Shown piece after piece: positions 1 to 64,000 of a stretch of 64,000 nucleotides of DNA. The notes beneath the pieces were generated by a model that did no database searches, was not told the origin of the DNA, and was given only the letters and a program-made list of their open reading frames with translations. The stretch covers positions 62,001 through 126,000 of the forward strand of contig CANEZP010000011.1 of assembly GCA_947444305.1 (NCBI GenBank), given 5' to 3'. This DNA is from Pseudobdellovibrionaceae bacterium. Lineage in GTDB: Bacteria; Bdellovibrionota; Bdellovibrionia; Bdellovibrionales; UBA1609. The position numbers were made by a program, and so were the translations under genes. The first letter of the stretch is position 1. Every line of letters starts with the position of its first letter.

Positions 1-205
1 CTAGCTGACAACTTTTGCCGACGGGTTCGTATTCGTTAAGAAAACCTTCGGCCTTGTCGCCGTCGGCTAGTGGCCCGAGTGGCGTCTCGCAATCTTTTTT
101 CTCGACGGGAATATTGGGAAGCTTGGCATTGTGCCGGCCGGGCGCGGTGTTGGTCATGCAGGCGGCAAGCATCGCCGCCCAAACAATAATAAAGATTCGA
201 ATCAT
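1..205 (-). CDS. Partial small lipoprotein, N-terminal part
   Basis: An open minus-strand frame starts with ATG at 205-203 and runs off the left edge without a stop, so only the first 67 or so residues are visible. The product begins MIRIFIIVWAAMLAAC, a type II signal peptide with a clear LAAC lipobox, so it should be lipidated and anchored in a membrane. The mature part contains two further cysteines and is otherwise hydrophilic. A purine-rich GAAGAG sits immediately upstream of the ATG. The gene is divergent from the secreted protein at 350. No family is recognised. Confidence 0.6.
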   Translation of the reverse strand, partial: MIRIFIIVWAAMLAACMTNTAPGRHNAKLPNIPVEKKDCETPLGPLADGDKAEGFLNEYEPVGKSCQL

Positions 206-349
206 CTCTTCTGACTACAATCTAAAGCCATTTTTGTAACGGGATAACGCATTACCGACGAGCGGAGGCCTAAGGAAAAATTCACTCGTTCGTGGCCGGG
301 GCGGACAAATACCTTGCCGGGCGCGGGGTGCATTGTGCAAACCAGTCCT

Positions 350-1297
350 ATGAAAAATAATTGGTTTGTCTCTCTTGCTCTTGTGACCCTTGCGCCTTTC
401 GTTCATGCCGGCTCGGCCGTCTGCCCCGAAATTACCGGCGTGTACGCCTGCACCGATAACTTGAACCAAACCTACGTGACCGAACTTCAGCTCGAATCCA
501 ACAATGAAGGTGAAACAAAGCTTACTCAATTCCGGTACGGCATCCGGCCCACTTCCGAATCCACGATGATGACGACTTCGGTGCAAGATACCGTCAATCA
601 CCTGCTCTTTGCCGGCGTGACGATCGATAACAAAGCGCAAGATCTCGCCAACCTTTTCGGAATGGGCGACCACGTTGGCTACTCCATCGGCGCTTGCTTA
701 AACGATGTTTTGTCCTTCAACGTCGTTCTCGCCGGCAAAACGGAGCAAGTCAGGATCTCGCGCAATGCGGACGGCTTGGACATGGTTTACCGCAGCGTCG
801 ATCAAGCCACCGGCGAAGCGCGGGATATGTCGGCCGCGTGTAAACCGAAGGCGGAGGCGCCAGTTTCACCCGTAATGCCCTCCGGCGGCGTAAAGGCCGA
901 TAGCGAAGCGAATTTGGATTTACCTTCGACCGTGCAGATGGAAATTCCGGCGGTCACGAAAAACGGTGATGCCTTGAACGTGATTTTTAAAACGCAAGAC
1001 GGTCGCAATTACCGCACCGCTAGCTTCTGCTACGACTCCGCTTTCTGGGGTGAGAGCGACGCTTGGGATTTCGGTAACGACAACGTGAGCATCCTGACCC
1101 GCACCAACTTTTTCTACTCGCTTTGCGTGGATTTACGAAAAATGAAAGTCTTCAGCGGCAGCAAATCCGGCGCCGCGCTCAGCGACAGCGTGGTCGGCTC
1201 GGTCATTAACAAAAACGGCCGCTACCAAATTCAATTGCACATCGAAAATGAGCTGAGCACCGACGGCGGCACGCTGTTCGTCGACGAAGCGCGGTAG
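350..1297 (+). CDS. Secreted protein of unknown function
   Basis: The frame is open from 314, but the ATG at 350 gives a textbook Sec signal peptide (MKNNWFVSLALVTLAPFVHA) and is preferred. The 315-residue product is probably periplasmic or exported. Six cysteines are spread through the mature chain, including two in the first 30 residues after the signal, which suggests disulfides. A proline-rich linker near residues 160-185 appears to separate two domains. No catalytic motif or family is recognised. The gene is convergent with valS, with a strong hairpin between them. Confidence 0.65.
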   Translation: MKNNWFVSLALVTLAPFVHAGSAVCPEITGVYACTDNLNQTYVTELQLESNNEGETKLTQFRYGIRPTSESTMMTTSVQDTVNHLLFAGVTIDNKAQDLANLFGMGDHVGYSIGACLNDVLSFNVVLAGKTEQVRISRNADGLDMVYRSVDQATGEARDMSAACKPKAEAPVSPVMPSGGVKADSEANLDLPSTVQMEIPAVTKNGDALNVIFKTQDGRNYRTASFCYDSAFWGESDAWDFGNDNVSILTRTNFFYSLCVDLRKMKVFSGSKSGAALSDSVVGSVINKNGRYQIQLHIENELSTDGGTLFVDEAR

Positions 1298-1345
1298 TTT
1301 GCCTTCTTGTGAGACCGCGCCGGGTCAGCGAGCCAGTCCAAGTCC

Positions 1346-1387
1346 CCTCGCACTACTGTATCATTCTATGATGACAGTAGTGCGAGG
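1346..1387. terminator. Long perfect hairpin between convergent genes
   Basis: A 14-bp perfect inverted repeat has its left arm at 1346-1359 (CCTCGCACTACTGT) and its right arm at 1374-1387. A nested ATCAT/ATGAT pair lies inside the loop. It lies between the stop of the secreted protein (1297) and the stop of valS (1398), so it can act on both strands. There is no clear U-tract on either side, so Rho-independent termination is likely but not certain. Confidence 0.6.
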
Positions 1388-1397
1388 ACCTTTGAAC

Positions 1398-4079
1398 CTA
1401 CATCAAGCGCGCGAGCGCGCCTTCAAGCGTGTTGATCTGCTTGCGGGATTCGTCGAGTTGGGCTTTGCCCGCGGTGACGATTTCTTCCGGCGCGTTAGCG
1501 ACGAAATTTTTATCGCTTAGCCGCTGGGTAAGACCCGCGACGTCACGTTGCAACTTTTCGATCGTTTTGCGGATACGATTCACTTCTTCGCCGATGTCTA
1601 CCAAGCCTTCGAGCGGTACGATCACGTCGACCGTCATGCCGCCGACCATCACCGGCTGAACCGCGCACTTGGCTAAGCTTTCGGCCGGGCCGACTTCGCA
1701 GGTTTCCAAACGCGCCATCGTCATGATCGAGCCTTTGTTCGCGCCCAAAATCTTTTGCTCTTTGGCTTCTTTGGGTGCCAGACGCGCGTTAATTTTGACG
1801 CCGGGCTTGATGCGATTTTCACCGCGGATATTTCGTAAAGCCGTGATCACTTCGCGCACGAGATCAAGTTCCAGCGCGACCTCTTCACTACCCAACGCCA
1901 AGAAAGCCTTATCGAGCTTGGGCGTCGGATAAGCATCGATGATCAAGGCTTCGCCGCGAATCGGAAGTTTTTGGTAGATCTCCTCGGTGATGAACGGTGC
2001 GAAAGGATGCATCAGCCTAACGATACGGTTAAGGACCTGCGCCATAACCAGTTGAGTGGCCTTTTTCTCGGGCGCGGTTGAGCCCTCGGCCAAGATCGGC
2101 TTCGTGAATTCAATGTACCAATCGCAGAACACGTTCCAGACGAAAGCGTACAAAGCATTCGACGCGTCGGAAAAGCGGTAGCTCTTCAAGGCGTCGTCGA
2201 CTTCTTTTTCTACTAAACCGAGTTTGTAGATCAGCCACTGGTCGGGATCGCTGAGCTCACTTTTCAAAGGCAAAGCGTTCACGCCGTCGGCCGGCACTTC
2301 GAAGTCACTCAGTCCTTTAAGCGCGAAACGTGTGCCGTTCCACAGCTTGTTCATGAAGTTACGGTAGCCTTCTAAACGTTGGGTCGAAAATTTCAGATCG
2401 CGACCTCCGGCAATTTGCGCCATTAGCGTGTAGCGGAGCGCATCGGCGCCGTGGTCTTCGATCAGTTGTACGGGATCTTCGGCGTTGCCTAAAGACTTAG
2501 ACATCTTCTTGCCTTGGGCATCGCGGATTACGCCGTGGATGTAGACCGTACGGAAAGGCACGTCTTGTTTGAATTCCATGCCGAGCATGATCATGCGCGC
2601 GACCCAGAAGAAAATAATATCGAAGCCGGTCACCAAAACGCTGGTCGGATAAAATGTTTTTTGCAGCTCGGTATCGCCGGGCCAACCCATCGTCGAAAAG
2701 GGCCACAGCGCGGACGAAAACCAAGTATCTAGAACGTCTTCTTCCTGCTTAACGGCGCCACCGCACTTTTCGCAGGCCGCGGGGTCAGTTTCCGAAACGG
2801 TGATGTGATCGCACTTCGTACAGTTCCACGCCGGGATCCGGTGACCCCACCAGAGTTGGCGCGAGATGCACCAGTCTTGGATGATCGACATCCAGTGCAG
2901 ATAAGTCTTCGTCCACGACTCGGGTTCGAAAACGGTAGTGCCGCTTTCGACCACGCGCTTCGCGTTTGCCGCCATCGGCCCGGTTTTTACGAACCACTGT
3001 TCACTTAAGAACGGTTCGGCGACGCCACCCGTGCGCGAGCAGTGCCCGACTTGATGAACGTGCGGCTCGGTCCGGCTCAAGAAACCGGCGGCTTCGAGGT
3101 CGACTAAGATCTGCTTTCGCGCCTCTTGTACTTTCAAACCTTTGAACTTGCCGCCGTGCTCGTTAAGCGTGCCGTTCTTATTTAAGATGTTCAGCATCTG
3201 TAGATTGTGGCGCTTGCCGACTTCGTAATCGTTAAAGTCATGGGCCGGCGTAATCTTGACGACGCCCGAACCGAATTCTTTATCGACGTAGGTGTCGGCG
3301 ATGATCGGTATTTTTCGTTGCGTGAGAGGTAGCGAAACTTGCTTACCGATCATGCCCGCGTAGCGTTCGTCCTCGGGATGCACGGCCACGGCGGTGTCGC
3401 CGAGCATCGTTTCGGGCCGCGTGGTCGCCACTTCAATCTCGCCCGAGCCGTCGGCCAGGGGATATTTGATGTGGTACATGCTGCCTTTGATTTCTTTGTA
3501 CTCAACTTCTAAATCGGAAATCGCGCTTTCGAGTTGCGGGCTCCAGTTAATAAGACGCAGGCCTTTGTAGATCATGCCTTTTTTGTAAAGGTCGACGAAG
3601 ACTTTGCGGACCGCTTTCGACGGACCGTCATCCAACGTGAACGTCAACCGGTCCCAGTCGCACGAATCGCCCAAGCGTTTCATTTGTTCGACGATGCGGC
3701 CGCCGTACTGTTCTTTCCATTCCCAGGTGCGCTCGACGAATTTTTCGCGGCCCAAATCTTGGCGGTTTTTGCCTTCTTTTTTCAATTCACGTTCGACGAC
3801 CGATTGGGTGGCGATGCCCGCGTGATCGGTGCCGGGCATCCATAGGACGTTGAAGCCGCTCATGCGTTTCCAGCGAACTAAACAATCTTGGATGGTGTGG
3901 TTGAGGGCGTGCCCTAAGTGCAATTGCCCGGTTACGTTCGGCGGGGGCAAAATCACGCTGTACGGAATTTTGGTCGATTTCTCGGCGGCGCGAAAGTATC
4001 CCTTCGACATCCACCACGCGTAAATACGTTTCTCAACTTCATTGGGGCTGTAACGGTCTGGTAGTTCCATGCCAGGCAA
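1398..4079 (-). CDS. valS: Valyl-tRNA synthetase
   Basis: This class Ia aminoacyl-tRNA synthetase charges tRNA-Val in the cytoplasm. The 893-residue length is normal for bacterial ValRS. The HIGH signature appears as HLGH in LHLGHALNHTIQDCLVRW (about residues 50-70) and the KMSKS loop as GKKMSKSLGN. The CP1 editing domain lies between them, with GTDHAGIATQ and TTRPETMLGDTAV. The anticodon-binding domain and a C-terminal coiled-coil arm (IRKTIEKLQRDVAGLTQRL) complete it. Translation may start at the first ATG (4079) or at the fourth codon (MELPDRY). It lies 18 bp downstream of a response regulator on the same strand and may be cotranscribed with it. Confidence 0.97.
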   Translation of the reverse strand: MPGMELPDRYSPNEVEKRIYAWWMSKGYFRAAEKSTKIPYSVILPPPNVTGQLHLGHALNHTIQDCLVRWKRMSGFNVLWMPGTDHAGIATQSVVERELKKEGKNRQDLGREKFVERTWEWKEQYGGRIVEQMKRLGDSCDWDRLTFTLDDGPSKAVRKVFVDLYKKGMIYKGLRLINWSPQLESAISDLEVEYKEIKGSMYHIKYPLADGSGEIEVATTRPETMLGDTAVAVHPEDERYAGMIGKQVSLPLTQRKIPIIADTYVDKEFGSGVVKITPAHDFNDYEVGKRHNLQMLNILNKNGTLNEHGGKFKGLKVQEARKQILVDLEAAGFLSRTEPHVHQVGHCSRTGGVAEPFLSEQWFVKTGPMAANAKRVVESGTTVFEPESWTKTYLHWMSIIQDWCISRQLWWGHRIPAWNCTKCDHITVSETDPAACEKCGGAVKQEEDVLDTWFSSALWPFSTMGWPGDTELQKTFYPTSVLVTGFDIIFFWVARMIMLGMEFKQDVPFRTVYIHGVIRDAQGKKMSKSLGNAEDPVQLIEDHGADALRYTLMAQIAGGRDLKFSTQRLEGYRNFMNKLWNGTRFALKGLSDFEVPADGVNALPLKSELSDPDQWLIYKLGLVEKEVDDALKSYRFSDASNALYAFVWNVFCDWYIEFTKPILAEGSTAPEKKATQLVMAQVLNRIVRLMHPFAPFITEEIYQKLPIRGEALIIDAYPTPKLDKAFLALGSEEVALELDLVREVITALRNIRGENRIKPGVKINARLAPKEAKEQKILGANKGSIMTMARLETCEVGPAESLAKCAVQPVMVGGMTVDVIVPLEGLVDIGEEVNRIRKTIEKLQRDVAGLTQRLSDKNFVANAPEEIVTAGKAQLDESRKQINTLEGALARLM

Positions 4080-4097
4080 ACTACCAAAGGCCTTTAG

Positions 4098-4760
4098 TTA
4101 GTACAAGGACCCAAGGCCGTAGCCCACGCCTCGGACCGAGCTAATATCTAGGTCGTAGGGACGCAGTTTTTTTCGCAAAGCGCAGATGTGCACGTCGAGC
4201 GAGCGCTTGCTAATTTGCGCCTCGCCGAACACCTGACTCTGAATTTCGCGCCGGTCGACGATGGTTTCATTATCCGTACTCAAGGCGCGTAAAATTTTGT
4301 ACTCGGTCAGGGTCAACGTCAGGCCCTGCCCCTTCACTTCAACCCGGTAGCGTTGGCTATCTAAAACCAAGCCCAACCGGGGAACGAAGCGGCGGGCGTC
4401 GGCTAAACCTTGGCGGCGCAAATAAGCATTCACGCGGGCCGAAAGGTAGCGGCGGCTGAAAGCCGTTTTCGGCACGAAACCGTCCGCGCCGACTTCAAAC
4501 GACCGGTACAAAAATTCTTCGCTGACTTCTTTGTGCATGAAAAGCGTCGGCTTGAGGTCGGTTAAACCCTGCTCTTGCCACCAATCGAGGGCGGCGACAC
4601 TTTCCACGTCGGCGATCATCATGTCGGGATCGAAATTGCGTACGGCGTTCAGCACCTCGGTGCGATCCCCCACGATGTGGGCAGACCACTGCTGCGCTTC
4701 GGCCTCAAGCGAAAAGGCCTCGATGATTTGATGGTCGCCGCTGATCAGTAGCAATTTCAT
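4098..4760 (-). CDS. OmpR/PhoB-type response regulator, atypical receiver
   Basis: The 220-residue protein has an N-terminal receiver (about 1-120) and a C-terminal winged-helix DNA-binding domain (about 130-220). The latter has the typical LTLTEYKILRAL and RSLDVHICALRKKLRP helices followed by VRGVGYGL. The receiver keeps a candidate phospho-acceptor Asp in MMIADVES and the conserved Lys in FVPKTAF. After strand 1 it reads LLISGDH, giving one acidic residue where most receivers have two, so phosphorylation-dependent activity is uncertain. The ATG follows a GGAG. No histidine kinase is adjacent. valS follows directly. Confidence 0.88.
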   Translation of the reverse strand: MKLLLISGDHQIIEAFSLEAEAQQWSAHIVGDRTEVLNAVRNFDPDMMIADVESVAALDWWQEQGLTDLKPTLFMHKEVSEEFLYRSFEVGADGFVPKTAFSRRYLSARVNAYLRRQGLADARRFVPRLGLVLDSQRYRVEVKGQGLTLTLTEYKILRALSTDNETIVDRREIQSQVFGEAQISKRSLDVHICALRKKLRPYDLDISSVRGVGYGLGSLY

Positions 4761-4911
4761 TGGGGGTACTCCGGATACGTGTAAACAAGTTTAGTGTTTA
4801 TCGAAAAAGGCTCATGGTCAATTTAAGAATCCTTTAACTCGTTAATGCCGAGCGTTAGTGTTGGACGCGGGAGCAAGGAAGGCATTCTCTGCTTAAAGAA
4901 CGGGAGGTTTT

Positions 4912-5313
4912 ATGATGTGGGTTCGATCCGCCGACGGCGCTATTTGCGGTGTCTGCAAAGGCTTAGCAAATACTCTAGGAATTCCGGTGGGGGTTTTTCG
5001 CCTACTTTGGATCTGCTCGGTGTTGTTTTTTGGCGTCGGCATCGCCTTGTATTTTATGCTGGCCGTAAGTCTTCCGCGCGAAGACAAAACGGCGGAAGCG
5101 CTCGATCCTTGGATTCTTGGCGTGTGTTCAAAAATCTCTCTGCGTACAAATTTAGAGATCGGAATCGTTCGCTTTCTGGCGATCAGTTTATCTTTGTTGT
5201 CCTTCGGCGCGACGATCGTCGGTTATTTCGTTTTGTATTTTGTGATGGACGACGTGCCTAAAAAAATTCAAAGCTCCGACAACAGACCGACGACGCCACC
5301 TTCAATGATATAA
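4912..5313 (+). CDS. Tandem PspC-domain membrane protein
   Basis: The 133-residue protein contains two copies of the PspC fold. The first is GAICGVCKGLANTLGIPVGV with a following membrane segment (residues 10-58). The second, more diverged copy starts at ILGVCSKISLRTNLEIGIVR (about 67-115). PspC proteins are inner-membrane sensors of envelope stress in the phage-shock response, but no pspA or pspF is nearby, so a stress role is only by family. GGGAGG at 4902-4907 sets the start at 4912, with a second ATG at 4915. The 3' end overlaps the convergent rhodanese gene by 46 bp. Confidence 0.85.
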   Translation: MMWVRSADGAICGVCKGLANTLGIPVGVFRLLWICSVLFFGVGIALYFMLAVSLPREDKTAEALDPWILGVCSKISLRTNLEIGIVRFLAISLSLLSFGATIVGYFVLYFVMDDVPKKIQSSDNRPTTPPSMI

Positions 5314-5585
5314 ACATTCGTGTAGCCCGCGGCTTCTAGCGCTTGAGCCGCGACGGCCGACTTCGCTTCCGTCTGACTAATAAGAACGATGGGGCGTTCT
5401 TTACCCACCGCGAGCTGCGTAAGATGGTCGTTTAGGCCGGCCGGCTCAACCTTTACTGCGTGCTTCACGTATTTATCCAAAGGTTCCGGCAAGACTTCGG
5501 AACCATCGGTGCCGACATCTAGAAATACGAAGGTGCTTCGGCTAACGATTAAATTCTCGAGCTGGAAAAATCCGATCGAATCCAT
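5268..5585 (-). CDS. Rhodanese-like protein lacking the active cysteine
   Basis: This single-domain rhodanese homologue has 105 residues. The family fold is visible in TFVFLDVGTD near the start and in AAQALEAAGYTNVYIIEGGV near the end. The active-site loop, normally CxxGxRS, reads SQTEAKSA after PIVLI, so the sulfur-accepting cysteine is Ser or Gln. Sulfurtransferase activity is therefore unlikely, and a binding or regulatory role is the better guess. Its ATG overlaps the stop of the MFS gene upstream (TGATG), which implies translational coupling. Confidence 0.8.
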   Translation of the reverse strand: MDSIGFFQLENLIVSRSTFVFLDVGTDGSEVLPEPLDKYVKHAVKVEPAGLNDHLTQLAVGKERPIVLISQTEAKSAVAAQALEAAGYTNVYIIEGGVVGLLSEL

Positions 5586-6790
5586 CAGGCGAGTCCCCGG
5601 TTAGGAATCTTAGCGCGCATAAACCAAGCGAACGCCAATGCCGTCACGCAAAGTGCCGCCGCGGCCGCGAACGGAGTCCACGATCCGTAAAATTGAAAGA
5701 GCGCCCCACCCGTCGGCGGACCGAGAATGCGAGCGAGCGAAGACAAACTTTGCGCAACGCCGAGGTTAGCCCCTTGCTCATGTTCGGAACTACTTAGGCT
5801 TATGCTGCCGTTCAACGACGGATTCACCAAACCATTACCAAGTCCGAGGGCCGTCACCGCGAGGGTCAATAGTGCGAGGCTGCCCGAAGCTCCGGCGATC
5901 AACGCGTACGCGATGAAAGAGCAGACAAAGCCGATCAGCAACAGCCGCCGCTCACCGTACTTGGGCATCAATTTACGAATTAAATAACCTTGCGTGAAGA
6001 CCATGATCACGCCGATGTACGCAAAGCCGAAGCTCGCGTGCGCTTGGTTCCAACCGTAGTGCTGCTGAACGTAAAGAAACAACGAAGCCTCGATGTGCGC
6101 CATCGCGAAGACATTAAGAAAAACCAAAAGGATGAGTCCACCGAGGACCGGCTGCCCCAAGGCTTGGTAAATCCGGCGAAAACGAAAACCTCGTTGTTCT
6201 ATGCGAGTACCGGGTTTGCGCGATTCCGGCAGAAATTTTAAGGCCGAGAGAAAATTAACGAAGCAAATGAGACCTGCGATCAAAGCCGGAAAACTTTCGT
6301 TGAACGGCGGTGCTCCCTGCAGGTTCTTACCGATTTCGCCGAACACGCCGCCGAGCACCGGCCCGCAGATAAAACCTAAACCGAAGGCGGCACCGATCAT
6401 GCCCATGCCTTTGCTGCGGTCTTTCTCTTCGGTGATGTCGGCGATGTAGGCCATCGCGGCCGAAATATTCCCACCGAAAAGTCCAGCTAAAGCGCGCGCG
6501 ATGACAAGTCCGTAAAACGTCGAAGCAAACGCAAAACCGGTGTGCGCCATAGCTGCGCCGAGCAAGCTTATTAGGATAACGGGCCGCCGCCCGTAACGGT
6601 CACTGACCTGCCCCCACACGGGAGCGAATATAAACTGAAATAATGAGTACACACTCATCAAAAGTCCGACCTGGAGTGGCGTCGCGCCAAATTTCGCGGC
6701 GAGGTAAGGATTCATCGGGATGATGATGCCGAACCCGACCAGGTCGATAAATACCGTCACGAATATGATGATGAGTCGTTTGTCCTTCAT
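5585..6790 (-). CDS. MFS transporter, TetA-like DHA1 family
   Basis: The 401-residue integral inner-membrane protein has about 12 hydrophobic segments. The MFS motif A, GQVSDRYGRRPVI, lies between TM2 and TM3. The FGLGFICGPVLGG segment matches the TM5 motif of drug/H+ antiporters. It resembles TetA-type proton-driven exporters, but the substrate cannot be read from the sequence. GAGG precedes the ATG at 6790. It is divergent from the outer-membrane protein at 6827, with only 36 bp between the two start codons, so both promoters must fit in or extend into coding DNA. Confidence 0.92.
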   Translation of the reverse strand: MKDKRLIIIFVTVFIDLVGFGIIIPMNPYLAAKFGATPLQVGLLMSVYSLFQFIFAPVWGQVSDRYGRRPVILISLLGAAMAHTGFAFASTFYGLVIARALAGLFGGNISAAMAYIADITEEKDRSKGMGMIGAAFGLGFICGPVLGGVFGEIGKNLQGAPPFNESFPALIAGLICFVNFLSALKFLPESRKPGTRIEQRGFRFRRIYQALGQPVLGGLILLVFLNVFAMAHIEASLFLYVQQHYGWNQAHASFGFAYIGVIMVFTQGYLIRKLMPKYGERRLLLIGFVCSFIAYALIAGASGSLALLTLAVTALGLGNGLVNPSLNGSISLSSSEHEQGANLGVAQSLSSLARILGPPTGGALFQFYGSWTPFAAAAALCVTALAFAWFMRAKIPNRGLA

Positions 6791-6826
6791 ACCGTCCTCA
6801 AGTTAAGGTAGAATTGTCTTACTCTT

Positions 6827-8002
6827 ATGCTCATGCTTTTAATAGGTTTTTTAACTTCGTACGCCTTTGCCGAATCCCCTAATCCGCCGCGCGCGGGAAG
6901 GATCGAAGGCCGCGCCACGTTTTCGTACTACAACAGCGACGCGAACTATTCTTCGACCGGCGCCTCGGCACTGGCACCGAACGGGTCACTCACGCTTATG
7001 CAGGGTGACTTCACCGCAATCTATGACTGGCAACCCGACTGGCGCTTCGCGGCCGGGCTGAACGGCGGCTTCGTTGAAAGCGATGACGGCTTCTACACGC
7101 GAAGCAACTCCGGCGTGAACGAAGTTTTCGTCAGCGCGCAGAAGTGGTACGAGTCGGGTCCGTTTGATATCGCGCCCCAGGGAGATTTCATTTTCCCGTT
7201 GTGGCGTCCCGACACCGGCAACGACGAAGCATTGCTCGGCGAAGGCGCGATGCGCCTGCGCGGTGGCGCTTGGGGATTTTGGCCGCTCGGCACTTATAAG
7301 CCCTTCGCTTACTTAGGTTTCGAGTACCGCGACGGCGGGCGAGCTTTCCTGCTCCCTTACGAAGCGGGGATAAAATTTAAATTCCCGGTGTTCTGGCTGC
7401 AAGCTTCATTTCGTGGCTACGAAACCATCGTCGAAGATGCGGACACCGACAATCAAGTCGTGCGCGAAGCGTACTTAAAACAAGTCAACGGTGGCTCACT
7501 TCGTTTCTACTCGGTGAATCCGAGCGGCAGCGAAGTCTCCGCCGAAGCCGGAACACAATTCGGGTCTTGGGGATTATTCGCGGGCTTCGCTATTACCGTG
7601 AACGGTAACAACTCGGCCGACGGCTACACCGGCTACGGGGGCTTGAGCTGGACGCCCATGCCGTCTAAAAAACAAGATGACGGCTTCAGCATCCGAAAAG
7701 AACGTTTCGACGAAGATCTTTTCCGCGACGAAAATAAACAACCTGAGTTCGTGGAAGATCCTAACTTCCAAGAGCCGGCCGCTCGCCGCCGCAGCGATCC
7801 GCCCGCCGAGGAGCCCGCCGCCGACGAACCGGTCGCGACTCCCCCGCCCGCCCGCGCAACCCGGTCCAAGCCCGTTGAAATGCAATTGCAACTTCGGCGC
7901 GTGCCGCCCAAGAAAAAGAAAAAGCCCGCGCGTAAACGTTCGAACAAGAAACTCGATAGCATGATGAACGACGCCGAAAGCGCGCTCGAGAATGCCGAGT
8001 AG
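6827..8002 (+). CDS. Outer-membrane barrel protein with Lys/Arg-rich tail
   Basis: The 391-residue product has a signal peptide (MLMLLIGFLTSYAFA). Its body of about 260 residues is rich in aromatic and alternating polar residues, as in beta-barrels (YFSYYNSDANY-like strands, WFPLGTYKPFAYLGFEYRDG). From about residue 285 the character changes to a charged and proline/alanine-rich tail. The tail holds the basic block RVPPKKKKKPARKRSNKK and ends in an acidic helix. A barrel with a long periplasmic tail that contacts peptidoglycan or other anionic polymer is an inference. No family is recognised. The stop overlaps the next gene by 11 bp. Confidence 0.65.
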   Translation: MLMLLIGFLTSYAFAESPNPPRAGRIEGRATFSYYNSDANYSSTGASALAPNGSLTLMQGDFTAIYDWQPDWRFAAGLNGGFVESDDGFYTRSNSGVNEVFVSAQKWYESGPFDIAPQGDFIFPLWRPDTGNDEALLGEGAMRLRGGAWGFWPLGTYKPFAYLGFEYRDGGRAFLLPYEAGIKFKFPVFWLQASFRGYETIVEDADTDNQVVREAYLKQVNGGSLRFYSVNPSGSEVSAEAGTQFGSWGLFAGFAITVNGNNSADGYTGYGGLSWTPMPSKKQDDGFSIRKERFDEDLFRDENKQPEFVEDPNFQEPAARRRSDPPAEEPAADEPVATPPPARATRSKPVEMQLQLRRVPPKKKKKPARKRSNKKLDSMMNDAESALENAE

Positions 8003-8873
8003 CAACGGCCTCACCGCCTATTCACTCGTCGACCAGAAGACCAAGGCTAAACTTAGGCTGGAGCCTGAAAATATTCTTGGGCGTGAATCCGGTTTAAAAA
8101 CCGAAACGATGAGCCGCCGTCACTGCCAGATCGTGACCAAAGAAAACCGCTGGTTTCTCGCCGATCTCGATTCGACCAACGGCACTTTCCTGAACGGAAA
8201 AAAGATGAAACCACGCGAGTGGTATTCATTGAAAGTCGGCGACGAGGTCGAATTCGGCTCGATGGTTTTCAATTTTGCGGGTCCTCGTTCGAAGAACGAA
8301 GCCAACATCGAAGCCCCGCGTGCCGACACGGTCTCGATCGTTGAACCTCGCGATGGCGAGGCGACGTCGCGCCATAAGGTGCCCGTGGTGGAATCCGCGC
8401 AAGCGCCCGCGCCGGCTTCCGCCGTGGAATTGCCTTCGCTCGGCGTGCGATTCCTCGCATTTTTGATCGACACTTCATTGAGTATCTTGATTTTATTCGC
8501 CTTGTTCTTACTGATCCAGAGAAGTTCCCGAACTATATTTTTTGAGGCCACAATTGCACTCACCCTTGTTATCTGGGCTCCCATGTTTTTGCGCTCGCAA
8601 TCTCTCGGTAAGATGGCCATGGGTTTGAAGGTCGTCCGTAACGCCAGTACACCTATGGGTATCGGCCGGCTCATGCTTCGCGAAATCGTTTTGAAGTTTC
8701 TCAGTTTTTACGTATCGCTTTTAGTTTTCGTCTACCTTTTTAAGATCAGCTTACTCACCCTTTTGGCCACCGTCCTTTTTTACGTCGCCATCTTTCTTTT
8801 GTACCGCTGGCAAGGGGCAGTTTTTTGGGATCTCGTGCTAAAGACCCGCGTGGTGAAGGATCAAAATGAATGA
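7992..8873 (+). CDS. FHA-RDD membrane protein
   Basis: The 293-residue protein has an N-terminal FHA domain (about 15-95). It shows the phosphothreonine-binding signature ILGRES, SRRHCQI and DLDSTNGTFLNG. A linker of about 50 residues is followed by an RDD membrane domain (about 148-290) starting LGVRFLAFLIDT, with SLGKMAMGLKVV between membrane segments. FHA domains bind phosphorylated threonines, and RDD proteins are linked to transport. The fusion suggests a membrane protein recruited or regulated by Ser/Thr phosphorylation. It overlaps both neighbours (11 bp upstream, 8 bp downstream) and so is tightly coupled in an operon. Confidence 0.88.
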   Translation: MPSSNGLTAYSLVDQKTKAKLRLEPENILGRESGLKTETMSRRHCQIVTKENRWFLADLDSTNGTFLNGKKMKPREWYSLKVGDEVEFGSMVFNFAGPRSKNEANIEAPRADTVSIVEPRDGEATSRHKVPVVESAQAPAPASAVELPSLGVRFLAFLIDTSLSILILFALFLLIQRSSRTIFFEATIALTLVIWAPMFLRSQSLGKMAMGLKVVRNASTPMGIGRLMLREIVLKFLSFYVSLLVFVYLFKISLLTLLATVLFYVAIFLLYRWQGAVFWDLVLKTRVVKDQNE

Positions 8874-9483
8874 ATCGATTGTTGAATCTTTAAACTTTCT
8901 TGAATCTTCGCATGATTTTGTTGAGCTGACCGACGGTGAGGATTTCACGATCGATCTGCGTTACGGCACGACGAATAACTTCGTCGGACAAAACATGTAC
9001 GGTCCGTTCAACAAAGCTTTCCTTCATCAAGTCGCGGCCGAAAAGTTATTTAAAGCGCTCGGCTTCCTGAAGAGCGCGCACCCGGATCACCGCTTTCTAA
9101 TCTTCGACGCCCTCCGACCCAGGTCCATTCAACGTATCCTGTGGAGTAACGTCGAAGGCACCGTGAACGAAAAATACATCGCGCGGCCCGAGCCCGGCTC
9201 GCTCCACAACTTCGGCTTCGCGGTCGACCTCTCCATATTGGACGGCGCCGGCCGCGAGCTCGACATGGGCGCGGGTTTCGACGACTTCCGCGACATCGCG
9301 CAACCGCAACTCGAAGCCCAATTCATCAAGAACGGCCAACTCACGCGCCTACATTTTCACAACCGCATGATGTTACGGTCGGTCATGGAAAGCGCCGGCT
9401 TCACGCAACTCGCGCACGAGTGGTGGCACTTCGATGCTTTGCCGAAGGCGGAAGTGAAAGACCGGTTCCGGGTCGTGGAGTAG
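8866..9483 (+). CDS. D-Ala-D-Ala dipeptidase, VanX/DdpX family (M15D)
   Basis: This 205-residue zinc metallopeptidase probably hydrolyses D-Ala-D-Ala or related muropeptides. The zinc ligands are readable: H114 and D121 in SLHNFGFAVDLS and H188 in HEWWHFDA, with E185 as catalytic base. The conserved arginine lies in FDALRPRSIQR. No N-terminal signal peptide is visible, so it is probably cytoplasmic, as for VanX and DdpX. There it would recycle or scavenge wall dipeptides. It is the last gene of the operon that contains the barrel protein and the FHA-RDD protein. Confidence 0.92.
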   Translation: MNESIVESLNFLESSHDFVELTDGEDFTIDLRYGTTNNFVGQNMYGPFNKAFLHQVAAEKLFKALGFLKSAHPDHRFLIFDALRPRSIQRILWSNVEGTVNEKYIARPEPGSLHNFGFAVDLSILDGAGRELDMGAGFDDFRDIAQPQLEAQFIKNGQLTRLHFHNRMMLRSVMESAGFTQLAHEWWHFDALPKAEVKDRFRVVE

Positions 9484-9617
9484 CCGAGCCACCCTCCCGT
9501 CCACGAGTCCCGGATCTTCGTCCGGATTTCCGGACAGTCCATTCCAAAACTATGTATTTTCAATGAGTTAGCTCATCCGGACGTCGGGTACGCATTCTGC
9601 TTTAGTGTCTTCGCAAC

Positions 9618-9624
9618 AAGGAGA
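9618..9624 (+). promoter_or_regulatory. Strong ribosome binding site of the precursor peptide
   Basis: AAGGAGA lies 5-6 nt before the GTG at 9630. It is the strongest Shine-Dalgarno site in this locus and is what makes the small GTG-initiated frame convincing. Confidence 0.75.
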
Positions 9625-9629
9625 ACACA

Positions 9630-9752
9630 GTGAGCATTAAAGAGATGATCAAAAAAGTAACCGCGAAAGACGTTAAATCAGCGACTAAAGCGGTTAAGAA
9701 GTTCGAAGCCGGCTCGGCAAATTCAAACATGATTATGATCGCGTTTGATTGA
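9630..9752 (+). CDS. Putative RiPP precursor peptide (40 aa)
   Basis: A GTG-started frame of 41 codons encodes a 40-residue peptide. The first 26 residues (starting MSIKEMIKKVTAKDVK) carry eight lysines spaced as in an amphipathic helix and would be the leader. The end, AGSANSNMIMIAFD, is a distinct small-residue linker followed by hydrophobic residues and a terminal Asp, and would be the core. It has a strong Shine-Dalgarno site, is followed by a terminator, and precedes genes for an HExxH peptide-modifying enzyme, a cupin and an exporter. That is the classical layout of a ribosomally made, modified peptide. The cleavage site is not evident, as no Gly-Gly motif is present. The identity is inferred from context. 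Confidence 0.75.
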   Translation: MSIKEMIKKVTAKDVKSATKAVKKFEAGSANSNMIMIAFD

Positions 9753-9762
9753 TTGAGTTAAT

Positions 9763-9792
9763 ACGCCCCTGCTTAAAGCGGGGGCGTTTTTT
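9763..9792 (+). terminator. Rho-independent terminator / attenuator behind the precursor gene
   Basis: ACGCCCC (9763-9769) pairs with GGGGCGT (9781-9787). The stem is extended by a T-G wobble and GCT/AGC, closing on a 3-nt loop, and is followed by six T residues (9787-9792). It lies 11 bp after the precursor stop and 12 bp before the next start codon. It probably gives abundant short transcript for the peptide and lower read-through for the enzymes. Confidence 0.85.
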
Positions 9793-9804
9793 ATGGAGTA
9801 ACGT

Positions 9805-10662
9805 ATGTACGCTTTGTTCGGATTTGCCCACAACATTCAAAATGTATTCAAGCTAGCCGCGCCCTACGCCAACGCGCAAATTGAAACCGTCGATGATCTC
9901 GCCGTTCCTTTCCAAAAATTCCTTACGGCTTTACACAAAGATATGCCGATCAACACGAGCTCGGATCAACTCATCATTAATCCTCAAACCGCGGCGAAAT
10001 TAAGCGGCGCATTTGCGGGCAGCCGAATCAATGACCTTCATCAGGAACGCATGGTCAACGACCTATACACCGGCGATGAATTACTAAACCGAGCCGAGAT
10101 GGCGCGCCATAAGATTCACGCGTTGCGAGAACTCAATAAAGAAGTCGGCGAATTGTTTCGGCTCTGCGTCCATTCCGTATTACTCGCAAACTCGGCTTCC
10201 AATAACGAAGGTTTACGCGCGCACGGTGGCTCCAGCAACCGGTGTATCGGACTAGTATGGTTAAGCTTGCACGCGCAGCTCTCCACGCAAGACATCGTCG
10301 AAATGTTGATTCATGAGCTTGCCCACACACTGGTTTTTGTTGATGAGCTATCGAACGGACATTTTCATTACGAAAGCATGACCAAGAAAGAAAATTGGGC
10401 TCAATCCTCTATCCTCAAGAGAAACCGCCCGATGGATAAAGTCGTTCACAGTATTGTCGTCGCGACTGAAATCATAAACGCCCGCATCCACTATCTTCCT
10501 AACGTCGACACCTTGACCGTCCATCCCGGCACCGCTGAATTGAAATTATCTGCTTTGAGGGCGATTGACAGCGTCCTGAATCATTCAAATTTAGAGGCCA
10601 TTTGCCAGCCACGCGCCATCGAATTGGTACGCACAGCACGTGAATACGTGCGGAATGTATAG
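9805..10662 (+). CDS. HExxH-motif peptide-modifying enzyme
   Basis: The 285-residue protein carries H170-E-L-A-H174 in MLIHELAHTLVFVDEL. Further on is the block KRNRPMDKVVHSIVVA, whose H215 is a likely third metal ligand. This arrangement, with an RP-x(5)-H segment about 40 residues after HExxH, matches the 'HEXXH motif' proteins found beside RiPP precursors (mod_HExxH). Some of these are reported to be iron/2-oxoglutarate peptide beta-hydroxylases rather than proteases. It probably modifies the 40-residue peptide just upstream, for example at the terminal Asp, but the target residue is a guess. A TGGAG lies 6 nt before the ATG, and the gene is downstream of the attenuator. Confidence 0.78.
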   Translation: MYALFGFAHNIQNVFKLAAPYANAQIETVDDLAVPFQKFLTALHKDMPINTSSDQLIINPQTAAKLSGAFAGSRINDLHQERMVNDLYTGDELLNRAEMARHKIHALRELNKEVGELFRLCVHSVLLANSASNNEGLRAHGGSSNRCIGLVWLSLHAQLSTQDIVEMLIHELAHTLVFVDELSNGHFHYESMTKKENWAQSSILKRNRPMDKVVHSIVVATEIINARIHYLPNVDTLTVHPGTAELKLSALRAIDSVLNHSNLEAICQPRAIELVRTAREYVRNV

Positions 10663-10672
10663 GATTTCAAAT

Positions 10673-11743
10673 ATGAACGATTACTACGCCGGACTCTTGA
10701 ACTTTACCGCTAATATTGAAAAATCATGGCTCCGATACAATTACGCCACTGAAGATTTTCATAAGGTCGTTGCGGACCATGCAGAGGACTTCGATCTTTC
10801 GCCGCTGGGCGACCTTACCTTCCAGATGCAATTACTCGATCACCCTTCCGTTCGGGTCAATCAGCACCGGTCGACATTCTCGGATTACCATAATCAAATA
10901 TTTCATAACGGGCGCTTCCTGATTGAAATATTAAATTGGAGTGGGAGCCACGTGAACGTTCACGATCACGATTTCTCGGCTTTACAATTCCAGTTAAGAG
11001 GAAACTCTCTCAATGTCGTCTATGACTTCGATCAAACTTCTTCGGCGGGAGCTTTGAATTTTGGCCGGCTCAGCGTTCGTCATGCGGAGATGTGGAAAGC
11101 CGGCGACCGCTCCGTCGTTCGACACGGAAATCAAGACACGCACAGCGTATTTCACCTTAGCGTACCGACGACAAGTCTGCTTATTCGCACAGCCCCCACT
11201 CCCCGCTTCGGGGCACAATCAAATTACTTCCCCACGCTCTCGGCAAATTATTACGTCAATTCAGAAATTCAACGCAAGAAACTGACCGGTCTTGCACTGC
11301 TCGCCCGGCAAGCGCCCGCTGATTTCACATCAATGCTTGAGAAGTTTTTGAACGAGCAGAGTTTGAGCGAAAACTTTTTCATGCTGCTGAAACTTGCCGA
11401 ACTGCCGTTCCTTGAACGTTATGTCCAGACGGTCATCACCTACGCGGAGAGAGGCGAAAGTGAAGCCAAGCTCGTTGAAAGTGTGATCGCGAATAACGGA
11501 ATCGACTTCTTCAAATCCCGGGCGAGCGCAATGACAGATCTCCCCGAAGCGGAAAAACTTGCCGCTTCTATCGTGGCGGCCGGCTCGAGTGACGTCGGGG
11601 TTAGAAAGATAATCACTGATTTATCCGAATTGGGAATCGCGATGAACTTTAAGGAAGATCTACAATCTTTCGTGCGCCGATTGAACGAAAGTGACCGTGA
11701 CATGGCTAATCGCTACCTTAGTATCTTTAACGTGGCGGTATAA
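10673..11743 (+). CDS. Cupin-like metalloprotein of the peptide locus
   Basis: The frame opens at 10640, but ATG 10673 follows AGGA (10661-10664) and is preferred, giving 356 residues. The first half looks like a cupin. HVNVHDHDFSALQFQLRG supplies H93, H97 and H99, with Gln in place of the usual Glu, and GDRSVVRHGNQDTHSVFHL fits the second cupin motif. The second half (about 190-356) looks helical and is not recognised. A non-haem iron oxygenase, or a metal-dependent partner for the HExxH enzyme, is the most likely role. It lies 10 bp after that gene and 1 bp before the exporter. Confidence 0.6.
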   Translation: MNDYYAGLLNFTANIEKSWLRYNYATEDFHKVVADHAEDFDLSPLGDLTFQMQLLDHPSVRVNQHRSTFSDYHNQIFHNGRFLIEILNWSGSHVNVHDHDFSALQFQLRGNSLNVVYDFDQTSSAGALNFGRLSVRHAEMWKAGDRSVVRHGNQDTHSVFHLSVPTTSLLIRTAPTPRFGAQSNYFPTLSANYYVNSEIQRKKLTGLALLARQAPADFTSMLEKFLNEQSLSENFFMLLKLAELPFLERYVQTVITYAERGESEAKLVESVIANNGIDFFKSRASAMTDLPEAEKLAASIVAAGSSDVGVRKIITDLSELGIAMNFKEDLQSFVRRLNESDRDMANRYLSIFNVAV

Positions 11744-11744
11744 A

Positions 11745-13124
11745 ATGTTTCAGAAGACTCATCGGGAGATGATTAATCGGTCGGGCCTACTCAGTTTGCT
11801 ATGGGCTACCCTTCAGCAAATGGTCGTTGCGTCTTCAACCTATTTCATAATTATCGCAAGCCGCCTCGGTGCCGAGAAAGACTTCAACGGTGCGCTGAAA
11901 TATATCGCAGCCTTCGCGGTGAGTCTCTTAGTGGTTTTTCTACCGAACACTTTGTCTCTAATATATCTACAAAAGTGGCGGCTTGAATCTTTTGAGAAGT
12001 TCGTGAACTCTTTCACGGCAGTTAATTTTGGTAAAACCACTTGGTCACATAACCGAGACAAAACCGTTCATGAATCCTGGCTCACCAACGAAGCGTTGAA
12101 TGTGTACGACAATGCGACCAACTTACTTTATCAGTTCTTTTCAACGCTCTTATCCTTTGTCCTGAACATTGCGGTCATCGCAGTGATCCTGGATTGGCGG
12201 ATCCTCGGCTGGTATCTCGGAGCCTGCCTCGTTCTCTTCGTCTTTAACCGCGTTTTTCAGAAGACGATCGCCGCGGCCGCCCTGGGCGCACAGGCGGCCC
12301 GAAATACCCTGAACAACACGATGCTAACGGCTTGGGAAAATATATTCATCGGCAACAGATACAATATCGAGCGGTGGCACGCCGATCTCAACGTAAACCT
12401 CGATGGTAGCCGCCGCGCGATCGTTCATTACGATTTGGTACGTTCACTGATTAGCAGCGTGACCGTCTCTCTCGCGATTGTCTTGATCGCCGCCGGCAAT
12501 GCGATTTACTTGTTTCAATATCGTGACGATATGCCGATGATCGCGGCGTTAATGATTACTTTTCCGAGACAACTACAAACCGTACAAAATATTTTTGCCT
12601 TCTTTAATCTTTGCTTAAGCTGGTCCGGGATCTCACATCAGTTAAGTCAGCTTAACGATTTTTTAAGCATGAGCCAAACGCCGCGCAATCCTGAACGTTT
12701 CGTTCAGTTCGCCAACATATCGATCGCGCACGGTAACGAAAGTTTTAAGTCGACGGCCGCTGCAGAGCTTATTCAGCGCCTTGAGGAATCCACCTGTGGA
12801 CGCTTCACCTTGCGCGGCAGAAACGGTATGGGGAAATCGACTCTCCTCGCGCTTATCGCCGAGGGTACCGGGGATCGTTCCTTCTTTTTACCTTCGAAGT
12901 TCGGCGAGTTGGCTTTTCGTCACCTCGACACCGTTCAGGAGTCGGACGGTAACCGCTTGCTCGCGGTCTTTGAGGAAATACGCTCGATCAACGGCGTGAA
13001 ATTCGTACTCCTAGATGAATGGGATGCGAACCTTGATGCCGAGAATATTCGTCTGATCGATGAACAAATCAATCTTTTGAGTAAAACCGTCACCGTCATT
13101 GAATCTCGACATCGCGGTTCCTAA
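11745..13124 (+). CDS. ABC exporter half-transporter of the peptide locus
   Basis: With the ATG at 11745 the product has 459 residues, short for a fused exporter (usually 570 or more). The first 310 residues contain about five or six membrane segments of the ABC exporter type. The nucleotide-binding part (about 335-459) has a Walker A, RGRNGMGKSTLL, and a Walker B, VKFVLLDEWDANLD. The C-loop between them reads QESDGNRLLAVFEEI instead of LSGGQ-type. No C39 peptidase domain is present, so leader removal would need another enzyme. It probably exports the modified peptide. It is cotranscribed with the flanking genes with 1-2 bp gaps. Confidence 0.75.
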   Translation: MFQKTHREMINRSGLLSLLWATLQQMVVASSTYFIIIASRLGAEKDFNGALKYIAAFAVSLLVVFLPNTLSLIYLQKWRLESFEKFVNSFTAVNFGKTTWSHNRDKTVHESWLTNEALNVYDNATNLLYQFFSTLLSFVLNIAVIAVILDWRILGWYLGACLVLFVFNRVFQKTIAAAALGAQAARNTLNNTMLTAWENIFIGNRYNIERWHADLNVNLDGSRRAIVHYDLVRSLISSVTVSLAIVLIAAGNAIYLFQYRDDMPMIAALMITFPRQLQTVQNIFAFFNLCLSWSGISHQLSQLNDFLSMSQTPRNPERFVQFANISIAHGNESFKSTAAAELIQRLEESTCGRFTLRGRNGMGKSTLLALIAEGTGDRSFFLPSKFGELAFRHLDTVQESDGNRLLAVFEEIRSINGVKFVLLDEWDANLDAENIRLIDEQINLLSKTVTVIESRHRGS

Positions 13125-13126
13125 AT

Positions 13127-14158
13127 ATGCTCGATCTACTACCGAATCCGTTATCACTCAAAACCCAGGCACCCGATTCACCGTTTGAAATGAGCGAGGT
13201 CGTGACCCTCGCTCACCACGGCTGGGCAACCCTCCCCTCATCTGGCAATTCGGAGCGGTACCGCCTGGTGAAACGCCTCGATGATGCAAAGTGGAGTGCC
13301 GTTAGATTGGAGCGCGACCGGCTCTCCGCGAATTTTCAAGGGAATCCGCTGTGGCCCCATCAAGTCCTACAAACGTACAAGCAGCTTTCCGATCATTTTG
13401 GCTTGGAAGGAGCGTACACCGCCGACGCCTGTTTGCTACCCTCGGTTGAGACCATCAATCAAAAACTGAATTCGATTGGATTGGGTGACTTCACGTTTCA
13501 GAATGCCGGTGAAATTACACTCACCGACCAAGCTTACGTTGATGCTTTTATAGACGACGGCTATTTACCCATGGCGGCACCCGAGGATCGCGATAGCATC
13601 CATGACTGGAGCTACCATTTCCTGACGCTGCTCTTCACCGATTACCTGGAAAATGTCCGCTTGAATCTCGCGTGGATTCGTAAAAACATCGGAGTCTTCG
13701 AGGGCCAAGTCGTACGGAATTGGAATTACTATGGCCATCGCCAGGATACCTATAAAAAGTTTATCGGCGAAATTAAACCGGAAGCTATGGACTGGGCCGA
13801 TGCCATTTACCGGCAAATGGCCATCTCTCTTGATGTCTGTACCGCTAAAATCGTGCAAATACTTTGCATGGAACAGCGGGGTTTGCTTGAGAAATGTTCG
13901 GGTGAACTCAACATAGTTTCTATTTTCTCGAACGGCGTCACAGACGAATCTTTGGCTAGGATTCTTTGGTTAGAGCCGGAACCGGATTCGATTCTCTCAC
14001 CGCCGGCGGTGGGCGCAGGCCGCAAGTATCCACCTTGCGCGATGACGTACATCAAGGCCAAGCTTTCGTACCTTGAACAAAAAGCCACTACCCAAATTTC
14101 CCCGGAGCTTTCCGCGGAACGCGCGCAATTTTTCGACTCGATCTTAAGCAATGTCTAA
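13127..14158 (+). CDS. Unrecognised protein of the peptide locus
   Basis: This 343-residue, apparently soluble protein without a signal peptide or membrane segment starts 2 bp after the exporter stop, so its link to the locus is strong. Its middle contains a histidine/aromatic-rich stretch (DSIHDWSYHFLTLLFTDYLE, then RNWNYYGHRQDTYKKF) followed by long helices. Two cysteines occur in DVCTAKIVQILCMEQ. It could be a second modifying enzyme or a peptide-binding partner, but no known fold is recognised. Its 3' end overlaps an alternative ATG at 14151. Confidence 0.6.
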   Translation: MLDLLPNPLSLKTQAPDSPFEMSEVVTLAHHGWATLPSSGNSERYRLVKRLDDAKWSAVRLERDRLSANFQGNPLWPHQVLQTYKQLSDHFGLEGAYTADACLLPSVETINQKLNSIGLGDFTFQNAGEITLTDQAYVDAFIDDGYLPMAAPEDRDSIHDWSYHFLTLLFTDYLENVRLNLAWIRKNIGVFEGQVVRNWNYYGHRQDTYKKFIGEIKPEAMDWADAIYRQMAISLDVCTAKIVQILCMEQRGLLEKCSGELNIVSIFSNGVTDESLARILWLEPEPDSILSPPAVGAGRKYPPCAMTYIKAKLSYLEQKATTQISPELSAERAQFFDSILSNV

Positions 14159-14223
14159 ACCGTCTTCACTAACGAGCGCTCTACCGCGCTTTAGCCGCAC
14201 GGGCGTTTGCAAAATCAGTCAGC

Positions 14224-14640
14224 TTGAAGCTAAAACTGTCTCGGATTACCTGTATCAATTTGGGATTAGTTACTCTCACGCTTTTGGGTTGCGCAAAGTC
14301 CGAACCGAAGGACGATATAATGTGCATGACCCCGGCCATTCTAGCCTTCATCTTTGCGGATGACGTAGGAGTGCCCCGGGGAACCGTCGTTCGCACCAAT
14401 CTGAACAAAACCGTAAATCTAATAGCCGAATATGAATCAGCGTCGGGCTGCGTGGCAACGCGCGAAAACTATTGGTTGCTAGACGAAGCAGCAGAAACTC
14501 GTGTCTATAATACGTGTTTATCCGTTGATTACTCCGCCCCTGGACGGCATCTTATTCGTTTTATGAAATTGGAACCGCCCGGTTTATGTAGTCCGACGGC
14601 CGGTATGGCCAGCATCGATGTTCTGATCGACGTTCAATAG
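14224..14640 (+). CDS. Small lipoprotein at the end of the peptide locus
   Basis: The 138-residue product begins MKLKLSRITCINLGLVTLTLLGC, a good type II signal peptide with lipobox LLGC, followed by a small cysteine-containing domain (four to five cysteines). The only usable start in frame is TTG at 14224, because no ATG, GTG or other TTG follows the in-frame stop at 14170. Its ribosome site is weak, so translation may be coupled to the upstream gene. Another frame begins with ATG at 14151, overlapping the previous stop, and runs to 14363, but it lacks any protein-like features. A self-protection or surface-receptor role for the peptide is possible, by analogy only. Confidence 0.55.
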   Translation: MKLKLSRITCINLGLVTLTLLGCAKSEPKDDIMCMTPAILAFIFADDVGVPRGTVVRTNLNKTVNLIAEYESASGCVATRENYWLLDEAAETRVYNTCLSVDYSAPGRHLIRFMKLEPPGLCSPTAGMASIDVLIDVQ

Positions 14641-14676
14641 GACGAAGAGCCGTAACGGTTCAATAAACTGAATTAG

Positions 14677-14708
14677 TTAACGCAGCTTTTCTTTTCTGGA
14701 ATTTAAAC
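14677..14708. repeat. 32-bp intergenic repeat, copy 1
   Basis: TTAACGCA, one variable base, then CTTTTCTTTTCTGGAAT and TTAAAC. The same 32 bp with one mismatch recurs at 31326-31357. Both copies lie in spacers between convergent genes, in the same orientation. Confidence 0.7.
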
Positions 14709-14813
14709 GGTGCGGTGTGGGCGGTGCCGGAAACCTAGGGCGAGCCTAAGCCGAGTGAGGCCCGAGCCCGAGCCGGTGCTGCCGGCCCAAGCTGAATTGC
14801 GACAAATCTTAAA
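14709..14813. other. GC-rich convergent spacer
   Basis: This non-coding stretch lies between the 32-bp repeat and the divIVA stop. It contains the small hairpin GCCGG (14772-14776) / CCGGC (14782-14786) without a T-run. No frame with coding character was seen. It may help terminate either strand. Confidence 0.35.
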
Positions 14814-15395
14814 CTAAAAATCCGCCATCTTTTTTTGGATGGCTTGCGAGACACGCGATTGCATTAACTGTTCGTCGCTTTGCATGCCGGCGCTTTGGTT
14901 TTGTGCTTGGTACTGGGCTTGCTGCATTTCGCCCGTCGGATTGGGCATGATGCGCTGGCCTTGTTCGATCATCGCCAAGTGACTTTGCACGAGGGCTCGC
15001 ATGTTGCTTTCGAATTGCATGCGGACTTTTTTCAGATCGGTAATTTCTTGATAGATGCGCTTCAGCGAATCGCGCGATTCGCGAACGATGGCGTCGGCTT
15101 TTTGGTTGGCGTCGTTGATGATCAACTTGGCCTCGCGGTCGGCATCGACCTGCATTTTTTCGGACATGCGGGTGGCGGTAGTGATCGTCGACTTGAGCAA
15201 CTCATCGCGCTCGCGGTATTCGGCGATCGCTAACTCTTTTTCGCGCAAGGCCTCGCGCATGGAATTACGCTCTTTGATCAAACCTTCGAGTTCTTCGGCG
15301 CACAGGCGCAAGAAATCCATAACTTCGTCGGGATCGAAGCCCATCATTTTGCGGTGGAAAGTTTTGTGGGCGATGTCGATCGGCGCGATACGCAT
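14814..15395 (-). CDS. divIVA: DivIVA-domain protein
   Basis: The 193-residue protein has the DivIVA N-terminal domain. It starts MRIAPIDIAHKTFHRKMMGFDPDEVMDFL and carries the signature in which a Phe and the GFDPDEV motif mediate membrane-curvature sensing. A coiled coil (about 30-140) and a Gln-rich C-terminal tail follow. DivIVA proteins mark poles and division sites. A DivIVA controlling progeny shape is known in Bdellovibrio, and that group shares this kind of neighbourhood. An AGGAT-type site precedes the ATG. It follows proC on the same strand after about 90 bp. Confidence 0.9.
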   Translation of the reverse strand: MRIAPIDIAHKTFHRKMMGFDPDEVMDFLRLCAEELEGLIKERNSMREALREKELAIAEYRERDELLKSTITTATRMSEKMQVDADREAKLIINDANQKADAIVRESRDSLKRIYQEITDLKKVRMQFESNMRALVQSHLAMIEQGQRIMPNPTGEMQQAQYQAQNQSAGMQSDEQLMQSRVSQAIQKKMADF

Positions 15396-15486
15396 AGTGA
15401 GAATCCTCCATGAATCCTTGAGGCCGCGGCCGTCGCCGCGATCCCGTACTTACAGCTTAAGGGATTCGCTTTTGACTAAGCAAGTC

Positions 15487-16326
15487 TTAATCTTGTGCGA
15501 GTTCGCGATCGCGTAAGGCGGCTTTTTCGAAGGAGTATCTCAAACCGCGCTCGACTTCGAATTCGCGCATCGAAAGCAATCCCGCCGAAGTGACGCCCTT
15601 CTTAGAGGTCACCTGCGATTGTAGATCGGCTAAAGACTGCGGTACCGACTGCCGTGCCAGCTCCGCCGCGCCCAGAAAGGTGCTCACGGTCATGTTCTGC
15701 GCTAAATCGCCGTCGATTCCCCGCTCTTCAAGCCATTCCTGCCAATAAATCATGAGCTCGAAAACGAACCCCACGCCGGCCGAGGTGGCGACGGTGAAAG
15801 CTTCGTACTGTTCGCCCTCGTCCAACTTAACGAGCAAACCTAACGGTTCGAACATACGCTCCATGAAGCGCTCGACGCGGATGTTCAACGCCTGTGCCCC
15901 ACCGGGCGAAGGGCGGCTCGAAGTGCAATAGCCGAACGTGCCGCTCATGATTTTCGCCGGGGTATTCGCCATGAGACGTACGAGGTGCTGGTTTTTGGGT
16001 AAAAGTTTTTTAAGTTTCTTCAACGAGATGCCCGCGGCCAGCGAAATGACGATTTGGTCGTCGTTAAAAGCCGAGGCGATCGGCTCGACGGCCGTTTCCA
16101 TGTCCTGGGGTTTGACCGCAAGGATAACGACGTCGCATTTGTCGACGACTTCCTCGTTCGTAGCGCAGGCGACGATGCCGTGCTGCTCGGTCAGCTTTAT
16201 CAGTTTACCTTCGGTCCGGTTACTGACGAAAATCTCTTCGGGTTTGATTAAATTTTTGCTCAACCAACCTTGAATCAACGCTTGCGCCATGTTGCCGGCG
16301 CCGATGAAACCAATATTTTCTCTCAT
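15487..16326 (-). CDS. proC: Pyrroline-5-carboxylate reductase
   Basis: The enzyme reduces 1-pyrroline-5-carboxylate to proline with NAD(P)H, the last step of proline synthesis, in the cytoplasm. Its 279 residues show the N-terminal Rossmann motif NIGFIGAGNMAQALIQGW and VVILAVKPQ. The C-terminal dimerisation domain has the family signature VTSKKGVTSAGL, where the family usually has a sequence like S-P-G-G-T-T. The neighbours yggS and maf on the same strand form a common bacterial cluster. Confidence 0.93.
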   Translation of the reverse strand: MRENIGFIGAGNMAQALIQGWLSKNLIKPEEIFVSNRTEGKLIKLTEQHGIVACATNEEVVDKCDVVILAVKPQDMETAVEPIASAFNDDQIVISLAAGISLKKLKKLLPKNQHLVRLMANTPAKIMSGTFGYCTSSRPSPGGAQALNIRVERFMERMFEPLGLLVKLDEGEQYEAFTVATSAGVGFVFELMIYWQEWLEERGIDGDLAQNMTVSTFLGAAELARQSVPQSLADLQSQVTSKKGVTSAGLLSMREFEVERGLRYSFEKAALRDRELAQD

Positions 16327-16333
16327 GTTTTCC

Positions 16334-17032
16334 TCACTGTGGACGCGCGCCGAAGATATCGGTGCCCAACCTTATCCAGGTTGCGCCTTCCTCGATCGCG
16401 ACTTCAAAATCTTGCGAAGTGCCCATCGATAGTTCATTCAAAGGATGCTTGGCTAATGCCCCGGGGCCCACTCTATCACGAATCGTCTGTAAAACTTCGC
16501 GGGCTTTTTTGAAGTAAGGCCGTGTGCTTTCGGCGTCGGCGGTTAGAGGCGGCATGACCATCAAACCATGCACGCGGATGTTTTCGTGTTGAGTGACCGC
16601 ATCGACGGTGGCTAGAAGTTCATTCAGGTCGGCGCCGCCCTTAGAATCTTCACCGGCGACGTTGTATTGAAGCAAAATATCTTCGGGCTTCTCACCGGCA
16701 CGGTTGAAATAATCGGCGACTTTAGCCGTTTCCACCGAATGAATGAGTGAAAATTTACCCGCCAACAACTTAGCTTTGTTGGATTGAATGCGGCCGATGT
16801 AGTGCCACGAAAGTTCGGGCAAATCAGTAATTAATTTTTGTTTATCAACGGCCTCTTGCGCGTAATTCTCGCCGAAGAAGCGTAAACCCGCCGCGTAACC
16901 CTCGCGAATTTTTTCGGGAGAGTGCAGTTTCGAAACCGCGAGCAGCCGTACCGACGCGCGAACCCGGCCGCTACGCGCGCAAGCGGCCAAAATTCTTTCT
17001 TCAACTTTACTTAGATTTTGTACGACGGACAT
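16334..17032 (-). CDS. yggS: PLP homeostasis protein, YggS family
   Basis: This cytoplasmic alanine-racemase-fold protein binds pyridoxal phosphate without being a racemase and helps keep the cofactor pool balanced. The PLP lysine lies in RLLAVSKLHSPEKI. FFGENYAQE, SWHYIGRIQSNK and LSMGTSQDFEVAIEEGATWIRLGTDIFG are all family signatures. The ATG at 17032 (MSVVQNL) has AAGG upstream and is preferred over 17047, giving 232 residues. Either start overlaps the end of maf. proC follows after 7 bp. Confidence 0.92.
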   Translation of the reverse strand: MSVVQNLSKVEERILAACARSGRVRASVRLLAVSKLHSPEKIREGYAAGLRFFGENYAQEAVDKQKLITDLPELSWHYIGRIQSNKAKLLAGKFSLIHSVETAKVADYFNRAGEKPEDILLQYNVAGEDSKGGADLNELLATVDAVTQHENIRVHGLMVMPPLTADAESTRPYFKKAREVLQTIRDRVGPGALAKHPLNELSMGTSQDFEVAIEEGATWIRLGTDIFGARPQ

Positions 17033-17621
17033 TCCAGCCTTTTTCATTTAAGACGGCTTCGAGCCGCTCCATGGGAAGACCGACGACATTACTCCACGAG
17101 CCCTCGACCTTGGAGACAAATTTTGCGGCGAGTCCTTGAATCGCGTACCCGCCCGCCTTGTCCATCGGTTCACCGGTCGCGACGTAGTCGGAAATCTCGG
17201 TTTCGGAAAGCGTGCGGAACTCAACCAAAGTCTGGTCGTAGCCTGTATAGAAGTTCGTCGACCCGGTTTCGTGAAGCGAGATTCCGGTGATGACGCGGTG
17301 AGTTTTCCCCGACAGAAGTCGCAAAAAATCGGCCGCTTCGAGGGTATTTTCGGGTTTACCGAAGAGGGTTTCGTCCAAAGCCACGATCGTGTCCGCGCCA
17401 AGCACAAGAAAACCCGGTGATTTCAATTCGTTATGCTCGTCTAGCGCGGCGCGGGCCTTGATTGTCGCAAGATGAGACGCCTGGTCCCCCGCGTTCAGGT
17501 TTTTATCAAAGATTTCCGATACTTTAACTGGGAATGCTCGGAATGAGAAACCGGCTTCGTTCAATAAATCACGGCGTCTCGGTGATTGCGAAGCTAGTGC
17601 GAATTCCAAAGTTGTTCCCAT
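17007..17621 (-). CDS. maf: Maf-family nucleotide pyrophosphatase
   Basis: The 204-residue house-cleaning enzyme hydrolyses non-canonical or modified nucleoside triphosphates. Visible motifs are LASQSPRRRDLL at the start (phosphate-binding loop), VLGADTIVALDETLFGKP with the catalytic Asp, and MDKAGGYAIQGLAAKFV. The first ATG at 17621 is used. It is first in the maf-yggS-proC-divIVA run and divergent from tadC, with about 30 bp between start codons. Confidence 0.93.
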   Translation of the reverse strand: MGTTLEFALASQSPRRRDLLNEAGFSFRAFPVKVSEIFDKNLNAGDQASHLATIKARAALDEHNELKSPGFLVLGADTIVALDETLFGKPENTLEAADFLRLLSGKTHRVITGISLHETGSTNFYTGYDQTLVEFRTLSETEISDYVATGEPMDKAGGYAIQGLAAKFVSKVEGSWSNVVGLPMERLEAVLNEKGWNVRRTKSK

Positions 17622-17651
17622 GTGCTTCAGAGTCTTACATGGGGTTCCGGA

Positions 17652-18557
17652 ATGTTCACATTCGATTTTTTTATTCTTTTTTCCGGCTTGGGACTGGCCG
17701 CGCTGAGCGTTTATCTTTTCATGAGCGCCGTCTTCACGAACAACGCCGACGCGGAAGCGCTCGCTTGGGCTTCGGGTAACGAACCCGTAAAATCAAAAAA
17801 CGGTTTGATCAACATGTCGCGCCCCCTCGTGCACAACTTCACTTTGCAACATGCGTTACGTATCAAGAGCCCCGGCTACCGCAAGAAGGTTCAACGCCGC
17901 CTTTTAACCTCGGGCCTTTCGCAAGAGTTGAACGAAGACGAATACATCGGCCTGCAAATTCTTTGGGGCGTGATGATCCCGATCGCGTTGTTCATCGTAA
18001 ATTTCGCGCTGCAAATGGGTTTGCCCGTCTGGATGATCGGCGCGATCGCCGTTTTCGGAATGTTGTTTCCCGGCATTTACGCCGGCAGCCAACGCGGTCA
18101 ACGTTACACCGCGGTCGTGGTCGACCTTCCCTTCTTCATCGATCTGATGGCGCTCTCGACCGAAGCGGGCTTGGATTTCATGGGCTCGCTCTCGCGCATC
18201 ATCGAAAAGGCGGACGACGGCGTTTTAGCCGACGAGATCCGCATCGTGCTGAAAGATTTGAAGCTCGGTTCGAGCCGCCGCGAAGCGCTGACCCGCCTCG
18301 CCGATCGTTTGGACATCCCTGAGATCACGAGCTTCGTCGCGGTCGTCCGCGATGCCGAAGAAACCGGTGCGCCGATCTCGCAAGTTCTCAAAGATCAATC
18401 TATCCAAATGCGGTTAGAGCGTTTCGTTCGCGCGGAAAAAGCGGGCGCGAAAGCTTCGCAAGCGATGTTGATCCCGCTCATGTTTTTGATCTTGCCCGCG
18501 GTTTTCATCATGGTCTTCTCGCCGGTCGTCCTTTCCTTCTTCTACGGTGGTAAGTGA
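17652..18557 (+). CDS. tadC: Tad/type II secretion F-domain protein (TadC-like)
   Basis: The product is an inner-membrane platform protein of Tad/Flp-type secretion. The T2SSF domain occupies about residues 140-265 (VVVDLPFFIDLMALSTEAGLDFMGSL through ETGAPISQVLKDQSIQMR). It is flanked by membrane segments at the N-terminus, near 105-145, and at the C-terminus (AMLIPLMFLILPAVFIMVFSPVVL). The frame is open from a GTG at 17622, but ATG 17652 gives the hydrophobic start MFTFDFFILFSG and is preferred (301 aa). No TadA ATPase, TadB or pilin is in the window. The genes that follow overlap it and are FHA proteins. Confidence 0.87.
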   Translation: MFTFDFFILFSGLGLAALSVYLFMSAVFTNNADAEALAWASGNEPVKSKNGLINMSRPLVHNFTLQHALRIKSPGYRKKVQRRLLTSGLSQELNEDEYIGLQILWGVMIPIALFIVNFALQMGLPVWMIGAIAVFGMLFPGIYAGSQRGQRYTAVVVDLPFFIDLMALSTEAGLDFMGSLSRIIEKADDGVLADEIRIVLKDLKLGSSRREALTRLADRLDIPEITSFVAVVRDAEETGAPISQVLKDQSIQMRLERFVRAEKAGAKASQAMLIPLMFLILPAVFIMVFSPVVLSFFYGGK

Positions 18558-18919
18558 TGGATTTCCAAAAACTGTATTCAAAATCCACCGCGAAGACCCT
18601 CGTACCTAAATTAGAAGTTGCGACTTCGTTCTGGGCGCGAACCAAAGGTTTGCTCGGTCGCAAAGAATTACCCGCCGACCAAGCGCTGTGGATTCACCGT
18701 TGCAACAGCATTCATACGTTCTTCATGCAGTTCCCGATCGATTTGGTTTTCGTCGACCGGCAAATGGTCGTGCGCAAAACCTATTCACGCGTCAAACCGA
18801 ACCGTCTTGTGCTTCCCGTCTTGTGGGCCACCAGCGTGATTGAATTGAGTCCCGGATTTTTAGAAGCCAACCCCATTACCGTAGGAGAGCAGTTACATGT
18901 GGATCATCCGCTTTCTTAA
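18557..18919 (+). CDS. DUF192 protein
   Basis: This 120-residue small beta-rich protein matches the DUF192 (COG1430) pattern: ARTKGLLGRKELPADQALWI, then CNSIHTFFMQFPIDLVFVD, and WATSVIELSPGFLE. The family function is not settled. Many members are secreted, but this one has no signal peptide. ATG 18557 overlaps the tadC stop (GTGATG), and its own end overlaps the next FHA gene by 23 bp, so it belongs to the tadC-FHA operon. Confidence 0.85.
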   Translation: MDFQKLYSKSTAKTLVPKLEVATSFWARTKGLLGRKELPADQALWIHRCNSIHTFFMQFPIDLVFVDRQMVVRKTYSRVKPNRLVLPVLWATSVIELSPGFLEANPITVGEQLHVDHPLS

Positions 18920-20528
18920 CGGTCCTTTGGCCGGCCAGATCGTCCCGTTGACCAAGCACTCCACCGTGCTCGGCCGCGCACCGTCCAGCGATATTAAAAT
19001 CGCGAACGGCAACGTTTCCAAAGAGCATACGCGCATCGAAGTTTTCGACGACAAAGTCATCGTGACCGATGCCGGTAGCCGCAACGGTACCTTCGTCAAC
19101 GGCGTACAAGTCCGATCGAGCAAAGCTAAATCGGGCGACAAGATCGCCATGCACGATATCTTCTTCGAAGTGCAAAACGTGCCCGACAACTGGGCGCAGC
19201 GTTTTTCGCAACCGATGCAGGTGTACGGGCAACCCGCACAACATTCACATCAACATCACGGTCATCACGGTCAGTTCAACGGCAACGCCGCTTACCAGCA
19301 GCAGCCGCAAGAAATGGAAATGTCCGACGGTTCAGCCGCACGAGATTTAATGAACGGCGGCTTCCCGAAATGGACCTCGATCATCGCAACGTATATGGAA
19401 CGCGTGGTTTTGCCGGGCGTATACCGTTTACCCGAAATGTTCGATTTCAAATGGGTCCTCGCCGGTTTCATGGCGGGATTTATTTTGCTCGTCACCACGC
19501 TTTCGATGATCCCACTCGCGCAAATCTTACGGTCGTCGCTCGAGGAAGAAAGCCAACAGCACGCGCTGACCATCGCCACGACTTTAGCGAAGGTGAACCG
19601 ACCATTCCTTATGCAAGGGGCCGATACCGCCGTGAGCGTCGACATCGCGACCAGCCGGCCGGGCGTTAAGAAAGCTTTCATCATCAGTAATATGGAAGGC
19701 AATATCGTCGCGCCTTCGCGCGATGCCGGCGCCTACCCCGACCTGCCTTACGTGCACGAAGGCCGCAAGCTCGGTAAAGAATCGGTCAGCCAGATCGACG
19801 CGAACACGATCGTCGCGCTCTACCCGATCGAATTCTACAATTCCGAAAGCGGCAGTCACGCGATCACACACTGGGCGGTCGTGCTTTACGATATGTCGAG
19901 CCTCGCGGTGGATAACGGCCGGGTGTTGAGTTTGTTCATCACGACCTTGTTCATCTCGCTCTTACTCGGCGTAGTGCTTTTCTACTTCTTATATAAGGTC
20001 GTGGAATACCCGATCGCCGATATCAACCGCCAGCTCGATACCGCACTCAAAGAAGGTTTAGATACGCTGACGGTTTCTTACCGTTTCCCCGCGATGCAGC
20101 TTCTCGCATCGAACGTCTCGTCGGCGTTGACCCGCGCGTTGAACGGAAACGAATCGGATAGTTCAGGCAAGTCGGCGGAACATGACCGTAATCGCGAGGT
20201 TTCGAACCTCGTTGAGTTGATGGGTTTTGCGAGCATGGGTATCCGTGCGGCCGATCATTCGATCGCGGCGGTGAACCAAGCTTTCGAAAGCCGGTTAGGC
20301 GCATCCGCCGCGCAAATTCAAACGATGACCGTAAACGAATTGAGTGATCAAGCGCTCAAGTTGAGCATCAAGGATTTGATCGAACGGGTTGACGCCAATC
20401 CCGACGAATTAGCCACGAACGAATTAGAATTTAGCGGTGACGACTTCCAAGTCGTTGCGCAAGCGATCTACGGATCGAATAAAATCGCTTACTACCTCGT
20501 CGTTCTTCTGCCGCAGGGAGAGGAATGA
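18897..20528 (+). CDS. FHA-domain membrane sensor with extracytoplasmic domain
   Basis: The 543-residue protein has an N-terminal FHA domain (1-100; VLGRAPSSDIKI, SKEHTRIEV, DAGSRNGTFVNG). A His/Gln-rich linker follows, with HSHQHHGHHG near 117-126 that could bind metal. A membrane segment (about 183-208), an extracytoplasmic sensor-like domain of about 135 residues and a second membrane segment (about 343-368) come next. The cytoplasmic end has a HAMP/PAS-like part (VELMGFASMGIRAADHSIAAVNQAFE). There is no kinase domain. It probably relays an envelope signal to phosphothreonine-dependent partners. AGGAG lies before the ATG. Confidence 0.82.
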   Translation: MWIIRFLNGPLAGQIVPLTKHSTVLGRAPSSDIKIANGNVSKEHTRIEVFDDKVIVTDAGSRNGTFVNGVQVRSSKAKSGDKIAMHDIFFEVQNVPDNWAQRFSQPMQVYGQPAQHSHQHHGHHGQFNGNAAYQQQPQEMEMSDGSAARDLMNGGFPKWTSIIATYMERVVLPGVYRLPEMFDFKWVLAGFMAGFILLVTTLSMIPLAQILRSSLEEESQQHALTIATTLAKVNRPFLMQGADTAVSVDIATSRPGVKKAFIISNMEGNIVAPSRDAGAYPDLPYVHEGRKLGKESVSQIDANTIVALYPIEFYNSESGSHAITHWAVVLYDMSSLAVDNGRVLSLFITTLFISLLLGVVLFYFLYKVVEYPIADINRQLDTALKEGLDTLTVSYRFPAMQLLASNVSSALTRALNGNESDSSGKSAEHDRNREVSNLVELMGFASMGIRAADHSIAAVNQAFESRLGASAAQIQTMTVNELSDQALKLSIKDLIERVDANPDELATNELEFSGDDFQVVAQAIYGSNKIAYYLVVLLPQGEE

Positions 20529-21535
20529 TGAGTACAGCCGTAGCGATCGCACCAGGCATAGAGACCCGATGGACCATCGCGAGTGGATCCATGAAGGGTG
20601 CCGTGCGCGCTATGGCCCAAAGCCAATTCACCATCGGCCGCGCGCCGGAGTGTGAGTTTATCATCGCGAACGATCCGAAGTGCAGCCGGCGCCAAGCCGG
20701 GATCCGGGTAAGTTCGCGTGGCTGTGAGATCACTTCGCTCAACGATAAAAATCCGGTACTCGTTAACGGCCGCGAAGTTGAAACTGCGATGTTGAACGAC
20801 GGCGACCGGGTCACGCTCGGTGACACCGAAGTCCAATTCAATATGGGCGGTGAAGTTCAGGTTGAATCATTTCGCCCCGCGATCGCCGCCCCGACCCAAC
20901 TGGCCTCCGTTTCGCAAATGATGCCGTACGACGGTATGAACACTCCCCACGCGGGCCCGCCCCGGCCCCGGGGCAAATCGCATTCGCAAGCCGCGGCCCA
21001 GGGCAATTCGAAACGCTTTTTGATTTACGGTGTGGTCGCGGTCGTGGTCGGTTACCTGATCTTTAGCGACAACACAAAGAAGAAAGAAGACTTCGGCCTT
21101 CGGACCGAACAACAAATGTCGGCCGATATTGAATCGGCCAACAAGATTAAAGAAGCGCGCGAAAATGAGAACGCCAAGCGGATGGACCCATCGGTCGCTT
21201 CACGCCAGGCCCAGGAAAATTACGTTCGTGGTTTTCGCGATTACCGCAAAGGCCAGTACGAACGCTCGCTCGAAAACTTTCAAGCGTGTCTAGCGCTCGA
21301 TCCCGGTCACGTTCTTTGTAACCGGTACCTGCGCTTGTCGCAGCGTAAATTCAACGAAATGATCCAGTACTACGTTTTATTAGGGCGAAAATACCGCGAC
21401 CAAAACCAATTCGCGGCTTGCCGTTCGGCTTTCCGTAACGTGATGGTTATGGTCAAGGACGCGAATAACGAAACGTACAAGTTAGCGAAGGCCAATTACG
21501 AAGCTTGCAACGCGTTTATCGAAGGGAGGTTCTGA
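20525..21535 (+). CDS. FHA-TM-TPR membrane protein
   Basis: The 336-residue protein has an FHA domain (about 30-110; FTIGRAPECEFII, CSRRQAGIRV, NDKNPVLVNGREV). A proline-rich linker and one membrane segment (about 160-182, RFLIYGVVAVVVGYLIFS) follow. The helical TPR-like C-terminal region (about 225-330) has the repeat start YRKGQYERSLENFQACLALDPGH. The start overlaps the previous stop (ATGA), and a second ATG at 20528 is equally possible. The FHA side should be cytoplasmic and the TPR side extracytoplasmic. It is paired in the operon with a similar but larger protein. Confidence 0.82.
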   Translation: MMSTAVAIAPGIETRWTIASGSMKGAVRAMAQSQFTIGRAPECEFIIANDPKCSRRQAGIRVSSRGCEITSLNDKNPVLVNGREVETAMLNDGDRVTLGDTEVQFNMGGEVQVESFRPAIAAPTQLASVSQMMPYDGMNTPHAGPPRPRGKSHSQAAAQGNSKRFLIYGVVAVVVGYLIFSDNTKKKEDFGLRTEQQMSADIESANKIKEARENENAKRMDPSVASRQAQENYVRGFRDYRKGQYERSLENFQACLALDPGHVLCNRYLRLSQRKFNEMIQYYVLLGRKYRDQNQFAACRSAFRNVMVMVKDANNETYKLAKANYEACNAFIEGRF

Positions 21536-23556
21536 TGGCTAAGGTCACCGTCAAACTTCACGGTTCGGAAACGTTCAAGCTCACGCTCCAAAGCGGCAAT
21601 GAATACGTCGCCGGCAGAGCGCCCGATAGCGCCATCCAACTTCAGGGTGAACGCGGCATATCGCGCCACCACGTTAAGTTCACCGAACGGGACGGCGTTT
21701 GGGTCGCCGAATCGCTCGCTAAATTTATGCCTTTGCAAAAGGGCGGGCAAGCCGTCGACGTCGTTGAGCTGAACGAAGCGCTCGTGTTCATGATCCCGCC
21801 TTACGAATTTCATTTCGAGCCCGACATGCAGGATAACCCCGCGGGTGAAGACAAAGCCGACGAAAAAGCGGGCGGTTCTTCGTCCAATTTACCGGCGTTT
21901 TATAATCCCCGCCTCAAAGCGAAGAGCCCGGCGCTGACCCCGAATCCGTCCACCGACGACACCGGCCGCAAGGTGAATAACGAAGCGACGGTCGCGGGCG
22001 TTTCGAACCTCGTGCCTTACTTCCGAATTTCATACCCCAACACCGCCGATGACGAAGTTCTGAAATTAGAAGGACACCTGTGGGTTGCCGGCCGTGACCC
22101 GGGCAGCGAAATCCCGATCGACAGCCCGCACGTCAGCCGCAAACACTTTGAATTAGCGCGGACTAAAGAGGGCTTCTTCATCACCGACCTTGGTTCGTCA
22201 AACGGCACGAAGTTGAACGGCAATCGTTTACCGCCGCACGAACCGACCCGCCTCGACAGCGGTGATGAACTTAAAGTCATGAACGTGGCAATGTTGTTCG
22301 AGATTCGCGATTCACATTTTTCGAATCGCATCGATAATTTGCCGGTGGCCGCTTTCGATCCCGTTTTGCAAGCGCCGCCGCAGATTTGGCAACAACAGCA
22401 GTACGACAACTTCCCGACCGAATACCGCGGTCAGGGCGAGCGCGGCTTAGAAGAGATTCCGGCCGACTGGAAACGCCTGCGCCCGCACCATCTTAAAAAG
22501 ATGGATTGGAAGAAGAACAAGGTGCGGGTTGCGCTCGTTGTTCTGATCCCGATCGTCTTGGTCATGGCCGCCCTACCCGAAAAGAAAAAGGCCGAGCCCG
22601 ATCGTGGCCCGAGCAGCGGCGGCAGCGTCGTGTTCGAGAATTTAACCGTTGAACAAAAAGCCGTCGTCAAAGACTCGTTCAACCTCGCGCGAAACCTTTA
22701 CGTGCAAGGTAAGTACGAGTTGTGCCTAACCGAATTGGCGAAGGTGCACGAACTGATTCCGCAACACGAAAACTCGAAAGAGTTGCAGTCGTTTTGTGAA
22801 CAAGGCCGCGAACTCGTTAAGCGCCAGCGTGATTTGGAATACAAAGAGCGCGAGCGCGCCATGATCGAACAACAGATCACCGGTTACGTAGAAGCCTGCA
22901 AAGCGAAGCTTTCGGCCGAGGCCGGCGTCGACGATACCCGCCAGTGTCTGGCCGAAGCGATGGAGCTCGACCCCGAGCATCACCTGATCACCGAGATGGT
23001 GCACACGGCGCAGATGCACGAAGAAGAACGTAAGTTTCTATCGGCGCAAAAAGAAGACCTGAACAAACGCGCCGCTAAGGGCGAAGCGCATTACCAGCGC
23101 GTGAAAGCGACCTACAAGGCCGGCAAATTGGCGAAGGCGCTCGATGAATACGATAAGTTCTTGTCGTCGAGCTATCCCCGTATCGAGGGTAAAAAAGAAA
23201 TCGCCCGCCGCGAAGTGGCCGCGATCAAGCAAGAGTTGAAAAGCAAAGTCGACACCGCGATGACCGAGTGCCGCTCTTTAGGTTCGAAGCAGAAATATAA
23301 GGAAGCGTGGCTTGCTTGTAAGAAGGCCTTGGACGAGGACGCGAAAAACAAGGAAGCTAAAGATTACCAGACGCAGATGCTGACCGATTTGCGCCGTGAA
23401 ATGAAGAACATCTACGAAGACTCGGTGCTTGAAGAGAGCTTGGGCAACGTAGACACCGCCAAGGAGAAATGGCGTAAGATCATGAAGGAAGATTTGGATT
23501 TCGACGACTACGCCGTAAAATCTAAGAGCAAACTGCAGAAATACGGGGGTCAGTAA
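21535..23556 (+). CDS. Double-FHA-TM-TPR membrane protein
   Basis: Two FHA domains precede a single membrane segment and a long helical repeat region in 673 residues. FHA1 (1-90) has VAGRAPDSAIQL and ISRHHVKF but no clear NG loop. FHA2 (about 160-260) is canonical, with VAGRDPGSEIPI, VSRKHFEL and LGSSNGTKLNG. The membrane segment is near 335-355 (VALVVLIPIVLVMAAL). TPR-like helices with a coiled-coil character fill 375-673. AAGGGAGG before ATG 21535 decides the start, although the frame is open from 21505. It is a likely scaffold linking cytoplasmic phospho-signalling to an extracytoplasmic assembly. Confidence 0.83.
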   Translation: MAKVTVKLHGSETFKLTLQSGNEYVAGRAPDSAIQLQGERGISRHHVKFTERDGVWVAESLAKFMPLQKGGQAVDVVELNEALVFMIPPYEFHFEPDMQDNPAGEDKADEKAGGSSSNLPAFYNPRLKAKSPALTPNPSTDDTGRKVNNEATVAGVSNLVPYFRISYPNTADDEVLKLEGHLWVAGRDPGSEIPIDSPHVSRKHFELARTKEGFFITDLGSSNGTKLNGNRLPPHEPTRLDSGDELKVMNVAMLFEIRDSHFSNRIDNLPVAAFDPVLQAPPQIWQQQQYDNFPTEYRGQGERGLEEIPADWKRLRPHHLKKMDWKKNKVRVALVVLIPIVLVMAALPEKKKAEPDRGPSSGGSVVFENLTVEQKAVVKDSFNLARNLYVQGKYELCLTELAKVHELIPQHENSKELQSFCEQGRELVKRQRDLEYKERERAMIEQQITGYVEACKAKLSAEAGVDDTRQCLAEAMELDPEHHLITEMVHTAQMHEEERKFLSAQKEDLNKRAAKGEAHYQRVKATYKAGKLAKALDEYDKFLSSSYPRIEGKKEIARREVAAIKQELKSKVDTAMTECRSLGSKQKYKEAWLACKKALDEDAKNKEAKDYQTQMLTDLRREMKNIYEDSVLEESLGNVDTAKEKWRKIMKEDLDFDDYAVKSKSKLQKYGGQ

Positions 23557-24236
23557 TGGCTTTCGAGCAGCGTTCTTACGGCGGCAAAAATTTTAGGCCC
23601 ACGCCCGAGATTCACGTCGAAGACGACGGTTCGTTCGGCGTGATCGCTACGCCGTGGGGCGCGCGTCCCGCCGCCAAGAAGGTCATCGATACGCTGACGG
23701 ATTTTATTCTTTCGGCGAAACAAGATATGGAAGCGACTTCGCCGTTCCAAAAATTAACTTGCCTCTCGCCGTTGACGAATTCCTTACGCGCGGGCCTCAT
23801 GCTCGCGAACGACTCGGTCTACCGTGACGAAAACCGTTCGGAGTACATCAGCGGCGTAGAAGTTTTGGTTTTTTCGCACGCAAACGGTGAACTCGCGTTC
23901 GCGCAGGTCGGTTACCCTCACTTATACCTTGCACGCCGGAACATGCCTTGGATCCCGCTGAGTATCCAGGTTGATCTCTCGGGTGAGATGAGCCGCCCGC
24001 CCGAGATTCTTCCGCCTTTGCCGCAAAATTTAATCGGCCTGCACAACACGACGAATATGAATTTATCAAGCTTCAAAACCCAACCGGGTGATCGCTTGAT
24101 TTTCTTAAGCCATTCGGTGGTGTCGCATCCCTTTTATACCCTGCCCGCGGATGAAACCACGGTCGATAAAGTGACCGAACTGTTATCAAAACATTATCCC
24201 GAAACGCCTTTTTGGCTGGGCATTTTAAGTTTCTAA
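23556..24236 (+). CDS. PP2C-fold pseudophosphatase
   Basis: The 226-residue product follows the order of PP2C motifs, but the metal-binding aspartates are gone. The DG of the VxDGxGGH strand is replaced by GVIATPWGARPAAKK. The VGDSRAYL motif reads VGYPHLYLARRN, and the final CSDGLTD reads FLSHSVVSH in KTQPGDRLIFLSHSVVSH. It therefore probably cannot hydrolyse phosphate but could still bind phosphoproteins. It overlaps the double-FHA gene by 1 bp and so fits an FHA/phospho-signalling complex. A canonical PP2C is encoded at 52799-53539. The homology call rests on motif order only. Confidence 0.6.
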   Translation: MAFEQRSYGGKNFRPTPEIHVEDDGSFGVIATPWGARPAAKKVIDTLTDFILSAKQDMEATSPFQKLTCLSPLTNSLRAGLMLANDSVYRDENRSEYISGVEVLVFSHANGELAFAQVGYPHLYLARRNMPWIPLSIQVDLSGEMSRPPEILPPLPQNLIGLHNTTNMNLSSFKTQPGDRLIFLSHSVVSHPFYTLPADETTVDKVTELLSKHYPETPFWLGILSF

Positions 24237-24266
24237 ATTGCCTGATTATAATCAATACTAATTCCC

Positions 24267-26510
24267 ATGACGAAGACGTTTGCGGCCGTGCTTATCTTGG
24301 CGGCCTATCTGTTAGCCGCGTTCCTCAAATTCAATGCATTTTGGCAAGCGCCCGGGTTTGAAAAAGACCGGCGTAGCTTGTACTGGACCGAATCGGCGAT
24401 GCACTTCTACATGGCGGATCAGGTCGCGAAGGGCGTGAGCCTCGGTGAAAACGATAAACGTGCGCAGCATCCGGAAGGTGTTGCTTTAGCTCGCGATATC
24501 GCCCCCGCGATGCCGTACCTGGCTGGAAGCGTTTACCGCATCTTTGACCCGACCATTCCGCTCGATATTTTTCTCGGGTATTTTTTCATTTTATATTCAA
24601 GCCTCACCGTGGTCGGCGTTTATCTTTGGGCGAAACTGATTTTCGGTAAGACGCCGTGGCCCGCCGTCGCTTCGGCTTTTCTGTACGCGGTAAGCGCGCC
24701 CGCGTTCGTCCGGTCGAGCGGCGCGTTCATTAAAGAAGATCTAGCGTTACCGTTACTCACCATAGGTTTTTATTTTGTATTCTCGGCGAAAGCGAAGCCG
24801 GCGCGTGCGCTCAACGCGGCCGCGCTCGTTTCGCTGGCTTTGTTAAGTTGGCACTTTAGTCAGTTTATGCTGCTTTGTTTTAGCGCGGTCATCGCTCTTT
24901 CCGTCGTGGTGAACGGGCTCTTTAATCGCGAGGAACGTTACGCGCTCACGTTATTTACCGGCGGGTTGGCGCTTACGGCGGTGGCGTTTCCCATGCTCCG
25001 GGCGACGGCATTTCTTTTTTCGCCGGCGATGGCGTTGCTCTACGCGACGCTTGCCTTTCATTACACCGGTGGCTTGCAGCGAACTAGGCGCGACGCTTTA
25101 ACCTGCGCCGTCTTCGTGCTTTCGGTTTTGATCTATTTCAAGTCGGGGCTCGCCGAGCAGAGTCACGTTTTCCGGCTGGTGATCGATAAGCTTCGTTTCT
25201 TTCTCATCAAGCCCGACGATCCCTCGCTCTTATCCTACGAGACCCGGTCCAACTGGGTAGAAGATTTCAATACGCCCGGCATCTATTTTCTTTTGTATAC
25301 CGTCTCGCTTTTGTTGCCGCTCGGGCTTTTTGGTCTGGTGAAACTGGGTCGCCGGGTCTACCGAGACCGCGGCGCGCGGCCCGCGCTGTTCGTTTGCGCT
25401 TACGGTACAATCTTTCTCGTGTTTTTCGCGTTAGCGCGTCGAATGATCACGATCGACGTGATCTTCTTGAGCATCGCCGCGGGTTCGTTACTTACGTTTA
25501 CAAACCGAGGTGCGAAGATCGCGATGAGTTTACTTTTTTGCCTGGCGATCGGTTTCGAAGCTTGGAAATCGCTCAATTACTACGAGCCGAACCCGCCGGC
25601 CGTTTTTCTCGCGGAAAAATTCCCGGGCCGGGATTTACCGCAAGTGTTCACCGTGGCCGAGCACAACGATCTACTCAATTGGGTGCGCGTAAACACGGGC
25701 GGTGATGAGCCCGTGCTTGCTTCGATGGGGCTCAGCCCGGTTATCTTAGCGTACACTGGCCGCCCCATCATCATCCATTCGATGTTCGACGCGAAAGTCA
25801 TGCGCGATAAGGTGCAAGCTTATCTCGAAGCGCTTTACGGAACCGAAGAAAGCTTTTACGACTTTGCCAAGAAAAACGGCGCCGCCTATTTTATTTATGA
25901 ATCCAAGAATCTTCTATTCGACGGCCCGAATTCCGATCGCTACGTTGCGGGAAAGATGCAGCCCGGTAAAGACAGCGCCGTGTTCAACTTTCAGTTTCAT
26001 CCCGAGAAGCTTACGCATTTCCGGCTCGCTTACCAAAATACCGCGTACCGGGTTTACGTCGTTGACCGGCCGTCGGCGCGAACAAAAATTTTGCCGCAGC
26101 CCGTGTACGACGAAGGCGTCCTTGCGCGCGAGGGAACGGACCGTTTGATCGGCTTCCTTCAAGCCGTGCGTAATCAAACGCTCACCGGTTTTGCGTACGG
26201 AGCGCGCGGTGATGTTCCGACCGCGCTCAAATATTGGGAAGAGGTAAAACAACAAGCTCCCTACACGCTGGATATCCACGCGCAACTTTGTCTCGGTTAT
26301 CTCATTACGAAAAACATCCCGCAGGCCGCCGCGAACTGCCGGACGCAAGCCGAACTCCAACCACACTCCCCGCTCGGGCACTATCACCAGGCCCTTTATG
26401 AGGAGCAAACTTTGAATCAAGCCGGGGCAATCAATGAACTCGAGACCGCTTTGCGCATCGACCCGCGTTTTTATAAGGCGGCGGAGCGTTTAACGAAGCT
26501 GCGACCTTAA
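24267..26510 (+). CDS. STT3-like GT-C membrane protein with TPR tail
   Basis: The 747-residue protein has an N-terminal region (1-440) with about 12 membrane segments. A soluble domain follows, whose segment TGGDEPVLASMGLSPVILAYTGRPIIIHSMFDA parallels the region of oligosaccharyltransferase STT3/AglB that carries WWDYG, although WWD itself is absent. The C-terminal 120 residues are TPR-like (ALKYWEEVKQQAPYTLDIHAQL and following). GT-C enzymes transfer sugars from polyprenyl carriers on the outer face of the inner membrane. Without the WWD motif, the acceptor and even activity are open. It stands alone between the FHA operon and the pseudo-receiver gene. Confidence 0.6.
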   Translation: MTKTFAAVLILAAYLLAAFLKFNAFWQAPGFEKDRRSLYWTESAMHFYMADQVAKGVSLGENDKRAQHPEGVALARDIAPAMPYLAGSVYRIFDPTIPLDIFLGYFFILYSSLTVVGVYLWAKLIFGKTPWPAVASAFLYAVSAPAFVRSSGAFIKEDLALPLLTIGFYFVFSAKAKPARALNAAALVSLALLSWHFSQFMLLCFSAVIALSVVVNGLFNREERYALTLFTGGLALTAVAFPMLRATAFLFSPAMALLYATLAFHYTGGLQRTRRDALTCAVFVLSVLIYFKSGLAEQSHVFRLVIDKLRFFLIKPDDPSLLSYETRSNWVEDFNTPGIYFLLYTVSLLLPLGLFGLVKLGRRVYRDRGARPALFVCAYGTIFLVFFALARRMITIDVIFLSIAAGSLLTFTNRGAKIAMSLLFCLAIGFEAWKSLNYYEPNPPAVFLAEKFPGRDLPQVFTVAEHNDLLNWVRVNTGGDEPVLASMGLSPVILAYTGRPIIIHSMFDAKVMRDKVQAYLEALYGTEESFYDFAKKNGAAYFIYESKNLLFDGPNSDRYVAGKMQPGKDSAVFNFQFHPEKLTHFRLAYQNTAYRVYVVDRPSARTKILPQPVYDEGVLAREGTDRLIGFLQAVRNQTLTGFAYGARGDVPTALKYWEEVKQQAPYTLDIHAQLCLGYLITKNIPQAAANCRTQAELQPHSPLGHYHQALYEEQTLNQAGAINELETALRIDPRFYKAAERLTKLRP

Positions 26511-26518
26511 AGAAACGG

Positions 26519-26540
26519 CGGGACCCCGACGTTGGTCCCG
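26519..26540. terminator. Hairpin after the STT3-like gene
   Basis: CGGGACC (26519-26525) pairs with GGTCCCG (26534-26540) across an 8-nt loop, 9 bp after the stop. There is no T-run, so it may be a weak terminator or processing site before the next gene. Confidence 0.4.
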
Positions 26541-26574
26541 TTCGAAGCGGATGCGATCTTGCCGAAACGTAGGT

Positions 26575-27477
26575 ATGAGCTCCGAACAAGAGTTAAATCC
26601 CCATGTCGTCATCATCGCGAATGATCTCGAGCGCTTCGCTGAGTTCGCGGCATTGCTTGAGAAAAAGGGTTTTCCTTGCCGTACGTTGCGCGCTTTTCCC
26701 GACGAAACCGCGCGCGCGGGAACCGTATATTTTTTGAGTTTTAATTTGCAGTCGACGCCCGCGATTCCGCTCGGCAAAAAGATCGAGCAGCTCGGCATGG
26801 CCTGCATCGTGTTCGCCGAAGAAGTCGGCGTACAGACGGCCGCGAAACTCTCGTCCGCTAAGATGTCGCAGACTCTGCAGCATCCCTACACCGAAAAGAA
26901 TTTCGTAATGGCCGTGCAGACGATCGTCAAGAATCGCAAAGCTGCGTTCGAGAAAGACGAACGTAAAAGACAATACGACGAACGCCTCCGCGCGAATCAA
27001 AAGAATTCAAAGTTGATGACGGATGCCGGACTTATCATCCAAGAAGCGCCTGAACAAATTACGGACGATTCGGCCCGCGTTTTTAAAAACGATGCGAGCA
27101 AGAGTTTCTTCGCCATTCAACAAGGTCCATCGGGCCCCGGCCAGCGCGCACCGGCTTTCGACCTTGAAACGCCCGCGAAGAAGGAACACGACTTCAATGT
27201 GTTGTCCTACGCCGACATGAAAAAGAAACGAGCCGCGGCGGGCGCGTTCGAAGATTCGCCCGTCTCGGGCGAATCGAAAAGTCAGTCGCCGGACTACGAT
27301 CAAGATACCGTGGCCGATATCATCGATCTTGCGGGCCAAACGGTCATCCCGGGCGAGTCCAATTTGAACCCGCCGGCTTTCGAAAGACCGATGTCGCATT
27401 TCTGGTTCGTACTGGCTCTGTGCTCAATCGCCAGCGCCTTCTGTCTTTACTGCGTTTACCAGATTCTCTTCACCTGA
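26575..27477 (+). CDS. Membrane-anchored pseudo-receiver protein
   Basis: ATG 26575 (MSSEQEL) is preferred to the upstream 26551 and gives 300 residues. The first 120 residues follow a response-regulator receiver layout. VVIIANDLERF and the late segment LQHPYTEKNFVMAV resemble the IVDD and KPF-type regions. The phospho-acceptor position reads YFLSFNLQS with no Asp, so phosphotransfer is unlikely. A long disordered charged linker follows, and one C-terminal membrane helix (about 275-298) ends the protein, making it tail-anchored. No family is recognised beyond that. Confidence 0.6.
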   Translation: MSSEQELNPHVVIIANDLERFAEFAALLEKKGFPCRTLRAFPDETARAGTVYFLSFNLQSTPAIPLGKKIEQLGMACIVFAEEVGVQTAAKLSSAKMSQTLQHPYTEKNFVMAVQTIVKNRKAAFEKDERKRQYDERLRANQKNSKLMTDAGLIIQEAPEQITDDSARVFKNDASKSFFAIQQGPSGPGQRAPAFDLETPAKKEHDFNVLSYADMKKKRAAAGAFEDSPVSGESKSQSPDYDQDTVADIIDLAGQTVIPGESNLNPPAFERPMSHFWFVLALCSIASAFCLYCVYQILFT

Positions 27478-27553
27478 CCAAAGGCTCGTAAGTCTCGACT
27501 GGACCGAACGCCGCATTGATATCACCGCGGCTAACGCAGATAATAAATTACTC

Positions 27554-28312
27554 ATGGATCTCATTTACGGACCCGTAAAATCCCTACGTTACGGCCATAC
27601 TTTAGGCATTAACCTACTCGGTCTCGAGAAGGTTTGTTCATACAATTGCGTTTACTGCAGTCTGGGCCCGACCGTTCTGACCATGAACAAGGTTCGCAAA
27701 GATTACGTTTTTCCCACCCGTGAAGAGATCAAAGCGGCGTTCAAAGCCTACATCGCGCAGTCTGTGCCGATGGAAGCCATCGTCATTAGCGGCAACGGCG
27801 AGCCGACCCTTTACCCTGACTTCGACGAAGCGATGAAAATGATTTTAGAACTTCGGCAAGAACATCTGCCCGCGGCTAAAATCATCGCGCTTTCAAACGG
27901 CGCGCACCTGGACAATAAGAAGGTCATCACCGGTTTGAACATGATCGATGAGCGTGTCATCAAGGTCGACGCGGGTAACGACGTGTTGCTGGCGAAGATC
28001 AACGACCCGCTTATTCGCATCAACATGGCCAAATTCCTCGGCGGCGTACGCAAACTCACCGACGTTACGGTGCAGAGCATGTTTTTTACCGGCGACTTCG
28101 ACAACAGCCAAGGCGACGCGCTCGACGAATGGATCGAAGTGATCGGTATGATCAAACCGAAGACGATTCAGCTCACGACCGTTACGCGTGCCACCCCCGT
28201 CATGCCGGGCCTAAAGCCCTTAGACGAAGACATGCTTTATTCGATCGCATTTAAATTGAAGAAACGCACGACCCTCGAGGCCCAGGTCTTCAGCGCGGCC
28301 TTGAAACTCTAG
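27554..28312 (+). CDS. Radical SAM protein (COG0731-like)
   Basis: The 252-residue enzyme has the iron-sulfur motif C28-SYN-C32-VY-C35 and the SAM-binding ISGNGEPTLYPDF. The opening GPVKSLRYGHTLGINLLG is characteristic of the short radical SAM family often labelled wyosine-base or metallo-oxidoreductase related. The substrate is unknown for bacterial members. It is a monocistronic gene, convergent with the sulfatase-like gene and separated from it by 4 bp. Confidence 0.88.
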   Translation: MDLIYGPVKSLRYGHTLGINLLGLEKVCSYNCVYCSLGPTVLTMNKVRKDYVFPTREEIKAAFKAYIAQSVPMEAIVISGNGEPTLYPDFDEAMKMILELRQEHLPAAKIIALSNGAHLDNKKVITGLNMIDERVIKVDAGNDVLLAKINDPLIRINMAKFLGGVRKLTDVTVQSMFFTGDFDNSQGDALDEWIEVIGMIKPKTIQLTTVTRATPVMPGLKPLDEDMLYSIAFKLKKRTTLEAQVFSAALKL

Positions 28313-28316
28313 CCGC

Positions 28317-30104
28317 TCAGCGAACCCCGGTTTTTTTATCGAAAACCGCCGCGACTTTCTTCGCGTAGGATTCAAACTCTTTTAGGGTCAGAAGGTAATC
28401 GACCGCCTGGGGCAACTCGGGCAACTGCCGGTCGACGTCCCAGCGCAGGTCATTGAGATAATTCATGCGCCCGATTTCGCGGTCCATAAAAGATTGCGCG
28501 TGCAAACGTAAAAAGCGGTCCTGCCCGCCTTGCCGTTCTTCTTCGTTACGGCCCGAAGTCCACGAGTACATGGCTAAAACTCGCTCGTCTTCACACTCGC
28601 TTTGGAAAGATTTTTTATCACCCTTCGCGTTCAACATCAGGCGCACGCAAGGATTGCGCGGTACCGGCAAGTCTTCCCCAAGCTGGCGCGCGGCCACGAA
28701 CGAACCGACCGGTTCGCCGAGTTCTTGCGACAACCTCTTAACCTCGCGCCATTTACGGTTGCGCAATGCTTCGAGCAAGTACCACTTGCTCCAGGTTTCG
28801 GAACCTTTCGGATTTCGGTTAGCGCTTTCTTCGTCCCATAATTCATGCGCGACCGCGAGCTGTTCGGGCCAATGCGCAACCATACCTTTGAACGGCGGAA
28901 TTTGCGCCTTGTTCAGTAACGATACGACGTCGGCATTCACGGTGATCCAAAGTGGATCGGATAACTTGAGCGGCAGACTTTCCATCCGGTCGGTCAGGGT
29001 GTTGAACACGAGAGGCTTTTGATCGTGAATATATAAAAATTGTTTTTGCCTTAAGGCCCAACGAACACCGGCGCCCTCGAGCCAATCGGGCCAGGCGGTC
29101 TCGCTTAACACGAGGTGATCTTCGTCCCAATTGGGCTCGCTTTCGTTCAGAGCGGCCAACAGACTTTGCGGCTGCAGCGCGGGCAACGACGCCGCCGGCG
29201 GTTCAAGACCCAACCATTGGAACATCGTATGACCCACGTCGACGAGCGAAACGTTGCGGTCAACGGCCCACTGGATGATGTTGTCCCGTTCTTTACGCGC
29301 GGGTTTGATGAACAACGTCACCTGGCTCGCGGCCGAACGTAACGACAAGGTCGTCGCCTCGCCTTTTAGATTTTGTGCGCTTAAGGAATTCAAGCCGAGC
29401 AATACCACGTTGGTCGAATTCCATTTCTTTTTTGCCTGCAGCCATTTCACCAGTCCACCGAGGGAATCAACGATCTCTTGCACCTGCCCGTCCTTCGAAG
29501 TCTCGCGGACAACGCCGTCGGCATTGCGGGTGGCAATTTCGGGGAACTGCAAGTCGGCCAGAAATAGCACCGAGAAATTAGGGCGGCCGTCATCTTGCTC
29601 ATCCATCCAGCGAGTCGTCAGGCGAATCACCTCACCGGCCGGCCGGTAGTAAACGCCGGCCCCGAGGTCCATCGTGTCGTCGAAGATTTCGAAACCTTGG
29701 GCCAAACCGCTCTTGCGCCAAATCGGCGGGCCACCACTCACGAACAAGGTGTGGTACCGCCGCGCCAAGGCGCCTTCGGCCACGGTGCGAAAACGTGCCG
29801 ACAAAAAGTTATCCCCGTTGTGCCGCACACCATGGTCGAGCGGGTAAAGCCCGGTCAGTAGCGAGGCCATGGTCGCTTGGCTCATGTTCGACGGGGTATA
29901 CGCGTGGGAGAATCTTACCGACTCTTCACAAAAAGTTTTTAAGCCTTCCAACTCCTCGGCGTCGCAGTTTAGCGTTTCGAAGCTTAACCCTTCGACCGCG
30001 ATGACGAGCACCGAAGGCTGACCGTCGCGCGCGAGTTCGCAACCGGCAAGCGCCAGTGTAATGAAAACTGCATGACTAAGAAGGACGACTCGCCTCATCA
30101 ACAT
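28317..30104 (-). CDS. Sulfatase-fold lipoprotein
   Basis: From ATG 30104 the product (595 aa) starts MLMRRVVLLSHAVFITLALAGC, a lipoprotein signal. It then shows the alkaline-phosphatase/sulfatase superfamily start, PSVLVIAVEGLSFETLNC, where Glu replaces the usual first metal Asp. PSNMSQATMASLLTGLYPLDHGVRHN covers the nucleophile region, where Thr is the likely nucleophile, as in phosphoethanolamine transferases and unlike Cys/Ser sulfatases. Further ligands are not obvious (DVGHTMFQWLG is the typical late motif). It is probably a periplasmic-face hydrolase or transferase of unknown substrate. It is divergent from exbB. Confidence 0.75.
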   Translation of the reverse strand: MLMRRVVLLSHAVFITLALAGCELARDGQPSVLVIAVEGLSFETLNCDAEELEGLKTFCEESVRFSHAYTPSNMSQATMASLLTGLYPLDHGVRHNGDNFLSARFRTVAEGALARRYHTLFVSGGPPIWRKSGLAQGFEIFDDTMDLGAGVYYRPAGEVIRLTTRWMDEQDDGRPNFSVLFLADLQFPEIATRNADGVVRETSKDGQVQEIVDSLGGLVKWLQAKKKWNSTNVVLLGLNSLSAQNLKGEATTLSLRSAASQVTLFIKPARKERDNIIQWAVDRNVSLVDVGHTMFQWLGLEPPAASLPALQPQSLLAALNESEPNWDEDHLVLSETAWPDWLEGAGVRWALRQKQFLYIHDQKPLVFNTLTDRMESLPLKLSDPLWITVNADVVSLLNKAQIPPFKGMVAHWPEQLAVAHELWDEESANRNPKGSETWSKWYLLEALRNRKWREVKRLSQELGEPVGSFVAARQLGEDLPVPRNPCVRLMLNAKGDKKSFQSECEDERVLAMYSWTSGRNEEERQGGQDRFLRLHAQSFMDREIGRMNYLNDLRWDVDRQLPELPQAVDYLLTLKEFESYAKKVAAVFDKKTGVR

Positions 30105-30161
30105 GATGGTAACTTGACCGCCTCCGCGGGCTCCAGAGATAATTGAGTTACGGAGGCTTAA

Positions 30162-30803
30162 ATGATCGAAAACTTTTTTAAAATCGCGATGGTCGCGCAC
30201 GAAGTCACCCTGTGGCTGCTGATACTCTTAAGCATCTTATCGATTGCCTTCATTTTAGAACGTTTTTTCACCCTCGGCAAAGTTCGCGCCCGAAGCGCCG
30301 CCATTACCGAACGCGTTCGTGAGATATTAGCTTCGAACAACTTGGCCGAACTCGAAGACCTCGGCAAAGAAAAAGACTCGCTCGAAGGTCGCGCCCTTTC
30401 CTACGGTTTGCGCCACGTTCGTGAACGCGGGCCGAACGGTCTCGAAGAGATTTTCAATTCCTACGCCGCGATCGAACGACCGATCCTCGAGAAGTATTTA
30501 GGCTTCTTAGCTACGGTCGGTTCCAACGCCCCGTTTATCGGACTGCTCGGTACCGTCTTCGGGATCATGGATGCTTTCCGCAGCATGGCGCAATCGCAGG
30601 GTGATCCCAAAGCCGTCATGGTCGGTATTTCCCAAGCCTTGTTAGCTACGGCGGTCGGTCTGATCGTGGCCATCCCCGCGGTTATCGCCTACAACTTCTT
30701 CCAAAAACAGGTGAAGGGCGTCTTACTCAATCTCGAAAGCGTTAAAGACCTGTGCTTGGCGTACGCAAAATCTTCGCCGAAAAACGCACAAAAGGTGAAT
30801 TAA
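30162..30803 (+). CDS. exbB: MotA/TolQ/ExbB proton channel protein
   Basis: The 213-residue inner-membrane protein has three membrane segments (about 12-33, 112-135, 160-182). The family core [21 protein letters not shown] precedes [21 protein letters not shown]. With the ExbD/TolR partner it forms a proton-driven motor that energises TonB or TolA-like proteins. CGGAGG is 6 nt before the ATG. The downstream exbD starts immediately after the stop codon. Whether it serves TonB, Tol or another system cannot be told here. A TonB-like protein lies 23 kb away. Confidence 0.92.
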
Positions 30804-31211
30804 GTGGCCAGCCAAATCTCCGGCGACAGCGACGAACCCATATCTGCGATTAACATCGTACCGTTCGTCGATATCATTTTGGTGGTGCTGATCATCTTCA
30901 TGGTGACTACGCCGATGATCATGAATCCGTCGATCGCCGTTAATTTGCCTAAGTCCGGCACCGGTGACGACACCGCGCCTTCCGAACTCGCGATCGCCGT
31001 TCGCGCCGACGGTTCACTGGCGCTGAACGGCAAGCCTTCCGACGAAGCTTCGGTCAACGCTTACGCCAAAGATCTCGCGGCAAAAAAGCCCGACGTCCAA
31101 GCCATCATCTCGGCCGACAAAGACGTCCCGCACGGCCGCGTGGTCGGCATCATCGACGCGGTAAAAAGCGGCGGCGTAAAAAAATTCGCGATTACGATCG
31201 ATAAAAAATAA
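30804..31211 (+). CDS. exbD: ExbD/TolR biopolymer transport protein
   Basis: The 135-residue protein starts with GTG directly after the exbB stop. It has a short cytoplasmic N-terminus, one membrane helix, INIVPFVDIILVVLIIFMVT, with the essential proton-conducting D23, and a periplasmic domain ending VKSGGVKKFAITIDKK. This is the standard partner of the preceding channel protein. Confidence 0.92.
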   Translation: MASQISGDSDEPISAINIVPFVDIILVVLIIFMVTTPMIMNPSIAVNLPKSGTGDDTAPSELAIAVRADGSLALNGKPSDEASVNAYAKDLAAKKPDVQAIISADKDVPHGRVVGIIDAVKSGGVKKFAITIDKK

Positions 31212-31258
31212 AAGTGGGTCCGGGCCCGCTGCGCCGTTGTGTACTGATCTCGCGCCTA

Positions 31259-31298
31259 GGAATTGATCACGGCCCTGAGGAATTGGTCGCGGCCGCGG
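31259..31298 (+). repeat. Two 20-bp imperfect tandem units
   Basis: GGAATTGATCACGGCC (31259-31274) recurs 20 bp later as GGAATTGGTCGCGGCC (31279-31294), with two transitions. The pair lies in the convergent spacer just before the second copy of the 32-bp repeat. Confidence 0.5.
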
Positions 31299-31325
31299 GA
31301 ACCATGCGCAACTTCACACCTCTAT

Positions 31326-31357
31326 TTAACGCATCTTTTCTTTTCTGGAATTTAAAC
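31326..31357. repeat. 32-bp intergenic repeat, copy 2
   Basis: This copy is identical to 14677-14708 except for the ninth base (T for G), and GCGG follows a few bases later in both. It sits between the convergent exbD and lipB stops. Confidence 0.7.
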
Positions 31358-31379
31358 AGAGCGGCATAAACAAAATCAA

Positions 31380-32015
31380 TTAACGAAGTGCGAACTCGAA
31401 GCGTTTTCGCAGAGCCGACTTACAATGCTCTAAATCTGCGGCCGCCGAAATCTCTTTCTCGAGCGAAGTCATGACGTCGGGCGCGAACCCGCACGGGCGA
31501 ATGCCCTTGTGCGCTTGGGGATCGTTCAAGATATTTACGGCGACCCCGTGGTACGAAATCCACTTACGAACCGCGATCCCGACTGAAGCGATTTTCTTCG
31601 CGCCGACCCACGCGCCGGTTAAGGACAACTCACCCGGGGGCGTATCGCGGCGTTCGGCATTCTTCACGCCGAGCTCACGCAATCCCGCGACCGTCGTTTC
31701 TTCGAGCGCGCGCAGGTAAGCGTGGATATCCCGCTCTTTAAAAACGGCGCGGGGTTTGGTGAGATTTAGTATTGGGTAGATCACGATCTGCGAAGGCCCG
31801 TGATAAGTCGCGCGGCCCCCGCGCGTAGATTCGATGGTCGAGCCGTCCCAACCGGTCATGTCTTCCGCGGTGGTCGCGCGGCCCTTGGTGACGACCGGCG
31901 GATGAGTGCAAAAAACTAAATGGTCTAAGCCACCATCCGCAACTTCTTCGACCAATTGGAGCTGTCGTTCACACGCCTCAGCGTACTCAACTAGGCCCCA
32001 GTCTTCAAAGATCAT
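31380..32015 (-). CDS. lipB: Octanoyl-ACP:protein octanoyltransferase
   Basis: LipB moves octanoate from acyl carrier protein to lipoyl domains, the first step of lipoate synthesis. The 211-residue protein shows RGGRATYHGPSQIVIYPIL, the catalytic Lys in WVGAKKIASVGIAVRKWISYHG and the catalytic Cys in IRPCGF. Its start overlaps the lpdA stop by 4 bp. It is the last gene of the lipA-E2-lpdA-lipB operon, so cofactor synthesis and its client complex are made together. Confidence 0.94.
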   Translation of the reverse strand: MIFEDWGLVEYAEACERQLQLVEEVADGGLDHLVFCTHPPVVTKGRATTAEDMTGWDGSTIESTRGGRATYHGPSQIVIYPILNLTKPRAVFKERDIHAYLRALEETTVAGLRELGVKNAERRDTPPGELSLTGAWVGAKKIASVGIAVRKWISYHGVAVNILNDPQAHKGIRPCGFAPDVMTSLEKEISAAADLEHCKSALRKRFEFALR

Positions 32016-33460
32016 GTGGAAGCGCTGGCCCCTTTCGCGGAGGTCAGCGGACGTTGGATAATATGAATCGCGTGACCCATGGCCGCTTCGGCCGCTTCCA
32101 TCATCGTTTCACCCAACGTGGGGTGAGGATGAATCGTCAACGCGATATCTTCGAGCCTTGCACCCATTTCGATCGCGAGCGCCGCTTCGGAAATCAGATT
32201 TGAAGCCTCGGGCCCGACGATGTGAACACCGTAAACGACATGGGTTTTTGCGTCGGCGATGATTTTAATAAAACCGTCGGTTTCCATCATGCTGACCGCA
32301 CGCCCGTTCGCACCGAACGGAAATTTGCCGATCTTCAGATCGGTTTTGCCCGCGGCCTTGCACTCGGATTCCATGAGACCGGCCGAAGCGATTTCGGGAT
32401 CGACGAAGATGACCGCCGGCACCGTCTTCGCGTCGTAAACGCGGTTCGCGCCGCCGATGATTTCGGCGACCATCACGCCTTCGTGCGAAGCCTTGTGCGC
32501 GAGCATCGGCTGCCCCGCGACATCACCGATGGCAAAAACCCCGGGTAAATTAGTTCTACGTTGGGCGTTCACTTTAATGAAACCTTTTTGGTCGATCTCA
32601 AGCCCGATATTTTTTAAGCCCGCACCGTCTGAATTGGGTTTGCGGCCCACGGTAAGCAAAATCTTATCGCACTTAATGAGCTGTTCTTTGCCGCCGACGT
32701 CGACGGTGACTTCGAGCCCGCCTTTCGCTTTTTTCCAGCCTTTGGCTTTCGCGCTGAGCATGACCTCGACGCCGCTTTTCTTAAGCTTACGCGCGACGAC
32801 CTGCACGCAATCCGGATCGGCGAGGCCGTTAAGTAAACCCGAAGCCGCTTCGACAACGGTGACTTCCGATCCGAAGCTGCGCATGTACGATCCGATCTCA
32901 AGCCCGATGTAACCGCCGCCGATCACGCAGATGCGCTCGACCTTTTCGGCCAGCGCAAGAACGCCGGTCGATGACAGAACGTCTTTTTCGTCGATGGTGA
33001 AACCGGGAATCTCGATCGGACGCGAACCCGTCGCGATGATGAAGTTCGTGGCTTCGATCGTCTTAGTGCCGTCTTTGCCCTTTACCGACAACGATTTGGG
33101 CGACGTGAAGGTGCCTTCGCCCATGATGACCGTAACGCTGTTACCTTTAAGCAATTGCGCTACGCCGCCCGACATTTTGTTGCACACCGATTGTTTCCAA
33201 TCTTGAAGCACTTTCATGTCGACTTTGATTTCTTTAGGAAGCTGAAAGCCCATCGTCGGTGCGTCGTGCTGCATGCGCTGCAAGAAGTGACCGGCCGTGA
33301 TCATTGCCTTGGACGGAATGCAGCCGATGTTCAAACAAACGCCGCCGAGCGCTTCGCGCTCGACGATCGCGGTCTTCTTTCCTAACTGCGCCGCGCGAAT
33401 CGCCGCGACGTAACCACCGGGACCGGAGCCCACCACGCAAACATCAAATTTTTCTGCCAT
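32012..33460 (-). CDS. lpdA: Dihydrolipoamide dehydrogenase (E3)
   Basis: This FAD enzyme reoxidises dihydrolipoyl groups with NAD+. It has an N-terminal FAD motif GSGPGGYVAAIRAAQLG and the redox disulfide in GGVCLNIGCIPSKAM. The NAD motif is VIGGGYIGLEIGSYMRSFG, and the C-terminal catalytic His-Glu is in TIHPHPTLGETMMEAA. ATG 33460 (MAEKF) follows GGAG at 8 nt and is preferred to 33472, giving 482 residues. It is encoded between E2 and lipB. Confidence 0.95.
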   Translation of the reverse strand: MAEKFDVCVVGSGPGGYVAAIRAAQLGKKTAIVEREALGGVCLNIGCIPSKAMITAGHFLQRMQHDAPTMGFQLPKEIKVDMKVLQDWKQSVCNKMSGGVAQLLKGNSVTVIMGEGTFTSPKSLSVKGKDGTKTIEATNFIIATGSRPIEIPGFTIDEKDVLSSTGVLALAEKVERICVIGGGYIGLEIGSYMRSFGSEVTVVEAASGLLNGLADPDCVQVVARKLKKSGVEVMLSAKAKGWKKAKGGLEVTVDVGGKEQLIKCDKILLTVGRKPNSDGAGLKNIGLEIDQKGFIKVNAQRRTNLPGVFAIGDVAGQPMLAHKASHEGVMVAEIIGGANRVYDAKTVPAVIFVDPEIASAGLMESECKAAGKTDLKIGKFPFGANGRAVSMMETDGFIKIIADAKTHVVYGVHIVGPEASNLISEAALAIEMGARLEDIALTIHPHPTLGETMMEAAEAAMGHAIHIIQRPLTSAKGASAST

Positions 33461-33507
33461 AGGAAACTCCAATGAGCGCGGTCACACCCGCGCGAATCAA
33501 TATTAAA

Positions 33508-34890
33508 CTAAATCATGTCCAAGATAAGCTGCGACGGATTCTCGATGCGGGCGACGAACGCCTTCATGAAGTTGGCCGCAACGGCGCCGTCGATCAAGCG
33601 ATGATCGCAAGTGATCGTAAAGTTCATGAACTGACCGCGCACGAATTCTTTACCGTTCCAAACCGGCTTATCCATAATCTTGTACATCCCCAAGATCGCT
33701 ACCTCGGGATGATTGATGATCGGCGTTGCGTACAAACCCGCCACCGAACCGATGTTCGTGACGGTGATCGAAGCGCCTTTCATATCGTCCAAAGCCAATT
33801 TGCCTTCGCGTGCTTTGCCCGCGAGCTGGCCGATCTCTTGTGACATCTGCAAAACGGTTTTGAAATCCGCGTTCTTAATCACGGGCACCATTAAACCGGT
33901 CGGCGTGTCGGCCGCGAAGCCGATGTTAAAGAACTTTTTGTAAACGATCTCGGCCGCGGCGTCGTCCATCGAAGCGTTGAACATCGGGAACTCGCGGCAG
34001 GTCGCGATCAAGGCCTTCATGATGAAAGGCAGGTAGGTCACCTTCACGCCGTACTTCTCGGCGTGCTCTTTCGCCTGGGTACGCATCAACACCAGTTGAT
34101 CGACGCGCGCTTCTTCCATAAGGGTGAAGTGCGGAATGATGTGTTTCGCCATCTGCATGTTCTCGGCAATTTTCTTGCGGATACCACGAAGAGGAACGCG
34201 CTCTTCCATCGAGCCACCTTGATTGGGCACCGAAGGGCGCGGAATGTCTTTCATCGGCGTGCGCGCTTGCGAACCGCTCGTAGGAGCAGAAGCACCGCCG
34301 CCTTTCGCTTTTTGCACGTCTTCTTGGGTGACACGACCCGCGAGGCCCGAACCTTGTAAACCATTTATATCCACACCGGTTTCGCGGGCTAGGCGACGAG
34401 TGGCCGGGGTCGCGAGTACGTCGGAGCCGGCCACCGGCGGATGAAAGTCTTGACCCGCACCGCCGCTGGCCGAAGAGGCTTGCGGCACTTTGCCCATCGC
34501 TTCTTTCGAAACGGGCTTGGTCGGCGATGCCGACATTTGTTGGGCTTGCTGTTGATCTTTATTGTCGCCACCGGACTTGGGCGATTCTTTCGCGGTCGGC
34601 GTTTTCGTTTGTTGAGTCGGCGCCGCGGTTGCGCCCGCGGCCTTGCCGCCTTCGCTGTCTAAAACCAGCAAGACGCTTTCGATTGGAACGACGTCGCCCT
34701 CTTTGTATTTTAATTCTTTAACGGTGCCCGCAAACGGAGACGGAACTTCGACCGTGGCTTTGTCGGTCATCAATTCGACGACGGGTTGGTCGGCCTTGAC
34801 GCTGTCGCCGATTTTTACGAGCCAGCGGACCAATTCACCTTCGGTGACGCCTTCACCGACGTCGGGAAGTTTTACGTTTTGTGTAGCCAT
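33508..34890 (-). CDS. 2-oxoacid dehydrogenase E2, dihydrolipoyl acyltransferase
   Basis: The 460-residue protein has one lipoyl domain (about 1-78; lipoyl-lysine in ELMTDKATVEVPSPFAG). An Ala/Gln/Pro-rich linker is followed by an E3-binding domain (about 155-192; ATPATRRLARETGVDINGLQGSG). The catalytic domain (about 230-460) has the active HRLIDG in TCDHRLIDGAVAANF. It forms the core of a pyruvate or branched-chain dehydrogenase. An AceE-type E1 is encoded at 55.1 kb, so pyruvate is plausible, but the E1 specificity is not shown here. The gene starts 2 bp after the lipA stop. Confidence 0.93.
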   Translation of the reverse strand: MATQNVKLPDVGEGVTEGELVRWLVKIGDSVKADQPVVELMTDKATVEVPSPFAGTVKELKYKEGDVVPIESVLLVLDSEGGKAAGATAAPTQQTKTPTAKESPKSGGDNKDQQQAQQMSASPTKPVSKEAMGKVPQASSASGGAGQDFHPPVAGSDVLATPATRRLARETGVDINGLQGSGLAGRVTQEDVQKAKGGGASAPTSGSQARTPMKDIPRPSVPNQGGSMEERVPLRGIRKKIAENMQMAKHIIPHFTLMEEARVDQLVLMRTQAKEHAEKYGVKVTYLPFIMKALIATCREFPMFNASMDDAAAEIVYKKFFNIGFAADTPTGLMVPVIKNADFKTVLQMSQEIGQLAGKAREGKLALDDMKGASITVTNIGSVAGLYATPIINHPEVAILGMYKIMDKPVWNGKEFVRGQFMNFTITCDHRLIDGAVAANFMKAFVARIENPSQLILDMI

Positions 34891-34891
34891 A

Positions 34892-35929
34892 TTATTTTGT
34901 CCCTTCGACTAAATATTGCGGTTCGGTTTGCGGTTCGTTCTGTAATTCAGCGGTGGCCAAACTTTTGCGTTTTTCGATGACACCCTTCATGAAGAATTCC
35001 CCGGCGCGGTACGAGCTGCGCACCAACGGACCACTCGCGACGTATAAAAAGCCCATTTGCTCGGCTTCGGTTTGCCACTCTTGAAATTTTTCGGGCGTGA
35101 TGAATGCGTCCACGGGCAAATGGCGCTTTTGCGGCTGCAGGTACTGACCGAAAGTGACGACGTCGCAGCCGACGTGACGAAGATCGCGCAAGGTCTCGCG
35201 CACTTCGGTGTCCGTTTCGCCAAGGCCGAGCATGATCGAAGTTTTCGTGTAGCGCGAAGGGTCCCGCTCTTTCACGTACTCGAGCACGCGCATCGATTGA
35301 CCGTAATTGGCGCGCGGATCACGCACGCGTTTTTGTAAACGTTCGACCGTTTCGATGTTGTGCGCGAACACGTCGGGTGCGGCGTCGACGATCTTGGCGA
35401 TGTAGGCTTCGTTGCCTTTAAAATCGGGCGTGAGAACTTCAACGATCAAATCCGGCGCCGAAACTTTCAAGCGCGCCACCGTTTCGGCGAAGTGGCCCGA
35501 GCCTTCGTCGGGCAAATCGTCACGGTCGACCGAGGTAAGTACGACGTAGTCTAAACCCATTTGCGCGATGGCGTGCGAAACCTTTTTCGGCTCCTCAAGA
35601 TCGAGTTTGCCCTTCGGGTTTCCGGTTTTCACATTACAGAACCGGCATCCGCGCGTGCACACTTCGCCCATGAGCATAATGGTCGCGGTCCCGCCGCCCC
35701 AGCACTCGCCGATGTTCGGGCAAGCGGCTTCTTGGCAAACGGTCGCGAGATTCAAACCTTTGAGAAGGTCTTTGATCTGCATGTAGCGCTCACCCGCGGG
35801 CGCGCGCATTTTAATCCAAGACGGTTTCGGCAAACGTTTGCGCGGAGCTTTGGCGGTTACGACCGCGGTGCCGGCTTCGGCAACGGGCATGATCAGAGCA
35901 CCGGCGACCTCAGATTTTTCTGCAGACAT
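34892..35929 (-). CDS. lipA: Lipoyl synthase
   Basis: This radical SAM enzyme inserts two sulfurs into protein-bound octanoate. The auxiliary cluster cysteines are in CQEAACPNIGEC and the radical SAM cluster in CTRGCRFC. VLTSVDRDDLPDEGSGHFA and SIMLGLGETDTEV are typical. The C-terminal region contains GPLVRSSYRAGEF with the RSSY serine that ligates the auxiliary cluster. An N-terminal extension of about 30 residues is rich in Ala. It is first in the operon with E2, lpdA and lipB. Confidence 0.96.
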   Translation of the reverse strand: MSAEKSEVAGALIMPVAEAGTAVVTAKAPRKRLPKPSWIKMRAPAGERYMQIKDLLKGLNLATVCQEAACPNIGECWGGGTATIMLMGEVCTRGCRFCNVKTGNPKGKLDLEEPKKVSHAIAQMGLDYVVLTSVDRDDLPDEGSGHFAETVARLKVSAPDLIVEVLTPDFKGNEAYIAKIVDAAPDVFAHNIETVERLQKRVRDPRANYGQSMRVLEYVKERDPSRYTKTSIMLGLGETDTEVRETLRDLRHVGCDVVTFGQYLQPQKRHLPVDAFITPEKFQEWQTEAEQMGFLYVASGPLVRSSYRAGEFFMKGVIEKRKSLATAELQNEPQTEPQYLVEGTK

Positions 35930-36047
35930 GGGACTTCCTCGCTTTGAGAAACTTTACTCTCAGGTTGTAGTCATCGCATGCAGAAAAGTCCACGACGCGC
36001 GACTCTGGACTGGCGTAGAAGCACCGCATCAGATTACCCTCGCCGCT

Positions 36048-36767
36048 ATGAAATTTTCTGAAGTGATTCGTGAAGCGAAGTTCATCAAGCGCTACAAACG
36101 TTTTTTCGCCGATGTCCACCTCGAGGGCGCGGTGGTCGTGGCCCACGTGCCGAACACCGGGAGCTTGAAAACCTGTTTGTTCGACGGCGCGGATTGCATC
36201 GTCACGGAGTCCAGCAATCCCGCTCGCAAACTCAAAGCGACGCTCCAGTTTTTACGTACGCCCACGACTTGGGTCGGCGTGAACACTTCCCTCCCCAATC
36301 ACTTGGTGCACGAAGCTTGGGAAACCAAAACGATCCCCGGCTGGTCAGACTTTTCGCACGCCCAAAAAGAATTTAAATTGTCGAAAGAAACCCGCCTCGA
36401 CATGGTTCTCGCCCGCAACGCCGAAGACCTCGCGGCTAAGCAGAACTTGCATCACATCGAAGTTAAAAACGTTACTCTCGCGACCGGAGGCACGGCCCTT
36501 TTTCCCGACGCGGAGACCACGCGCGGGCAAAAGCATTTGCGCGAACTGATGGCGTTAAAAAAAGCCGGACACGGTGCCGAGATCGTGTTCGTCGTGCAAC
36601 GCCAAGACTGCACACACTTTTCACCGGCCGATGACATCGATCCCGAATACGGCCGCCTGCTACGGCAAGCCCACGACGAGGGTGTCGTCATCAGCGTTTA
36701 CGCCTGCGACATCGATCCGGCCGCCGGCGTCACGTTAAATCCCCGTCCGCTCAAGCTAAAGTTTTAG
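36048..36767 (+). CDS. sfsA: SfsA family protein
   Basis: ATG 36048 gives a 239-residue protein matching SfsA (sugar fermentation stimulation protein) over its full length. FVADV-like FFADVHLEGAVVVAHVPNTGSL, WVGVNTSLPNHLV, HHIEVKNVTL and FPDAETTRGQKHLREL are all recognisable. The last two contain the nuclease-like core residues E and K. The family has been described as DNA-binding, but its cellular role is not settled. It is divergent from lipA and convergent with the XRE-type regulator. Confidence 0.9.
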   Translation: MKFSEVIREAKFIKRYKRFFADVHLEGAVVVAHVPNTGSLKTCLFDGADCIVTESSNPARKLKATLQFLRTPTTWVGVNTSLPNHLVHEAWETKTIPGWSDFSHAQKEFKLSKETRLDMVLARNAEDLAAKQNLHHIEVKNVTLATGGTALFPDAETTRGQKHLRELMALKKAGHGAEIVFVVQRQDCTHFSPADDIDPEYGRLLRQAHDEGVVISVYACDIDPAAGVTLNPRPLKLKF

Positions 36768-36793
36768 GCTCAAGCGGATTTGGTGCTGCCGGA

Positions 36794-37114
36794 TCACCTC
36801 GAATTCGGCCTGCGTGTTCCTTGCCCAACCCAGTCGAGCGCGTCGGCGCACCTTCGCAGCGCCTTTAAAGTGATGGAACCGGCGGCCTCTTCTTTTTCGT
36901 AACGAAAATAAGCCGAAGGACTCAACCCCGCCCGCGCGGCGACCTTGCGCACGCTGAAAAGCAAAGCCAAGCGCATGCGTTTCAACCAGGGTTCCTTAGT
37001 TTCAAGCTTGAGAAACGGCCGAACCTCGTCGTCGATTTCGAGATGCATCTGCACGCGATATCGCCACTTCTGCTTCTCGTCGCGTACGTACTTATCATCC
37101 CAAACACGGCCCAT
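36794..37114 (-). CDS. Small XRE-type regulator, mobile mystery protein A-like
   Basis: The 106-residue protein has a helix-turn-helix at about 55-100: RLALLFSVRKVAARAGLSPSAYFRYEKEEAAGSITLKALRRCADALD. The run ending SITLKALRRCADAL resembles proteins labelled mobile mystery protein A (MmyA), which usually pair with a Fic-type MmyB. No such partner is visible here. Upstream lies a 65-bp element of inverted repeats (37125-37189), a likely autoregulatory operator. GGGG precedes the ATG. This could be a remnant of a mobile or toxin-antitoxin-like unit. Confidence 0.65.
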   Translation of the reverse strand: MGRVWDDKYVRDEKQKWRYRVQMHLEIDDEVRPFLKLETKEPWLKRMRLALLFSVRKVAARAGLSPSAYFRYEKEEAAGSITLKALRRCADALDWVGQGTRRPNSR

Positions 37115-37124
37115 CTAACCCCTG

Positions 37125-37189
37125 TCAGCCTTCCGTGCCGGAATATCCGCACGGTAATAATGTGCGGATATTTCCGCACGGAAGGCTGA
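37125..37189. promoter_or_regulatory. Large inverted repeat, probable operator
   Basis: Two 28-bp arms (37125-37152 and 37162-37189) are inverted with two mismatches around the 9-bp spacer GGTAATAAT. The right arm itself contains a perfect inner palindrome, GTGCGGA-TATT-TCCGCAC (37162-37179). It lies 11 bp upstream of the start codon of the HTH gene, which suggests a double operator or a cruciform. Confidence 0.6.
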
Positions 37190-37416
37190 GTGCAAGTGAA
37201 GGTACTCGTGGAGCTTCATCGCGGCCGCATGCCGAAGCATTGCGTAGTCGGATCGCGGATCCAGGGATCTGATTTCGGAATAGCCGCTGCACCAGCGGCC
37301 GCTGCGAAGGCATCCATCGCAGATGGCCGGCGGCCAGAGGCCGGGCGCCGGCGCCTGCCCCCGCCCCCGCTACGACTGACCGACCCTGGCCGGGTCCGCC
37401 GCAGGGTAAGCAGGGC
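37190..37416. other. GC-rich spacer without a credible gene
   Basis: These 227 bp between the inverted repeat and the terminator have unusually high G+C and several short self-complementary runs (GCGGCCGC, GGCCGGCGGCC, CCGGCGCC). Frames open in several registers only because of composition, and none shows a protein-like product. A degraded partner gene of the HTH protein is possible but not demonstrable. Confidence 0.4.
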
Positions 37417-37449
37417 AAAAAAAAAGAGCCCGGGTGGGCTCTTTTTTTT
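37417..37449. terminator. Bidirectional Rho-independent terminator
   Basis: A run of A, then GAGCCC, the loop GGGT, GGGCTC and eight T residues form a hairpin with T-runs readable on both strands. It ends 34 bp from the stop of the DsbA-like gene and probably terminates it. Confidence 0.85.
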
Positions 37450-37482
37450 CGTCCGCCGGAAGGCGGCCATGTCTCGGCGTGA

Positions 37483-38277
37483 TTATTTTTTCTCGGCGAG
37501 GTGGCGGTCGATGATTTTCTTGAATTCGGGGGCGGGGTAAGCGCCGCGCAACGAAACGCCGTTGATCAAGAAACCGGGCGTGCCGGAGAATTCGAATTTC
37601 TTCGCTTCTTCCATATCGGCGGCGATACGTTTTTGTACACCTTCCGAATTGATGTCTTTTTCAACTTTCTTGAGATCGGCGCCGACTTTTTTGGCGGTCG
37701 CTTTCAAGAACTTCTCGCCGTCCGAGGTCAAAGCTTTTTGATCTTGGAAAATAGCGTCGTGGAATTTCTCGGCCTTGGCGTGATCTTGCATCGCGATGGC
37801 TTCGAAGTACTTCGCCGCGGGCATGGCCATCGGGTGGAAATCTAAAGGCAAGTGTTTGAAAACGACGCGAACTTTATCGCCGTACTCTTTTTGCACTTCT
37901 TTAACCGTTTGGTAACCGCGTGAGCAGTAAGGGCACTGGAAGTCGGAGAATTCAAAGATCGTGATGGGCGCGTCTTTTTTACCGAAGATCACGCGGCCTT
38001 CTTCAACCACGGCTACTTTGGGATTTTTGAACTCGCCGTCCATGCGTGCGGCTTCTTCTTTGGCTTCGTCTTCACGGCCGGATTCTTGGGCGGTCTTAAC
38101 GGCTTCGTTCACGACGGCGACGAATTTCTTCGGGTCTTTTTTAATCGCGTTGAAAACGATGTCGGGATTGTCTTCGATGATTTTTTCGACCTGCTGCTTG
38201 CCCGTGCATCCGCTGATGAAGGCCGCGGCAACCAAAGTCCATAACAGAGATGACATATTTTTTGATGTAAGGTCCAA
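37483..38277 (-). CDS. DsbA/thioredoxin-fold lipoprotein
   Basis: The 264-residue protein has a lipoprotein signal ending ISGC (Cys24), a helical N-terminal part, and a DsbA-type thioredoxin fold from about 100. The redox motif CPYC lies in FSDFQCPYCSRG, and the cis-Pro in FSGTPGFLING. It should act as a membrane-bound disulfide oxidase or isomerase outside the cytoplasm. TTG at 38277 is taken as the start because AAGGAG lies 7 nt upstream. The internal ATG at 38256 lacks a ribosome site. The bidirectional terminator follows. Confidence 0.87.
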   Translation of the reverse strand: MDLTSKNMSSLLWTLVAAAFISGCTGKQQVEKIIEDNPDIVFNAIKKDPKKFVAVVNEAVKTAQESGREDEAKEEAARMDGEFKNPKVAVVEEGRVIFGKKDAPITIFEFSDFQCPYCSRGYQTVKEVQKEYGDKVRVVFKHLPLDFHPMAMPAAKYFEAIAMQDHAKAEKFHDAIFQDQKALTSDGEKFLKATAKKVGADLKKVEKDINSEGVQKRIAADMEEAKKFEFSGTPGFLINGVSLRGAYPAPEFKKIIDRHLAEKK

Positions 38278-38404
38278 GAGAAGACTCCTTTAAATTGATT
38301 TCAGGGGCCATTCTTACACATGGTCTTGCCGCTGAGAAGCCCTCGTCTCAAATCTGGACGCCCGCGCCATAGACAAAAGCAAACGAGGCCGTTACGATTT
38401 TTTC

Positions 38405-39109
38405 ATGAAAACATTTTTATTCCACATCATCGCCCTCATCAGCATAACCCTTACGGTCGGTTGCAAATCCCAGTCAGCCAAAGACGACTCGGATTCACGC
38501 GAAGTACGGACCCGCACCGCGCAGTTCCGTTACAACGAACTGATGATTAAAGATTACGACGAGATGTCCCAGATGGTGAACGGCAAGCTGAAGCAAGCGC
38601 GTTCCGTCGGCAGCAATTCGAGCGACGAAAACGTGAATGATCAAGAGGCGGTCGAACATTTACGCGAAGCCGTTAAGCTGATTCTTTCCCGCCCCGACAG
38701 CGACAACATGGTCGCCAAGCTGATGCCCGAAGTGCGCAAAGAACTTAGTGGATACAACGCGTTCGAAGACGTGCTCAGCGGCATAACCGCCGAAGTTATC
38801 GCGGTGGTGAAAGACGACAAAGCCGCCCCGAGTTCGCAGGCGACCGGGATTTTTGTGCTCGAAAATTTGATCGCGTTGATCAAATCCGAAGCCGGCGGCA
38901 ATAACGACCTGCGCCGGATCCTCGATCGCATCCGCTCGGGCGACATCGACGTATCTGATTCCGTACGCAAAGACATGAAGCTGCGCGGAATGTTTAAAAC
39001 GATGAATCCGTCGAAGGCCGCCAAAACGGTATTGAAATCGCTGCCCCCGTTAGCGGATAAAAAGAGCGGCAAAAAGACTGCGCCTAAGAAAGATCAAGAC
39101 GACGAATAG
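38405..39109 (+). CDS. Lipoprotein of unknown function, helical
   Basis: The 234-residue product has signal MKTFLFHIIALISITLTVGC (lipobox TVGC). The mature part is charged and helix-rich (DYDEMSQMVNGKLKQ, EHLREAVKLILSRPD), with a Lys-rich tail (KKSGKKTAPKKDQDDE). No family is recognised. It is divergent from the DsbA-like gene and ends 3 bp from a convergent gene. Confidence 0.65.
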   Translation: MKTFLFHIIALISITLTVGCKSQSAKDDSDSREVRTRTAQFRYNELMIKDYDEMSQMVNGKLKQARSVGSNSSDENVNDQEAVEHLREAVKLILSRPDSDNMVAKLMPEVRKELSGYNAFEDVLSGITAEVIAVVKDDKAAPSSQATGIFVLENLIALIKSEAGGNNDLRRILDRIRSGDIDVSDSVRKDMKLRGMFKTMNPSKAAKTVLKSLPPLADKKSGKKTAPKKDQDDE

Positions 39110-39112
39110 ATT

Positions 39113-39607
39113 TTATTGGCGGGAGAAGGTGAACAAGCTTTCGACCGAAACGCCGCGTGAACTCTCGAAGCGGATCATGATGTCGTTCTTACCCATCTGG
39201 AGCGGTATAAAGTCGGTCGTTAATGCGCCCGACGCCGGGAAGATGGTCGCCGAATAACCGTTCGATAAATTGCGAACCGAAACATTCTCGGCGTTGCCGT
39301 TCACTTGGCAGGCCTTACCCGTTAAACGTATCCAACGCGCGCCCGTATCTTTCGGGCCGGCTTCTTTCACGTCCCAACACGGCAACGCGACGACGTTCAT
39401 ATCAATGGGCGGAAGCACTTTCGTGGTCGGCGCCAACTGAATCGGCAACGAGGCCGGTAGACGAATCAGTTTCTGAAGCGGATTAGCGGCCGTCGCTTGC
39501 TCGGGGCGGCTCGAATAAACGAAGCTGCCGAACACCCACGACGTGCCGAGCAGCACGAAGGCGGTAACTTTCAATAAGGTAAAGCGGGCTTGGTTGCGCG
39601 TCATCAA
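39113..39607 (-). CDS. Membrane-anchored protein of unknown function
   Basis: The 164-residue protein has a basic start (MMTRNQARFTLLK), one N-terminal hydrophobic helix (about 12-32) and an extracytoplasmic beta-rich domain. The domain has two cysteines (ALPCWDV, GKACQVNG) that could form a disulfide and a C-terminal immunoglobulin-like pattern (GKNDIMIRFESSRGVSVESLFTF). No family is recognised. It lies downstream of another secreted-protein gene on the same strand, 90 bp away. Confidence 0.6.
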   Translation of the reverse strand: MMTRNQARFTLLKVTAFVLLGTSWVFGSFVYSSRPEQATAANPLQKLIRLPASLPIQLAPTTKVLPPIDMNVVALPCWDVKEAGPKDTGARWIRLTGKACQVNGNAENVSVRNLSNGYSATIFPASGALTTDFIPLQMGKNDIMIRFESSRGVSVESLFTFSRQ

Positions 39608-39696
39608 AGATATTGTCGGAACAACCGGAGATCCGCTCCACGAGCCAAAAGGCGGATGCTTTAATGAGACGTTTTAGTATGAGACGCGAAACCGTC

Positions 39697-40515
39697 TCAA
39701 TTTGACCAAGCGAGACCGACGAGCAGTAAATCCTGCTGTACGGTGCGTCCCTGCGGCTTTGTGTCTTGCGAAGCCGTCAGTGAACACGAAATAGAATTGG
39801 TCATTTGGCGAGTCGTGATTATTTGGGTTAGCCCATCCCAGGTATTGTGCAGACCGGTCACGCGCACGCGTTTGGTGACTTGGTAGCCGAGCGTATAGAT
39901 CATCTCCGTGGGCGCCGAGATCACGCCCGACATTTCCGCCCGAACCTTGAATTCAAAGCCGTAAGGATTGTCGATCGAGACGTCCATGTTCGGACCGGCG
40001 AAGTTGTACTTCCACTTCACCTTAAACTTTTGCACCTTCACGTTGACGTTCGAAACCTTATCTTTGAGTTCGTACACGGGCTTCAGAGCGGGGTCGTTCT
40101 TCGCGTAGTTGTCGACGTGGTATTCGACCAGCTTGCGGCCCATGTAGGTAGCGAAACGTTGCTGTTCTTCTTGGTAGCGCTGCACGGTTAGCGTTTCACC
40201 CGTGTAGTACGTGTACCCGTCCGAGCGCGATGGATTGTTGATCGACTGTTCCGTCGGCGTTTGGCCGAAGCGGTACTGGTACTGACTCTGGAAATCTTTA
40301 GAAAGCTTCTCGTTGAAAATGACTTGGCTCAGCGGTTTGCCGCTCGGTTTCGGAACCTCGAGCATGACCATCTCTATGTCGCGCTTGCTGCGTTCTTCGG
40401 GAACATCATTGACGTAACCATGGTGCCCACCGAACGCGGGCACTTGACCGGCGCCGCCGGCATGCAGCGCCATGGACGCCGTTAAGAATGCAAAAAGCAG
40501 GAGTGGTTTGAGCAC
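39697..40515 (-). CDS. Secreted protein of unknown function
   Basis: The 272-residue product has a signal peptide (MLKPLLLFAFLTASMALHAGGA). It contains a tyrosine/glutamine-rich helical middle (DFQSQYQYRFGQTPTEQ, QRYQEEQQRFATYMGR) and a beta-rich end (KWKYNFAGPNMDVSIDNPYGFEF to RQMTNSISCSLTASQD), which may be a small outer-membrane barrel. The stop overlaps a 7-bp inverted repeat (TGAGACG/CGTCTCA, 39680-39699). No family is recognised. Confidence 0.6.
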   Translation of the reverse strand: MLKPLLLFAFLTASMALHAGGAGQVPAFGGHHGYVNDVPEERSKRDIEMVMLEVPKPSGKPLSQVIFNEKLSKDFQSQYQYRFGQTPTEQSINNPSRSDGYTYYTGETLTVQRYQEEQQRFATYMGRKLVEYHVDNYAKNDPALKPVYELKDKVSNVNVKVQKFKVKWKYNFAGPNMDVSIDNPYGFEFKVRAEMSGVISAPTEMIYTLGYQVTKRVRVTGLHNTWDGLTQIITTRQMTNSISCSLTASQDTKPQGRTVQQDLLLVGLAWSN

Positions 40516-40575
40516 GTCTCATTATAGCATAAATATCTGAAATCCTTTGACTCTGTCCCATTATGAGACATTCAT

Positions 40576-41208
40576 ATGGGCATGGTTTTGAAGGCTCGAA
40601 ATGACATTCATCTGGCGCGCCGGATTTGGCACTTTGTCGGAGTTTTGGTCATCTTCTTTTTGTACTGGGTGTTCACTCCGCGCCAAGCGATCATCGCCGC
40701 CGCGGCGATGAGTTTCGTATTAATCAGCTTCGACATTAGCCGTTTGTACGTCCCGTTTTTCAACCGGCTGTTCACTTGGATGTTCAAACCCGTACTGCGC
40801 GATTGCGAACGCGAAAAACTTTCGGGGCTCTCGGCACTCATGGCCGGCGTGACCATCGTGGTTTCCTTTTTCCCAAAACCGGTGGGATTATTGGCGCTGT
40901 TGTTCTTAGCGGTGGCCGACCCGCTCGCGAGTTACTTCGGTATCCGTTTCGGCAAAGACAAATTGATAGGCAATAAAAGTGTTCAAGGAACGTTCGCCGC
41001 CTTCGTGGCCTGTTTCTTTATCGCGTTAGGTTATTTTTTGTACATGGACCTCATGCGCGAACGTTTGTTTATCGTTTGTCTTTTGGCCGGTTTGACCGGC
41101 GCGTTCTCGGAATTGGTGCCCATTTTCAAATTAGATGATAACTTTGTTTTCCCGGTCGTCAGTTCGGCATTGTTGCTCGGCTTGTTTTACGTATTTGGAG
41201 GCCTGTAA
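40576..41208 (+). CDS. CTP-dependent lipid kinase-like membrane protein (SEC59/DGK1/VTE5 type)
   Basis: The 210-residue protein has about six membrane segments and the signature ADPLASYFGIRFGKDKLIGNKSVQGTFAAF. This signature is shared by dolichol kinases, CTP-dependent diacylglycerol kinases and phytol kinases, where it binds CTP. RRIWHFVG at the N-terminus is also typical. It probably phosphorylates a lipid alcohol such as diacylglycerol or a polyprenol. pssA follows with no gap, so a role in phospholipid supply is likely. Confidence 0.78.
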   Translation: MGMVLKARNDIHLARRIWHFVGVLVIFFLYWVFTPRQAIIAAAAMSFVLISFDISRLYVPFFNRLFTWMFKPVLRDCEREKLSGLSALMAGVTIVVSFFPKPVGLLALLFLAVADPLASYFGIRFGKDKLIGNKSVQGTFAAFVACFFIALGYFLYMDLMRERLFIVCLLAGLTGAFSELVPIFKLDDNFVFPVVSSALLLGLFYVFGGL

Positions 41209-42030
41209 ATGAATACCGAATCCACCACGCCACACGTTCCGCGCAAAGTCGGCATGCACATCTACGTGTTACCCAATTTGCTTACGACCATGAATATGTT
41301 CTTCGGTTTTTTCGCGATCATTTATTCCATCAACGGGAATTTCACCTACGGAGCGTACGCGATCGTCGTCGCGGCAATTTTCGACACCCTCGACGGCCGC
41401 GTGGCCCGCGCAACCAATTCAATGAGTAAGTTCGGCGCCGAATACGACAGTCTTTCGGATTTAATCAGCTTCGGCCTCGCGCCGAGTTTGATGCTTTTTC
41501 TTTGGTCACTCGAACCGTTCGGTCGCGTCGGCTGGTTGGCGTGTTTCTTTTTCGTCGCGTGCGGCGCTTTACGCTTGGCCCGCTTTAACGTTCAGAGTGG
41601 TTCGGTCGAGAAAGCCTACTTCCAAGGTTTACCGATCCCGATGGCCGCCGGCATCGTCGCTTCGAGCGTGCTCGCGTTCGAAGATTTAGAACTCGATGCC
41701 GCCCGTCACTGGGGCGTCCTCGCCATGACCATCGGTCTCGGCTTCGTGATGGTGTCTACCTTTCGCTACCGCAGTTTCAAGGACATCGACTTCAAACACC
41801 GTTTGCCGTTTCGCTATCTCACGCTCGGTGTTTTTGCTCTAGCGGCGGTCGCGATTCGTCCCGAAACTACGCTGTTTGTTCTGTTCCTTACTTATGCTAC
41901 TTTGGGCGCCGTCTTCGGAATTTGGCGGTTAGGCAACCGTCATCCCCGCAAGATGAAACCCTTTACCCCCGAAGCGGGGGAAGATCTGCACGAGGAACTC
42001 GAAACCCATGAGCCAACCACCCAAAACTAA
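41209..42030 (+). CDS. pssA: CDP-diacylglycerol-serine O-phosphatidyltransferase
   Basis: The 273-residue inner-membrane enzyme makes phosphatidylserine from CDP-diacylglycerol and serine, the precursor of phosphatidylethanolamine. The CDP-alcohol transferase signature D-x2-DG-x2-AR-x8-G-x3-D-x3-D is present in FDTLDGRVARATNSMSKFGAEYDSLSD. Seven or eight membrane segments fit the family. The gene starts right after the lipid-kinase-like gene and overlaps asd by 23 bp. Confidence 0.92.
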   Translation: MNTESTTPHVPRKVGMHIYVLPNLLTTMNMFFGFFAIIYSINGNFTYGAYAIVVAAIFDTLDGRVARATNSMSKFGAEYDSLSDLISFGLAPSLMLFLWSLEPFGRVGWLACFFFVACGALRLARFNVQSGSVEKAYFQGLPIPMAAGIVASSVLAFEDLELDAARHWGVLAMTIGLGFVMVSTFRYRSFKDIDFKHRLPFRYLTLGVFALAAVAIRPETTLFVLFLTYATLGAVFGIWRLGNRHPRKMKPFTPEAGEDLHEELETHEPTTQN

Positions 42031-43069
42031 AGCAAACGCCGGCAAACTCAACATCGGGATCGTCGGTGCGACCGGTATGGTCGGCGAAGTTTTTCTTGAA
42101 CTGCTGACCGAACGTAACTTCCCGGTAGATAAATTAAAACTATTTGCTAGTGACCGCTCTAAAGGCCAGACCCGCGATTTTAAACCCGGCGCCGGCGAGC
42201 CCGTACGGAAAATCACAATCGATGTTTTGGAACGTGGCTGTTTCGAAGGTTTAGATCTCGTGTTTTTTTCCAGCGGCGACGACATTTCGAAAGAATGGGC
42301 GCCGCTCGCCGTTCAAGAAGGCGCCTACGCCGTCGATAATTCGGCCGCGTTTCGCATGGACGATTCCATCGCGCTCGTCGTACCGGAAGTGAACGGTCAC
42401 CTGCTTAAAAAAGATAAACCGGTCATCGTCGCCAACCCGAATTGCTCAACGATTCAGTTGGTCGTAGCGCTTAAACCCTTGCTCACCGACTTTGGTTTAG
42501 ATTCGGTTCACGTCGCCAGCTACCAAGCGGTAAGCGGCGCCGGCAAAGCCGGCCAGGAAGAACTCCTCGCCCAGACGAAGGCCTGGGCCGCGGGGGAGGA
42601 CTCGCCCGCACCGCAAACCTTCCCGCACGCCATCGCGATGAACTGCGTCCCGCAAATCGGTTCGTTCAACGCGCAGGGTTTTTGCTCGGAAGAAGTGAAG
42701 ATCATGAAAGAGACGAAGAAGATTTTGGGCCGTACCGACTTCCGGGTCAGCGCGTTTACCGTACGCGTGCCCGCGTGGAACGCTCATTCCGAAGCCGTGT
42801 GGGTCCGGTTAAAGAAAGAAGTGGATCACGCGCAGGTGATTGCCTCGTTGAAAAAGCAGTCTGGTCTAGTCGTGGAAGACGATCCCGCAAAATCCGTTTA
42901 CCCGACCGCCGTCGCCTACGACGGTAAAGATCCGGTCGCGGTGGGGCGAATTCACCAAGATCCCGAAGATCTTCAGACGTGGATGATGTGGGTCGTGGCC
43001 GATAATTTGCGCAAGGGCGCGGCCCTAAACGGCATCCAGATCGCCGAGAGGATTTTTGACATAAACTGA
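42008..43069 (+). CDS. asd: Aspartate-semialdehyde dehydrogenase
   Basis: The enzyme reduces aspartyl phosphate to aspartate semialdehyde for lysine, diaminopimelate, threonine and methionine synthesis. Its 353 residues include the NADP motif IGIVGATGMVGEVFLELL, the catalytic cysteine in ANPNCSTIQLVVALKPL, and the substrate-binding region VRVPAWNAHSEAVWV with its catalytic His. It is translationally coupled to pssA, so wall-precursor and membrane-lipid genes share an operon. Confidence 0.95.
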   Translation: MSQPPKTKANAGKLNIGIVGATGMVGEVFLELLTERNFPVDKLKLFASDRSKGQTRDFKPGAGEPVRKITIDVLERGCFEGLDLVFFSSGDDISKEWAPLAVQEGAYAVDNSAAFRMDDSIALVVPEVNGHLLKKDKPVIVANPNCSTIQLVVALKPLLTDFGLDSVHVASYQAVSGAGKAGQEELLAQTKAWAAGEDSPAPQTFPHAIAMNCVPQIGSFNAQGFCSEEVKIMKETKKILGRTDFRVSAFTVRVPAWNAHSEAVWVRLKKEVDHAQVIASLKKQSGLVVEDDPAKSVYPTAVAYDGKDPVAVGRIHQDPEDLQTWMMWVVADNLRKGAALNGIQIAERIFDIN

Positions 43070-43089
43070 CGCCCATGATGTCATAAATC

Positions 43090-44394
43090 ATGCGCCTATT
43101 TTCTTTCCGTATTTGTTTCGTGAACTTAGTCCTGCTTTTCTCGACGCAAGCCCATGCCGCCGTGCCCGTCGTGACCGCGCTCAGCGGCGTTTCGAATTCG
43201 ACCCTTACCGGAAACGTCACCGCCTACGGTGGCTTCGCGGGCAACGCTTGCGTGAATCCGGACATCAACTTGCCCTGCGACAATTGTGCGGGCGCCGGTC
43301 TTACGGCGTGCAATTCTTCGCGCGCTTACCAGACCCTCATGTTCCGGGTGACCGCGACCCACACCGACGCGGGCAATTTGATCTTGGTCAAAAGCGACAA
43401 CACCATGATCAGTACTTCGCCCCACAACGCCACCACCGTGGCCGCACCGTGGAGCGCAATCTGCGCGGGCCTCGGTACCGGCGCCATTTCGGATTGCGAA
43501 ACGACTCCCGCGAAAGACGGCACGATAAAAGTGTGCATCGATAAAGATTTGGACAACACCTACGACTCGGGCGAAGAGTGCGCCGACGTTCGCGTGAAAA
43601 TCGTGCAGATGCCGGCGCTGACTTACGACATAGCCAGCACCGATAACGGCATCACGAACTTCACGCCTTATCCCGGCGACGAAAAGATTTACCTCGAAGA
43701 TTTGCAAACGAGCGCTAATTTCCCGAACCTCGCCCACGGTGGTAAAATCGTCGGCGTGCGCGTGTTCATCGGTGAAGGTAACATGACCGCGGCCGTACCC
43801 GGCGCGGGGCTGGCGCCTAAAGATCTTTCGGTTATCGAAGACGGCAATACGCTCGACGATAGCGTCGTCGACGGTTTAACCAATGCCGTACCCTACTGGT
43901 TTCGGCTCGGCTTGATCGACGAAGCGAACAACGTCGGATACTTCTGGCCACCGACCCCGCACACCGACGGCAACGGTAAAAATTGTGACGTTGAAGCCTG
44001 CGCTTACACTTCAACGCCCGACGAAGTTGTGGGCCTACTCACCGAGGACATGAATTGCTTTATCGCGAGCGCGGCCTACGGCACCTCGTTCAACGAAAAG
44101 CTCGATACGTTTCGCGAATTCCGCTTCAAACGTTTGCTGCCGACGGAAGCCGGCCGCCATTTTGTTAAAGCGTACTACCACTACGGACCCATCGCCGCCC
44201 GCTTCATTCACGACAAGCCCGTCTTTCGCGCCGCCGCCCGCGGACTCTTGTGGCCCGCTTATGGTTTCAGCCGGCTCGCGTTGAGCCTCGGCATGGGACC
44301 CGCATTTTTAATATCTCTGACCTTGTCACTCTTTGCGATGACCGTCATCGCGCTGCCCCTTTTAGGGGTGAGGAGATACCTAAAGCGTGCTTAA
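43090..44394 (+). CDS. Secreted CFI-box C-terminal anchor protein
   Basis: The 434-residue product has a signal peptide (MRLFSFRICFVNLVLLFSTQAHA). A large cysteine-containing extracytoplasmic region (24-320) follows. The C-terminal module begins C323-FIASAAYGTSF, contains helices, and ends with a membrane segment and RRYLKRA. This C-terminal arrangement (CFI box, helices, TM, basic end) matches the CFI-box-CTERM domain found on surface proteins. Its function, possibly anchoring or processing, is not established. It overlaps the next outer-membrane gene by 8 bp. Confidence 0.72.
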   Translation: MRLFSFRICFVNLVLLFSTQAHAAVPVVTALSGVSNSTLTGNVTAYGGFAGNACVNPDINLPCDNCAGAGLTACNSSRAYQTLMFRVTATHTDAGNLILVKSDNTMISTSPHNATTVAAPWSAICAGLGTGAISDCETTPAKDGTIKVCIDKDLDNTYDSGEECADVRVKIVQMPALTYDIASTDNGITNFTPYPGDEKIYLEDLQTSANFPNLAHGGKIVGVRVFIGEGNMTAAVPGAGLAPKDLSVIEDGNTLDDSVVDGLTNAVPYWFRLGLIDEANNVGYFWPPTPHTDGNGKNCDVEACAYTSTPDEVVGLLTEDMNCFIASAAYGTSFNEKLDTFREFRFKRLLPTEAGRHFVKAYYHYGPIAARFIHDKPVFRAAARGLLWPAYGFSRLALSLGMGPAFLISLTLSLFAMTVIALPLLGVRRYLKRA

Positions 44395-45322
44395 ATTCTC
44401 AACGGCTCTCGCACTGCTCTTGAGCATGCTCGTCGCCGCGCCGGCGTTCGCGCAAGATTTAGAAGAAGACGATATCGGCGCCGAGATTGACCTGACCCCC
44501 GCCGAAGAGTCGGGCGATGACCTCCAGCCCCCACTCGAAGAATTGCGCGGCGAAGAACCGGCGCGCGCTTCCAGCGGTTCGGGCGAAAAAGTATTCGACT
44601 GGGAAAAGCATAAGGATCAGCGCGAAGTGCCGCACCCGTTCGCCGAAAAGGGTTTGATCCGCATCACGAAAGACCGCACCTATATATATAAAGTCGACGA
44701 GACCGACCAGAAGCGCGCGGCCTCGTTCCGCATCGGCGTCTTTAATCCCGTCAATCTCGAGAACCCCGAAGCCCAGGGCGTGACCGGCGCGACCTTCGAA
44801 GAAAACTATGATCAGGCCACTAACCCGGCGATCATGTTCGATTACGAGTGGCAATTGTGGCGTGCCGCGATCGGCAAAATCGGGATCCGCGCCGGCGCCG
44901 GCCTTTTCATCGCGCAGGGTAACGGGCACTTTTCTTCCGAAATCAATCGCGACCGCAAACCTCGGGAAATCTTTACGTTCTGGGCCGTCCCGAGCAGCGC
45001 CGGCGCCGTTTACCGTTTACAAATTTGGGATAAACAATTGTTCGTGCCCTACGCCGAAGGTGGCGGTATGGGTATCCCCTTCGGAGAGTTTCGTGACGAT
45101 GACCGCCCACCCAAGTGGGGAGGCGCGTTCGCCGCTTACTACGCCGCGGGTTTAGCCATTAATCTCACCTATTTCGATTCGATGTCGGGCATCCAGCTCG
45201 ACCGCGAATACGGGATTAATAGGATTTATCTAACGGCCGAATACCGGGGCATCGTCGGGCTCTCGGACAATTACGATTTTTCGTCCGACTTAATCAACGG
45301 CGGATTATTAATGGAGTTCTAA
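44387..45322 (+). CDS. Outer-membrane beta-barrel protein
   Basis: GTG 44387 starts a 311-residue product with signal MLKFSTALALLLSMLVAAPAFA. A short acidic region (EEDDIGAEIDLTPAEESGDD) precedes a barrel domain of about 200 residues with alternating aromatic strands, ending in Phe (GGLLMEF) as expected for BAM substrates. No specific family is recognised. Overlap with the CFI-box gene, and a 1-bp gap to the next secreted-protein gene, suggest the three act together at the cell surface. Confidence 0.68.
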   Translation: MLKFSTALALLLSMLVAAPAFAQDLEEDDIGAEIDLTPAEESGDDLQPPLEELRGEEPARASSGSGEKVFDWEKHKDQREVPHPFAEKGLIRITKDRTYIYKVDETDQKRAASFRIGVFNPVNLENPEAQGVTGATFEENYDQATNPAIMFDYEWQLWRAAIGKIGIRAGAGLFIAQGNGHFSSEINRDRKPREIFTFWAVPSSAGAVYRLQIWDKQLFVPYAEGGGMGIPFGEFRDDDRPPKWGGAFAAYYAAGLAINLTYFDSMSGIQLDREYGINRIYLTAEYRGIVGLSDNYDFSSDLINGGLLMEF

Positions 45323-45323
45323 A

Positions 45324-46451
45324 ATGCTGGTGTTGTTGTTTTCACTGTTGGCTTCCGCATTCGCCGCCCCTGCTTCCTCCTCCTGTACGCTCACCGAAAT
45401 TTTAAAGTCCGACAAGCCCGACCGCGCCTGCGTCGAGGCTTACCTTAACAAAATCAAAAACAGCGAAGACCGCGGTGAAGCCAAGTTTCGCCTCGCGCGG
45501 TGGAAGCCGATCAAAGAACTTAAGGTCGATAGCGGCGCGGGCATGATCGAAGCGTACGACGGCACAAAGTTTTTAACCCGCGCGGTTCTCTTACAAGTTC
45601 AGAAACCCATGATGATCTGGATGGACGGCAAAATTCTGACCGACAATTCAGAAAACGCATCGTTCGCCCGGCGCTTCGACAATGCCGTGAAGAAAAACAA
45701 GTCAGCCCTCCTCAACTTTATTTTACCGACGGCGCACGCGCAGTCTCAAAGCGCGCTCTCAACGACGCAACAGACGTTGACCATGCTCTACGCGCTCGAT
45801 GAACCGAACGTGTGGAACGACGCCGCGGGAATCACGCAAGGCTCGAAGGAAATCGAAAACTTCATCGCTTCCCGTAACCGTCTCGGGCGCATGCTGTTCG
45901 GGGCGCGCGAGGTACGCTGTACCTCGAAAAACTTAGTCGAGCCGACCGAGTTCAACCAGACGGGCAGCTACAGTGACATCGACACGCGCCTAAAGATTAC
46001 GCCTAAATCCGCAAACGAGTTTATCGTCACCGGCCTGCAAGCCGGCCAAACCCACGTGATCAAACTAAGCACTTGGGAAACCCGCATACCGCATTCCGAA
46101 AAGACGCAATCCGCGTTGGACTTTAAGACGGCCGCCGAAGATGCGACGATTTCAACCTGCGCCGACGCCGGCTGTTCAAGCGTGAGTAAAACGGACAAGT
46201 TTGACCAGTGGAACTACGTTCTTCGTAAAAGTCCGGAAGCCGACCGTCGCTGGCGCGCGCAAAACTCGGCGGCGACAAACATGAATCTTTCCGATCACAA
46301 CGATTTGTTCCGCGCGGAACTCGTGGGCAAATTGTTCGGGCTCTCCGTCTTAGGGAGTTGCTGCGCCAGCCCCGCGTGCCGGGAAAAGATGGCGGAACGT
46401 TTCGGCATCTCACTCAAAAATGCGACCCCAGATTCTACGACGACCTACTGA
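45324..46451 (+). CDS. Secreted cysteine-containing protein of unknown function
   Basis: The 375-residue product has a short signal peptide (MLVLLFSLLASAFAAPA). The mature part has a beta-rich domain near 200-290 (TRLKITPKSANEFIVTGLQAGQTHVIKLSTWETRIP) that looks fibronectin-like. Several cysteines follow, including CADAGCSS and GSCCASPACREKM near the end. It is the third of three coupled envelope genes. Its stop overlaps the truA ATG (TGATG). No family is recognised. Confidence 0.62.
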   Translation: MLVLLFSLLASAFAAPASSSCTLTEILKSDKPDRACVEAYLNKIKNSEDRGEAKFRLARWKPIKELKVDSGAGMIEAYDGTKFLTRAVLLQVQKPMMIWMDGKILTDNSENASFARRFDNAVKKNKSALLNFILPTAHAQSQSALSTTQQTLTMLYALDEPNVWNDAAGITQGSKEIENFIASRNRLGRMLFGAREVRCTSKNLVEPTEFNQTGSYSDIDTRLKITPKSANEFIVTGLQAGQTHVIKLSTWETRIPHSEKTQSALDFKTAAEDATISTCADAGCSSVSKTDKFDQWNYVLRKSPEADRRWRAQNSAATNMNLSDHNDLFRAELVGKLFGLSVLGSCCASPACREKMAERFGISLKNATPDSTTTY

Positions 46452-47224
46452 TGCGAAAAATACGCTTACACCTTTCCTACGACGGGACCGACTTTCACGG
46501 CTGGCAAAAACAACCCGGCGCCCCGACCGTGCAGGGCACCCTCGAGTCGGCACTCGCGCAAATGTACCAAGAACCCATCCGGGTCATCGGCTCCGGCCGG
46601 ACCGACGCGGGTACCCATGCCGTTCAGCAGGTCGTCCACTTCGAGGCACCGAAGACCTTGAAGCAGGAAGAACGCCTGGTTCGGGCGCTCAATTCGATGC
46701 TTCCCGAAACTATGGTGGTGCGCGGCGCGTGGCTCGCCCCGGCCGATTTTCACGCTCTATATAGTGCGCACCGGAAAACCTACGTTTACCGGATCTGGAA
46801 TGGCCCAACGCGTTCGGCGCTTTGGAACAAGCGGGCTTTGTACGTCCCGCACGAACTGAATCTGGATTTTCTAAATAGTTTGGCCGCCGAGTTGATCGGC
46901 CACAAAGACTTCAAAAGCTTCCAAACTACCGGAACTCCGGTCAAAACGACCGTTCGGACCGTCGATCATTGCCGCTTTGTTAAGCGCTCCGGACACCTTA
47001 TTGAGTTCAGTATCCGGGGCAGCGGATTTTTAAAACAGATGGTTCGGAACCTCGTCGGCACCTTACTTCACCTCGAACGCAACAAAGGCGACCTGAATCA
47101 GCTGCGTGCGATTTTCGCCGCGAAGAACCGGCAAGCCGCCAAGACGACCGCTCCGGCGCACGGGCTCTATCTTTACCGGGTTTACTACCCCCCTGCGCTT
47201 GACAAGAAGTGCCTAAAAATTTAG
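46451..47224 (+). CDS. truA: tRNA pseudouridine(38-40) synthase
   Basis: The frame extends upstream to 46358, but ATG 46451 gives MRKIRLHLSYDGTDFHGWQ, the true TruA N-terminus. The catalytic Asp is in GSGRTDAGTHAVQQV. RKTYVYRI, SFQTTG and GSGFLKQMVRNLVG are family motifs. The 257-residue enzyme isomerises uridines in tRNA anticodon arms. It precedes the rplM-rpsI ribosomal genes, a common arrangement. Confidence 0.95.
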   Translation: MRKIRLHLSYDGTDFHGWQKQPGAPTVQGTLESALAQMYQEPIRVIGSGRTDAGTHAVQQVVHFEAPKTLKQEERLVRALNSMLPETMVVRGAWLAPADFHALYSAHRKTYVYRIWNGPTRSALWNKRALYVPHELNLDFLNSLAAELIGHKDFKSFQTTGTPVKTTVRTVDHCRFVKRSGHLIEFSIRGSGFLKQMVRNLVGTLLHLERNKGDLNQLRAIFAAKNRQAAKTTAPAHGLYLYRVYYPPALDKKCLKI

Positions 47225-47262
47225 AACTTCTGTTCTTTCAATCATTGAGTAAGGATTTGCAG

Positions 47263-47700
47263 ATGAAAACCTGGATCGCTAAGCCGGGCCAAGTAGAAGC
47301 CAAATGGTACATCGTCGATGCTACCGGCAAGACCCTGGGCCGTATGTGTACCGAGATCGCACTGATCTTGCGTGGCAAAAATAAACCGACCTACACTCCT
47401 CACGTAGATACCGGCGATTTCGTCATCGTTATCAATTCTGAAAAAGTAAAAATGAGCGGTAACAAGTGGAACGACGAGAAATTCTATTCTCACTCGCGCT
47501 ACTTCGGTTCATTGAAAGAGCTGAGCGCCGCTCAAGTTCGCGACAAAGATCCCGCGATGGTGATTCAAGAAGCCGTTGCCGGTATGTTGCCCAAAACGAA
47601 ATTGGCCCGTCGGTTGATTCACAAGTTGAAAGCCTTCAAAGGCCCGAATCATCCCCACGCTAGCCAAAAACCCCAAGCGCTCAACATCGCCGACGCGTAG
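47263..47700 (+). CDS. rplM: 50S ribosomal protein L13
   Basis: ATG 47263 follows AAGGA at 7 nt and gives a 145-residue protein of normal length, starting MKTWIAKPGQVEAKWYIVDA. GKTLGRMCTEIALILRGKNKPTYTPHVDTGDFV and HPHASQKPQAL are L13 signatures. It is followed by rpsI after 24 bp, the usual operon. Confidence 0.97.
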   Translation: MKTWIAKPGQVEAKWYIVDATGKTLGRMCTEIALILRGKNKPTYTPHVDTGDFVIVINSEKVKMSGNKWNDEKFYSHSRYFGSLKELSAAQVRDKDPAMVIQEAVAGMLPKTKLARRLIHKLKAFKGPNHPHASQKPQALNIADA

Positions 47701-47724
47701 AATAGAATACGGAGAACGAATTTT

Positions 47725-48126
47725 ATGGCTAAAACAGCAGAGCAAGTTTACTACGCCACCGGCCGCCGCAAAACCAGCGCCGCACGCGTCTTTTTGACTC
47801 CCGGATCCGGCAAATTCACCATCAACGGCAAAGACAGCGAAAAATACATGCCGACGCCTACCGCGCGTTCGTGCGTATCCACGCCCTTCGCATTGACCGA
47901 CACTAAAAATCAATACGACGCCCGCGTGACCGTAGTCGGCGGCGGCGTGACCGGCCAATCCGAAGCGATTCGCCACGGTGTTTCGCGTGCTTTGGTTGCG
48001 ATCAATCCTGAGTTGCGCCTGACTTTGAAAAAAGCCGGCTTCCTGACTCGCGATTCGCGCATGGTTGAACGTAAGAAGTACGGTAAGCACAAAGCTCGCC
48101 GCTCGACTCAGTTCTCGAAACGGTAG
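47725..48126 (+). CDS. rpsI: 30S ribosomal protein S9
   Basis: The 133-residue protein shows YYATGRRKTSAARVFLTPGSG, GGGVTGQSEAIRHGVSRAL and the basic tail ending ARRSTQFSKR, whose final arginine reaches the ribosomal P site. GGAG precedes the ATG. It is the last gene of the truA-rplM-rpsI run, with a double palindrome and a terminator downstream. Confidence 0.97.
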   Translation: MAKTAEQVYYATGRRKTSAARVFLTPGSGKFTINGKDSEKYMPTPTARSCVSTPFALTDTKNQYDARVTVVGGGVTGQSEAIRHGVSRALVAINPELRLTLKKAGFLTRDSRMVERKKYGKHKARRSTQFSKR

Positions 48127-48134
48127 ATCTTTGC

Positions 48135-48189
48135 GGATCGCAGGCTTGCGATCCTTTATTTCAAATTGTGGATCGCAAGCTTGCGATCC
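48135..48189. repeat. Twin 20-bp palindromes after rpsI
   Basis: GGATCGCAGGCTTGCGATCC (48135-48154) and the perfect palindrome GGATCGCAAGCTTGCGATCC (48170-48189) stand 15 bp apart and differ at one base. Both are followed by TT. Either can fold as a hairpin, and the two could also pair with each other. Confidence 0.7.
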
Positions 48190-48202
48190 TTCTCGAAAAG
48201 AC

Positions 48203-48228
48203 CCACGCCGAACGCGTGGTTTTTTTTT
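48203..48228 (+). terminator. Rho-independent terminator of the ribosomal operon
   Basis: CCACGC (48203-48208), the loop CGAAC and GCGTGG (48214-48219) are followed by nine T residues, 76 bp after the rpsI stop. It immediately precedes the stop of the convergent protease gene. Confidence 0.88.
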
Positions 48229-49753
48229 ATTCTTTGCCCTTCTTATTTCGGGCGGCGACCATCGTCATAAAATCTTTAAGGGCTTGCTGATCCCCGCGCT
48301 GAACAATTCGCTGCATCTCGAGTGCGTCGGCCATCTCAAGCGCGAAGTGATCCGTCGCGCAAGGCGGAAGCTTGTGCACAATTTCGGTACTGACCACGCG
48401 TTCGGTGACCTTCGCGGTTTCGCCCTCTCGAAGGTCCGCCAATTGCCGGGGCGTAAAAGTGTAGGTCGCCATTTTTGTTCCGGCCACGAATCGTATAGTC
48501 ACCTTCGCGTATTTATCGAGCTGAAGGCGCGCCGACCAACCGGGCGTCGCGTGCGTGATGGCGCCCTTACGCATCCACCCGCCGCCGTATAGGCCTAAGA
48601 ACGTCGGTTCGGTGTAGAATTTCTTTTTGAGCGCGCCGTTTTCGTCGGTCGCGCGGATCACGCACGAAGGTGCAAGTTCAAACGTGAAGAAACCCTTGCC
48701 CTCCGTGAAATTCGAAACGCGTTCACCATCGTCCTTTCGTATCGCCCAACCGAAGAGCTGATCTTTATCGGTGTTCAGAAATTTGATGTAGTCCGCAATC
48801 ACCGCCGAGGTGATCACCCATTCGTTAAGCATGCGGTTGATATTGAAATTATCCGCACCGTCGCCAACAACAATGTTCGCGGCGCAAGAGGAATGCGGCT
48901 GGAGTCCGAGCTCCGCGAGCCCGACGCAAGCGAGATTCGTCGCGATCGCTATTGAATCAATGTTGAATTGATGATCGTCGAGGCCGGGAAAAGTCGGCAG
49001 CCTCGAAGTCTCACCGTCGGTTGATCTTTGCAGCAAAGCCGCGACTTCACCCTGCGCGTTCAAGATCGGCGCGCCGGACACGCCGCCTTTTCCCTTACAA
49101 TCGTAGAGGCTAATGTTCGGCGATAAAGGTGAAGCGTAGTTGCCGGTGAACAGACCCGCATCCCCGGTGGCGCAGGCGTGCTCACGCATCTCGACCGAAC
49201 GGGCCCCGGTTGACCAAGCTTTGCGAATGGTCACCGGGCTTTGCGGCGCGAGACCGTTTTGCGACAACGGCAAAACTTTTGCGTTTAATTTACGGTCGAG
49301 CAGAATGAACGCGTAATCCGGAACGAGGTTGTTTTTCTTCTTCGAACTTAGCGCATACTCCGAAATTTTTAAGATCCGTTTGCATTGCGCGGATTCCGTA
49401 GTCGACGGGATTCGAAAAGCAATTTCTTGATCGCAAGCATCGGTTTTCTCGACGCAATGACGGTTCGTCATCAGCACCGAATGACCCTCAAATTCACCGG
49501 CAACAAAGGCCGTGCAGAGGCCGGAGACGAGATAGTTAGAAATAAAAAGAACACCGACGCCCTCCGGACAAACGCCGGAGGAACAATCGATTTTGAACTC
49601 ATCCGCAAAACGGGTCGCCCGGGTGGAGCGGGCGTAGGGCGAGGGGTCCGGTTTGTCGGCGCCACGATAAACGGGCGATTTCGGCGTATCATTGTGGCAA
49701 GCGCTGAGGATCACCATCGTCATCGCCACAATTATAACTTTAGAAAAATCCAA
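48227..49753 (-). CDS. Trypsin-like serine protease lipoprotein
   Basis: A TTG at 49753 with GAGGGG 6 nt upstream is the preferred start, giving MDFSKVIIVAMTMVILSAC with lipobox LSAC. A GTG at 49774 is the alternative. Counted from the TTG (508 aa), the chymotrypsin-fold triad is H99 (MTNRHC), D146 (VPDYAF) and S226 (GKGGVSGAPI). A C-terminal domain of about 230 residues is not recognised. It is likely a surface or periplasmic protease, plausibly used on prey or host protein, but the substrate is unknown. Confidence 0.85.
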   Translation of the reverse strand: MDFSKVIIVAMTMVILSACHNDTPKSPVYRGADKPDPSPYARSTRATRFADEFKIDCSSGVCPEGVGVLFISNYLVSGLCTAFVAGEFEGHSVLMTNRHCVEKTDACDQEIAFRIPSTTESAQCKRILKISEYALSSKKKNNLVPDYAFILLDRKLNAKVLPLSQNGLAPQSPVTIRKAWSTGARSVEMREHACATGDAGLFTGNYASPLSPNISLYDCKGKGGVSGAPILNAQGEVAALLQRSTDGETSRLPTFPGLDDHQFNIDSIAIATNLACVGLAELGLQPHSSCAANIVVGDGADNFNINRMLNEWVITSAVIADYIKFLNTDKDQLFGWAIRKDDGERVSNFTEGKGFFTFELAPSCVIRATDENGALKKKFYTEPTFLGLYGGGWMRKGAITHATPGWSARLQLDKYAKVTIRFVAGTKMATYTFTPRQLADLREGETAKVTERVVSTEIVHKLPPCATDHFALEMADALEMQRIVQRGDQQALKDFMTMVAARNKKGKE

Positions 49754-49774
49754 GATGATCCCCTCTGCTCGCAC

Positions 49775-50141
49775 GTTATAAAAGCAAGCCCGGTGCCCTC
49801 TTACGTCGCGCTTGTTGGGCGCCGGCGCAAGGCTCAGGAATTTAATTTAATCCGGTGACCAAAATGGGCCTATAAAAAATAGGCTGTCCCAAAAATCCTG
49901 GCGTTTAAACCCAAATTGAAACCGGCCAAACTGGAAATTTGACCCAGGTTACGTGAGTTGGAACACCTGAAAGCGGGTTCAAGTGGGGAAATATTGCCGA
50001 TGTGCCGTTTTGGTTCCGAACAAATTTTTAATGAACTCATAGAGATTTCATTTAAAGTCGCAAACGTAGGATTTCTTTCAAGCGCGGTGTAGCTCTTGAA
50101 CCAAGTTACTTGATCCAAGTTAAACGTTCCTGAGGAGTCCC
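49775..50141. other. Divergent spacer with a small hairpin
   Basis: These 367 bp separate the protease and the ankyrin lipoprotein genes and should hold both promoters. A hairpin, GCCTAT-AAAAA-ATAGGC, lies at 49868-49884. Related short sequences, CCAGGTTACGTGA and CCAAGTTACTTGATCCAAGTTAA, occur near 49940 and 50100. An antisense frame here lacks protein-like features and was not taken as a gene. Confidence 0.35.
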
Positions 50142-51407
50142 ATGAAATACGTTCTGATCTTGACCACAATGTTGTTTTTCTCGGCGTGTTCGCACGACGA
50201 TAACGATAGAAACAAACCGAAACCGCCCCCGGTAGAGAAGCCGGCGCCGCCGCCTACGCCTCCGACTCCCCCGCCGCAGGAGCCGACCGAACCGCCGCAA
50301 GCGGAGCAACCGAAGCCCGATCCCGCTCCCGCTCCTAAGACGGAGGAAAAACAATCTCAGCCGAAAGACGTAGTTGTACTACCGCCGGTAAAAGTTCCGA
50401 ACGAACCCGCAACGCCTGCGCCCGCGAAGGAAGAGCCGCCTAAGAAACTTGAAGAACTTCCCGTCGTGAAGCCTGCGCCCGCGCCCGCGCAACCGCAATC
50501 TCCCGCGCCGGCGAAACAAGAACCGAAAAAACCTTTGCAGGATTTGCCGGTCAACCCGCCCGTAGCCCCGATCGAAAATCAGAGCCCCGCTCCGGCGAAG
50601 ACCGAGCCTTCTAAAAAATTAGAAGAGCTACCGGTCGTTGCGAAGCCCGCACCGTTGGAAAATCAGAGCCCCGCTCCCGTAGCTACGCCCGCGCCCGCTC
50701 CCGAAGCGAAGCCGGCCCCGGAAGCGAAACCCGCTCCCGAGCAAAAAGCGGAGTCCGACAAGTCTGATAAGAAAGGTTACTACCCCCCGAAAGGTTCGAT
50801 CGCCCAGTTGGTGAACGACAACGATCTCGAAGGTGTCCAGAAAGTCATCAACTGGAACCCGCCCGAGCTCGACGAACGCGATCAATTAGGACGTGCGCCC
50901 CTGCATTACGCCCGCACGGCCGATATGGCGAATTTGCTTTGGGATCGATGGGTAAAAGTACGTCATCAGTACTCGACCGAAACCCGTGCCGCTTCGTTAG
51001 TGCTCGACAACGAAGGCTTGTTGCCGATTCACATGATGGTCATCGACGGTGCGAAGGATGCTTTGTCCGTTCCGATGTACCAATGGTGTTCATGGTGGCA
51101 CAGCGGTGATTGGAACACCCGCGATGATCAAGGCCGCACGATTCTTCACCTTGCCGCAATCAACGGTGACCCCGAATTGGTTCAGTACATTTTAGATTGC
51201 CAGTACACGGCCACGTCGGTGAAAGACAAAGAAGGCCGCACGGCTTTGCACTACGCAGCCACGCATAAAGATTTTAAAGCCGGCCGTATTCTTTTGCGCA
51301 ACGTCGAATACGACCTGAGCGTCAAAGATAAGCACGGCGATACGGCCGTTAGCCTCGCGAAGAAAAACGGGATCTCGGAAACCGAGTTCGCGAAAAAAGC
51401 TAAATAG
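50142..51407 (+). CDS. Proline-rich ankyrin-repeat lipoprotein
   Basis: The 421-residue product has signal MKYVLILTTMLFFSAC (lipobox FSAC). A proline/alanine/glutamate/lysine-rich stretch (about 25-205) contains imperfect repeats such as PAPAKTEPSKKLEELPVV and ENQSPAP. Four or so ankyrin repeats follow (about 215-415): DQLGRAPLHYARTADMANLL, DDQGRTILHLAAINGDPELVQYIL, DKEGRTALHYAATHKDFKAGRIL and DKHGDTAVSLAKKNG. The rigid linker could span the periplasm and hold a protein-binding ankyrin head. A terminator follows. Confidence 0.85.
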   Translation: MKYVLILTTMLFFSACSHDDNDRNKPKPPPVEKPAPPPTPPTPPPQEPTEPPQAEQPKPDPAPAPKTEEKQSQPKDVVVLPPVKVPNEPATPAPAKEEPPKKLEELPVVKPAPAPAQPQSPAPAKQEPKKPLQDLPVNPPVAPIENQSPAPAKTEPSKKLEELPVVAKPAPLENQSPAPVATPAPAPEAKPAPEAKPAPEQKAESDKSDKKGYYPPKGSIAQLVNDNDLEGVQKVINWNPPELDERDQLGRAPLHYARTADMANLLWDRWVKVRHQYSTETRAASLVLDNEGLLPIHMMVIDGAKDALSVPMYQWCSWWHSGDWNTRDDQGRTILHLAAINGDPELVQYILDCQYTATSVKDKEGRTALHYAATHKDFKAGRILLRNVEYDLSVKDKHGDTAVSLAKKNGISETEFAKKAK

Positions 51408-51449
51408 TATCCGCTAAGTTTAAACGTTGGGCGTTCTCCGCCCAGAACC

Positions 51450-51477
51450 GAAAGCCTCCACCAACGTGGGGGCTTTC
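51450..51477 (+). terminator. Terminator of the ankyrin lipoprotein gene
   Basis: GAAAGCCTCCA (51450-51460) pairs with TGGGGGCTTTC (51467-51477) with one G-U, loop CCAACG, followed by TTATTTG. It lies 43 bp after the stop. Confidence 0.7.
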
Positions 51478-51558
51478 TTATTTGTGCGTCTCAATCTGAG
51501 ACATAATCACATCATTTTTGTCATTCGCTCCTTCGCACGAATCCGGCGAAGATTAATT

Positions 51559-51672
51559 ATGGACGCAAAACAAAACTCGAATTCAGTGACGCCGTTGTTA
51601 TCTTTAAACTGGTTAACGGTCGTGATGACTTCAACCATCGCGATCGTCTATTTCTCGATTATTATTAATTGA
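51559..51672 (+). CDS. Possible 37-residue membrane peptide
   Basis: A short frame encodes a peptide starting MDAKQNSNSVTPLLSLNW, with one hydrophobic helix (TVVMTSTIAIVYFSIIIN) to the end. The ribosome site is weak (GGCGAAG). It has its own spacer after a terminator and a GTCTCA-ATC-TGAGAC inverted repeat (51491-51505) upstream. Its small size and the hydrophobic pattern make it plausible but unproven. Confidence 0.4.
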   Translation: MDAKQNSNSVTPLLSLNWLTVVMTSTIAIVYFSIIIN

Positions 51673-51703
51673 GGGTGCATTCTTTATCGCGGAAGTAGCG
51701 GAC

Positions 51704-52711
51704 TTACTCCGTAAGGATGTAGTTCATCGGGTCGACGGCGATACCGTGGATGCGGACTTCGTAGTGTAAGTGCGCGCCGGTCGAACGGCCGGTGGTACCG
51801 ACGGCCGAGATCGCGTCCCAGCGGCGGACTTTTTGACCTTGTTCAACGAAGACGCGTGAGTTGTGGCCGTAGCGGGTGACCACGCCGTAACCATGATCAA
51901 TCGAAACGAGTTTACCGTAACCGGATTCGTAACCGACGTACGAAACGACGCCGTCGGCCGGCGCGAAGACCGGCGTGCCCGGGGGCGCGGCCATGTCGAC
52001 GCCCGCGTGCATGTGCGGATGATTGGTGAACGGATCTAAACGATAACCGAAACGCGAAGTGAACCAGCCTTTGGTCGGTTTGATCGAAGGGGTTGCCGTT
52101 AGCAAAGTTTGGCGCTCGCTCAACGAATCCCACAATTGCAAAACACCTTGTTCACGCAATTGCGATTGGCGTAACGCACGGTCGATGCGAATCGAAAGCG
52201 AGGCGTAGTCGCGAGCGGTATCGTCGGTCGTCGAGACGCTAAGCTCGCCGGATTTTTCGTCGGCGAAGGGTTCTTCCTGCGGTTGCGGATCGCGAATCAA
52301 AAACTCGCTCGAAGGCATCCGTGTCACGGCGTTGCCTTCGGGATCGGCGACGTTACGCGCCGACGGACTTAGGGCCAGCTTGAGCACGCGCTCTTCATCT
52401 TCGACGTTCGTGATCAGATTTAATTTCTTAGTGAAGTTTTGGATGCGCTCGACGCTGGACTCAAGGCTAGAGAGTTTCTCTTCGGCGACTTGGAATTGGC
52501 GTTTCAATTCTTGATTTTCGGCTTTGAGGTGCCGGTTCTCGTTCGCCTTCAATAATAACCCGACGTAGTCGAGGGCGGCGGTGGCCGAAAGTAGAATCAA
52601 ACAAAAGCCCAGAAAACCAAAGGTCTTAACCCAACCCGAAGTCAGATTGAGTTTCACCGTGCGGCCGTGCCGGTTGCTGGCGATCAAAATGGTGTAGTTC
52701 TTATTATTCAT
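51704..52711 (-). CDS. M23 (LytM) peptidoglycan peptidase, membrane-anchored
   Basis: The 335-residue protein has a membrane helix at about 27-48 and a coiled coil at about 55-100 (NENRHLKAENQELKRQFQVAEEKLSSLESS). A C-terminal LytM domain follows (about 215-335). The zinc ligands are in HMHAGVDMAAP and HLHYEVRIHG, with RYGHNSRVFVEQGQKV between. It should cleave peptide cross-links in peptidoglycan or act in cell shape. The layout resembles the coiled-coil M23 proteins linked to bactofilins. The PP2C gene lies upstream on the same strand. Confidence 0.92.
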   Translation of the reverse strand: MNNKNYTILIASNRHGRTVKLNLTSGWVKTFGFLGFCLILLSATAALDYVGLLLKANENRHLKAENQELKRQFQVAEEKLSSLESSVERIQNFTKKLNLITNVEDEERVLKLALSPSARNVADPEGNAVTRMPSSEFLIRDPQPQEEPFADEKSGELSVSTTDDTARDYASLSIRIDRALRQSQLREQGVLQLWDSLSERQTLLTATPSIKPTKGWFTSRFGYRLDPFTNHPHMHAGVDMAAPPGTPVFAPADGVVSYVGYESGYGKLVSIDHGYGVVTRYGHNSRVFVEQGQKVRRWDAISAVGTTGRSTGAHLHYEVRIHGIAVDPMNYILTE

Positions 52712-52798
52712 ACGCTCTAGTCGTTATGATTTAACGAGGATGACCCTTTGTCTATAATGACCGCGAACGATGACATTAGGGTTCATTAGCTGAATGCG

Positions 52799-53539
52799 TC
52801 AACCGTCAATTATGGGTCGGATGACGATGACGGAGATATTGTCGTCCCCGCCCGCGATCTTCGCTTCTTTGATGCACTTGGCCACGGCTTCTTCGGGAGG
52901 CGTCGTGCGTAAAAGTTCGTGGAGGCGATCGGGCTGGACCAGACCGCTGAGTCCGTCGGAGCACAAGAGATACAAATCGCCCGGTCCGGGTTCACGCTCG
53001 AGAACGTCAACCATCACTTCACGCTCAAACCCGACGCTGCGGGTGATCACGTTGCGACCCACGACGTGCGGCGCTTCTTCTTCGGTGATGACGCCGGCGC
53101 GGACCTGCTCGTTAATCAAAGAATGATCTTCGGTCAGTTGCCACAAATAAGGATTGCTCCATAAATAGGCGCGCGAATCACCGACGTTGCCGAAATATAA
53201 ACGGCCGCGATGCGCCCACATCAAGACCATCGTCGTACCCATGCCCATGAGCTCGGGTTGCTCGTAAGTTGCCTTGTGGTGAATGCGTGAACTCGCTTCG
53301 CGATAAGCTTCGCTTAAGACTTTGCGCGGAGAAAGTTTTGGATCGGTTGAGCGTTTCGCGATGACTTCCTGTACCGACTCGACAGCCAGTGCCGACGCGA
53401 CTTCCCCGCCTTTATGCCCGCCCATTCCGTCGGCCACGATGTAGAGATTAAGGTCGTGGTCGACCAAGATCGCATCTTGATTGATATCGCGTTTTAAACC
53501 GACGTCTGTTTGAGCCCATACTTCGAAGCGCATATTCAC
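52799..53539 (-). CDS. PP2C-type Ser/Thr protein phosphatase
   Basis: The 246-residue cytoplasmic phosphatase has all metal-binding motifs: RDINQDAILVD, YIVADGMGGHKGGEVAS, GMGTTMVLMW, VGDSRAYLW, LLCSDGLSGL and GGDDNISVIVI. It should remove phosphate from Ser/Thr residues, and the FHA proteins of this genome are natural readers of those marks. The canonical motifs contrast with the degenerate copy at 23556-24236. It is divergent from the TonB-like gene. Confidence 0.95.
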   Translation of the reverse strand: MNMRFEVWAQTDVGLKRDINQDAILVDHDLNLYIVADGMGGHKGGEVASALAVESVQEVIAKRSTDPKLSPRKVLSEAYREASSRIHHKATYEQPELMGMGTTMVLMWAHRGRLYFGNVGDSRAYLWSNPYLWQLTEDHSLINEQVRAGVITEEEAPHVVGRNVITRSVGFEREVMVDVLEREPGPGDLYLLCSDGLSGLVQPDRLHELLRTTPPEEAVAKCIKEAKIAGGDDNISVIVIRPIIDG

Positions 53540-53601
53540 AAGTCTACCTTAAGAATGGCTTAAATCCAGCCGATTAATAGATCGTGAATCCAAGAACACA
53601 A

Positions 53602-54528
53602 ATGATCAAGAAGTTGAGAACACCGGTCGCAGTATTTCTGCTGCTCTCTCTCGTCACGCACTTGAGCGTGCTTTTGGTTTTCACGATCGTGCCGGCCTTC
53701 ACGGCTCCGCCCGCTGCGGAACAGGTAGTGGTCGAGTATCTTCAGCCCGACGAGCTCACGCCGCCCGAGGAAGTGTCCACGCCCGGCCAGAAGAAAAAAG
53801 TTGCCGCTAAGTTGCACGACCAAATCGTCGAACAACAAAAGCAGCTGAACGACGAAAAACCCGAAGACTCACGCTTCTTGAGCGCATTCGACCAGAAGGT
53901 CGTTAAGCAAACTCAGGCCGAGCGCAACGCGAAGTTCAACAACACCGCTCAGGGTGGCCAGCCCGACGAGGGCGCGACCGACGGTGAAAAAGACAGCGAA
54001 GCAAAAGTTGAAAAGGCCGAGCGCAACAAACGCGACAAAGAAGCCGGCGAATTGCCCGAGTTAAAAGATTTGATGCCGAAATTTGCGCTGAACCCCGGCC
54101 CGAAGGCCCCGCAGATGGACGAGAACGGAAATCCCTCGGCGACGGACGATCACCTCAAAGACGTGCAATCCGGTTTACAAACTTTGTTGAGCACGCGTGA
54201 ATTTGTTTATTACGCTTACTACGCACGCATCAAAGACGCTCTTCGCCAACATTGGGAACCGAACGTTCGTGAAAAAGTGAAGATCATTTACCGCCAGGGC
54301 CGCACGATCGCGTCGGCCACCGATCGCGTCACGCAAGTCATGGTGACGCTTAATAAAAAAGGCGAATTGATCAAAGTCGAAGTGCTTACGCAAAGTGGAA
54401 TCGAAACCTTGGACGGCGCCGCCGTCGAAGCGTTCCGCCAAGCTTCGCCCTTCCCGAATCCGCCTCAAGGAATGGTCGAGTCCGACGGTACCGTAAAGAT
54501 CCGTTGGGACTTCGTCCTCGAAGCATGA
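53602..54528 (+). CDS. TonB-like energy transducer
   Basis: ATG 53602 (a GTG at 53584 is possible) gives 308 residues. An N-terminal membrane helix (VAVFLLLSLVTHLSVLLVFTIV) is followed by a charged Glu/Lys/Pro-rich region (about 40-170). The C-terminal TonB domain (about 210-308) has YARIKDALRQHWEP, VMVTLNKKGELIKVEVLTQSG and LDGAAVEAFRQASPFPNPP. It probably couples inner-membrane proton force to outer-membrane receptors. The exbBD pair at 30.2 kb is a possible partner. Its stop overlaps the next gene (ATGA). Confidence 0.85.
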   Translation: MIKKLRTPVAVFLLLSLVTHLSVLLVFTIVPAFTAPPAAEQVVVEYLQPDELTPPEEVSTPGQKKKVAAKLHDQIVEQQKQLNDEKPEDSRFLSAFDQKVVKQTQAERNAKFNNTAQGGQPDEGATDGEKDSEAKVEKAERNKRDKEAGELPELKDLMPKFALNPGPKAPQMDENGNPSATDDHLKDVQSGLQTLLSTREFVYYAYYARIKDALRQHWEPNVREKVKIIYRQGRTIASATDRVTQVMVTLNKKGELIKVEVLTQSGIETLDGAAVEAFRQASPFPNPPQGMVESDGTVKIRWDFVLEA

Positions 54529-55076
54529 CGATCCTCCTGCTTTGCGGTTACCGCGAGCGCGACGAGGCCGAAGAGAAAGCCTTGTTCCACACCCACCTCG
54601 ACGATCAAATCCGAAACCTGCGTGGGCTGGGCTTTAACGTCATTTGCGTTCTGGCCGGTGCGCACGCCGATGATCAATTGCGCTTTTGCCGCCGCATCAC
54701 CGAAACCGAACTCGTTTTCGACACCAGCGACAATCCGAACTTAGCCTCAAACCTGAAGGCCGGACTGGCCGGAACCGACGGCGCCGGATGTTTCGCCCTC
54801 CCCGTCGAAGTGCCCTGCCCCTCGCGCGAAGCCTTCACCATCCTTCGCGAAGTCTGGCGGACCCGCGGTTTCCATACCGAAACCAATATTTACCAGCTCG
54901 TTTCGGACGAGGGTGCGCCGTCCCACTACGGTTTCCCGCTGCTGATCACCCGTTCGGGCAACACTTTGATCAAAGAAATGCCCGGATTCCGCTCCCTGCT
55001 CGACACGCGCCTGAAGTACCTCCAACTTGGCGAATCTGAACATGCAGGCCTTGCCTCATTGGAATTCCCGCTCTAA
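54525..55076 (+). CDS. MobA-like nucleotidyltransferase homologue, degenerate
   Basis: ATG 54525 overlaps the TonB stop and gives 183 residues. The order of elements follows MobA/MocA-type NTP transferases: an N-terminal strand MTILLLCGYRERDEAEEK where the glycine-rich nucleotide loop should be, then LVFDTSDNPNLASNLKAGLAG, then CFALPVEVPCPSREAFTIL in the place of the LADMP motif, and HYGFPLLITR. The loop lacks its glycines, so catalysis is doubtful. Its function is unknown. Confidence 0.55.
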   Translation: MTILLLCGYRERDEAEEKALFHTHLDDQIRNLRGLGFNVICVLAGAHADDQLRFCRRITETELVFDTSDNPNLASNLKAGLAGTDGAGCFALPVEVPCPSREAFTILREVWRTRGFHTETNIYQLVSDEGAPSHYGFPLLITRSGNTLIKEMPGFRSLLDTRLKYLQLGESEHAGLASLEFPL

Positions 55077-55120
55077 ATTCACTCCTGCAAAAGATATCAA
55101 AAGCTCGCAGGAGAATACCC

Positions 55121-57919
55121 ATGGCCGTTGACACGAACGTACTGAACAATATCGCCCGCCGCGCCCATTACCTGGCCAACCGCATGATCCATTCCGCCAA
55201 CACGCGCGGCAATGTCGAAAAAGGCGATCCCAAAATCGGCGGTCACTCCTCGGCCAGCTCGAGTGCTTTACACATCCTCGGCGCGCTCCACTTAGTCATG
55301 CGCACCGGCTTTGACTGGATCGCCAACAAGCCGCACGCTTCGCCGGCCGATCACTCGTACAATTACTTGATGAATTTGTTGCTCGATCACGACAACAAGC
55401 CTTTGACGCTGGAAGAGTGCAACCACGCGATGACTTCTTTGCGCGCGTTCGCGCACAACGACGAGTGGGTTTTCCAATCGTATCACTCGGCCTACGATCC
55501 CGACCGCCACAACTTCTTCCCTTCGGGCACGGTCGGTATTCCGCCGGTGAACGCGGGCTACTTGGCGCTCGCTTACAAATACGCCGAACGCCACGGCTTC
55601 GACGTTCCGAAAGACGCGCACTTCTGGGCCATCATGGGTGACTCGGAATTCCGCGAAGGCTCGCTCGGCGAAGCGATGCCCGACTTTGCCGAACGCGAAC
55701 TCGGCAACTTGACTTGGATTCTGGATTTCAACCGTCAGTCCCTCGACGGTCACCGTATCACCAATCAAAAAGCGCTTCACGGCACCGACGACATGCGCGT
55801 TCAACGTATGATGGAAGCCAACGGCTGGCACGTCGTGCACGCGCGCCACGGCCAACTTCGTGAGAAGTTCATGAAGAAGGACGGCGGCGATACCTTCCGC
55901 GAACTTTTCGAAGGCGCCCTGAGCGATTACGAACTGCAAGTCGGATTGATGCTTAAAGATCCCAAAGAGCTTCGCACCTACTTGGTTGAAAAACACAAGA
56001 AGGCCGAGAAGTTCATGAAGTCATTGAGCGATGCCGATTTAATGGCCGCGTACCGCGATTTCGGCGGTCATGATTTCGTAACTCTATTGAACGCCTTCGA
56101 AGAAACCAAGAAAGAGAAATCGCGTCCGTCCATGGTTATCGCCCATACGATCAAAGGTTGGGGCTTAGAGATGGCGGCTAATCCCGGAAACCATTCGGCC
56201 ATCCCCGATGCGCCCGAATTAGATTTACTCGCCGAGCGCGGCGGCATGCCTAAGGGCGAAATGTTCGCGCGCTTCGACCCGAAATCCCCCGAAGGACAGT
56301 TCCTGAAAAAGCGCGGCGAAAAATTGCACGCCGATATCCTGGCGCAACACGCGCTTAAAGAAAAGAACGTCGCGAAATTTAAAAAGATAGGCGAAGAGCT
56401 CGGCGAAATTCCGGAAACTTTGGATATCAATTTCAAGATGGCCAACTACCCGCACACGCAGTGGATGCTCGGCCAGTTGACCGCGAAACTGACGCGCATC
56501 GCGAACACTTCGCTTGATCCTAAAAAGTTAAAAGAAAAACAGAAAGCGCTGAGCGAGACCGAAAAATCGTTCAAGCTCGCCGCCGAGATGCTGATTTCAA
56601 TGGCGCCCGACGTGGGCACCTCGACCAACCTGAACCCGGCGATGGACGGCAAGATCTACCAGGCCAACGATTCGACCGACATCGAATCCGAAATGGGCGT
56701 GAAAGATAAGTCCGTTCCCGATTTGACCCCTGGCCAAGAAGAAAACGATCGCTTCCTCCGCTTCGACATCCAAGAAGGCAACGTCATGTCGTGCGCGGGC
56801 TCGTTCGGTAAAGTGCGCGACACGCTCGGCATTCCTTTGATCCCGCTGATGACCGTTTACGATTTCTTTATCAAGCGCGCGCTCGATCAGTTATTTTACA
56901 ATTTGTACTGGCGCTCGTCATTCATCCTCGTGGGTACGCCCAGCGGTGTGACTTTGTCGCCCGAAGGCGCGCAGCACGGCTGGAAGAGCGATATCCAAGT
57001 GCCGAACCAAATCACTTGGGAGCCCTTCTTCGCGCAAGAACTCGATTGGATTTTCAGCGACGCGATCAAACGCATCATGACGTTCAACGACGAAGACCGT
57101 AACGGTGTGGTCATCCGTGGCGTTACCCGCGGCGTCGATCAAAAGATGTTGATGAATCTCTTGAAAACGCAACGCCGTTACAAGACCGACCAGGGCGTCG
57201 AGCTCGCCGCGCAAGGCATCGACAATCCCGCCGGCGGCACCGACGAATCCACGGTCGAAGCCGTGGCCGATGCCGAAGTGATGAAGCAATTGCGTGAAGA
57301 TGTTTTGAACGGCGGTTATTACCTAATCGATTACCGCGGTTACGCGGGCTACAGCCCGGCCGACAACGTGGTGAACATCGTCGCGATGGGTTCGCCCACG
57401 ACCGAAGCGGTAAAAGCTTCGCGCGCGCTACTTGAGCGCGGCATCTACGCCAACGTGATCGTGTGCACGAGCTCCGACCTGTTGCTCGGAAATCCCGCGC
57501 ACCTGAACGGTTACGAACACCTCAAGCAAACGCTTGGTCTCACCGGCGATTTATTTTTAAAAGGTGTCGACGCGACCGACTCGGGCGAGATCCGTACGCT
57601 CGCCGGCCGCCGCGTTCCGATCGTCAGCGTGCACGACGGTGAACCCGGGTTACTCGACAATATCGGTTCGGTCGTCGGGGTTCGCCAAGAGGCTTTGGCG
57701 GTACGGAAGCATTCGAAGTGCGGGCGTCCGACCGACGTATACGCGTATCACCACATCGACGCCGATTCGGTCGTCGAAGCCTGCGGTAAAGTGTTGAGCG
57801 AAACGGCTTTGGAAAACGTGATCATCGAAGGCCAAGCGTCGGCGTCGAACGGCCGGCACGCGGCCGATTGGCGCGAACTCTGGCCGTCACGCAACGCCGA
57901 GAGCTCGCAAGACAATTAG
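55121..57919 (+). CDS. aceE: Pyruvate dehydrogenase E1, homodimeric AceE type
   Basis: The 932-residue thiamine-diphosphate enzyme decarboxylates pyruvate and acetylates the E2 lipoyl domain. GGHSSASSSALHIL and the ThDP motif GDSEFREGSLGEA...LGNLTWILDFNRQSLDG lie in the N-terminal half. AHTIKGWGLEMAANPGNHS and the C-terminal transketolase-like domain (YRGYAGYSPADNVVNIVAMGSP) follow. The length exceeds E. coli AceE by about 45 residues. AGGAG precedes the ATG. E2, E3 and lipoate genes lie 20 kb away on the other strand. Confidence 0.88.
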   Translation: MAVDTNVLNNIARRAHYLANRMIHSANTRGNVEKGDPKIGGHSSASSSALHILGALHLVMRTGFDWIANKPHASPADHSYNYLMNLLLDHDNKPLTLEECNHAMTSLRAFAHNDEWVFQSYHSAYDPDRHNFFPSGTVGIPPVNAGYLALAYKYAERHGFDVPKDAHFWAIMGDSEFREGSLGEAMPDFAERELGNLTWILDFNRQSLDGHRITNQKALHGTDDMRVQRMMEANGWHVVHARHGQLREKFMKKDGGDTFRELFEGALSDYELQVGLMLKDPKELRTYLVEKHKKAEKFMKSLSDADLMAAYRDFGGHDFVTLLNAFEETKKEKSRPSMVIAHTIKGWGLEMAANPGNHSAIPDAPELDLLAERGGMPKGEMFARFDPKSPEGQFLKKRGEKLHADILAQHALKEKNVAKFKKIGEELGEIPETLDINFKMANYPHTQWMLGQLTAKLTRIANTSLDPKKLKEKQKALSETEKSFKLAAEMLISMAPDVGTSTNLNPAMDGKIYQANDSTDIESEMGVKDKSVPDLTPGQEENDRFLRFDIQEGNVMSCAGSFGKVRDTLGIPLIPLMTVYDFFIKRALDQLFYNLYWRSSFILVGTPSGVTLSPEGAQHGWKSDIQVPNQITWEPFFAQELDWIFSDAIKRIMTFNDEDRNGVVIRGVTRGVDQKMLMNLLKTQRRYKTDQGVELAAQGIDNPAGGTDESTVEAVADAEVMKQLREDVLNGGYYLIDYRGYAGYSPADNVVNIVAMGSPTTEAVKASRALLERGIYANVIVCTSSDLLLGNPAHLNGYEHLKQTLGLTGDLFLKGVDATDSGEIRTLAGRRVPIVSVHDGEPGLLDNIGSVVGVRQEALAVRKHSKCGRPTDVYAYHHIDADSVVEACGKVLSETALENVIIEGQASASNGRHAADWRELWPSRNAESSQDN

Positions 57920-57920
57920 T

Positions 57921-59684
57921 TTATAAAGTTTCGACCCACTTCACGATAACTTTATCGCCCGATTGCAACAGTCCGTCCTTAAACGTCAGGTTCGAAGGCT
58001 GACCCACCGTGAAGGTGAAGTCGGCCGCGTCGACGGCGGTTTTGACGCCTGCGCGGTCGATCGAAACGCTTTCGATTTGCGCGGGCTTCACTAAATTCAG
58101 AGTGTACGAGCGCAACGCAAATGATTCGATGAACTTACCCAAGTCGCCCATCGCGACGTCGTAATTCTTCGCGCAGATGCTCGATACGAACGCTTGCTGC
58201 GGCAATAGATCGCCCAGTCCGCGGTAAAGCAGACCCTTGTTCTTTTCGGTTCCGGCGGGGCACATTTCGGTCATGTTCGCTTTCACGTCGTTGATCACGA
58301 ACGAAAGGCGGAAGCTGTTCATGCCGAGCGTAGAGATCGCGAGCGCCTTCGTTTGTTCGATCGCGCTCGAACCGGTGTCGACGAGTGAATCCTTGATGAT
58401 GGTTTCGGTTTTCTTGAGCCCATCGACCAAACCATATTCTGCGCAAGGGTCACGCCATTGCGAGGCCTGAACCGACGGGGCTTTCTTCTTCATGTATTCG
58501 GCGACGTTGGCGTAGTTCACGCCGCCGTTCATGAAAGCTTTGCCGCACAATCCTTTTTCCGTTTGGTTCGCTAAGGTCAGCGTCGTTACGCTCTCGGCGT
58601 GGACGAATTTGCACGTGTTGGTTTGCGCGACCGGAATATTGAGGCTGGTCGCCGCGGCTTGTTGTTGCGCGCTTGAGCAAACAACCGAAGCCGACGAGAC
58701 GGCCGTCGCCGGGCAAAGCGCCGGTGATTTTGCGCAATCGATGTTGACGCTGCGGTTTTGCTTACAGGCTTCGGTCAAACCACCGTCCATCACGCAGGCC
58801 GGATTGTCGTGCACCAAAGTCACGCGCAAAACCGTCGAGGCGCTGTAGGTCGCGCGGTAAGTGAACGGCGCTTTGCAATCATTCGTGGCCGAACACTTCG
58901 CTTCGGCCGCGGCTATCTTGTAAACGTCGTCGGCGGCCCCGTAGCAGTTTTCCATCTTGATCGAATCGTCTTCGTCACTAAGGACGACGACGGCCACGCG
59001 GTCACCCGGCGCTACGATCTTATTGGCTTCTTTATCTTTAAGTACGCGAAGCATCGTGCAAAGTCCCGATTCTTGGTCGGCACCGTTCACGCCTACCGCT
59101 TTAATTTTCGCTTCGAGCTTGTTGCTGATCGCGGTCATCTCGGCGTCCGTCATGTTCGAACGGAAGCCCAGCGGTGCGTTGTTTTCGAGCGCGAGCGATT
59201 TGGCTAAACGGAATTTATTTTTGCGAACGTGCGGTTTGCCGTTCACCTGCGCGGCCGTGACCACGGCCCCGGCGGCATCGACGTATTCGATCGCTAAAGC
59301 TTCGGCCGAGGTGTTCGCCGATCCGGGCGTTGCGCTCGTCGTGTACATGTGGAAGTCGACGTTCAACTTTTGTGATTTCAATTTCGCCAGCATGCCCTTC
59401 ACGCCGGTCGCCAAAAGATCTTGGTAACGTTTCATGCTGTTGGAGTTATCCACGATCATGATCAGTTTCACTAGGGGTAAATGCTCCTTCTGACCCGTCT
59501 GCACGTTGAACTGATATTCGCCTTTTTCAGGGATGGGTTCCGCGGGCACGACGGGTTCAACCGTCTCGCCGCTTTGACTATTTAGTGCGTCGCCGCCGTT
59601 GAAGCTGACCGGTTGCGCGCAGTTTTGAAAAACCGAGAGACCAAGCGCTAAGGCTAAGGCCAGACCGATAACACGCATGTACAT
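57921..59684 (-). CDS. vWA-domain lipoprotein
   Basis: ATG 59684 follows GAGGGG and gives 587 residues, starting MYMRVIGLALALALGLSVFQNC (lipidation at Cys22). The von Willebrand A domain has the MIDAS start IMIVDNSNSM and a later RVAVVVLSDEDDS. A cysteine-rich insert (about 270-400) and a C-terminal beta domain follow. The VFQNCAQP signal end is typical of lipoproteins in Bdellovibrio-like bacteria (recalled, not checked). It is a likely surface adhesin or protein-binding factor. Its end touches the aceE stop (convergent). Confidence 0.83.
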   Translation of the reverse strand: MYMRVIGLALALALGLSVFQNCAQPVSFNGGDALNSQSGETVEPVVPAEPIPEKGEYQFNVQTGQKEHLPLVKLIMIVDNSNSMKRYQDLLATGVKGMLAKLKSQKLNVDFHMYTTSATPGSANTSAEALAIEYVDAAGAVVTAAQVNGKPHVRKNKFRLAKSLALENNAPLGFRSNMTDAEMTAISNKLEAKIKAVGVNGADQESGLCTMLRVLKDKEANKIVAPGDRVAVVVLSDEDDSIKMENCYGAADDVYKIAAAEAKCSATNDCKAPFTYRATYSASTVLRVTLVHDNPACVMDGGLTEACKQNRSVNIDCAKSPALCPATAVSSASVVCSSAQQQAAATSLNIPVAQTNTCKFVHAESVTTLTLANQTEKGLCGKAFMNGGVNYANVAEYMKKKAPSVQASQWRDPCAEYGLVDGLKKTETIIKDSLVDTGSSAIEQTKALAISTLGMNSFRLSFVINDVKANMTEMCPAGTEKNKGLLYRGLGDLLPQQAFVSSICAKNYDVAMGDLGKFIESFALRSYTLNLVKPAQIESVSIDRAGVKTAVDAADFTFTVGQPSNLTFKDGLLQSGDKVIVKWVETL

Positions 59685-59875
59685 AGTGAACCCCTCGGTG
59701 ATCAAATTCTTTATTCGAGACTTATTTAGTTAAACACAGCCATCACAAAAGCGCTGAACTTTCAGACAACCGTCTAACTAAGGTACGTATCAATTTGAGG
59801 CGACGTTCACGTCCTCGACTAAGGCCGCACCCAAAATTTTATTGTGCCGAAGGGGTAACATTATTAACCTTTCTT

Positions 59876-60778
59876 ATGCTGTGGCTTTTGCTTCTCTCCG
59901 CGAATACTTTTGCTTCATTTTCCTACTTATCGAGCCAGATCGACGAGTCCATAAGTTCCGAGCTGGTGACTTACCTCAATCAGCGAGGTCCGGGTAAAGT
60001 CTCGACTAAGCGGATGGAAAATGAGCCCCTAACCGCGATACTTAAATCTGATTCTTGGATGTCGCAAACGGGCCCGGGCCGCTTCGATCTCGGCTTCGTT
60101 TCGGCGATCTACTCTACGCATGGGCAACAACTCGCCGCGTGGGACGAGAAGGTCGGCATCATCTTAAACAGCGATTGCTCACATCAGGTTGAAAACTGGT
60201 TACCCGAAAAGCAAGCCGCGCAAAGCTGGAAAATAAACGACGAGGAGAAGCAAACACGCGGCGATGTGCCGGGTTGTCTCTTAGAAGCGCTAAAGAACCA
60301 CAAAAAAGAGATCGTCGCGAAAGCCGGAAGTGCCTTGCGAACCAAACTTGACCAGATGGCGAAAAGCAGCGACCGGGCCCGGGCCATGAAATTGGCGACG
60401 TGCCGATCGGGCCGGGGAAGCGAATTCCATCTTAACCTTCGCGATGACGACGGCGCGGATCATGTACTCTCGGGTATGAACGCTAAGCAAAATGGCTTTC
60501 TTCGATTCAATCTCGAAGGCGAGGCTTCGCCCGAAGGATGCCGGGTCTCGCTTAAGAGCACGACCGCCGGCCCGCGCGCACCGAAATACACTTCAAACAT
60601 CAAGCTGAATATGAACGCGAAAACTCCGATGGTTCAGTTCTCGTCTTCCGACGGTAAGAAATTGAATTGTCGAATCGGCGAAGAAGTTTACGAACGGCTA
60701 GCGCGGTGTGAGTTCAAGGCGAAAAGGATTATGACTTCCGAACTGCCGGCCAAAGTTGATTCGGCGACGCAAAAGTAA
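59876..60778 (+). CDS. Secreted protein of unknown function
   Basis: The frame opens at 59795 (TTG), but ATG 59876 gives a clear signal peptide (MLWLLLLSANTFASFSYLSS) and 300 residues. Neither start has a well-placed ribosome site. The mature protein has a helical first part and a beta-rich second part, with cysteines at CSHQ, GCLLE, TCRSG, GCRVS, NCRIG and RCEFK that could form disulfides. No family is recognised. It is convergent with the methyltransferase gene. Confidence 0.6.
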   Translation: MLWLLLLSANTFASFSYLSSQIDESISSELVTYLNQRGPGKVSTKRMENEPLTAILKSDSWMSQTGPGRFDLGFVSAIYSTHGQQLAAWDEKVGIILNSDCSHQVENWLPEKQAAQSWKINDEEKQTRGDVPGCLLEALKNHKKEIVAKAGSALRTKLDQMAKSSDRARAMKLATCRSGRGSEFHLNLRDDDGADHVLSGMNAKQNGFLRFNLEGEASPEGCRVSLKSTTAGPRAPKYTSNIKLNMNAKTPMVQFSSSDGKKLNCRIGEEVYERLARCEFKAKRIMTSELPAKVDSATQK

Positions 60779-60801
60779 AACGCTTCTAAATCATTTCTCC
60801 G

Positions 60802-61452
60802 TCACAACTTTTGAGCGATGGTCAGACCTTCGACGGTCGGGATCAGTGTCGAGTTGTATTTTTTGGGGTCCGCTAGCCGGGCGTTGAACTCTTTCATCAC
60901 GGCGATTTGTTTTTCGCCGATTTGGCGGTCGCGGGTTTCGCCCCAGAACGCGCCGAAAAGAAAAGTGTTGTCGCCGACGATGTAGCCGCCCGGGCGAACG
61001 TTGCGTTCGGCCCAGTCCAAATATTTTACGTAGCCCGCTTTGTCGGCATCGATGAAGACCATGTCGAACGGGCCTTCCACTTCGATGTCGCTGAGCAAGT
61101 CGGCGGCGTCGCCGCTGAGGGCGCACACTTTTTTGCCGGCGTCGAAGCGTGCAAAAAACTTTTGCGCGATGGCGAAGTTCACCGGGTTTTTTTCCAGTGA
61201 CCAGATTTGCCCGTCGTCCGGCAGCACCTTGGCCAGCGCCAGCGCCGAGTAGCCGAACAGCATCCCTACCTCGACGATTTTTTTCACGCCCGTTGCGCGC
61301 ACGAGGAACTGAAGGATCCGCGCTTCGCTTCCCGAGACCGACATGTGATCAAGATTGTGCCGGTGCAGCTCCGCACGAATCTCGGTCAATTCGGAATCGG
61401 CTAAACCAAATGTTTCATTCAAATATTTTTGTTGGGGCGTTTCGGTGTCCAT
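60802..61452 (-). CDS. SAM-dependent O-methyltransferase (class I, caffeoyl-CoA type)
   Basis: The 216-residue cytoplasmic enzyme has the SAM motif IVEVGMLFGYSALALAKVL, the acidic ribose-binding position in WSLEKNPVNFAIA, and the metal-binding Asp in DMVFIDADKAGYVKYLDW. GGYIVGDNTFLFG follows. Small bacterial members methylate catechol-like hydroxyls, and the substrate here is unknown. Confidence 0.92.
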   Translation of the reverse strand: MDTETPQQKYLNETFGLADSELTEIRAELHRHNLDHMSVSGSEARILQFLVRATGVKKIVEVGMLFGYSALALAKVLPDDGQIWSLEKNPVNFAIAQKFFARFDAGKKVCALSGDAADLLSDIEVEGPFDMVFIDADKAGYVKYLDWAERNVRPGGYIVGDNTFLFGAFWGETRDRQIGEKQIAVMKEFNARLADPKKYNSTLIPTVEGLTIAQKL

Positions 61453-61517
61453 GGTTCATAAATACAGCATAAAAGTTTGTTCGGTGCTATGGTGCAAAGC
61501 CTCATGAGTGATTTCAA

Positions 61518-62177
61518 ATGAGTAAAGTTCAACTCGTTATTTTTGACTTCGACGGCACCCTCGTCGACACCGCGCCCGATTTAATTCGTGCGACAAACTT
61601 TTACCTTGAGGCGCAAGGGCTCGATCCGTTGCCCGAAGCGCGCATCCGCGCCGAGATCGGCATGGGTTTACGCAAACTCATCAACGACCTCATGCCGCAA
61701 GAAGGTATGGACGACGAACGCCGCCGCCAGATCGAGGGTGAATTCCTAGCCACCTACGACCGTGAATATTTGCACAGCCCGACGCTGTTCGACGGTGCCC
61801 GCGAGTTTTTGACCGAGTGGGAGGGACAGATCGCGATCGTGAGTAACAAGCGCATTCGCTACATTCCCCCGATCTTGGAAAAATTAGACCTCCAGCGCCT
61901 GCCGTGGACCTCGATCATCGGGGGCGACACTTACCCCAATATGAAACCACACCCTGAACCTTTTTTAGCCGCGATGGCCGCCGCGGGCGTCACGCCCGAA
62001 GAGACTTTAGTGGTCGGAGACGGGACGCCCGACATCCTGGGCGCGCTCGCGGTCGGATCACGCAGCGTGGCCGTAGATTTTGGGTACCAGAGCCCCGATT
62101 TTCTCATGTCCCTCGGCGCCTGGAAAAGGATCGAAACCTTTCATGATTTGCTCCCGCTCATCCGCACAATAACGTAG
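61518..62177 (+). CDS. HAD phosphatase, phosphoglycolate phosphatase-like
   Basis: The 219-residue HAD-superfamily hydrolase has motif I FDFDGTLVDTAPDL, motif II VSNKRIR, motif III Lys in NMKPHPEPF and motif IV VVGDGTPDILGALAVG. The cap domain and length fit phosphoglycolate phosphatase (Gph), although closely related enzymes with other phosphoester substrates cannot be excluded. Confidence 0.9.
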   Translation: MSKVQLVIFDFDGTLVDTAPDLIRATNFYLEAQGLDPLPEARIRAEIGMGLRKLINDLMPQEGMDDERRRQIEGEFLATYDREYLHSPTLFDGAREFLTEWEGQIAIVSNKRIRYIPPILEKLDLQRLPWTSIIGGDTYPNMKPHPEPFLAAMAAAGVTPEETLVVGDGTPDILGALAVGSRSVAVDFGYQSPDFLMSLGAWKRIETFHDLLPLIRTIT

Positions 62178-62255
62178 TGCTTCACCCCACCCTAGTTTTT
62201 GACTAACGCTCAGGTTTAACGCTACACAACAATGTCCATAACGGAGGCACCCTAC

Positions 62256-64000
62256 ATGTTGACCAGATTTCTCGTTATCTTCAGCGCTTCGCTGTTCTTG
62301 AGCTATTGCACCAGAGGTTCGAAAGTTTCCGAAAATTCGATTCAGTTTCCGATGAAAATGAATCTCTCGTCGCTCGATCCCGCGCAAGCCTCGAACGAAG
62401 CGACCAACGAGGTCGGCCCGAACATCAACGAGACTCTTCTCCAATATAATTACTTGAAACGGCCCCTTACGGTCGAGCCCCTCCTCGCCGCGACGATGCC
62501 CACCGTTTCCAAAGACGGTCTGGTGCACACTTTCAAAATCAAGCCCGGTGTTCGCTTTCACGACGATGCTGCGTTTAAAGACGGCAAAGGCCGCGAGCTC
62601 GTGGCCGCTGATTTTATTTACGCTTGGAAACGCCTGGCCGATCCCAAATCGAAATCCGAAGGCTGGTGGATTTTCGACGGCAAGATCAAGGGCTTCAACG
62701 AATGGCGCGATAAACTCACCAAGGGTGAAGCCACTTACGAAACGGCGATCGAAGGGTTGCAAACCCCCGATGACCACACCATCGTCATCACGCTTTCGAA
62801 ACCTTATTATCAACTCTACTACGTGCTGACGATGATCTACTCTTCGCCCGTGCCGAAAGAAGCCGTCGATAAATACGGCGCCGAATTTTTGAATCACCCC
62901 GTCGGCACCGGCCCGTTCGTGTTCGTTAATTGGATCCGCGGCAACAAAGTTGTTTTGAAACGCAACCCGACCTACCACGGAAGCCTTTACCCGTCCGCGG
63001 GTGAACCCGGTGATCAAGAAGCCGGCCTCCTTGCCGACGCGGGCAAACCGCTTCCCTTCGTTGACGAACTGATTTTTCACGAAGTTCCCGAAGACCAGCC
63101 CCGTTGGTTGAACATGATGCGCGGAAATTTCGACATCTCCGAGATTCCTAAAGATTCCTTCGACGGCGCGGTCGGCCCCGACAAAGAACTTAAGGCCGAT
63201 ATGAAAGCCAAGGGCTTCGAGCTTAAGAAATATAAAGTTCAAGAAGTCGTCTACATGGGCATCAATATGGACGACCCCGTCCTCGGCAAAAACCGCAATC
63301 TTCGCACGGCGCTCTGCTACGCATACGATCAGAAGACTCCGATTGAACGTTTCTACAACGGCCGCGCCATCGTCGCGCACTCGATGATCGGCCCCGACAT
63401 GGATGGCTACGACGAGAGCTTCAAACTTCCCTGCAAAGAGTACTCGCTCGAAAAAGCAAAAGAGTATTTGAAAAAAGCAGGCTTCCCCGACGGCAAAGGT
63501 TTAGAGCCGATCGAATACTCGTTTCCGACAAGCGCGACCGGCCGTCAGTTCGGCGAGTACGTGCAAGAGCAATTCGGCAAGATCGGCGTGAAGACCGTTT
63601 TGACCGGAAATTCGTGGCCGCAATTCCAAGATCGTTTGCGCAATAAAAAAGCGCAGATGTTCGGTATCGCGTGGGGCGCCGATTATCCCGACGCCGAGAA
63701 CATGATGCAGCTGCTTTACGGACCGAACGTTTCGCCCGGCCCGAACAGCGCCAACTTCAAGAATAAAGAGTTCGATAAACTTTATGAAGAAGCTTCGAAA
63801 ATGCCCCCGGGCGAGGCCCGCACCGTCGCGTACAAAAAGATGCGCGACATTTTTGCCGCCGAGCTTCCGTGGATCCCGACCGTTCACCGTTTGGGCTTCC
63901 AACTTTCGCACGGCTGGGTTGAGAATTTGAAACCGAATAAAACTCTGCCCAACCCTTTCAAATACATGAAAGTGAATTTGGAAAAGAAAAAAGCGCTGAA
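62256..64000 (+). CDS. Peptide ABC transporter substrate-binding lipoprotein, cut at right edge
   Basis: An open frame runs from ATG 62256 (GGAGG at 8 nt) to the window end, giving 581 complete codons. The product begins MLTRFLVIFSASLFLSYC, a lipoprotein-like signal with a slightly unusual LSYC box. It then follows the family 5 solute-binding (OppA/DppA) layout: NLSSLDPAQASNEA, GLVHTFKIKPGVRFHDDA, HPVGTGPFVFVNWIRG and the late FGIAWGADYPDAENMMQLLYGP. It binds oligopeptides outside the inner membrane for ABC import. The permease and ATPase genes would lie beyond the window. Confidence 0.92.
   Translation, partial: MLTRFLVIFSASLFLSYCTRGSKVSENSIQFPMKMNLSSLDPAQASNEATNEVGPNINETLLQYNYLKRPLTVEPLLAATMPTVSKDGLVHTFKIKPGVRFHDDAAFKDGKGRELVAADFIYAWKRLADPKSKSEGWWIFDGKIKGFNEWRDKLTKGEATYETAIEGLQTPDDHTIVITLSKPYYQLYYVLTMIYSSPVPKEAVDKYGAEFLNHPVGTGPFVFVNWIRGNKVVLKRNPTYHGSLYPSAGEPGDQEAGLLADAGKPLPFVDELIFHEVPEDQPRWLNMMRGNFDISEIPKDSFDGAVGPDKELKADMKAKGFELKKYKVQEVVYMGINMDDPVLGKNRNLRTALCYAYDQKTPIERFYNGRAIVAHSMIGPDMDGYDESFKLPCKEYSLEKAKEYLKKAGFPDGKGLEPIEYSFPTSATGRQFGEYVQEQFGKIGVKTVLTGNSWPQFQDRLRNKKAQMFGIAWGADYPDAENMMQLLYGPNVSPGPNSANFKNKEFDKLYEEASKMPPGEARTVAYKKMRDIFAAELPWIPTVHRLGFQLSHGWVENLKPNKTLPNPFKYMKVNLEKKKAL

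Follow-up and report, generated by a model that had tools for sequence, protein, structure and literature searches.

A Likely RiPP Biosynthetic Locus with an aKG-HExxH-Type Enzyme and a Cupin in a Pseudobdellovibrionaceae Bacterium

Introduction

In the pfl/pos clusters of Pseudomonas, a stand-alone aKG-HExxH enzyme is encoded beside a short precursor whose conserved C-terminus is modified, together with a transporter and without a protease; the precursor is of the NHLP type, with Gln repeats and a C-terminal ARMD, and PosC needs only the Ala of ARMD, the other three residues of this motif in PosA being dispensable though conserved (PMC12636437). The nitrilobacillin pes cluster likewise combines an aKG-HExxH hydroxylase (PesO) with a conserved precursor C-terminus (PMC13060819), and in the biphenomycin bpm cluster the aKG-HExxH enzyme BpmH is paired with the JmjC protein BpmG (PMC12257519). 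Cyclophane enzymes in which a radical-SAM domain is fused to aKG-HExxH have also been described (Morishita, 2024), to the extent that the paper citing them (PMC12452194) reports.

Here we analyze a locus in a 64,000-nucleotide stretch of Pseudobdellovibrionaceae DNA, the whole of which is referred to as the window. The initial annotation of this locus held that it matches no standard RiPP class, a claim which stands for the precursor and partners, as these differ from known ones, but not for the enzyme, since aKG-HExxH enzymes are already known from the three clusters above.

Results

The features of the locus, with the basis for each assignment, are as follows.

9618..9623, plus strand: ribosome-binding site AAGGAG of the precursor gene (sequence)
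9630..9752, plus strand: precursor peptide gene, GTG start, 40 aa, MSIKEMIKKVTAKDVKSATKAVKKFEAGSANSNMIMIAFD (homologues upstream of HExxH genes; leave-clade-out profile)
9763..9787, plus strand: terminator-like hairpin and T run in the precursor/enzyme spacer, a probable attenuator (11-bp stem, T tail)
9805..10662, plus strand: aKG-HExxH-type peptide hydroxylase gene, HELAH (TIGR04267)
10673..11743, plus strand: cupin oxygenase gene (AlphaFold2 fold and invariant residues)
11745..13124, plus strand: compact ABC half-transporter (exporter) gene (family profiles; adjacency in related loci)
13127..14158, plus strand: orphan 343-aa protein gene, accessory (second copy at the equivalent position in genome G046, locus L068)
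14224-14640: lipoprotein-like gene, outside the conserved unit

Positions 9630-14158 form a single transcription unit of peptide, hairpin, HExxH, cupin, ABC and 343-aa protein, in the order and at the coordinates initially annotated; the gaps of 1-10 bp reported from the HExxH gene through the 343-aa gene were measured as 10 bp (HExxH-cupin), 1 bp (cupin-ABC) and 2 bp (ABC-343-aa gene). A search for the same gene order in other genomes recovered an orthologous five-gene locus in G046, another Bdellovibrionales genome, with proteins 41-51% identical and a peptide 46% identical. Because this five-gene order is repeated there and the peptide stands at the equivalent place in dozens of loci, the observed arrangement goes beyond chance. 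The lipoprotein-like gene, originally counted as a cluster member, was removed from it: it follows the 343-aa gene after a 65-bp gap, matched no family and has no counterpart in the G046 locus.

The four main genes have 48.5-51.0% G+C vs. 54.6 ± 2.0% for the 50 other window genes, with three of the four lower than every one of these, and their codon use is also atypical. In congeners, the locus was observed to be absent from the equivalent site. The low G+C and this absence indicate that the locus probably arrived horizontally, so that an early suspicion based on base composition was borne out by the comparison of both G+C and codon bias with the rest of the window.

HExxH relatives have an equivalent peptide gene directly upstream at about 38 loci, which represent at least seven phyla; this meets the objection that no homologous locus might carry a short ORF in this place. 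In the window, the precursor consists of an N-terminal leader with a helix-T-helix pattern and a C-terminal core, NMIMIAFD. The part conserved among precursors is the C-terminus, [L/M]-[N/R]-M-I-A-[F/Y]-[D/E], which is likely the modified core. The 590 kb of locus sequence contained 6041 short ORFs, of which 31 matched this motif at the C-terminal end; 30 of these lay directly upstream of an HExxH gene on the same strand, and an Acinetobacter plasmid locus found later has the motif 68 bp upstream. Because the regular expression for collecting precursors was written with the first loci already read, the residue frequencies are somewhat circular. This applies less to the leave-clade-out test, in which, of the window's 651 short ORFs, the precursor was the best match to a profile built without its clade (E=6.4e-9). 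No Pfam or NCBIfam model matched the precursor, and the literature searched did not mention the motif in connection with RiPPs, a wider motif search giving unrelated papers only.

The hairpin that follows the precursor gene and ends in a T run (fold z -3.75) agrees with the attenuator first proposed after the peptide gene. Hairpins recur at this place, with 21 of 27 related-locus spacers reaching z <= -2.5 although their sequences are unrelated.

In the ABC protein (459 aa), the nucleotide-binding domain is short, its Walker A reading GRNGMGKST and its Walker B/D-loop LLDEWDANLD. The ABC gene is an adjacent gene in most related loci and is fused to HExxH in Bordetella (L089). No C39 peptidase match was found in the 459-aa protein, and its match to a PCAT-type model starts past the peptidase part of the model; a peptidase-containing ABC transporter for double-Gly leaders was therefore rejected for want of the N-terminal C39 domain. 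Neither a protease gene nor an immunity gene was found in the locus, no MNIO-nitroreductase family member was found among the window proteins of 9630-14640, and searches of the locus with defence-system and phage libraries gave one weak match, to the ABC NTPase only. The 343-aa protein, described from the outset as unrecognised, matched no family; among 369 genomes of the phylum only two have it, the other copy being that in G046 (42% identity), and with two sequences its fold was not predictable (pLDDT 41.6).

Among the partners encoded in other related loci are a RiPP radical-SAM C-methyltransferase in Streptomyces (L071; TIGR03975, 634.6 bits, cut-off 281.85) and JmjC_2 proteins or methyltransferases, the JmjC proteins being found in Burkholderiales and Vibrio relatives. 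The presence of this recognized RiPP enzyme, along with a conserved leader/core precursor beside a modifying enzyme, supports the original view of the locus as RiPP-type.

Residues 105-229 of the HExxH protein matched TIGR04267 with 55.7 bits (cut-off 40, E=5.8e-15), relatives in other loci scoring 47-89 bits, and an alignment of 10 homologues placed H170-E171-x-x-H174, H215, R208 and R227 among 25 invariant columns. These results support membership in the aKG-HExxH-type peptide beta-hydroxylase family (TIGR04267 / IPR026337), for which Fe(II)/alpha-ketoglutarate hydroxylation is inferred from sequence. An enzyme acting mainly as PosC and PflC do would instead alpha-hydroxylate the conserved Ala, break the backbone and release A-[F/Y]-[D/E]-x(0-12), leaving a C-terminal amide (...MNMI-NH2). 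We regard this outcome as unlikely, yet as a serious contender: the Ala of M-I-A-[F/Y]-[D/E] is present in 33 of 38 precursors, what follows the motif differs in both length and sequence between precursors, and PosC, satisfied with the Ala of ARMD, tolerates a C-terminal extension (PMC12636437), whereas the locus has no ARMD and no MNIO partner. The Phe/Tyr and Asp/Glu are also conserved about as strongly as the Ala, which a cleavage signal alone would not need, but this argument is weak because three conserved residues of PosA are dispensable.

The cupin, annotated at first as a cupin-like metalloprotein, was modeled by AlphaFold2 (pLDDT 92.1) as a thiol-dioxygenase fold (1-194) followed by a C-terminal helical domain (198-351). 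Its best structural matches were mercaptosuccinate, cysteine and 3-mercaptopropionate dioxygenases (Z 13-15), including 8vni (Z 14.8, 169 aligned, 3.0 A) and 4qm9 (Z 14.4, 148 aligned, 2.7 A); sequence searches of solved structures with the HExxH, cupin and 343-aa proteins gave nothing useful, only a marginal CDO match. H97-D98-H99, H157 and H161 are invariant in nine homologues; a three-His iron site made up of H97, H99 and H157 is predicted from this alignment alone. Weak cupin relatives occur in 40 of 369 Bdellovibrionota genomes and were not accepted as further copies of the system, as the six loci inspected stand alone with no HExxH gene.

Cys is lacking from all nine distinct precursors found at cupin loci, which does not exclude a non-peptide thiol substrate. 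An extra Met (MxMIAFD) is present in all 10 cupin loci vs. 1 of 28 others (Fisher p=2e-8, ignoring ancestry), the exception being Moraxella (L084), whose precursor looks frameshifted. On the tree, from which PflC, BpmH and PesO were left out, the association reduces to two independent contrasts, both concordant (sign test p=0.5); the extra Met is a candidate substrate of the cupin. The product may also be a secreted metal-binding or signalling peptide rather than an antibiotic, with beta-hydroxy-Asp/Glu and Met or oxidised Met as ligands, which would be compatible with our main proposal. Beta-hydroxy-Asp is a known metal ligand, the core of cupin loci combines M-x-M with a C-terminal acid, and no immunity gene was recognized; we nevertheless consider this function doubtful, as no receptor, metal regulator or uptake gene was recognized in the loci.

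A role of the HExxH protein as a zinc protease, removing the leader and leaving the peptide otherwise unmodified, appears very improbable. HELAH is a zincin signature, weak Pfam likeness to Peptidase_M90 and SprT was detected (E 0.005-0.007), and PflC gave some hydrolysis without a leader (PMC12636437). However, matches to the Pfam peptidases M90, SprT and M64 reached only 11.0-16.9 bits against gathering cut-offs of 25.6-26.2, far below threshold where TIGR04267 is above it, no convincing peptidase relative emerged from the solved-structure search, and the cupin, JmjC or radical-SAM partners of related loci point to oxidative tailoring. An ordinary metallopeptidase, the assignment that would have undone the initial annotation, was thus rejected on the profiles and the structure search.

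The same annotation described the peptide as lysine-rich, and a Lys-rich cationic peptide was rejected as the hallmark of the locus, since this character is not conserved: leaders elsewhere are Glu-rich, that of the L068 homologue having 0 K/R and 9 D/E, and the diagnostic feature is the MIAFD C-terminus. A leaderless cationic antimicrobial or bacteriocin, exported unmodified beside neighbours with another purpose, is hardly credible despite the 8 K/R and amphipathic pattern of the window leader, given these acidic homologous leaders, the nearly invariant C-terminus and the joint travel of precursor and HExxH across phyla.

Discussion

Taken together, the aKG-HExxH family, the G046 locus, the recurring precursor motif, the leave-clade-out profile, the RiPP radical-SAM, JmjC and methyltransferase partners, the HExxH-ABC fusion, the hairpins, the co-occurrence of cupin and extra Met, the low G+C and the absence of the locus from this site in congeners lead us to consider it quite probable that the locus is a horizontally acquired RiPP biosynthetic cluster working as set out below, with product and chemistry inferred and none demonstrated. 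The leader of the 40-aa precursor would serve for recognition and NMIMIAFD as the core; the Fe(II)/alpha-ketoglutarate HExxH enzyme would bind the leader and oxidise the tail M-I-A-[F/Y]-[D/E], most likely by beta-hydroxylating either the acidic or the aromatic residue conserved there, although both site and type of oxidation are inferred. The cupin would then carry out a second oxidation, proposed to affect the additional Met in M-x-M through S-oxidation or some thioether-directed reaction, this order of steps again being inference. The compact ABC transporter would export the product, and a housekeeping protease encoded elsewhere in the genome is proposed to remove the leader because none is encoded at the locus. 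The hairpin may let the peptide exceed the enzymes, and any bioactivity is likewise only inferred.

More tentatively, and without yet favouring it, we propose a new RiPP class, carried by horizontal transfer into at least seven phyla, in which a near-invariant C-terminal M-I-A-[F/Y]-[D/E] core is oxidised by a dedicated aKG-HExxH clade, the thiol-dioxygenase-fold enzyme of the cupin subgroup has been redirected from thiols to peptide Met, and export proceeds via the compact ABC protein with LLDEWDANLD. The operon becomes a testable family with precursor, core motif, enzyme and exporter defined, and motif and profile allow genome mining where curated models fail, there being none in Pfam or NCBIfam for MIAFD precursors. 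If true, the proposal would extend the small set of characterised aKG-HExxH RiPP enzymes by a new core sequence, would show a thiol-dioxygenase fold acting on a Cys-free peptide, and would provide a peptide natural product from predatory, insect- and amoeba-associated bacteria.

With cysteine, mercaptopropionate and plant cysteine (PCO, ADO) dioxygenases the window cupin shares the cupin fold and the conserved HxH and downstream His, but it has an extra 150-residue helical domain and 10-19% identity, and its precursor has no Cys. The window locus resembles pfl/pos in its stand-alone enzyme, short precursor, transporter and lack of a protease and differs in a C-terminus of MIAFD rather than Gln repeats plus ARMD, a leader of about 30 aa, and a thiol-dioxygenase-fold cupin and compact ABC exporter as partners in place of the MNIO-nitroreductase of that system (PMC12636437). 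The pes cluster has an MNIO, a nitrile synthetase and M16 peptidases, with R(V/T)DN where the window precursor has MIAFD (PMC13060819). The HExxH/JmjC pairing of bpm recurs in the Burkholderiales and Vibrio relatives, whereas its FRF core, ortho-tyrosine formation and cross-linking have no counterpart in the window locus (PMC12257519). As far as the citing paper describes the fused cyclophane enzymes (Morishita, 2024, in PMC12452194), they share the HExxH domain family with the window enzyme, which stands alone at a locus without a radical SAM.

Gene order and family assignment

Re-examination of coordinates and gene order upheld the five-kilobase layout proposed in the initial annotation, which comprises the following features:

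9630-9752, + strand: precursor peptide gene, 40 aa, GTG start
9763-9787, + strand: hairpin followed by a T run
9805-10662, + strand: HExxH gene (TIGR04267, 55.7 bits)
10673-11743, + strand: cupin gene
11745-13124, + strand: ABC gene
13127-14158, + strand: gene for a 343-aa protein

The gaps between the last four genes are 10, 1, and 2 bp. In a profile search the HExxH protein exceeded the cut-off of 40 bits for TIGR04267, presently named aKG-HExxH-type peptide beta-hydroxylase by NCBI; a Pfam peptidase family was rejected, with scores far under the cut-offs. Family-model searches returned no match for the peptide, the cupin, or the 343-aa protein. A lipoprotein-like gene of unknown family (14224-14640, TTG start) lies 65 bp 3' of the unit, and no counterpart of it was found in related loci.

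Homologous loci and the precursor family

The complete set of five genes, identically ordered, is also present in another Bdellovibrionales genome, G046 (identical to the record Bdellovibrionaceae UBA6776, L068), with identities of 46% for the peptide and 48, 51, 48, and 41% for the others. Peptide, HExxH, cupin, and ABC genes are found together in G054 and G135, peptide, HExxH, and ABC genes in G026 and several others, and a relative of the enzyme in 12 of the 369 genomes of the phylum. A scan of 84,980 species (one genome per species) yielded 43 loci in Pseudomonadota, Actinomycetota, Cyanobacteriota, Bacteroidota, Verrucomicrobiota, Armatimonadota, and Bdellovibrionota; because two peptide patterns served as the query, this figure is not a census.

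In nearly all loci a short ORF with a similar C-terminal ending (including MIMIAFD, MNMVAFD, MNMLAFDA, LNMIAYEDQ, VRMIAYDDL, and LRMIAFDQNN) lies directly upstream of the HExxH gene. The 590 kb of locus sequence contain 6041 short ORFs, and 31 of them match the C-terminal motif: 30 immediately precede HExxH on the same strand, and the remaining one is on the opposite strand. Across 38 precursors the core reads M (38), then I (27), A (33), F/Y (28), and D/E (31), counts which are upper estimates because the motif itself was used in collecting the precursors. A profile that left out the window peptide and its four nearest relatives offers a less circular test; among 651 short window ORFs it placed this peptide at the top (E = 6.4e-9), and the runner-up had E = 1.7. 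In an Acinetobacter plasmid locus analyzed later, the gene preceding HExxH, annotated merely as hypothetical, encodes IPLRMIAYEDM; on a Staphylococcus warneri plasmid the motif is reduced to PLRM. The leader follows a recurring helix-T/S-x-[E/D]-[E/D]-[I/L]-helix pattern with unconstrained charge, so that the lysine content earlier singled out as the peptide's relevant feature was not borne out among homologues.

Several variant loci were also observed. The Moraxella bovoculi precursor (L084:7671-7836) appears to be split over two frames, with the leader in one and the MRMIAYD tail in the other, through a frameshift or a sequencing error. Two tandem HExxH paralogues occur in Amoebophilaceae (L099:8001-9719), Nannocystis (L106:8001-9801), and Streptomyces boluensis (L107:7722-9515); fragmented HExxH genes with a precursor ORF still present, in Cardinium (L108:8001-8871) and Photorhabdus tasmaniensis (L110:7923-8483), are decaying copies.

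Evidence for a RiPP pathway

Precursor and peptide hydroxylase genes co-occur across phyla, with varied partners. The Streptomyces locus encodes a RiPP maturation radical-SAM C-methyltransferase (634.6 bits, cut-off 281.85) and an MFS exporter; JmjC_2-domain proteins are present in Burkholderiales and Vibrio loci, and methyltransferases in cyanobacterial and Photorhabdus loci. In Bordetella sp. 02P26C-1, HExxH and the compact ABC exporter form one 754-aa ORF (L089:7977-10241). Of 27 loci tested, 21 have a strong hairpin (z <= -2.5) between the precursor gene and the enzyme gene. The hairpins are unrelated in sequence, and their presence is consistent with partial termination by which peptide is made in excess of enzyme.

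The nucleotide-binding domain of the ABC proteins is shortened, with about 60-66 residues from Walker A to Walker B where ordinary ABC domains have roughly 100 or more. They carry STGQ or SDGN as the signature motif, and in almost all of them the Walker B and D-loop stretch is LLDEWDANLD. The ABC proteins contain no C39 peptidase, and the leader protease must therefore be encoded elsewhere, as likewise proposed for the published pfl/pos clusters (PMC12636437).

Predicted chemistry of the HExxH enzyme and the cupin

Characterized HExxH relatives beta-hydroxylate Asp, His, Gln, or Pro (PMC12636437; PMC13060819), and the pos and pfl enzymes PosC/PflC additionally cut the backbone at a near-C-terminal Ala, leaving an amide; in ARMD, Ala is the sole residue that matters for this cleavage (PMC12636437). 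In the MIAFD-type tail, an Ala and an acidic residue are both conserved. Oxidative amidation at that Ala, with the PosC/PflC precedent behind it (PMC12636437), is the main rival reading, less likely but a real possibility; we favor hydroxylation of the acidic or aromatic tail residue, since the conservation of each is similar to that of Ala, but neither reaction has been shown.

In the cupin model (pLDDT 92.1, from 9 sequences), residues 1-194 are predicted to adopt a thiol-dioxygenase fold, and a helical domain comes after them. The fold matched mercaptosuccinate, cysteine, and 3-mercaptopropionate dioxygenases (Z 13-15) and plant cysteine oxidase and ADO (Z 10-12), and an HxH (97, 99), His157, and His161 are invariant in the alignment. 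Precursors of cupin loci contain no Cys. In all ten cupin loci the residue at position -2 relative to the core Met is also Met (MxM), whereas it is another residue in 27 of 28 loci without the cupin, the exception to the association being Moraxella L084 with its apparently frameshifted precursor. In L074/L075 the cupin is absent and this Met is replaced by Phe. Cupin gain and loss require as few as two changes on the tree, which provides two concordant contrasts only and cannot reach significance alone; action of the cupin on the extra Met is a lead. Stand-alone cupin genes distantly related to that of the cluster are present in about 40 of the 369 Bdellovibrionota genomes, in some cases as tandem copies; none of the inspected loci (L062, L063, L064, L065, L066, L067) has an HExxH gene in the vicinity.

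Composition, site, and probable horizontal arrival

The four main genes have a G+C content of 48.5-51.0%, against 54.6 +/- 2.0% for 50 other genes of the window, and codon use is extreme in two or three of them. Three congeners conserve the divIVA-region gene order and lack the RiPP locus at this site, which is a variable spot: G026 has a different 438-aa gene there, and G028 a dipeptidase gene and a small ORF. The shorter locus of G026 lies elsewhere, beside a tRNA-Ser gene (L008:9012-9104), a usual kind of integration site. Just upstream of the window locus, a D-Ala-D-Ala dipeptidase gene (8866-9483; Peptidase_M15, 90.8 bits) overlaps an FHA/RDD membrane protein gene; one congener that lacks the RiPP locus has the dipeptidase gene at the corresponding position.

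Elsewhere in the organism's own genome (L010:5719-9994, C23), another protein resembling the HExxH enzyme scores below the cut-off (31.8 bits). It is accompanied by a GNAT-like gene, after which come a small ORF and a radical-SAM protein similar to YydG (75.6 bits, likewise below cut-off); together they may form another, different RiPP locus.

Relation to known systems

No description of the precursor family, the cupin partner, or the compact exporter was found in searchable papers or models, with most subscription papers outside that scope. The aKG-HExxH enzyme family is not new, being known from the pfl/pos, pes, and bpm clusters and from radical-SAM fusions, and in our assessment the locus represents a new family of RiPPs that belongs to a known kind.
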